Shown here one piece after another: positions 1 through 20,331 of a DNA stretch of 20,331 bases. The DNA comes from a virus, in the IMG/VR virus record IMGVR_UViG_3300032242_002760, positions 1-20,331 of that record; one strand, given 5' to 3'. Position numbers and translations under genes: made by a program. The notes beneath the pieces are model-generated. The model saw only the letters and a list, made by a program, of their open reading frames with translations, did not search any database and had not been told where the DNA came from. How positions within the stretch are numbered: position 1 is the stretch's first letter; each line of letters opens with the position of its first letter.

Positions 1-1
1 T

Positions 2-652
2 CCGGCAAAAAAGCAACGTGTGAATATACAGGCACGCAATGCTAATCAGAAACTTTATCTCACAAAATTATACGAGGAAGCCACCAGCATAGTGCTTGCT
101 ATTGGCCCTGCTGGCACGGGTAAGACCATGTTGGCTGTGCAGTTTGGAGTTAAATTGTTTCAGGAAGGCAAAGTTGACAAGATCGTTGTGACAAGACCGG
201 CCGTCTCCGTGGACGAGGATTTAGGATTTTTGCCAGGCACGCTAAATGAAAAAATGGCGCCCTGGACACGACCTATATTTGACGTACTGGGAGAATATTA
301 TCAAACCAAAGAAATAGCCAAGATGCTAGAGGAAGGTGTAATTGAAATAAGCCCATTGGCCTATATGCGCGGCCGCACATTTAAAAATGCATATATAGTT
401 GCAGACGAAATGCAAAATGCCACAGTGAACCAAATGAAAATGTTACTGACTCGTTTAGGCGAAGGCAGTAAGATGGTTGTTACCGGAGATCTAGCACAGG
501 CAGACCGAGTGAGCGATAATGGTCTGATTGATTTTTGCAATCTACTCGAAAAGAAACAATACCTGGAACATATCGATATTATCCGATTTGAATCCAAAGA
601 CATCGAACGCCATAACGCTGTGAAGGAGGTGTTAGCAGTGTATGGAGAATAA
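2..652 (+). CDS. phoH: PhoH-like P-loop ATPase, 5' truncated by the window edge
   Basis: PhoH-family ATPase, a cytoplasmic NTPase found in many marine phages; its role in infection is unresolved. The reading frame is open to the left edge: codons from base 2 (P-A-K-K-Q-R) run straight into the GTG at base 20, so that GTG is probably an internal valine and the true start lies outside the window. Counting from it, Walker A is GPAGTGKT (residues 29-36), Walker B is VADEMQN (about 127-133), and VTGDLAQ (154-160) matches the PhoH sensor region. The C-terminus has the family's F-x-x-x-D-I-x-R-H pattern. The visible 210 residues cover nearly the whole ATPase domain. It is the only plus-strand gene and converges on the DUF2061 gene. 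The name phoH does not prove phosphate regulation, and no Pho box can be assessed here. Confidence 0.93.
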   Translation, partial: PAKKQRVNIQARNANQKLYLTKLYEEATSIVLAIGPAGTGKTMLAVQFGVKLFQEGKVDKIVVTRPAVSVDEDLGFLPGTLNEKMAPWTRPIFDVLGEYYQTKEIAKMLEEGVIEISPLAYMRGRTFKNAYIVADEMQNATVNQMKMLLTRLGEGSKMVVTGDLAQADRVSDNGLIDFCNLLEKKQYLEHIDIIRFESKDIERHNAVKEVLAVYGE

Positions 653-670
653 AGTAGTAGTTCTACTTTA
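650..670 (+). other. Hairpin starting at the phoH stop codon
   Basis: TAAAGTAG (650-657) is perfectly complementary to CTACTTTA (663-670), giving an 8-bp stem with a 5-nt loop. The stem starts on the phoH stop codon. No T-run follows directly, so alone it is not a classical terminator. It lies 10 nt before a strong terminator and may protect the mRNA 3' end or assist termination. Confidence 0.5.
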
Positions 671-680
671 GATTGTCATT

Positions 681-706
681 AAAAAGGGCCTTCAGGGGCC
701 CTTTTT
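681..706. terminator. Bidirectional rho-independent terminator between convergent genes
   Basis: AAAAAGGGCC (681-690) pairs perfectly with GGCCCTTTTT (697-706) around a 6-nt loop. The plus strand continues with T at 707, and the minus strand ends in a T5 tract. It can therefore stop phoH transcription rightward and the long minus-strand transcript leftward. It overlaps the last codons of the DUF2061 gene (stop at 694-692), which supports the convergent layout. Confidence 0.85.
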
Positions 707-877
707 TACTTTGTTCCAAACCAGTTCGTGTATATAATACAAAATGGTATTAATTATCATTTGTGCTACAGCAATGCTGGTAGCAAGAAACGCCTGCCCA
801 GTAATTATATAACTGATCAAAAACGTCGAACCGGAACCAATGATTCTCCAGCTTAATGTTTTTAATAATATAGTCAT
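692..877 (-). CDS. DUF2061-like small membrane protein (61 aa)
   Basis: Small integral membrane protein resembling the DUF2061 family, whose function is unknown. The sequence opens with a K-T-L-S-W-R-I-I-G motif, followed by two hydrophobic segments (about residues 12-28 and 33-50) and an L-Y-Y-I-H-E-L-V-W-N end, the usual DUF2061 pattern. The frame is open further upstream to 976, but that extension is Arg/Cys-rich and lies inside the upstream gene. The ATG at 877-875 is preferred because it overlaps the upstream stop as ATGA, a classic coupling junction, and gives a normal length for the family. Its 3' end lies in the bidirectional terminator, making it the last gene of the minus-strand run. 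Coupling to a sulfotransferase/APS kinase fusion suggests a link to sulfate or sulfated-product handling at the membrane, but that is inference. Confidence 0.8.
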   Translation of the reverse strand: MTILLKTLSWRIIGSGSTFLISYIITGQAFLATSIAVAQMIINTILYYIHELVWNKVKKGP

Positions 878-2244
878 TCCAATCCTAATTCTTTGCGAAT
901 CTTTGTGGCACTGATGTCTGTAACAGTGTCGTCGAACGTTTCTTCTCCTGCGGTATAACCCACACCCCGTCCCCACCCAATATGAACGATATTGGGTACC
1001 ACTTGTATCTCATATTGTCCTTGATATAGGGGATCTAGATCACGGCGAATAAAGCTCTTGACTTTTTCTACTTCAAATGGGTTGCTGCCTTGCCATCCTT
1101 GTACATCACGTATCTGAATAACAACCTGCCCTGTTTTCTGTAGCAGTCGTTCAAACAGCGCACGATGCCCGTCATGCCAAGGTTGCCAGCGACCCAGCAT
1201 CTGTACAGTTTCTTTCTTCCAATCAAACTTGGGTCTACGTTTGTTGGCAACAATTCTATCCGCTATGTAATCCGCCCACTTATCGGCATCTTGTTCTGTG
1301 ATACGAAAATCATAACGATTGGGTTCTTCAAACATGGCATTGGTGTCTGCGTACCTACCTTCGCGTATGGTATCTACCCAGATGATCCAATCTGCTTTAT
1401 AAATGTAACGCATTTCATCTAGAGGTGCAACAAAATCAGCAATGGCAAATTGAGTAGTACTGGAATCTGATAATTCTCGCATACGTTTACTTTGACGTAT
1501 ACGGCCTGCGTGACTGAAATCCCAGTCATTGAATTTGGCACGAACTTCGTCGGCATTCAAATGTGTGGCATTCATACGTTTTGCCAAAGCAGTGGCCAAG
1601 GTAGTTTTGCCAGCACCCGGCAAACCCATGACAAGTATCCGTTCGGCAATCAACCGGTTGGTAACGGCCGCAATGACATTGTCATAGTTTGTGGGATAAG
1701 GAGTTTTAACAACTACGGACTGCTCGGTAATTAAATCTTTTATTTGTTCGTAAGAGTAGTTCAAATTGCCAGGAGGAAAGCTGTTAAGCAGTAGATTGTC
1801 AAATTTGATCAATTTGATACAGTCGTTGATGACTGGAACGTCAATTTCCATATCAGCAGTGCTGTCGTAATCCAGCTGATCTTGTGGCACATAATGCCAC
1901 TTGTTTCTGTTGATTGCAACATAACGACTGGCAATTTGTTTTATTAGGTCTTGTCTTTTCAGCTTGATAGTAAAAAAAGTGCCATCGAATATTTTTTCCT
2001 GAAAGTCCTTGGGAAATTGTTTTACACTACTGGACATAATTTTCAGTATGTAAGAATCATTGTGTTTTGCGTTCTCTAAAAAAAGAGCCATCTCTTTGGG
2101 ATCAAAATTAGGTTCATTCCAAAAATCAATATTGGGGTGTAATTTGGATAGAAAATATCCCAGTGCTCCGCTACCACATCGAGCGGCGGACAAAATCACA
2201 ATTGGAAATTTTTTTATTGTGTATAGTTCGTGCAGTTCGGACAT
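874..2244 (-). CDS. Sulfotransferase / APS kinase-like / nucleotidyltransferase three-domain fusion
   Basis: Three catalytic-looking domains in 456 residues. Residues 1 to about 195 look like a sulfotransferase: SAARCGSGALGYFL (19-32) fits the 5'-phosphosulfate loop and KLKRQDLIKQIASRYVA (94-110) fits the 3'-phosphate-binding motif. Residues about 200-332 look like APS kinase: P-loop GLPGAGKTT (207-215), LNADEVR (229-235) in place of LDGDNVR, DFS followed by RIR (about 242-250), and FVAP in place of FISP. Residues about 345-456 are an HxGH nucleotidyltransferase: GRWQPWHDGH (351-360), SNPF, and ISATKIR (444-450), closer to NMN adenylyltransferase than to classical ATP sulfurylase. A reasonable inference is that it makes PAPS from APS and transfers sulfate to an unknown acceptor. 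The substrate of the C-terminal domain is open. Its ATG overlaps the gp44 stop (TAATG), and its stop overlaps the DUF2061 start (ATGA). Confidence 0.85.
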   Translation of the reverse strand: MSELHELYTIKKFPIVILSAARCGSGALGYFLSKLHPNIDFWNEPNFDPKEMALFLENAKHNDSYILKIMSSSVKQFPKDFQEKIFDGTFFTIKLKRQDLIKQIASRYVAINRNKWHYVPQDQLDYDSTADMEIDVPVINDCIKLIKFDNLLLNSFPPGNLNYSYEQIKDLITEQSVVVKTPYPTNYDNVIAAVTNRLIAERILVMGLPGAGKTTLATALAKRMNATHLNADEVRAKFNDWDFSHAGRIRQSKRMRELSDSSTTQFAIADFVAPLDEMRYIYKADWIIWVDTIREGRYADTNAMFEEPNRYDFRITEQDADKWADYIADRIVANKRRPKFDWKKETVQMLGRWQPWHDGHRALFERLLQKTGQVVIQIRDVQGWQGSNPFEVEKVKSFIRRDLDPLYQGQYEIQVVPNIVHIGWGRGVGYTAGEETFDDTVTDISATKIRKELGLE

Positions 2245-3149
2245 TATAAGTAACTTAATCTAATCAGTGTTGCCGCTAGGTTAATCTCTGGATCAATAAT
2301 GATACCATGATCAACTGCGCCTTGTTTGATAATAAGGATGGCCTTGTCTGGATCTTTGAACAAGCTGGCATTGTCATACAACCAGCGGAAGATATCATCC
2401 ATTTCTTCTGGACGAGCACGACCACATACCAGTTTACGTGCTTCTTGTATTTTGCCAGCTTTGAACAGCTCCACCATTTCAAGTCTGTAGTCGCTAACAC
2501 CGCTGTCCTCATCTTTGGGATTGATCAGTTTGGCATCTACACTGTTTTGTTGCACTAGGTTAATACACTTGCGCAAGTCTGGAAACACACTTTTTACATA
2601 AGTGTCCAGAGTATCCAAGTCAAACTCAATGTTTTCTTCCACTAAAATTGTGGCCACACGGGCAGTAAACTCCGTTTGATCAATGCTGGCAAAATGCATC
2701 TGTTGCAGTCTACTGTGCAATGGTGGCAAAATTCTGTTGGGGCTGTTGCAAGTTAGAATGAATCTAGCATAGTTAGAGTATTCTTCAATGATGCCTTTCA
2801 GCGAATCCTGTGCTTGTTGACTCAGGCGATCTGCTTCGTCCAGCAACACCACTTTGAATGGCCCAAACGGAATCATGCTCACAAACGGCACAATCTTTTC
2901 ACGAATAAAATCAATACCAGTTTCACGACTTGCGTTGACTTCTAACACATCAAAATCTGGAATGCCAATTTCAGCCAGCAATACTTTTGCCAGTGTGGTT
3001 TTACCAATGCCCGGACTACCGCTCAATAGCAAGTGCGGAATACTTTCTTCTTTGATCCAAGTGGTAATTTGTTTCTTTTGATTGTTGTCTCTGAATACAT
3101 AACCATCTAATGTAGCCGGTCTGTATTTTTCTACCCACAGTTCTTTCAT
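2244..3149 (-). CDS. 44: Sliding clamp loader large subunit (T4 gp44-like)
   Basis: AAA+ ATPase of the clamp-loader family, which opens the sliding clamp and places it on primer-template DNA. At 301 residues it is close to T4 gp44 (319). Visible motifs: N-terminal W-x-E-K-Y-R-P, Walker A GSPGIGKTT (44-52), Walker B VVLLDEAD (100-107), sensor 1 in LTCNSPN (Asn135), and the S-R pair of the SRC-type motif (146-147). In T4 the next gene would be the small subunit gp62, but here the sulfotransferase fusion follows with a TAATG overlap and no gp62-like gene is in the window. The start is supported by TGAGG at 3160-3156, 6 nt upstream. A sigma70-like promoter lies just upstream (3202-3174), consistent with early expression. 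Confidence 0.95.
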   Translation of the reverse strand: MKELWVEKYRPATLDGYVFRDNNQKKQITTWIKEESIPHLLLSGSPGIGKTTLAKVLLAEIGIPDFDVLEVNASRETGIDFIREKIVPFVSMIPFGPFKVVLLDEADRLSQQAQDSLKGIIEEYSNYARFILTCNSPNRILPPLHSRLQQMHFASIDQTEFTARVATILVEENIEFDLDTLDTYVKSVFPDLRKCINLVQQNSVDAKLINPKDEDSGVSDYRLEMVELFKAGKIQEARKLVCGRARPEEMDDIFRWLYDNASLFKDPDKAILIIKQGAVDHGIIIDPEINLAATLIRLSYL

Positions 3150-3173
3150 AATGTGCCTCAGTGTTGTTTTCTT

Positions 3174-3202
3174 ATTGTACAGGTGAAAACAGGCCTTGTC
3201 TA
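3174..3202 (-). promoter_or_regulatory. Sigma70-type promoter for the gp44 unit
   Basis: On the minus strand, TAGACA (3202-3197) and TACAAT (3179-3174) are separated by exactly 17 nt. Each hexamer matches the sigma70 consensus at 5 of 6 bases. Transcription would start near 3167, leaving a short leader with TGAGG (3160-3156) before the gp44 ATG at 3149. The -35 box falls in the loop of the overlapping hairpin. Confidence 0.6.
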
Positions 3203-3212
3203 GAGGCCTGTT
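3186..3212 (-). terminator. Terminator-like hairpin after groES
   Basis: AACAGGCCT (3212-3204) pairs perfectly with AGGCCTGTT (3196-3188), giving a 9-bp stem with a 7-nt loop on the minus strand, then only two further Ts before CACC. It sits about 18 nt past the groES stop. The short U-tract suggests a leaky terminator or an RNA-stabilising hairpin rather than a strict stop. Confidence 0.5.
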
Positions 3213-3229
3213 GCTCGATCAAGATAAAT

Positions 3230-3634
3230 TTAATGCTCGAAACTTGGGCGAGCAAAAGTGCTAGGATCCACAGTTGCATGTGTCACTGTGCTGTGAGCAC
3301 CGTAGATGGTTTCATTGGGCTTTTCATCAGCAACTGCCAAAATACCTTTTGGATCAGCACGACGGATAATGATATCATTGCCATCATCGTCTAACACTGT
3401 AAATCCACGACTCCACCGACCGTGTTCTAACAAAATCCACTCACCAGCTTTTACATCTTCTTGCATGGGGCCAACTGAATGAACCCGCCCCCAACGACTT
3501 TTAACACCTTCGCTTTTGCCGTCGTCACTTAGCAACACAAGACCTCCCTTGGTCACTTGCTCTCCAAAATCCATGTCTACGATAACAATATTATCGCGAA
3601 TTGGCTTGAGTTTACTTAATGCTACTTTGCTCAT
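3230..3634 (-). CDS. Phage co-chaperonin, GroES / T4 gp31-like
   Basis: GroES-type co-chaperonin (134 aa), expected to cap the host GroEL ring and help fold phage capsid protein, as gp31 does for gp23 in T4. GroES features in order: L-K-P-I-R-D-N-I-V-I-V (9-19) in place of KPLHDRVIV, a mobile-loop region ending at K-G-G-L-V-L (29-34), W-G-R-V-H-S-V-G (48-55) in place of GEVLAVG, V-K-A-G-E-W-I-L (61-68) in place of VKVGDIVIF, and a terminal D-P-K-G-I-L-A-V (94-101). About 30 residues follow the core, an extension absent from bacterial GroES. Its ATG overlaps the stop of the 84-residue gene (ATGA at 3634-3631). A terminator-like hairpin and the gp44 promoter follow it. Confidence 0.9.
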   Translation of the reverse strand: MSKVALSKLKPIRDNIVIVDMDFGEQVTKGGLVLLSDDGKSEGVKSRWGRVHSVGPMQEDVKAGEWILLEHGRWSRGFTVLDDDGNDIIIRRADPKGILAVADEKPNETIYGAHSTVTHATVDPSTFARPSFEH

Positions 3635-3885
3635 TCTTTTCCTTCCGGATCCATTGAGCTGATGTCTTTTCTGCTAAACTGTTCTGGTACATTGGCAATG
3701 ACTGGAGCAGTTTCAACTTGACGTGCAAGAATTTGTCCACCTGGGCCTAGCTTGTCTCCACGAGCATTTACGCCCATGTTGCCCACGGCCGGTGTAAGTT
3801 CGTTTTGAAGTGCTAGTTTGCCCATATCTACTTCTTTGCCTCGGGCACTGCGGTAAACCGCTCTTTGTTGTTCTTTCTGAGCCAT
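3631..3885 (-). CDS. Small hypothetical phage protein (84 aa) preceding groES
   Basis: I do not recognise a function. The 84 residues are charged and soluble, with no signal peptide or membrane segment. A central stretch reads N-E-L-T-P-A-V-G-N-M-G-V-N-A-R-G-D, followed by L-G-P-G-G-Q-I; this Gly/Asn/Arg-rich pattern resembles small conserved hypotheticals of marine T4-like phages, from memory only. The start is well supported by the best ribosome-binding site in the left region, AAGGAGAG at 3897-3890, 4 nt before the ATG. The stop overlaps the groES start (ATGA), so the two are probably translated together, suggesting a role in virion assembly or folding. The disordered-looking composition would also fit an adaptor or virion accessory protein. 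Confidence 0.75.
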   Translation of the reverse strand: MAQKEQQRAVYRSARGKEVDMGKLALQNELTPAVGNMGVNARGDKLGPGGQILARQVETAPVIANVPEQFSRKDISSMDPEGKE

Positions 3886-3889
3886 ATAA

Positions 3890-3897
3890 CTCTCCTT
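3890..3897 (-). promoter_or_regulatory. Strong Shine-Dalgarno site for the 84-aa gene
   Basis: The minus strand reads AAGGAGAG, 4 nt before the ATG at 3885. It is an unusually strong site compared with the overlapping-gene junctions around it, and it fixes the start of the 84-residue gene. Through the ATGA overlap it probably also drives groES translation. Confidence 0.75.
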
Positions 3898-3910
3898 ATT
3901 ATACTATTAC

Positions 3911-4420
3911 TTATCTCAGGAATTCCTGCCAGTCTAAATTATATTTGACCGAATCTATCTGATGTACACCCAGTAAAAACAGTACAAAACTGGCAACACT
4001 TGAACCCCTGCCTACCCCCCATACAATGCCATTTTCTTGGCAGGTATCTACAAAATGCTTGGTCCATTGTAGCAAAGGAATCATACCTCTTTCGTTGTAT
4101 GCATCCATTTCGTCTAACACACGTTGTTTTTGTTGTGCAGTGGTACATTTTGCCAAACACCACTCTTCCACATCAAAATCTTTGTATTCTGGTGGCATGA
4201 ACCAATCACTTTGCAATGCTTGATCAAAATCTTCAATGCTAATACTGTCTAATTGTTCGTTGAATTTTTGGAATGTAAATCCAGCAACATGCTCCAACTG
4301 CTCAATATCTTCAGTATAGTCTACAGTGAGATCTTTGAGGTTGGTAAGTTTTCCTTGGTATAGGAATTTGAATATATCTTGACTATTAAAAATAGGATTA
4401 CCGAATTTATCTAGGCGCAT
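3911..4420 (-). CDS. DNA polymerase III alpha-like protein lacking the catalytic aspartates
   Basis: A 169-residue protein. Its last 70 or so residues match the segment of bacterial replicase alpha subunits (DnaE/PolC) just before and at the start of the palm: helix V-L-D-E-M-D-A-Y-N-E-R-G-M, then W-G-V-G-R-G-S-S-V-A-S (134-144), then L-G-V-H-Q-I-D-S and Q-E-F-L-R at the end. In DnaE the next element is the P-D-x-D-x-D motif holding two catalytic aspartates, and this protein stops just before it, so it cannot polymerise DNA by itself. The N-terminal 90 residues show no PHP motif I can identify. I recall similar short proteins in marine T4-like phages, so it is probably a complete, retained gene rather than debris. 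A regulatory or replisome-binding role is speculation. The stop lies 25 nt before the next gene. Confidence 0.75.
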   Translation of the reverse strand: MRLDKFGNPIFNSQDIFKFLYQGKLTNLKDLTVDYTEDIEQLEHVAGFTFQKFNEQLDSISIEDFDQALQSDWFMPPEYKDFDVEEWCLAKCTTAQQKQRVLDEMDAYNERGMIPLLQWTKHFVDTCQENGIVWGVGRGSSVASFVLFLLGVHQIDSVKYNLDWQEFLR

Positions 4421-4430
4421 AGCCTACAGT

Positions 4431-4661
4431 TTAGTTTATTTTAACTAAATTGTCAATGCTTTTTTCACTTTTTTGCATCAATCTTTGCAATTGAAGCTGT
4501 CTGCGCTTGCCAATTTCTTCTTTGTAGTTTTCCAACAAACTGGAAATTTGCATTTGTACTTCAAAGTTTGAAGTCATAAAGTATTTTTTAGTGAGATCGG
4601 TAATTTTTTCTTCGATCTCACTGTCTTTTAAATTTTCAAAACTGCCTGCTAACGGGTGCAT
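4431..4661 (-). CDS. Small helical hypothetical protein (76 aa)
   Basis: Function unknown. The sequence begins M-H-P-L-A-G and is almost entirely helix-forming: L-K-D-S-E-I-E-E-K-I-T-D-L-T-K-K-Y, then a second charged helix with heptad-like leucines (L-L-E-N-Y-K-E-E-I), then Arg/Gln/Lys-rich L-Q-L-Q-R-L. A short coiled coil or a DNA- or protein-binding adaptor is plausible. It has no signal peptide or membrane segment. Its ATG shares a base with the stop of the upstream 203-residue fibre-type gene (TAATG at 4663-4659), so translation is probably coupled to that virion gene. The Pol III-like gene starts 10 nt after its stop. It may be a small assembly factor, but nothing in the sequence proves it. 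Confidence 0.7.
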   Translation of the reverse strand: MHPLAGSFENLKDSEIEEKITDLTKKYFMTSNFEVQMQISSLLENYKEEIGKRRQLQLQRLMQKSEKSIDNLVKIN

Positions 4662-5272
4662 TAATAGTATCCAACCTGTTTCATAAACACAGTGGCACCG
4701 GCATTAACAGTCCATGCTTCAATAATGGTGTATCCACCATTTGCATTCAATTGGCAAGTTGCCGGTAAAGATACTGATGTTTGTCCTGCACTGTTTTTCC
4801 AAGTTGATTCCAACTTGATCAATCCAGCATTGGATGTGCTGAATGTAACATTTCTAGTTTGTACTTGATCACCAGTCAACATCACACGAACAAGACTGAA
4901 TTGACCAGTAACTGGCCAGTTGTTAAATGTCAATGTACACGCACCGCTAGCAGTGAATTGCTGTACAGGACCGTTGTTGATATCAATAGTAGCACTAACA
5001 GCAATAGTTCCACCGTTGAAGAACACACCGTTAAATTGAACATATTTGCCGTTGTTCAAAGTAGCTCCCAGTAAATTATTTGTTGCTGGAGTAGTACTAG
5101 TGGCCAAATCAACAGTTAAAACTGTGTTGGTTTGTAATGCTGTGATTTCCGATTTGGCTGTGGCCAGCGCCGCACTGATGTTTGTGAAATTATCACGAAA
5201 CCCTTGACTGTTGTTGTCTTGGCCTGCTACTGGGTAAGTTGTGCTGATGCTTGCGAAATTTATATTGCTCAT
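4661..5272 (-). CDS. Small virion/fibre protein with the N-terminal GQDNNSQGFRDNF module
   Basis: Probable virion protein (203 aa). It opens with Y-P-V-A-G-Q-D-N-N-S-Q-G-F-R-D-N-F-T-N-I, a short N-terminal module used by marine T4-like phage fibre proteins, followed by a likely coiled coil (about residues 33-48, A-T-A-K-S-E-I-T-A-L-Q). The rest (about 50-203) is Thr/Asn/Val-rich beta sequence without obvious enzymatic motifs, ending M-K-Q-V-G-Y-Y. The coiled coil followed by beta sequence suggests a trimeric fibre or knob. Its start overlaps the stop of the peroxidase-virion gene (ATGA at 5272-5269). AGGA lies 8 nt before the ATG, and a T4-type late promoter candidate lies about 30 nt upstream, so it may be boosted independently of the giant gene before it. 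Confidence 0.75.
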   Translation of the reverse strand: MSNINFASISTTYPVAGQDNNSQGFRDNFTNISAALATAKSEITALQTNTVLTVDLATSTTPATNNLLGATLNNGKYVQFNGVFFNGGTIAVSATIDINNGPVQQFTASGACTLTFNNWPVTGQFSLVRVMLTGDQVQTRNVTFSTSNAGLIKLESTWKNSAGQTSVSLPATCQLNANGGYTIIEAWTVNAGATVFMKQVGYY

Positions 5273-8200
5273 ACGGTTATCCTATCGTTTTTGAATACTA
5301 GATATTTATCGCCTGAATAACCAGTGACATTGTCGATTATGAATCTATCCACAGTATAATCTATCACTTTGAAGTCAAACCCGCTGTATTTTATGTTTAA
5401 AATAATACTGTCTGCTGTGCCAGGTTTGCAGAAACACAGTGGAATACTAAGTGTGTACCCCAACTGTTGCTTTTCTCCTACTGGAATACTGCGCATCCAC
5501 AGGGGCAAATAGTTTCTTTCAGTCAATCCAGTACCCTTTAATCTAGTTTGCCAGTTGGTTATACTGCTGGGAAAATAGGTATCTGGACTGGGATTGCTGA
5601 CTTCATATCCTGTGCTGTCAATAGTCAGCATGGGTATATCTCTAGTATTTCTTGGATTGGGTATGCCCAAATCACTTATTTTTTGTGTATAAAAAGTAGT
5701 GCTGTTGTCTGCGGTAATCAGTTCACTTTCAGTTCCAGGAATACTTACGACCTTCAATGGCAAATGAGCACCGTTTGGCTCCATGGGATCTAGCATTTGC
5801 ACATACACAACTTCGTACACCAGTACTCCAGTGACGGGATCAAATGCTTCGGCTTTCTTGATACTACCAAATTGAAAACGTTTCTTCTTGACATTCAACC
5901 CCATTGCTCCAACATACGCACTGGCCAGCTGAGTTTGGATTCCAGCATACACCAACATTTTTAATTCACTTTGTAGGCCAAAATTCTTGTCGTTGGTTCT
6001 ATAAATACTCCCCGGAGGAAAAATTCCCGAGTTGGTGATAAAAGATTTGAATGCAGTTCTCTGGTTTGCTTTCAAATAGGGTTTGGTTATAATGTTACTG
6101 TATGCCACACTATTTGGTGTATCAACTGTGATAGTAAAATCTCTAGTGATCGAACTGTAATTAAATTGATCTCTAGCAGTAATAGTAGTAACAAACACTC
6201 TGTCAATGGTACTGGTATTATGATCGAATGTAACAGCGCCGTTGTCAAATGTTGTTAACCCTAATGCGCCTGTGCTGGCATTGTAATACTGATTTGTAGT
6301 ACCTGTAATTTCGCCGTCAAGGTTCAAAGTTAAGCCTGGAGGCAATCCATTTTTACTCACAGTTCCTTTGGCAACCAAAGTTCCCATTGTGCTATTAGCA
6401 AAACTAACACTGCTTGATGTTGCGGCAGTGACCCGCCATAATCCGTTATACCCAGACGGAACTACATTATCCACTTGTATAATATTTCCTATACCAAACG
6501 GCATAGCTGTCTGCGGATCAAAATTCAAAGTAACAGTGGCGCCATCGCCCATTGCACTGGTCACTGTTAAACTCAGTAACTGATAAATTACCACAGCATT
6601 TGGTATTGTGGTGGTAGCACTTACGGCCAAGGTACTGATATAGTTAGCCGGTACCACTCCCAAATTACCAGGAGTATTCCAATGAATAACACTGTCAATA
6701 TCTCCAATGATATTGATTGTGAATGTTTTGCTAGCGTTCAAAGTTTCAGTAATATTATTACCTAATCTGGTAGCAGTTATGGTAAATTTAAATGTCTGTG
6801 TTACAGCGGGTTGGAAAGGCACCTGTCCGTAAATAGATCCTGATGCAATATCAAAACTAACTCCGGGCGGCAGTTGGCTGAGTGATCCAATATAAAATGC
6901 AGTGGCATTGGGAATAGACATTTCCAGTGTTGTGTACAATTTTAATCTATATTGATTGTTGTATAATTTAGTGATACTTTGTATTTGATATTTGTTTTCG
7001 CCAGCATTATCAAGATAGTATTCAAGAGTAAAATATTGTCCCACTTGAGGAAATCCATCGATAACTGTGACCACCACTTGATCACCACCACATGCTAAAG
7101 TTGTCAATCCAACAGTCCTAATTGCAGGCTGGCTAATAATGATACTGTTAGAACCAGTCGCAGTGATAGTAGTTCCATCAGGAATACCTCCACCCCGAAT
7201 TGATTGACCCACGGTTAGAGATCTGGCATCAGTGACATTTGTTATGGTAGCACTGCCAGTTGTTACAGTACCAGTAACATTTATACTGATTTGATTATCA
7301 GTAGCTAACAGTTGTATAGCAGTAGCATATACTTCTTCGTTGGTGGCTTCTAATCTAAAAACAACATCAAAATTATCATACAGCACAATAGGAACAGTTA
7401 GATAATTGTTTGCTCTATAGGTGCCTAGATTGGAATTGGTAATCCATACTGGCGCTCGCAAATATGTAGCATCGCTTGAAAAACCGGATGCTACTCCGTT
7501 GAATGCTGTGTTGTCTGCACGGAATTGATCAGTACCTACTACAAATATTTTAAAAATACGTTGAGCATAACTGACTCCGTCGGTCAGTGTAACGCGGAAT
7601 TGATAGTTGGCATTGAGTGTAGTAGGTGGCGCAGTGGCCAGATTAAAGTCATAAAATACATTGTCGTATTTGTAACTGTCAAAACCATCACTTGGCAAAT
7701 TGGCAAAATCGTAGGCCACGGCATCAAAGAACGCATTGTCATAAGTACCATTGCCATCTGCTGGTGTAATCTTGACAACTGGTTCAATAAATCCGCTGAT
7801 AACTCCACTTGGGCTTAACACAAGACCGTTTGGTAAGTCGCCATCGTCGCTGCCGATAAAATATGTTAGTGTTTGTCCAACTGCGGTGTTTAGGTCAAAT
7901 GCTTCAATCTGATAGCTTACATGAGTTTGGTCAAGCACATACAATTGATGCCCGCTGCCAATAGGCAAATTGCCCGGTGCTGAAACAAATATTGGAGGGT
8001 TAGTTCCAGTGATTGTCATGGTAAATGTACGATCGCTGATTTGTAATCCAACAGCGGCACGTATACAAAATTTATAAGTTGTATCATTGCTAACAATATA
8101 TGGACTACCAACTATTGAACTACCTTGAATTGTTAGCCCGCCTGGCAACGAACCGCTAATAACTTTATAAGATATACCAATACTATCAGTACCTGGTATA

Positions 8201-9888
8201 TTAACGCCACCCGTTCTTGCTGTAATAGTTGTAACAGTGCCGTTATATAAATCAGCACGTTCGACTGCTACAAATGCATCGGATTGCATCCTTATTGTAT
8301 CGGTATTTCTAAGAATAATATCGCTAAGTGTTGTGGCACGTAACCATTCTAAGTCACTAGCACTCCAAGGTTGATTCTCGAACCATTGACTGTCGCCATC
8401 GCGTAGTCTTGTAAACTGGTCTATAATAATCGCTTGGAAAGTAGGACCTACCATGGCAGCAGTTGCTGGAAATTCAGCTAGCCCACCTACCCATAAATCG
8501 ACTTTGTCGATGTCACCATATGCGTTTTGAAGTGCAAGTACAACAGTAGAATCTGAAGTAATCTGACTAAAACTTGTGTATGCTGGAAATCCTAATGCCA
8601 CACGCATTTGATTAAGACTTGGCAATCCTAAATCACGACCACGTTGTATATTTGTTGCCGCTAGATCTAATGCGGCCGGCGGATCGTTTAATAAATTGCG
8701 TAAGTCGTCAATGATGTATACATCTAGCTTGTTTGATATGTCACTGGCTAATTTGCGTATAAACCCGTCAGCACCGCCATTACGTTCAAACTGTGCAGGT
8801 GTTAAAAAGAAAGCCTGAGCCAATGTCAAAGACTCTAAAATATTCCCCTGTTCGTCTACACGATCTTGCGCACCTGACACAATGCTATGCCCAAACCGCA
8901 TAGCGGCCGCGGCAAATTCTATTTTAATAGTAGAATCAACAACAGGATTAAATCCTGTATACGCTGGAATATGATCGTTACCTATTACTTTAGGTAACCA
9001 TTCTTTGTAAGTAATATTTTGAAATTCAGCAATAACAATGCTACGAGCACGTTGGTATAATTGTTCACCAGTCCATGTTGGGTGTAGTACTTTTAATCTG
9101 TCTACATGCCAGTTGTGTTCACGAATAAACAATGTTTGTACACTGGACAAATCTGGATTTTCCGTTCCTCGAGGGTCGCCAAACAAAAATGATCCGTTAA
9201 CTATAGGCGCATATCGTCCATTGCTACTAGTTAATAATTTACCAGTGGTAGCAATTTGTCCACCTTCTCGTAAGTTAACTGGATTTTGAAATGGTGTAGG
9301 GCCTTGCGGTACACCTGGAGGATAAGCAACACCGTAGACTATACTACAGTCAATCCATCCAGTAACATCATTCATCGGTAGTGCAGGATGTTGTGTATCA
9401 GTACCAGTATTTGGTGCCACGGCATTTCTGTTAACTGGAATGTGACTACCGGAGCCAAACCCGTCAATGTCGCCTGCTGGAACTATTACATCGATGTTAA
9501 CTGTGCCGGGCCGAGCAAATTCTAAGTCGTGTGTTAAAAATTGACCAAATGCATACATGAATCCACTATAGCCATTGGGGTCAGGTTGGTTACCGTGGTT
9601 GATTGCATCTCTTACTACTAAGTTACTAACGGTTCGTGCATTAGGTAAATCACTACGCATCTGGTAGATACCATCTACATAACTGTTCACAGTTCCTCGA
9701 GCAAATGGCGCACCTGCGCTATTGCGTAAAGGTGCCGTAGGATGATGGTTAGTACCGTCGTAGCTTGCTGGAGGAACTCCGTTAAATGCCGCACCTGGCA
9801 CAACTGGTAGTTGTTGACTAACAGCTAGACTTTCAGGAAATGTTCCTAAACTGTATCCACTGTTCTTTGTCCAAACATTCGAAGCCAT
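5269..9888 (-). CDS. Giant virion protein: animal-type haem peroxidase plus Ig-like domains
   Basis: 1539 residues. Residues about 40-545 form an animal-type (myeloperoxidase-like) haem peroxidase domain. Distal G-Q-F-L-T-H-D-L (115-122) supplies Gln116, His120 and the calcium ligand Asp121. T-G-W-I-D-C-S (176-182) matches the calcium loop. G-D-P-R-G-T-E (237-243) gives catalytic Arg240 and haem-linking Glu243. R-F-G-H-S carries proximal His334, and A-T-N-I-Q-R-G-R-D carries its partner Asn413. About four putative Ig-like (He_PIG type) domains follow (553-629, 632-786, 812-1061, 1068-1256), with tags such as G-L-P-P-G-L-T-L and G-E-I-T-G-T; at least two appear interrupted by inserted modules. 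Residues 1262-1539 resemble the C-terminus of marine T4-like virion proteins. There is no signal peptide. It is probably a tail or baseplate-associated structural protein that may oxidise surface substrates; activity is unproven. Confidence 0.88.
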   Translation of the reverse strand: MASNVWTKNSGYSLGTFPESLAVSQQLPVVPGAAFNGVPPASYDGTNHHPTAPLRNSAGAPFARGTVNSYVDGIYQMRSDLPNARTVSNLVVRDAINHGNQPDPNGYSGFMYAFGQFLTHDLEFARPGTVNIDVIVPAGDIDGFGSGSHIPVNRNAVAPNTGTDTQHPALPMNDVTGWIDCSIVYGVAYPPGVPQGPTPFQNPVNLREGGQIATTGKLLTSSNGRYAPIVNGSFLFGDPRGTENPDLSSVQTLFIREHNWHVDRLKVLHPTWTGEQLYQRARSIVIAEFQNITYKEWLPKVIGNDHIPAYTGFNPVVDSTIKIEFAAAAMRFGHSIVSGAQDRVDEQGNILESLTLAQAFFLTPAQFERNGGADGFIRKLASDISNKLDVYIIDDLRNLLNDPPAALDLAATNIQRGRDLGLPSLNQMRVALGFPAYTSFSQITSDSTVVLALQNAYGDIDKVDLWVGGLAEFPATAAMVGPTFQAIIIDQFTRLRDGDSQWFENQPWSASDLEWLRATTLSDIILRNTDTIRMQSDAFVAVERADLYNGTVTTITARTGGVNIPGTDSIGISYKVISGSLPGGLTIQGSSIVGSPYIVSNDTTYKFCIRAAVGLQISDRTFTMTITGTNPPIFVSAPGNLPIGSGHQLYVLDQTHVSYQIEAFDLNTAVGQTLTYFIGSDDGDLPNGLVLSPSGVISGFIEPVVKITPADGNGTYDNAFFDAVAYDFANLPSDGFDSYKYDNVFYDFNLATAPPTTLNANYQFRVTLTDGVSYAQRIFKIFVVGTDQFRADNTAFNGVASGFSSDATYLRAPVWITNSNLGTYRANNYLTVPIVLYDNFDVVFRLEATNEEVYATAIQLLATDNQISINVTGTVTTGSATITNVTDARSLTVGQSIRGGGIPDGTTITATGSNSIIISQPAIRTVGLTTLACGGDQVVVTVIDGFPQVGQYFTLEYYLDNAGENKYQIQSITKLYNNQYRLKLYTTLEMSIPNATAFYIGSLSQLPPGVSFDIASGSIYGQVPFQPAVTQTFKFTITATRLGNNITETLNASKTFTINIIGDIDSVIHWNTPGNLGVVPANYISTLAVSATTTIPNAVVIYQLLSLTVTSAMGDGATVTLNFDPQTAMPFGIGNIIQVDNVVPSGYNGLWRVTAATSSSVSFANSTMGTLVAKGTVSKNGLPPGLTLNLDGEITGTTNQYYNASTGALGLTTFDNGAVTFDHNTSTIDRVFVTTITARDQFNYSSITRDFTITVDTPNSVAYSNIITKPYLKANQRTAFKSFITNSGIFPPGSIYRTNDKNFGLQSELKMLVYAGIQTQLASAYVGAMGLNVKKKRFQFGSIKKAEAFDPVTGVLVYEVVYVQMLDPMEPNGAHLPLKVVSIPGTESELITADNSTTFYTQKISDLGIPNPRNTRDIPMLTIDSTGYEVSNPSPDTYFPSSITNWQTRLKGTGLTERNYLPLWMRSIPVGEKQQLGYTLSIPLCFCKPGTADSIILNIKYSGFDFKVIDYTVDRFIIDNVTGYSGDKYLVFKNDRITV
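5303..5310 (-). promoter_or_regulatory. Candidate T4-type late promoter GATAAATA
   Basis: The minus strand reads GATAAATA (5310-5303), one base away from the T4 late consensus TATAAATA. It lies inside the 3' end of the 1539-residue gene, about 30 nt ahead of the ATG at 5272, with AGGA between them. A late promoter here would suit a virion gene. Eight-base AT-rich matches also occur by chance, so this is tentative. Confidence 0.35.
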
Positions 9889-9892
9889 TAGA

Positions 9893-10594
9893 TTAGAATC
9901 CGGTTAAATTGGTAATATCAAATCCGCCAGCATTAGTAGCTGGGTTTGCACCTACGTCAACAGTGGGAGCAGAGTATAAGGCCATCCAAGGATTTCCGTT
10001 AATTCTAAACCACATTTTTTTATTTGCTTGGTCAACTGCTACATCGATAATATCATTGGGATTGTATATTCTAGCTTTTCTCGTTACAGCACTAAAGTCT
10101 TCAACAACACCACCCGAACCAGCAATGATAGTTCTACCGTCATCATAAAGACCTGCACCATAATTGGCGGCAATATTTCCGCCAGAGCCGGGCCATTGCC
10201 CTGTAGATGTAACAATCGATTGTTTAGCAACTCCAAAGATTGCATTGTCTGGTGCGGGCCACACACTAGTATAGACATACTTAAAGCTCATCATTACTTT
10301 GTCGCCGCTCTTGATTCCGTATGTGGTTGTAGTGGTATTATTATTGGTTAAAGCTCTCATTGACAAATTACCATTACTCAATGTATTACCGGTACCATTA
10401 TGTGCTGGATCAAATGTTGCTGTTGTAACTAGTGTAAAACCGCTTGGTATACTATATGCTGTGCTAGTTAGTATGTCAAACCCAAGACCAGCTCCGCTGT
10501 TAACACCAAAATTACATATTGCAAAGTAATATCCGTTGTTAGCAACTGCGGCAACTAGCTTGTGGCTAGCGTGATGCATCATAATACCAGTCAT
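9893..10594 (-). CDS. SPRY/concanavalin-like virion protein (233 aa)
   Basis: Probable fibre-associated protein with one SPRY or lectin-like beta-sandwich. After a variable N-terminus, F-T-L-V-T-T-A-T-F (53-61) begins the fold, Y-G-I-K-S-G-D-K-V-M-M-S-F (92-104) and I-F-G-V-A-K (119-124) resemble the early SPRY strands, Y-G-A-G-L-Y-D-D-G (145-153) the middle, and D-V-A-V-D-Q-A-N-K-K-M-W-F-R-I-N-G (184-200) the characteristic 'no real volume, thin ligand' SPRY strand pair. Such domains bind protein or sugar ligands and in phages usually sit on fibres. The ATG at 10594 is 1 nt from the tail-fibre stop, and its own stop is 4 nt from the next start, so it belongs to the tail operon. Start alternatives M5 or M6 are possible, because the Shine-Dalgarno (AGGA about 14 nt upstream) is poor. 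Confidence 0.72.
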   Translation of the reverse strand: MTGIMMHHASHKLVAAVANNGYYFAICNFGVNSGAGLGFDILTSTAYSIPSGFTLVTTATFDPAHNGTGNTLSNGNLSMRALTNNNTTTTTYGIKSGDKVMMSFKYVYTSVWPAPDNAIFGVAKQSIVTSTGQWPGSGGNIAANYGAGLYDDGRTIIAGSGGVVEDFSAVTRKARIYNPNDIIDVAVDQANKKMWFRINGNPWMALYSAPTVDVGANPATNAGGFDITNLTGF

Positions 10595-10595
10595 A

Positions 10596-13500
10596 TTAGG
10601 TCAATCCTGTTCCGTTAATGAACCATGAAGTAGCAGTTACCTTGACCGCAGTAGCCATACCGTATGGTGCCAATGTGCGTGAACCTGTTGTACCCGTACC
10701 ACCCAAGTACATGGTGTCAGTTGTGATAGCAATGGTCAATGTGGCACCAGCTGCCGCAATAAATGCAATGGTAGTTCCTATTGGAAATGCTACTGAACTG
10801 TTGGCAGGAATAGTAGCAGTCATGGTGGCTGATGCATATATGTGTTTGCCAGCATCCCCAATAACAATTGGATAAGCACCTGACTGACTGTTTTGCGGCA
10901 TACCTTGATAACCGATACTTGCGGCTGTGCTGGCAGTTGTAGCAGTTGCGGCCACGGCGGTTATTGTTCCAGTACCAGTGCTACCAACAAAAATATTGCC
11001 TGCTGTAATCAAACTGTAAGGGTTTGTAATTGTTACGTTAGCGCCAGAACTTGGATTATTAATAAACACAGTACCATAGTTGGTATAAGTCACAGTGTTT
11101 GATGCGGCAATGGTGTTACCACCAAAGTTATTGGTATAAGCATTGGTTACAACACCAGTACTGGTTGTGTCTGTTAGTGTGGCAGGTACTGACACATGTC
11201 TAATACCGCTGGTAGTCCATGCTGGTGCAGATATGTTTCCGCTGAATGTCAAACTGCCACCAGATACAGTAGCACCGTTGGTCAATTGTGCTCCACTGAT
11301 TGTGGAACTGTTTACCGCAACCCAACTCATTACCCCGCTGGTATCACTGACCAATGCATAACCATTACTTGCAGGCAATGCTGTGGGTAACACATAGTTC
11401 TGTGTACCAACTGCACCAGTTGCAGTAAATGAAACTGCACCACTAACTGAACCATTCAATGACAATTTCTTACCACTGGCCAACACAACATTTTCGCTTG
11501 ATGTCCATGCACTGGTAGAACTGGACCATGTTAATGTTTTGTTGGTTGCACCATAAACTTGTATACCACCACCATTGGCAGTGTAGTCAGTGGCACCGTT
11601 GGTACTAATAGCTGTGATTGGACCAGCAATTGGTGTTGTTCCGCCAGTAGCAACATAGGTCAAACTTGTGGCACTTGTAAAATTGGAAACCAAATAAGAT
11701 CCACCACTACCCAAACTACCGTTGAAGTAAGACAACACCACGCTGCCAGATGCATTTGTCAATGTTACATCAAAGGCTGTGGTAGCACTTGCACCCAATG
11801 TAAACTGTGTAGCACTTACAATAAAATTCACATAGTAGCTAGTGCTGGTTACTAGTCCGCCAAATGCGCTTGGCGAAGTAATAATTGTGTTGTTTTGCAA
11901 ACTGCTGGTGCTGTTTACAGTTACCAAATTGCTAGTTCCAACAATTGTGGTACTGGCAATTGTTGTTGGTGTGCTGAGATTCCAAGTGGTTCCACTACCG
12001 CTGACAATATAAATGCCTGGGTTAATACCAGCTCCGCTCAACATCATACCCACTGCAAATACACCTGATACAGTTCCACCAACAGTAAAAACTGTGCCCG
12101 ATGCTGAGCCAGCAGTACAACTGGCAACTGCGTGAACTGTTGCAGTGGCAGTAATAGTTCCAGTTGTACCAGCACCAGTTGCTGTGATTGCACTGCCTAT
12201 TTGCAAGTCAACGGTGTCTGACAAACCCGTAATATTAGCAGTCCACGGACCGCCCAATGCAGTGGCCACTGTCAATGTTAAATTATTTGCAGGAGTTGCT
12301 CCGCCCAAACTGGCACCTGGAATTGTGACAGTGTCGCCAATAGCGTATCCTGTGCCTGGTGTAGTTATGGTAACAGTGACATTATTAGATTGTACCAACG
12401 ATGTGATATTACCAGCTATTGGAGTTGTACCTCCTGTCACAGTGTATGTTATGCTGGTTGAACCAATAGTGGTAATAACAACACTGCTTGGACTTCCGCC
12501 ATACAAGTATCCAATGCCAGCTGCCGCATTGATCGTTGCACCAACCACCAGTCCAACAACACTACTGAGTCCGCTCACAGTGGCAGTCCATGGACTAGCC
12601 AATGCAGTACCCACAGTCAATACTAGGTTGTTTGCAGGAGTTGCGCCACCCAGGCTTGCACCGGGAATTGTGACAGTGTCGCCTATAGCATATCCTGTGC
12701 CAGGTGTAGTAATAGTAATTACAATAGCACCGTTGTATGCAGTACCAGCACCAATTTTTTGTATAGTAAACACAGCACCAACGCCAGTACCACTGGTTGC
12801 TGACTGACTTACACCAGTATATGTTGATGCCGCAGTTACACTGGTACCAGTGATTGCAAATGTGGTTGACGCTTGTAACAACGCACCTTTGACGGCGCCC
12901 ACAGTTCCGCTAGCAAGGGAAACATAACTGATATAATTGGCAACTGCTCCAGTTTTTTGTATGGTAAACACAGCTCCAGCACCAGTACCGCTGGTTGCTG
13001 ACTGACTTACAGCAGTATATGTTGCTGCCGCAGTTATGCTGGTTCCACTGGATGTGAATGTGGTTGATGACTGCAATAAGGATCCAGTAATACCGCCAAC
13101 AGCACCCGTATCGCTGACTGCACTGTTGGTCAAGTAACCCAGTTTCATCAACTTGTCTTCTACGTTTATTGTGGTAGTGTTGGTTGTGACTGTTGAACCA
13201 TTAACAGTCAATGATCCATTAATAGTAAAATTGCCAGTGGCATTTGTGCTGCCGTCGTTGCTAATTTTCAAAGCTTCTGTCAAAATTCCAGATGCATTGG
13301 TCACTTGGAAGCTCATTGATCCTGGAATAAATCCTGTACCTGGAGCCAAGTCAGCGTTGACAATAATGTTTGCGGCAGTTGAATATCCACTGCCATGATA
13401 ACCTCTAAAGTTAACAGCAGCCAGCGCATCGTTAACTGCCACTGCAACAGGTGCCGCAAACGATCCGCGAGCCTTGATAATACTGATAGATGCTGGATAT

Positions 13501-14435
13501 GCATCGCTATACATGTTGTAAACTGATAAAGGAGTTTTACCATTACTTGAAACTTGTTGACGAACAATTATTTGTCCAGTTCCTGATTCGTTAGTGGCAA
13601 ACGGTCCAACACACATCAAACCTGTGTTGTCCAAACGTACTCTAGGCAATAACACAGCAGAAGTCAAAGCTGAGTCTGTGGTGTAGAATTGCAAGTTTCC
13701 TTGTACATTTCCAACAGTTGGAGTTCCAGTATAATGTACTATGCCTTGTATTGCACTGGTACTGGAAAAACCACTACCGTCGTATCCTTGAAATACTATT
13801 TGATGAAGCTGATCAGCTGCCTGTACAGACAGAGGAGTAACATCAGTGCCACGGCCTTTTCTCAATGCCAATGAGTTGGCTGATGTTGCGCTGTTGTTGT
13901 AGTTGTCAAAAATTACAGTTGGACGTGGTCCATTGTTGGCAGTGACAAACAGTGTGGCAGAGTTAAGTTGTAGATTGTTGGCATTTTCATCCCATGTTAA
14001 ACTTTGGGTCGGTGATAGTGTGGTGCCATTGGCCGCCCAATACGCCACGGATTTGGCAGTGCCCGTTTGTATCACATTGGTATTGGTAATGGTTATGGAA
14101 TGGGTTGTGCTGTTGTAGGTTATGGTCAAACCTGTTTTTGTACCAGCTGCCAACATTGTACCAACTGCATCACTTGCTCTAGTGTCGGTAAAATATTTGT
14201 TGATACTGCCTTCGCCTATGGTATTGGTAGTCAATGCCACATTACCGGTCAAACCGTTCACGTTGAGTACAGGAGAAACTGGTATACCTCCCAGTGTAAC
14301 GCCGTCCCCAATCCACATTGGTGATACATTTGCACTTGCGTAATCAGTTACGAAAGCAATTTCACCTTGTACTAGAGTAACTCCAGTTCTGCCGCCAGCG
14401 CCTGTGTTTGGACCGCGTCTAATTTGTAATGACAT
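10596..14435 (-). CDS. Large modular tail fibre protein (1279 aa)
   Basis: Long tail fibre or adhesin. The N-terminus L-Q-I-R-R-G-P-N-T-G (3-12) with G-E-I-A-F-V-T-D (24-31) and W-I-G-D-G (41-45) resembles the N-terminal domain of phage receptor-binding proteins (Mtd-like), which attaches fibres to the tail. Y-F-T-D-T-R-A (81-87) is a further common fibre tag. Residues about 155-430 are beta-rich repeats of the head-on 'F-Q-G-Y-D-G-S-G' type. Residues 451-945 contain duplicated modules (separate entries). The C-terminus (about 1180-1279) forms a Gly/Thr/Ala-rich tip, A-S-A-T-M-T-A-T-I-P. Thr, Ser, Gly, Ala and Val dominate throughout. The start has a clear Shine-Dalgarno, TAGGAG at 14446-14441. 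No enzymatic motif and no self-cleaving chaperone are visible. Host receptor unknown. Confidence 0.85.
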   Translation of the reverse strand: MSLQIRRGPNTGAGGRTGVTLVQGEIAFVTDYASANVSPMWIGDGVTLGGIPVSPVLNVNGLTGNVALTTNTIGEGSINKYFTDTRASDAVGTMLAAGTKTGLTITYNSTTHSITITNTNVIQTGTAKSVAYWAANGTTLSPTQSLTWDENANNLQLNSATLFVTANNGPRPTVIFDNYNNSATSANSLALRKGRGTDVTPLSVQAADQLHQIVFQGYDGSGFSSTSAIQGIVHYTGTPTVGNVQGNLQFYTTDSALTSAVLLPRVRLDNTGLMCVGPFATNESGTGQIIVRQQVSSNGKTPLSVYNMYSDAYPASISIIKARGSFAAPVAVAVNDALAAVNFRGYHGSGYSTAANIIVNADLAPGTGFIPGSMSFQVTNASGILTEALKISNDGSTNATGNFTINGSLTVNGSTVTTNTTTINVEDKLMKLGYLTNSAVSDTGAVGGITGSLLQSSTTFTSSGTSITAAATYTAVSQSATSGTGAGAVFTIQKTGAVANYISYVSLASGTVGAVKGALLQASTTFAITGTSVTAASTYTGVSQSATSGTGVGAVFTIQKIGAGTAYNGAIVITITTPGTGYAIGDTVTIPGASLGGATPANNLVLTVGTALASPWTATVSGLSSVVGLVVGATINAAAGIGYLYGGSPSSVVITTIGSTSITYTVTGGTTPIAGNITSLVQSNNVTVTITTPGTGYAIGDTVTIPGASLGGATPANNLTLTVATALGGPWTANITGLSDTVDLQIGSAITATGAGTTGTITATATVHAVASCTAGSASGTVFTVGGTVSGVFAVGMMLSGAGINPGIYIVSGSGTTWNLSTPTTIASTTIVGTSNLVTVNSTSSLQNNTIITSPSAFGGLVTSTSYYVNFIVSATQFTLGASATTAFDVTLTNASGSVVLSYFNGSLGSGGSYLVSNFTSATSLTYVATGGTTPIAGPITAISTNGATDYTANGGGIQVYGATNKTLTWSSSTSAWTSSENVVLASGKKLSLNGSVSGAVSFTATGAVGTQNYVLPTALPASNGYALVSDTSGVMSWVAVNSSTISGAQLTNGATVSGGSLTFSGNISAPAWTTSGIRHVSVPATLTDTTSTGVVTNAYTNNFGGNTIAASNTVTYTNYGTVFINNPSSGANVTITNPYSLITAGNIFVGSTGTGTITAVAATATTASTAASIGYQGMPQNSQSGAYPIVIGDAGKHIYASATMTATIPANSSVAFPIGTTIAFIAAAGATLTIAITTDTMYLGGTGTTGSRTLAPYGMATAVKVTATSWFINGTGLT
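12243..12716 (-). repeat. Duplicated GTGYAIGDTVTIPGASLGG module B in the tail fibre
   Basis: Residues 574-616 (bases 12716-12588) and 689-731 (12371-12243) share T-I-T-T-P-G-T-G-Y-A-I-G-D-T-V-T-I-P-G, then A-S-L-G-G-A-T-P-A-N-N-L and T-A-L-x-x-P-W. Each copy is followed by a stretch that ends, in the first and a later segment, in T-G-G-T-T-P-I-A-G (667-675 and 930-938). The protein family identity is unclear, but the pattern is typical of marine phage fibre shafts. Confidence 0.85.
12747..13085 (-). repeat. Duplicated 47-residue module A in the tail fibre
   Basis: Residues 451-497 (bases 13085-12945) and 517-563 (12887-12747) align without gaps: G-(S/A)-L-L-Q-(S/A)-S-T-T-F through S-Q-S-A-T-S-G-T-G-x-G-A-V-F-T-I-Q-K. 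The spacer between them is short (residues 498-516). The nucleotide copies differ at many third positions, so the duplication is not recent or has been under recoding drift. Confidence 0.85.
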
Positions 14436-14449
14436 ATATTTCTCCTACC

Positions 14450-14932
14450 TTAAAAGGTTCCTAAATCGAATGGGTTTCCTAGCGGATTGCTGTAAGTTCC
14501 AAAATCGCTAATTGAATTACTAAGCAATGCTCTCACTTGGTTGTTGATGCTTCTCACATCAAGTCCCCAAACCGTTGTTTCTACATCACCTGCTCCGGTA
14601 ACAATATGACCGTTCAAGTTTAAATTTCCACCAAGCGTTGGATTAACATCTGTTAACAAAGACGTTACTTGACTGGGTGCTTGTATGTTTACAGTATTTG
14701 CAGTTGAAGTGACCACAATGCCGTTACTGCCAGTAATGCTTTTCAAAGTTAGAACGTTGTTGACTTTTGCAGAAAATATGCCTACGCCCGACCCAACATT
14801 TTGTCCAGTTGTTGCGGCCAGTTGTGTGTAAAGCTCTGCGAAATTAGATGTTACCTTGGTAAATGCGGTACGCAAGTCATCACCAGTACCGTCATTTGGG
14901 TAAATTCCTAGGTTAATCGTTTGTTGTGCCAT
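14450..14932 (-). CDS. Fibre-associated protein with N-terminal DxxRxAFxKVxxNFxELY module (160 aa)
   Basis: Probable short fibre or fibre connector. It begins M-A-Q-Q-T-I-N-L-G, then D-D-L-R-T-A-F-T-K-V (18-27) and N-F-A-E-L-Y (30-35), a module also found in the next gene upstream and, in looser form, in the 203-residue protein. A middle beta stretch N-V-G-S-G-V-G-I-F-S-A-K-V is followed by the fibre signature P-T-L-G-G-N-L-N-L-N-G-H (about 98-109), which marks a repeat unit in many T4-like fibres. It has no enzymatic motif. It ends with D-L-G-T-F. The stop is 15 nt before the 1279-residue fibre start, and the gap to the upstream gene is 29 nt. The Shine-Dalgarno is weak (GAGAA at about 10 nt). 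It probably co-assembles with the neighbouring large fibre. Confidence 0.75.
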   Translation of the reverse strand: MAQQTINLGIYPNDGTGDDLRTAFTKVTSNFAELYTQLAATTGQNVGSGVGIFSAKVNNVLTLKSITGSNGIVVTSTANTVNIQAPSQVTSLLTDVNPTLGGNLNLNGHIVTGAGDVETTVWGLDVRSINNQVRALLSNSISDFGTYSNPLGNPFDLGTF

Positions 14933-14961
14933 GGTTTTCGTTCTCGTTTATGTATTTACCG

Positions 14962-15162
14962 TTATAGCGCGGCTATCCTTGATTGGAAATCTGCAAAGTT
15001 AGAACTTGCCGCAACCACAGCTTTTAAACTGGTTTTGCTGATGTATTCTGGTTTGGCATACAGTTCTGTAAAGTTTGCATTTACTTTTGTAAAAGCAGTG
15101 CGAATAGGATCTCCATGCGCATCGTTTGCCGTTGTACCTACGTTGATTGTTTGTTGAGTCAT
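14962..15162 (-). CDS. Minimal fibre-module protein (66 aa)
   Basis: This 66-residue protein is little more than the N-terminal fibre module itself: M-T-Q-Q-T-I-N-V-G, D-P-I-R-T-A-F-T-K-V (18-27), N-F-T-E-L-Y (30-35), then a 31-residue helical tail. Compared with its 160-residue neighbour, the first 35 residues are near duplicates and everything downstream is missing. It could be a connector or cap that uses the attachment module alone, or a trimmed duplicate still in frame. Translation is supported by AGGGAGAG about 5 nt upstream, and its ATG overlaps the stop of the 1705-residue gene (TAATG at 15164-15160). I see no stop-codon or frameshift damage, so it is annotated as a gene. Confidence 0.65.
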   Translation of the reverse strand: MTQQTINVGTTANDAHGDPIRTAFTKVNANFTELYAKPEYISKTSLKAVVAASSNFADFQSRIAAL

Positions 15163-18100
15163 TATACTCTCCCTACAGCTACTTGAATAACTCCGGCTTC
15201 GCCGTAGTCTTTGTTTTCTAATGCTTTACCAATCACAGCACCCAATGTCGGAGTCAACGCTTTTACAGCATAACCTGGTGTTGCGCTGGTGGTCAGCATG
15301 TCGCCTTTCTTCACACGTCCCACTACTTTGACTGGTACACGACCTGCCAGTGCTATACAAACTTTAATACCTTTCTGATCTTGGTTCATAACATAAGCTG
15401 GATCAGTAGTTACCACCCCAGCTGATCTAGTATCGTTGATAATGTCAGTTGTTGTAACTTCCTTATCACCACCAAACACTAGCACAGTACCTGGCTCGTA
15501 ATCTTGGTCGCCTTCGTAGAATTCAGCCAAGTCACCGTATGTGGCGTTAAGTGTTCCACTGATATCCCACGCACCAGTAAATGTTCCAGCAGTAGTAGAA
15601 CTGCCTGTAGTGATACTGGTTGTTTGTATTGCACCAGTATAATGAGTTCCTCGAGTAGTCAAGTTGCCAGCTGAGTCCAACTGCATACGATAAACGCTTG
15701 CACCATCGCTCCATCCGCCAACACGTAGCACATTATCACTGTCAAGACCCATATTGATAGCATATGATCCAGCACGGTGGAATGACATGATTGCACCAGT
15801 GCCTGATCCTGATGGAGTATACACATTTAAGCCAACGCCTGAACTGCTGCCAACACTGCCACTTCCGTACAACAATGCACTGGTACCGGCAGTGGCAGTA
15901 ATTGTGCCAGCAACATTCAATGTGCCACTTGCTACCAAATTCTGACTGAATGTCCATAAACCAGTAAATGTACCAGCATTTGCGGCACTGCCAGTGGTCA
16001 AGTTGCTTGATTTTAATGTACCTGCACTGGCATCAAACGAACTTAAACTTCCCAAACTCCACTGGCCAGTCAGTGTGGCCGCAGTGCCCACAGTAGAACC
16101 AGCACTGAGCGTGGTAGTAATCAATGTTCCAGACGCATTTAACACACCGTTGATAGTGGTTGTTGAGCTAGAAGCCACATCGGCAATGGTCATTGCTGTA
16201 ACCTGTGCTGGTGTTAGGAATGTTACAGTAGTACCAGAACTTCCAACAAATTTAGTTCCATTGGCAATATATCCACTTGCGGCACTGATGTTACCACTTG
16301 AGTCAGTTTTAACAATTTTACTTGCCGCGCCGTTAGTTGTAATACCAATTACACCGTACGTGTTGTTGCTGGTATTTGAACCATCATACAGTGCAAGCAT
16401 GATGTTGGCACTGGAATTGGTAGTTACTGTATTGGCAGTACTAAACAATGAATTCTTAAGACCATCACCGTCTGCAACCACATTGCCCGGAGTAATCAAT
16501 CCTGGACTTGCGGCATTTCCACTGCGATTACCCAACACATAACCGCTACTCATGTATGCCAATTTGTTCAGTGTAATACCAGTACTGGCACTGGTTGAAG
16601 TCAAGTGATCAACCCAGCCGTATGTGGTAGTAAATGCGTTACTGTTGAATGTTGCCAAACCTGCCGCACTTTGCGTAAATGCCACTGGAGCCGCTGCCAA
16701 TGTAGCAGTGGCTTGCAGTGCCAATTTGCTCTGCGCAATGGCCGCTGCCGCGTTGACCATGCTGTCAACAATACTGCTTGCCTGGATCGTACTGGTTATT
16801 GTGCCAGGAGCTCCGTGAGCAAATGTAAATCCAACATGCGATCCAGCTGGGCTACCGCTAGGTGTGGTAGACGACGGCAACGCAATATTGGTCCATTGAC
16901 CAAATGTTGAGTCGTAAACTAGGAAGTTACCGTTGGACTGGTTGGTAAATGTTATAACTCCGCTTGGTGTAGTGGTGTAACTGGCATTGAGAGTTGCAAC
17001 CACAGTGGCACCAGTATAGATAGTGCCGGGAGTTGTTGTTACGCTGACGACATATTGTCCACTGGCAAAACCAGTTCCAGTAACCAACATTCCAGGAACA
17101 ACTGTGCCAAACACATTTAAAACAGTCAATGTATTAGATACACCAAATGCTCCGTAGTTTCCTGAGGCTTTGATGGCCACATCAGCAAATTTGTAAATGT
17201 TGTTTGTGGCATTGGCCACGCCGTCAACATACACTCTGTTGGCCGCATCAAACTGGCTGACACCGCTAACTGGCATGCCCACGTTGCCAATACTGTAATT
17301 GGCCATGTTCAAATTACCCTTCATGGCCAGTGTGCCGTTAAGCGATAAGAAACCAGGGCCAATCAAACTGTTGCTGGCAACTGGTGCACCACTATAGTCA
17401 ATACCCAGTCTGTAGTCTACGAAACTACGCACAGCACTTTGTACTGGAACCACATCACTGGCGTTACCGGTCATGGTACCGTCTGTGGAGAATTCAGCAA
17501 CCACAACACCACGTTTGAATCCAAGACCGTCTAGGTTACTCAACGCAATACTTGCAGAGAATGTAACAGTACCAGTACCCTGGTCAACTTGGAAGAATCG
17601 TCCCACTTTGAAAATACCGTTTTGGTCAGTGGTTACATAGAACACACGACCCACAGTTTCTTCTAGAACCTGATTACTTTGTGTAGAAGGTATAATGGCA
17701 TTGCCATAAATTTGGTTTGGATAGTTACTGGTAATGAAACCACCAGTACCAATATCCAAGAAGTCATGTCCTGTAGCACGGCAAGTACTAATACGAACAG
17801 TAATAGCACCGCCTGCATTTTGTGCATAACCAATACGCAATGTTGTACTGTAGTTTATGTTGAATGGTTTACTGATACCCAAACTGGTACTGGTAGCACT
17901 TGTTACTTCTTTGGTAATTGTTGTAGTACCAGTTCCGTAAGTGTTGCTGTTGGCTGTTGGACTATAAGTGTATACCAGTGTAATTGTGTTGGTTGAACTG
18001 GCCACACACAAGTAGTAACCATTAAACAAGTTGTTGCTGTTACCGGCCACGTAGTAGTATACACCAGTGGTCTGAGCGGAACCAGTATAACCAAATGTCA

Positions 18101-20331
18101 CATAGTACATTCCATTATATGTTCCGCTACTTTGTAGTACACTGCTAGTAAAGCTGGTAACTGTTATACTACTACCATAAGTGAAACTTGGTGTATAGAA
18201 TGTAGTACTTGTTACACTGGCCACTGTGGTAACAGTAGTAATTGTTGCGCCACCTCGTGTCAATGCAAGAGTAATGCTGGGGCTTGAGATGCTGGCAATA
18301 TAGTAAACTGGTTGTGCTGTACCTGTACCTGCACCAGTGGCTGATGCAGTGAATCTCAAACCAATTGTATTACTGGTCGCACCTATCAGCGTATAGTTTG
18401 TTGTTCCAATGGTTAATATAATATAACTGTTGCCAACAACAAACGCACCAGCAGTTATTACACTACTTAACACACCGCCAAAGTTAGTTGTTGCCGCACT
18501 AAAGTAAATGTCGTTACCAACACTCATTCCAGTAGTACTGCTTAGAGTAACTGTGCTTGGGCTTGCGGTGCTTACCACAGTACCAGCACTTCCTGGATCT
18601 GTTGGATACAATAGTGTTGCTTGCAATTGTTGTAGGCCAGCCGCACCACCAGTTACCACCTGTACCGGATTGCTGGTCAATACTGGTGTTAAGATACCAG
18701 TACCTGGAGTACTCCAAGTCATACTGGAACCAGTACCACCCACTAGACTAATTGGCACAACACCACCCGGAGTTGAACTTAGCGTTACTTGATTGCCAAC
18801 TGTACCAATAACATAATATGTTACACCTACTGTTATGTTGGCATCAAAACTTGTTCCACCAAATGTAATAGCTGTTCCGGCAATAATTCCGCTAACACTG
18901 TTCAATGTAACTGCATTGGTAGTTCCGCCAATGGTATTGACCACAGTTCCTGAAATTGCACTTAACGTAATGGTTGGAGTGCTGGTATAACCATATCCTG
19001 GACTGATAATTGTTACTGATGCAATTGCTCCGGTTGTACTGTTAATAGTACAACTAGCAGTGGCTTGGCTAGTAGCACCACCGCCGCTGAATGTGATACC
19101 AGGTGCAGTGCTGTATCCACTACCACTATTGGTAATAGTTATTGCAGACACAGTGGCCACCACTTGACAGTTCACTGTGATTCCTGAAGGAATCCAAACA
19201 GCTGGACTTACTGTGAATTTGGTTGTGCTATCAATACTTTGAATAATAGTAATACCACTTGGATTAGTAAGTGCATTGATACCTGTTGAATTTGATGTAG
19301 GAATGAATGCACCAGTGGTACTGGTACTGATAACCATACCCACTGTCAAGTTGGTAGTGAATCCACTGATAGCACCAACTGTACCAGTTATGCTCAATCC
19401 AGTTGTGGTACCTACGGTAACTGCTGTTCCTCCAGGAACACTACTGATTGTCAATGCATTGCCAACGTTGGTCAACACATAGTAAGTGGTTCCTGACCCA
19501 ACGTTGGCACCGACTGCCGCAGAGAATATGATAGTTGCGCCAGCTGTCAATCCCGGACTAGTAGCCAATGTAATTGTGGTACCTGAACTAGAATTTACAG
19601 TAACAGTAGATGCTGGAATATTGCTACCACTTAGCGAAAGTTGTGTGGTATTGGCAATTGCAGTAACTTGATAGTTGCCGTTGTAGCTACTGGTTCCTTG
19701 GTTAGCTATGGTAAGATAGCTGTCAACTGGAGGATATGCCAACAAGTTATTGTATGGTATATTGAAAGTTACCAACTTCTGAACAGTGCTACCAGTTGCC
19801 AGTGTATTGCTAACATAAGTAAGAGCACCAACACCAGTACCTGTAGCACCAATGTTGTTTACTGAATTGGAATCCAACTGCAAGTAACCGGGAACCAAGA
19901 ACACACCAAATGTAACAGTTGGAGTTCCAGCCAATGTGTTGGTTGCCGCTCCTGTGAATGTTACCACACTGGTAACTACACCACCCGCACTGGTACTGGA
20001 TACAACCGATGATACCACTTGTGTGCCGTCAAAGTAAACAGTACCACCCGAGGAAGCAGTGATCAACTGCCCTTTGACAATAGAACCAGCAACAGCTGAT
20101 ACTGTCATACTGTAGGATCCGCCACCCAATGACGCATAGCTACTTGCGGTATAAACACCAGATGCAGGTGATACTGGAGTAACATATTGTATAACTCTAT
20201 GTGTACGACCGTTCCATGCAAAGATATAAGTTCCGCTATTGATTTGAGCGATAGTGGTCGCATCAGCAACTTGCAACACTGATATCTTATTGTCGCCTAA
20301 GTTGTTACCTTGTGTAACAGTTGAGAACCAA
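15162..20331 (-). CDS. Giant modular virion/tail-fibre protein, 5' truncated by the window edge
   Basis: Open to the right edge: codons before the GTG at 20279 read W-F-S-T-V-T-Q-G-N-N-L with no stop, so the start is outside and the GTG is internal. Counting from that GTG, 1705 residues are seen. Residues about 150-790 hold beta-rich adhesion modules, including repeated T-Y-Y-V units and N-S-G-S-G-Y-S-T-A-P. Residues about 805-950 carry a block I recall from marine T4-like virion proteins: A-T-G-H-D-F-L-D-I-G-T-G-G-F (835-848), E-E-T-V-G-R-V-F-Y-V, and L-S-N-L-D-G-L-G-F-K-R-G-V. Residues about 1499-1545 have the G-L-D-S-D-N tag. The end, D-L-A-E-F-Y-E-G-D then Y-E-P-G-T-V-L-V-F-G-G (1582-1604), is a known fibre C-terminal domain, ending V-A-V-G-R-V. 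Probably a long tail fibre or receptor-facing structural protein. Confidence 0.88.
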   Translation of the reverse strand, partial: WFSTVTQGNNLGDNKISVLQVADATTIAQINSGTYIFAWNGRTHRVIQYVTPVSPASGVYTASSYASLGGGSYSMTVSAVAGSIVKGQLITASSGGTVYFDGTQVVSSVVSSTSAGGVVTSVVTFTGAATNTLAGTPTVTFGVFLVPGYLQLDSNSVNNIGATGTGVGALTYVSNTLATGSTVQKLVTFNIPYNNLLAYPPVDSYLTIANQGTSSYNGNYQVTAIANTTQLSLSGSNIPASTVTVNSSSGTTITLATSPGLTAGATIIFSAAVGANVGSGTTYYVLTNVGNALTISSVPGGTAVTVGTTTGLSITGTVGAISGFTTNLTVGMVISTSTTGAFIPTSNSTGINALTNPSGITIIQSIDSTTKFTVSPAVWIPSGITVNCQVVATVSAITITNSGSGYSTAPGITFSGGGATSQATASCTINSTTGAIASVTIISPGYGYTSTPTITLSAISGTVVNTIGGTTNAVTLNSVSGIIAGTAITFGGTSFDANITVGVTYYVIGTVGNQVTLSSTPGGVVPISLVGGTGSSMTWSTPGTGILTPVLTSNPVQVVTGGAAGLQQLQATLLYPTDPGSAGTVVSTASPSTVTLSSTTGMSVGNDIYFSAATTNFGGVLSSVITAGAFVVGNSYIILTIGTTNYTLIGATSNTIGLRFTASATGAGTGTAQPVYYIASISSPSITLALTRGGATITTVTTVASVTSTTFYTPSFTYGSSITVTSFTSSVLQSSGTYNGMYYVTFGYTGSAQTTGVYYYVAGNSNNLFNGYYLCVASSTNTITLVYTYSPTANSNTYGTGTTTITKEVTSATSTSLGISKPFNINYSTTLRIGYAQNAGGAITVRISTCRATGHDFLDIGTGGFITSNYPNQIYGNAIIPSTQSNQVLEETVGRVFYVTTDQNGIFKVGRFFQVDQGTGTVTFSASIALSNLDGLGFKRGVVVAEFSTDGTMTGNASDVVPVQSAVRSFVDYRLGIDYSGAPVASNSLIGPGFLSLNGTLAMKGNLNMANYSIGNVGMPVSGVSQFDAANRVYVDGVANATNNIYKFADVAIKASGNYGAFGVSNTLTVLNVFGTVVPGMLVTGTGFASGQYVVSVTTTPGTIYTGATVVATLNASYTTTPSGVITFTNQSNGNFLVYDSTFGQWTNIALPSSTTPSGSPAGSHVGFTFAHGAPGTITSTIQASSIVDSMVNAAAAIAQSKLALQATATLAAAPVAFTQSAAGLATFNSNAFTTTYGWVDHLTSTSASTGITLNKLAYMSSGYVLGNRSGNAASPGLITPGNVVADGDGLKNSLFSTANTVTTNSSANIMLALYDGSNTSNNTYGVIGITTNGAASKIVKTDSSGNISAASGYIANGTKFVGSSGTTVTFLTPAQVTAMTIADVASSSTTTINGVLNASGTLITTTLSAGSTVGTAATLTGQWSLGSLSSFDASAGTLKSSNLTTGSAANAGTFTGLWTFSQNLVASGTLNVAGTITATAGTSALLYGSGSVGSSSGVGLNVYTPSGSGTGAIMSFHRAGSYAINMGLDSDNVLRVGGWSDGASVYRMQLDSAGNLTTRGTHYTGAIQTTSITTGSSTTAGTFTGAWDISGTLNATYGDLAEFYEGDQDYEPGTVLVFGGDKEVTTTDIINDTRSAGVVTTDPAYVMNQDQKGIKVCIALAGRVPVKVVGRVKKGDMLTTSATPGYAVKALTPTLGAVIGKALENKDYGEAGVIQVAVGRV
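18210..18566 (-). repeat. Adhesion module interrupted by a second module
   Basis: Residues 572-690 begin as the common T-V-T-L-S-S-T-T-G-M module, continue to F-G-G-V (600-603), then break for an inserted unit from about residue 611 to 656 (A-F-V-V-G-N-S-Y, Y-T-L-I-G-A-T-S-N-T-I-G, ending G-A-G-T-G-T-A-Q), then resume at V-Y-Y-I-A-S-I (658-664). Other uninterrupted copies in this protein lie at about 226-298 and 454-520. Confidence 0.65.

Follow-up and report, generated by a model that had tools for sequence, protein, structure and literature searches.

Can a phage encode in a single polypeptide the whole route from sulfate to a sulfated product? This question is raised by an ORF in the window, which is here the whole stretch of DNA analysed, the 20,331-base record of a freshwater phage. 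The original prediction had read this ORF as a sulfotransferase, an APS-kinase-like domain and an HxGH nucleotidyltransferase (NTase) joined in one chain that makes its own PAPS. The features concerned are the following.

874-2244, minus strand: sulfotransferase-kinase-NTase ORF, a single open frame of 456 codons plus stop
1654-2244, minus strand: Stf0-like sulfotransferase domain, residues 1-197 (AlphaFold model, VIA-align and conserved motifs)
1650-1660, minus strand: junction AACCGGTTGATT, where the sulfotransferase frame reads TTG (L198) and the +1 frame reads TGA
1225-1650, minus strand: APS-kinase-like domain, residues 199-340 (Pfam, PDB profile search and structure)
874-1224, minus strand: shortened NadM-like HIGH nucleotidyltransferase, residues 341-456 plus stop (sequence profiles and invariant residues)
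692-877, minus strand: DUF2061 small membrane protein of 61 aa, whose start overlaps the NTase stop (ATGA)

The ORF is confirmed as a real gene, beyond chance, because residues 201-454 of its product match PHROG 10255 'kinase' (1.9e-50, profile search), the APS_kinase score exceeds the Pfam cut-off and the kinase-NTase part is under strong purifying selection (pN 0.09, pS 0.77, window versus L001). It belongs to a packed block composed of a GroES-like gene, a clamp loader gene, the ORF and then the DUF2061 gene, which matches PF09834 with 68.7 bits (scored on ORF 692-976, with an internal ATG at 877); the PhoH gene of the window is on the opposite strand. The window also encodes, at 5269-9888 on the minus strand, a 1539-aa protein in which Ig-like He_PIG domains come after a complete animal haem peroxidase domain (residues 42-539, PF03098, 4.6e-116); the region is phage tail-like. 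A protein of 169 aa that stands alone, encoded at 3911-4420 and again on the minus strand, corresponds to part of the DNA polymerase III alpha subunit (PF07733, PHROG 11127).

The three domains of the product

All the motifs quoted in the original prediction were located in the translation: SAARCGSG (residues 19-26), KRQDLIKQIAS (96-106), GLPGAGKTT (207-215), NADEVR (230-235), DFS (242-244), FVAP (271-274) and HDGH (357-360).

The N-terminal domain, taken alone, gave no sulfotransferase match in the Pfam scan and stayed below the gathering cut-offs of PF09037 and PF13469, as does its nearest relative, L071 (20.0 bits against a cut-off of 22 and 21.2 bits against 27, respectively). Foldseek alone put generic P-loop kinases at the top. 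The question left by Pfam and Foldseek was settled by VIA-align and by the relatives. The AlphaFold model (pLDDT 88.3) has as its best structural match the trehalose sulfotransferase Stf0 (1tex, Z 11.8, 162 aligned residues), followed by SULT enzymes interspersed with other P-loop folds. The relatives conserve P-R-[CST]-G-S, Glu-Pro and R-x8-S-x-Y, and in their alignment (A4) R22, G24, E44, P45, R97, Q103 and S106 are invariant. In the window protein these elements correspond to a 5'-PSB-like P-x-R-[CST]-G-S, to Glu44-Pro45 and to a 3'-PB-like R97...S106, with W116 in addition; we take P-R-[CST]-G-S and R-x8-S-x-Y to be the 5' and 3' elements that bind PAPS. The domain therefore combines the sulfotransferase fold with both the 5'-PSB and 3'-PB motifs, and the call made for it from sequence holds. 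It shares with Stf0 the R-x8-S motif but is shorter, about 195 residues against 287, and falls under the Pfam Stf0 cut-off.

The middle domain is APS-kinase-like, as had been proposed. The window protein scores 29.0 bits for Pfam APS_kinase (PF01583, cut-off 21.1) and its relatives score from 40.5 to 153.7 bits. A PDB search with a profile of 13 relatives places APS kinases on top (2yvu, 5.7e-12); moreover, the model of residues 199-456 (AlphaFold, pLDDT 85.6) aligns in its kinase part with APS kinases (Z 16.7, 138 residues at an rmsd of 2.4, VIA-align), and the top rows of the structure list are all APS kinases or PAPS synthetases, other kinases appearing from rank 28. The sites recognised are the P-loop at 207-215, D232, R235, F243/S244, R248, FVAP at 271-274 and a lid with F305/P308. 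This phage lid departs from classical APS kinases, having ADTN where those have FTG, whereas haloarchaeal relatives retain the complete lid with FTG. The NCBIfam equivalog model TIGR00455 gives the window kinase 25.3 bits against a cut-off of 138.7, and a haloarchaeal relative 158.3 bits. Neither of the outcomes named in advance as speaking against the original prediction, an N-terminus foreign to sulfotransferases or an unrelated P-loop kinase in the middle, came true.

The C-terminal domain is a HIGH-type nucleotidyltransferase, again as predicted. Its profile matches are NMN adenylyltransferases (1f9a, 1.1e-6, and also 2qjt, in the PDB search with 13 relatives), and CTP_transf_like exceeds the Pfam cut-off in relatives. 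The motifs are GRWQPWHDGH (351-360), NP (388-389), W/Y-GRxVGY (424-430) and ISATKIR (444-450); GRxQPxHxGH and ISxTxxR, which are NadM motifs, are invariant or almost so in alignments A5, A6 and A7. The fold assignment rests on sequence profiles, because the VIA-align rows for the kinase-NTase model span the kinase only. The domain has the two motifs and the profile matches in common with the NMN adenylyltransferases of NadR and NadM; it differs from them in being shortened, in its invariant GRxVGY and in having an APS-type kinase placed on the other side. The window protein reaches 23.7 bits for the NadM equivalog TIGR01527 (cut-off 181.2), and its best 25 Pfam/NCBIfam matches listed include neither of the ATP sulfurylase families, Sat (PF01747) and CysDN. 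The NTase lacks QxRN, the sulfate-binding motif of classical ATP sulfurylases; as a guess, R426, the invariant Arg of GRxVGY, is a candidate for the sulfate site.

One chain or two overlapping genes

Over 500 IMG/VR stretches contain the kinase-NTase pair; in the best 80 of them it is a gene of its own of about 260 aa. The sulfotransferase of the window type is in viral relatives a separate, adjoining gene of about 195-230 aa, whose TGA overlaps the ATG of the kinase-NTase gene as ATGA in L008, L010-L013 and L071. A search with the sulfotransferase alone found nine loci, all adjoining a kinase-NTase and some in reverse order; with a tenth locus devoid of it (L220), the neighbour is present in 9/10 contigs. 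In a 354-kb viral contig of a large phage (G309, 212530-213305) NTase and kinase are themselves adjacent genes in reversed order, NTase first.

The claim that the three activities lie in one polypeptide stands as far as the single open frame of the window is concerned; it does not extend to the viral relatives retrieved, in all of which sulfotransferase and kinase-NTase are separate genes, so that this single chain was found only in this contig. The junction matches the position of the ATGA stop/start overlap, and one base near 1653-1660 decides between one ORF and two overlapping ORFs. Deleting any one of several bases just upstream gives a 197-aa sulfotransferase ending at TGA, and provides the kinase with a TTG start that overlaps this TGA. 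The fused chain is one base from the two-gene state of its relatives.

That the single chain is not biological, two overlapping genes having been joined by a one-base sequencing or assembly error, is a serious possibility that falls somewhat short of even; it concerns the architecture alone and agrees with the function that we prefer. The two-gene layout restored by removing one base, with a 197-aa sulfotransferase similar to the 194-aa ones of relatives, speaks for such an error, as does the failure to find the junction DNA pattern in a second viral contig. The site has nevertheless diverged beyond one base, because its start position reads TTG and not ATG and the leader is changed and lengthened (LIAER for MTQR). 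Moreover, such fused chains can occur: Rhizobium sp. BK376 has a 555-aa ORF composed of Sulfotransfer_2 (31.3 bits), APS_kinase (55.1) and CTP_transf_like (22.3), all over their cut-offs, an independent fusion that uses a sulfotransferase family different from that of the window. The single chain, the least secure part of our reading, could be either a recent fusion or a sequencing indel.

Genomic context of the kinase-NTase pair

The kinase-NTase pair is also present in most sampled SAR11-family genomes, in rhizobia and in haloarchaea. In Pelagibacteraceae 224 of the 297 genomes sampled gave matches at E <= 0.001, of which the weaker ones may be ordinary kinases; in the strong matches kinase and NTase are either fused in one gene or encoded, in this order, by two genes that overlap. 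The fused forms are often found in polysaccharide loci with adjoining sulfotransferase genes, for example Sulfotransfer_1 in L092 (68.7 bits), L248 (55.7) and L251 (26.2), and the pair can also overlap a Sulfotransfer_1 gene. Sulfotransfer_3 occurs in 32/50 chosen carriers and in 4/20 non-carriers (p = 0.001; size-matched p = 0.002). In these 50 carriers, whose genomes are partly incomplete, PF01747 is absent from 44 and CysD exceeds the cut-off in none. A pyruvate-kinase-barrel protein also adjoins the pair in several Pelagibacteraceae (L092 7646-8716, PF00224 197.9 bits; L094 5031-5993; L127, L129 and L130).

Four small alphaproteobacterial genomes (G738, G432, G563 and G660) share one cys operon, in the order uroporphyrinogen-III methyltransferase (siroheme synthase), sulfite reductase, cysH, DUF2061, kinase and NTase. 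CysD is over the cut-off in none of the four, which are partly incomplete, and PF01747 is absent from three of them, G432 having a Sat elsewhere in its genome; the stand-alone NTase of the operon likewise matches neither the Sat (PF01747) nor the CysDN profiles. The cysH gene bears the CC/CxxC motifs that are typical of APS reductases, and its substrate may therefore be APS; the operon thus points to a need for APS rather than PAPS, for which an ATP sulfurylase would still be required.

In haloarchaeal plasmids of several families a sulfotransferase lies directly upstream of the kinase-NTase, annotated cysC, in 7/7 cases; there the pair scores 152 bits for APS_kinase and 43 bits for CTP_transf_like. 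Small ORFs between the two genes were considered as DUF2061 and rejected by Pfam. Each of the seven plasmids (L310-L315, L317) also has a YqcI/YcgG family gene with this cluster.

The nod cluster of Microvirga lotononidis has the order nodJ, sulfotransferase, kinase-NTase, CysD and CysN/DUF2061. Here the kinase is intact beside an NTase that has lost its motifs (HESH for HxGH, NR for NP, GLDLGY for GRxVGY and VQ for IR), a decay expected if CysD/CysN made the NTase redundant, that is, if the NTase normally does the CysD/CysN job. A search for PF09037 in 60 Rhizobium genomes gave no match anywhere, controls included.

In viruses, a recognisable sulfotransferase lies within 3 kb in 7/52 kinase-NTase loci and 2/57 controls (p = 0.08), a link that is suggestive; in L023 the kinase-NTase is followed by Sulfotransfer_2 (36.6 bits, over the cut-off) and Sulfotransfer_3 (23.7 bits, cut-off 27). 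A DUF2061-type gene comes after the pair in 21 of the best 80 of the more than 500 viral loci. Besides window 692-877, DUF2061 is found at L288 5644-5910 and L309 8181-9770. Its recurrence beside the module, which it precedes in the four cys operons, and its fusion to the C-terminus of CysN in Microvirga make a partnership in sulfate use or activation probable. In Casjensviridae isolates (L084 5574-6750; L082 5565-6747) a gene annotated NADAR (in Bhz60) directly precedes a diverged (39%) kinase-NTase, and about 3-4 kb upstream there is one annotated cysteine dioxygenase.

A possible route from sulfate to PAPS

Judging from sequence and context, we consider it probable that the ORF couples an Stf0-like sulfotransferase with a PAPS synthetase of a compact and non-canonical kind. 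The NadM-like NTase, through GRxQPxHxGH and ISATxIR, would transfer AMP from ATP onto sulfate, giving APS and PPi; the APS-kinase-like domain would then turn APS into PAPS by phosphorylating its 3'-OH. The sulfuryl group would finally be passed on by the N-terminal domain, or in relatives by the product of the overlapping upstream gene, and the acceptor may be a glycan of the cell surface. Genomic context suggests sulfate as the NTase substrate, and we infer the PAPS product, the order of the steps, the acceptor and the working of three domains as one chain in vivo. The sulfate-activation reading is supported by the cys operon, the seven haloarchaeal sulfotransferases, the BK376 fusion and the Microvirga NTase decay; the Sulfotransfer_3 excess in Pelagibacteraceae carriers and the sulfotransferase-kinase-NTase adjacency in viral contigs add further support. 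Against it we count the resemblance of the NTase to NMN adenylyltransferases, the hint at NAD metabolism given by NADAR upstream in Casjensviridae, the missing QxRN, the modest viral counts (7/52 versus 2/57) and the cysH motifs pointing to APS.

The first two of these points lead to a NAD+ salvage enzyme, a rearranged NadR in which the kinase would convert nicotinamide riboside to NMN and the NadM-like domain NMN to NAD+, possibly used by the phage against NAD-depleting defences. NAD salvage genes are frequent in phages (PMC9503650), and besides the NTase profile matches and the NADAR gene just upstream in phage Bhz60 there are weak matches to NadR models. The kinase, however, fits APS kinases far better (2yvu 5.7e-12 versus NadR 0.0025), and the cellular relatives adjoin sulfotransferases and cys genes, not NAD genes; given the kinase family and these contexts, NAD salvage is judged unlikely, indeed very improbable. 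A small but real chance belongs to a true APS-kinase relative whose NTase activates a group other than sulfate, yielding another 3'-phosphonucleotide donor. Cj1415, an APS-kinase-like kinase acting on a CDP-phosphoramidate in Campylobacter methyl phosphoramidate synthesis, is a precedent, and the ADTN lid of the phage kinase fits it; the full FTG lid of the haloarchaeal relatives and the partner genes, for sulfate reduction or for ordinary sulfotransferases from several families, argue instead for sulfate.

The proposed PAPS synthetase resembles the human-type enzymes PAPSS1/2 in having the kinase N-terminal and an HxGH nucleotidyltransferase C-terminal, and the window kinase aligns with PAPSS1 (2ofx) at Z 16.4; the NTase is however a NadM-like domain of about 115 residues, not the much larger Sat type, with no PF01747 match. 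Viral CysC auxiliary genes are also APS-kinase-like, and in the accessible parts of their report they are described as single kinases with no NTase or sulfotransferase partner (PMC9529941). Phage sulfotransferases have been reported, with a role not known (PMC10580990). In rhizobial NodH-NodP-NodQ, PAPS synthesis is genetically coupled to a sulfotransferase, as here, and the Microvirga nod cluster has a kinase-NTase member; its ATP sulfurylase is CysD/CysN, and its NTase domain is decayed.

The original prediction as a whole is partly supported: independent genomic context favours PAPS made in place from sulfate, as we infer it, and the single-chain part is weaker. Coupling of a PAPS synthetase to a sulfotransferase is known in kind. 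Two unrelated forms of ATP sulfurylase are known, Sat and CysDN, and the case for a third class is credible; in a partial coverage of the literature neither a NadM-like sulfate adenylyltransferase nor this fusion was found described. That such a class, a mini NadM-like NTase working with an APS kinase, exists in SAR11-type bacteria, haloarchaea, rhizobia and many phages, with the three steps in one chain here, we hold to be possible, just short of evenly balanced. If true, it would alter the way in which sulfate use is deduced from genomes. It would provide a PAPS source for those SAR11-family genomes in which sulfotransferases occur without either known form, and the four small alphaproteobacterial genomes would gain a full sulfate assimilation route. 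Some phages would then come equipped with a sulfate donor of their own, which could let them modify host surfaces or virions independently of the PAPS of the host.

Follow-up and report, generated by a model that had tools for sequence, protein, structure and literature searches.

Why should a phage encode a haem peroxidase of the animal type, and why within a protein that otherwise resembles a component of its particle? The question is raised by an IMG/VR virus record (IMGVR_UViG_3300032242_002760), of which positions 1 to 20,331 were analyzed as a single stretch of 20,331 nt, referred to here as the window. Its features are as follows.

5269..9888, minus strand: whole peroxidase-carrying virion-type protein, 1539 aa (open reading frame, Pfam)
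9772..9888, minus strand: N-terminal leader, residues 1-39; upstream edge of the exchanged cassette
8254..9771, minus strand: animal-type haem peroxidase domain, residues 40-545 (Pfam 42-539) (Pfam, phmmer against the PDB)
9529..9543, minus strand: distal site from Gln116 to Thr119-His120, with Thr in place of the haem-ester Asp (alignment)
9160..9171, minus strand: catalytic Arg240 and predicted haem-ester Glu243 (alignment)
8887..8889, minus strand: proximal haem ligand His334 (alignment)
8650..8652, minus strand: Asn413, partner of the proximal His (alignment)
6148..8205, minus strand: Ig-like (He_PIG) and linker region (Pfam; homology to peroxidase-less proteins from residue 562)
5272..6147, minus strand: conserved C-terminal domain with a predicted 2H-phosphoesterase-like fold, without the paired HxT/S motifs; probable particle-attachment part
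4661..5272, minus strand: 203-aa fibre-type protein, the first 60 aa of which match Atu_ph07 gp328 (adjoining the subtilase fusion gp329)
9893..10594, minus strand: upstream neighbour, 233 aa, with a weak match to PHROG 10080
2244..4661, minus strand: conserved flank, comprising 76-aa, PolIII-alpha-like 169-aa and 84-aa proteins, a GroES-like head morphogenesis protein and a clamp loader
2..652, plus strand: PhoH-like protein, the end of the conserved flank

The 1,539-aa frame (5269-9888, minus strand) contains no internal stops. Residues 42-539 (8272-9765, minus strand) were matched by the Pfam family An_peroxidase (PF03098) over profile positions 3-530 of 530, with a score of 388.9 bits against a cut-off of 25 and an E-value of 4.6e-116. 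The original prediction, which had placed a complete animal-type haem peroxidase domain at 8254-9771 and named a search with the family HMM as its check, is thereby confirmed in both completeness and extent. When the domain was used as a phmmer query, 64 distinct PDB sequences were found (E of 0.001 or lower). The best was 8s6c, a chain named lactoperoxidase, with E 1.8e-81 over residues 43-543; peroxinectin A (6erc), DUOX, MPO and LPO came next, and prostaglandin synthases (PGHS) matched weakly. The fusion to Ig-like domains was likewise correctly foreseen, as He_PIG was found in three stretches C-terminal to the peroxidase domain. An AlphaFold2 model of the peroxidase domain, built from only 14 sequences, was of low confidence (pLDDT 34.5). 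No matches were obtained in NCBIfam or PADLOC, and the window protein had none in PHROGs; a defence gene was rejected for want of a PADLOC match.

The active site is intact in its essentials. Gln116, His120, Thr176, Trp178, Asp180, Arg240, Glu243, His334 and Asn413 are invariant wherever they are covered among 22 distinct phage rows, and they include all six of the distal, catalytic, ester and proximal residues named at the outset (Gln116, His120, Arg240, Glu243, His334 and Asn413). Conservation is highest around the proximal site, reaching 85-88% over residues 321-440. Two assignments need loosening: the calcium ligand given as Asp121 is Asp in 10/17 phage domains but Glu in the other 7/17, and the T-x-W-x-D-x-S loop (176-182) holds at its first three named positions, while Ser182 is replaced by Thr in some phage copies. 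The broader claim, that every residue of a working myeloperoxidase-family site could be read, overlooked residue 119, where Thr replaces the Asp of the second ester. This Thr occurs in 17/17 phage domains, while Asp is present in 10/11 bacterial rows, the eleventh (L152) being poorly aligned at the distal site, with neither Gln nor His there. The phage distal motif is thus G-Q-F-[LI]-T-H-[DE], and the site elements G-Q-x-x-[D]-H, R-x-x-E and proximal His plus Asn are all present except for the bracketed Asp. Glu243 is kept in 28/28 rows (17 phage and 11 bacterial).

A review gives the typical distal sequence as G-Q-x-x-D-H-D, the first Asp of which makes one of two haem esters (PMC4420034). 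In Dictyostelium PoxA (DdPoxA, PDB 6erc), Ile occupies the place of this Asp and a single ester to Glu is formed; the reduction potential is lowered, and iodide and thiocyanate are oxidised fast, with very low rates for bromide (PMC5787809). With Thr119 at the place of the second-ester Asp, an ester could form at Glu243 alone, just as DdPoxA has its one ester at the Glu. Since Thr119 is found in all 17 phage domains, the requirement for membership in the two-ester MPO/LPO type (family 1) is not met, and the phage domain is not filed there. We expect a one-ester peroxidase of the DdPoxA chemical type, an expectation drawn from the alignment in which haem binding and oxidation are both inferred. 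It would follow from a single ester that the donors are iodide, thiocyanate or organic compounds rather than chloride. Loss of the second ester together with the Asp/Glu change at the calcium site could also mean a weakened enzyme. We take the domain to be a swappable peroxidase that, in the absence of activity data, is probably active.

A single-sequence scan of IMG/VR recovered 25 loci with the domain and a profile scan also 25, with L115, L120, L121 and L125 as new records. The survey of viral genomes for the same fusion, which the original prediction had suggested, therefore yielded 29 IMG/VR records besides the window. Several represent one phage assembled more than once (L006, L019, L022 and L023, for instance, as well as L008/L009; L003/L020; L015/L016; L018/L021), which brings the count of distinct phages closer to twenty than to 29. 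One might suspect that assembly had falsely linked a bacterial gene with phage DNA, as the window is a 20 kb fragment and some contigs break inside the domain; this is refuted for practical purposes, because the identical in-frame fusion recurs across many assemblies, in records as long as 223 kb and including gp23, and the phage copies form one clade (100/100 support). Among 50,697 GenBank phage records there were no matches to the window domain, nor were any found there with the bacterial relative L146 as query. A like search of plasmids returned 73 records, down to 23% identity among the matches listed, indicating that relatives of this kind can be seen by the search and bearing on the null result in GenBank phages. 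A search of viral contigs with L027-type sequence returned known records only, and a single-sequence scan of genome contigs gave one relative. Matches to the phage profile were found in 42 of 398 Pseudomonadota genomes, most of them weak. No earlier paper on a phage haem peroxidase was found in a literature search that did not extend to preprints and most subscription journals, and the word "peroxidase" is absent from the text of a jumbo-phage survey (PMC7824862).

The peroxidase domain is a mobile, optional cassette. Between L008, which carries it, and L081, which does not, identity is 99.0% over 6,048 nt on one side and 99.3% over 9,825 nt on the other, and the same flank identities were obtained for L008 against L082 and L085, both without the domain, except for 98.5% in place of 99.0% with L082. 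The difference between L008 and these three loci consists of 1,768 bp versus 166 bp, running from codon 14 into the first Ig domain; no peroxidase domain was found elsewhere in the whole records of L081 (82 kb) and L085 (120 kb). L008 and L081, near-identical in their flanks, are a ready natural comparison for learning what the domain is for. The reverse arrangement, similar peroxidases in diverged surroundings, is seen in L006/L007, L018/L006, L003/L004 and L022/L024. In 200-nt steps, the peroxidase DNA of these pairs is mostly 83-100% identical and the flanks 35-70%, the exceptions being the first peroxidase step in two pairs (74-76%) and a last step in one (82%). At the protein level, identities for the peroxidase, the C-terminal 700 residues and the clamp loader are 95, 52 and 69% in L006/L007 and 95, 56 and 67% in L003/L004. 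Together, the pairs with and without the domain and the similar peroxidases in diverged flanks indicate exchange of whole cassettes, whose edges fall within the leader and within the first Ig domain; whole enzyme domains thus move between diverged jumbo phages with sharp edges. The nearest backbones of the window, L003, L006 and L008 are the peroxidase-less L033, L068, L062 and L081, respectively, only six peroxidase-less loci having been compared. L015/L121 follow the opposite trend (peroxidase 82%, tail and clamp loader 89-99%), a pattern that either plain descent with a faster-changing domain or exchange would give.

The cassette occupies a defined slot in a widespread protein. The C-terminal part was found in at least 585 viral stretches, and in the 80 best of these matches, 72 of which have a complete N-terminus, the start of the first Ig motif falls at residues 37-46 in 66/72 and at residues 543-573 in 6/72, with none between. 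In the 66 the leader passes directly to the first Ig domain, and in the six the peroxidase intervenes. By position of the Ig motif, no second enzyme was detected in the slot among the 72 complete relatives. The leader, of about 29 aa and of the type M-x-L-N-V-W-T-x-P-S-G-Y, is shared with proteins lacking the peroxidase. In one of these (L032), residues 25-929 match window residues 562-1539 at 62% identity, and the leaders match too. The peroxidase-less form is the common form of the protein, as the relatives examined mostly lack the domain, which is consequently not needed for infection.

Modeling of the C-terminal domain from 66 sequences gave a pLDDT of 73.7 and a pTM of 0.69, and the model resembles 2H phosphoesterases (Usb1, CPDase, LigT), with Z up to 11.2 and an rmsd of 3.4 over 171 residues. 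This resemblance rests on a second structure aligner and not on Foldseek, which returned nothing from the PDB at E<=0.001 (best 6.5e-3, Usb1); a PDB profile search with the C-terminus gave no matches. 2H phosphoesterases carry two HxT/S motifs. Two such motifs were present in 0/66 C-terminal rows, so that, despite the match of the predicted fold, the domain does not qualify as a 2H phosphoesterase by motif. Judged from the model, it is probably a structural domain of the 2H fold serving as the attachment part. In PHROGs, one of the 66 rows touches a "virion structural protein" family (E 3.7e-4) and one a "head-tail adaptor" family (0.0096).

Evidence that the protein belongs to the particle comes from its relatives. 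Atu_ph07 AUZ95088 (gp329) and Phosso XYS97278 combine a Peptidase_S8 domain with He_PIG repeats and a homologous C-terminal domain, that of gp329 being matched by hhalign at E 1.3e-19 (probability 99). Counting genes of Atu_ph07 from ClpA (gp292) and DnaJ (gp293), the tail fibre is gp327, in agreement with PMC6102473, and the protease is gp329. In that paper mass spectrometry identified 131 virion proteins, most of them encoded in three clusters, of which CDS 284-329 is one (PMC6102473); gp329 is the last gene of this cluster and is not itself named in the text consulted. ORF160 of Klebsiella phage RaK2, labelled "virion structural protein" in its record, adjoins the same genes as the peroxidase fusion, and the RaK2 paper reports that MS/MS identified 54 virion proteins, of which 28 are unique (PMC3622015). 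Detection of ORF160 by mass spectrometry rests on its label in the record and on the running text of the paper rather than the table, and its match to the profile is weak (hhalign E 8.6e-4, probability 24%). A 775-aa protein of K64-1 (Foldseek E 6.2e-9 to the C-terminal fold) is inferred from length and place to be the counterpart of ORF160. Vibrio phage 2.275.O gave an hhalign match (E 7e-6) and CBB none; a search of viral contigs for more subtilase fusions returned only Atu_ph07 itself. The virion-type C-terminus of the original prediction is thus supported by the RaK2 ORF160 label and Atu_ph07 gp329, and we consider it highly likely that the protein is located on the virion, on the strength of homologues and without particle data for the window protein itself.

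The surroundings point to the kind of uncultured phage concerned. Across 20 loci with the domain and 21 without, the downstream genes are alike (203-aa fibre-type, 76-aa, 169-aa PolIII-alpha-like, 84-aa, GroES-like, clamp loader and PhoH). The clamp loader is present in 15/20 loci with the domain, the remaining five ending before it, and in 20/21 without, L103 ending before it. The PolIII-alpha-like, GroES-like and clamp-loader genes were matched in the corresponding regions of RaK2, Vibrio phage 2.275.O and Atu_ph07. Two fusion records of the same phage (223 and 165 kb) contain gp23, which was not found in the other 12 of 14 records, most of them shorter fragments and one of 266 kb (G008). 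This gp23 shares 73% identity with its counterpart in the capsid of Sinorhizobium phage Phosso, and the capsid proteins of Vibrio phage 2.275.O, CBB and GAP32 reach 68-70%, placing the fusion-bearing phages near the Rak2-like jumbo phages. An origin in marine cyanophages is not supported, the capsid of the two fusion records being nearest to Phosso and then to other jumbo phages. The earlier label "marine T4-like" accordingly survives only as membership of the T4 superfamily; "Rak2-like jumbo phage" is the better description.

The best bacterial matches, L146 and L147 (Pseudomonadota), are 45-47% identical to the phage domain, and L027, a Rhodospirillales MAG whose contig carries leuC-, trmD-, rpsP- and ffh-like genes (read by eye), is 43% identical; the 43-47% identity of the three extends over about 510 residues. 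All three stand alone as proteins of about 670-720 aa and end in RTX-like tails. The absence of a signal peptide from the phage protein, correctly recorded in the original prediction, is no phage oddity, given that an obvious Sec signal is also missing (by eye) from the N-termini of its nearest relatives in bacteria. In a tree of 28 domains (17 phage and 11 bacterial), the phage rows form one clade with 100/100 support, adjoining L146/L147 and L027 (96/93), although L027 and some other rows were flagged as long branches. The phage domain is under purifying selection, with dN/dS of 0.08-0.21 in the 21 pairs with usable dS (of 78 pairs from 13 rows). On these values and the invariant site, a degenerate relic is rejected.

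The reading we favour, with a modest balance of confidence behind it as a whole, is that of a particle protein carrying an exchangeable, outward-displayed haem peroxidase that oxidises small donors near the host. A jumbo-phage particle protein would have received a bacterial secreted peroxidase domain, placed after its leader and ahead of the first Ig-like domain. Its C-terminal domain would anchor the protein to the particle, and the N-terminal peroxidase is inferred to face outward on the Ig stalk. Haem and calcium would be acquired in the infected cell or at release, haem loading being itself inferred, and H2O2 would drive formation of the single ester link between Glu243 and haem. Outside the cell, ambient or host-made H2O2 may then support oxidation of iodide, thiocyanate, phenolic or surface groups near the particle, most likely while it is touching the host envelope; activity, substrate, a role at the host surface and any benefit are all inferences. 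Recombination in the leader and first Ig domain would move the cassette in or out, leaving the locus otherwise unchanged. A bolder form, which we entertain only tentatively, is that the tip of the particle protein is an exchangeable "warhead" site. In some of these phages the site would hold the peroxidase, turning the particle itself into an oxidant that acts on the host surface by way of hypoiodite, hypothiocyanite or radicals. It would be the first virion enzyme of an oxidative kind, one that nearly identical phages gain and lose; in Atu_ph07 and Phosso the same idea would be realised with a subtilase.

Other uses of the domain are conceivable. Sunlit water makes H2O2, and the domain might protect by removing it around the particle or infected cell, the oxidised product being irrelevant. 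The full peroxidase site would serve this purpose, and optional, mobile gene content fits a habitat-dependent benefit. However, enzymes of this superfamily turn over only when a donor is supplied and scavenge poorly in comparison with catalase, and a particle-type fusion would be odd for detoxification, so we regard protection as unlikely. Somewhat less credit still is given to a binding module, in which the peroxidase fold works in adhesion or receptor binding, with catalysis lost or merely incidental. An N-terminal place on an Ig stalk, the fibre genes nearby, transfer among phages in the manner of receptor-binding proteins and loss of the second-ester Asp would all suit such a module, which does not account for the invariance of the distal Gln, His and Arg, of Glu243 and of the proximal His and Asn, or for the peak of conservation around the proximal site.

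An auxiliary metabolic enzyme acting inside the infected cell and not on the particle would be compatible with the missing signal peptide and with PhoH and other metabolic genes nearby. We think it improbable, because the C-terminus that it shares with so many viral stretches comes without any enzyme in most of those examined, and because its RaK2 counterpart bears a virion label. Moreover, an optional, rapidly exchanged state is typical of parts that meet host or habitat, for which reason a role in contact is preferred over an intracellular one.

The oxidising particle protein that we favour has partial counterparts among known systems. With the peroxidase-cyclooxygenase superfamily (LPO, MPO, peroxinectin and bacterial members) the phage domain shares the whole domain, the distal Gln, His and Arg, the ester Glu, the proximal His-Asn pair and the calcium loop T-x-W-x-D-x-S/T; it departs from them in being part of a phage protein, in having Thr for the second-ester Asp, and in lacking both a Sec signal and an RTX tail. 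DdPoxA, its second-best PDB match, likewise lacks the distal Asp (Ile there, Thr in the phage), keeps the Glu and has one ester link, and is, unlike the phage domain, a secreted amoebal glycoprotein (PMC5787809). The bacterial relatives L146, L147 and L027, in contrast, keep the ester Asp and have RTX-like C-termini and no virion part. Atu_ph07 gp329 and Phosso XYS97278, both from cultured jumbo phages, have the same plan of N-terminal enzyme, He_PIG repeats and homologous C-terminus, in gp329 also within the same gene neighbourhood, but their enzyme is Peptidase_S8 and the leader is not shared. RaK2 ORF160 corresponds in its position along the gene order and, distantly, in its C-terminus, and has no recognised enzyme domain. 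The virion-associated depolymerases and lysozymes of phages are particle-borne enzymes that are exchanged between phages, and are hydrolases or lyases, as are, to our knowledge, all known particle-borne phage enzymes. The phage peroxidase, in contrast, is a haem oxidoreductase, which on a particle would add redox chemistry to the virion repertoire and would need host haem.

The peroxidase domain of the virion-type protein is the break point of related contigs from other records (L017, L018, L019 and L021-L025), the longest of them 266 kb; some, from different assemblies, stop at the identical peroxidase-domain residue. Such contig ends may be caused by near-identical peroxidase copies in different genomes, at which the assembler stops. 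The other parts of the window considered here are:

874-2244 (-), 456-aa protein, a P-loop kinase part (PHROG 10255), then a nucleotidyltransferase-like part (family matches)
3911-4420 (-), 169-aa protein that resembles a piece of DNA polymerase III alpha (by eye, with a GRGSS motif)
5272-6147 (-), C-terminal domain of the virion-type protein, predicted 2H-phosphoesterase fold (structure prediction)
14450-14932 (-), short protein with N-terminal sequence type TIN.G...ND..GD..RTAFTKV..NF.ELY (by eye)
14962-15162 (-), short protein with the same N-terminal type (by eye)

Despite its predicted fold, the C-terminal domain contains no paired HxT/S motifs. The polymerase-like protein stands alone; its counterparts in RaK2 and a Vibrio phage are annotated as DNA polymerase or DNA polymerase III alpha subunit. 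Across the loci that were compared, this protein is kept next to the virion-type protein. The 456-aa protein is present in only some related loci, and its extra N-terminal part matched no family.

The N-terminal type common to the two adjoining short genes looks, from sequence, like a common docking motif. The product of 4661-5272 (-), a fibre-type protein, starts similarly, and Atu_ph07 gp328 matches this start.

Two cultured jumbo phages encode comparable fusions:

L133 3622-7377, Atu_ph07 gp329 (AUZ95088), subtilase domain, Ig stalk and C-terminus
L132 3103-6966, Phosso protein (XYS97278), subtilase domain, Ig stalk and C-terminus

Stalk and C-terminus are of the same kind as in the window's virion-type protein, whereas the fused enzyme domain is a subtilase in both phages and a haem peroxidase in the window.
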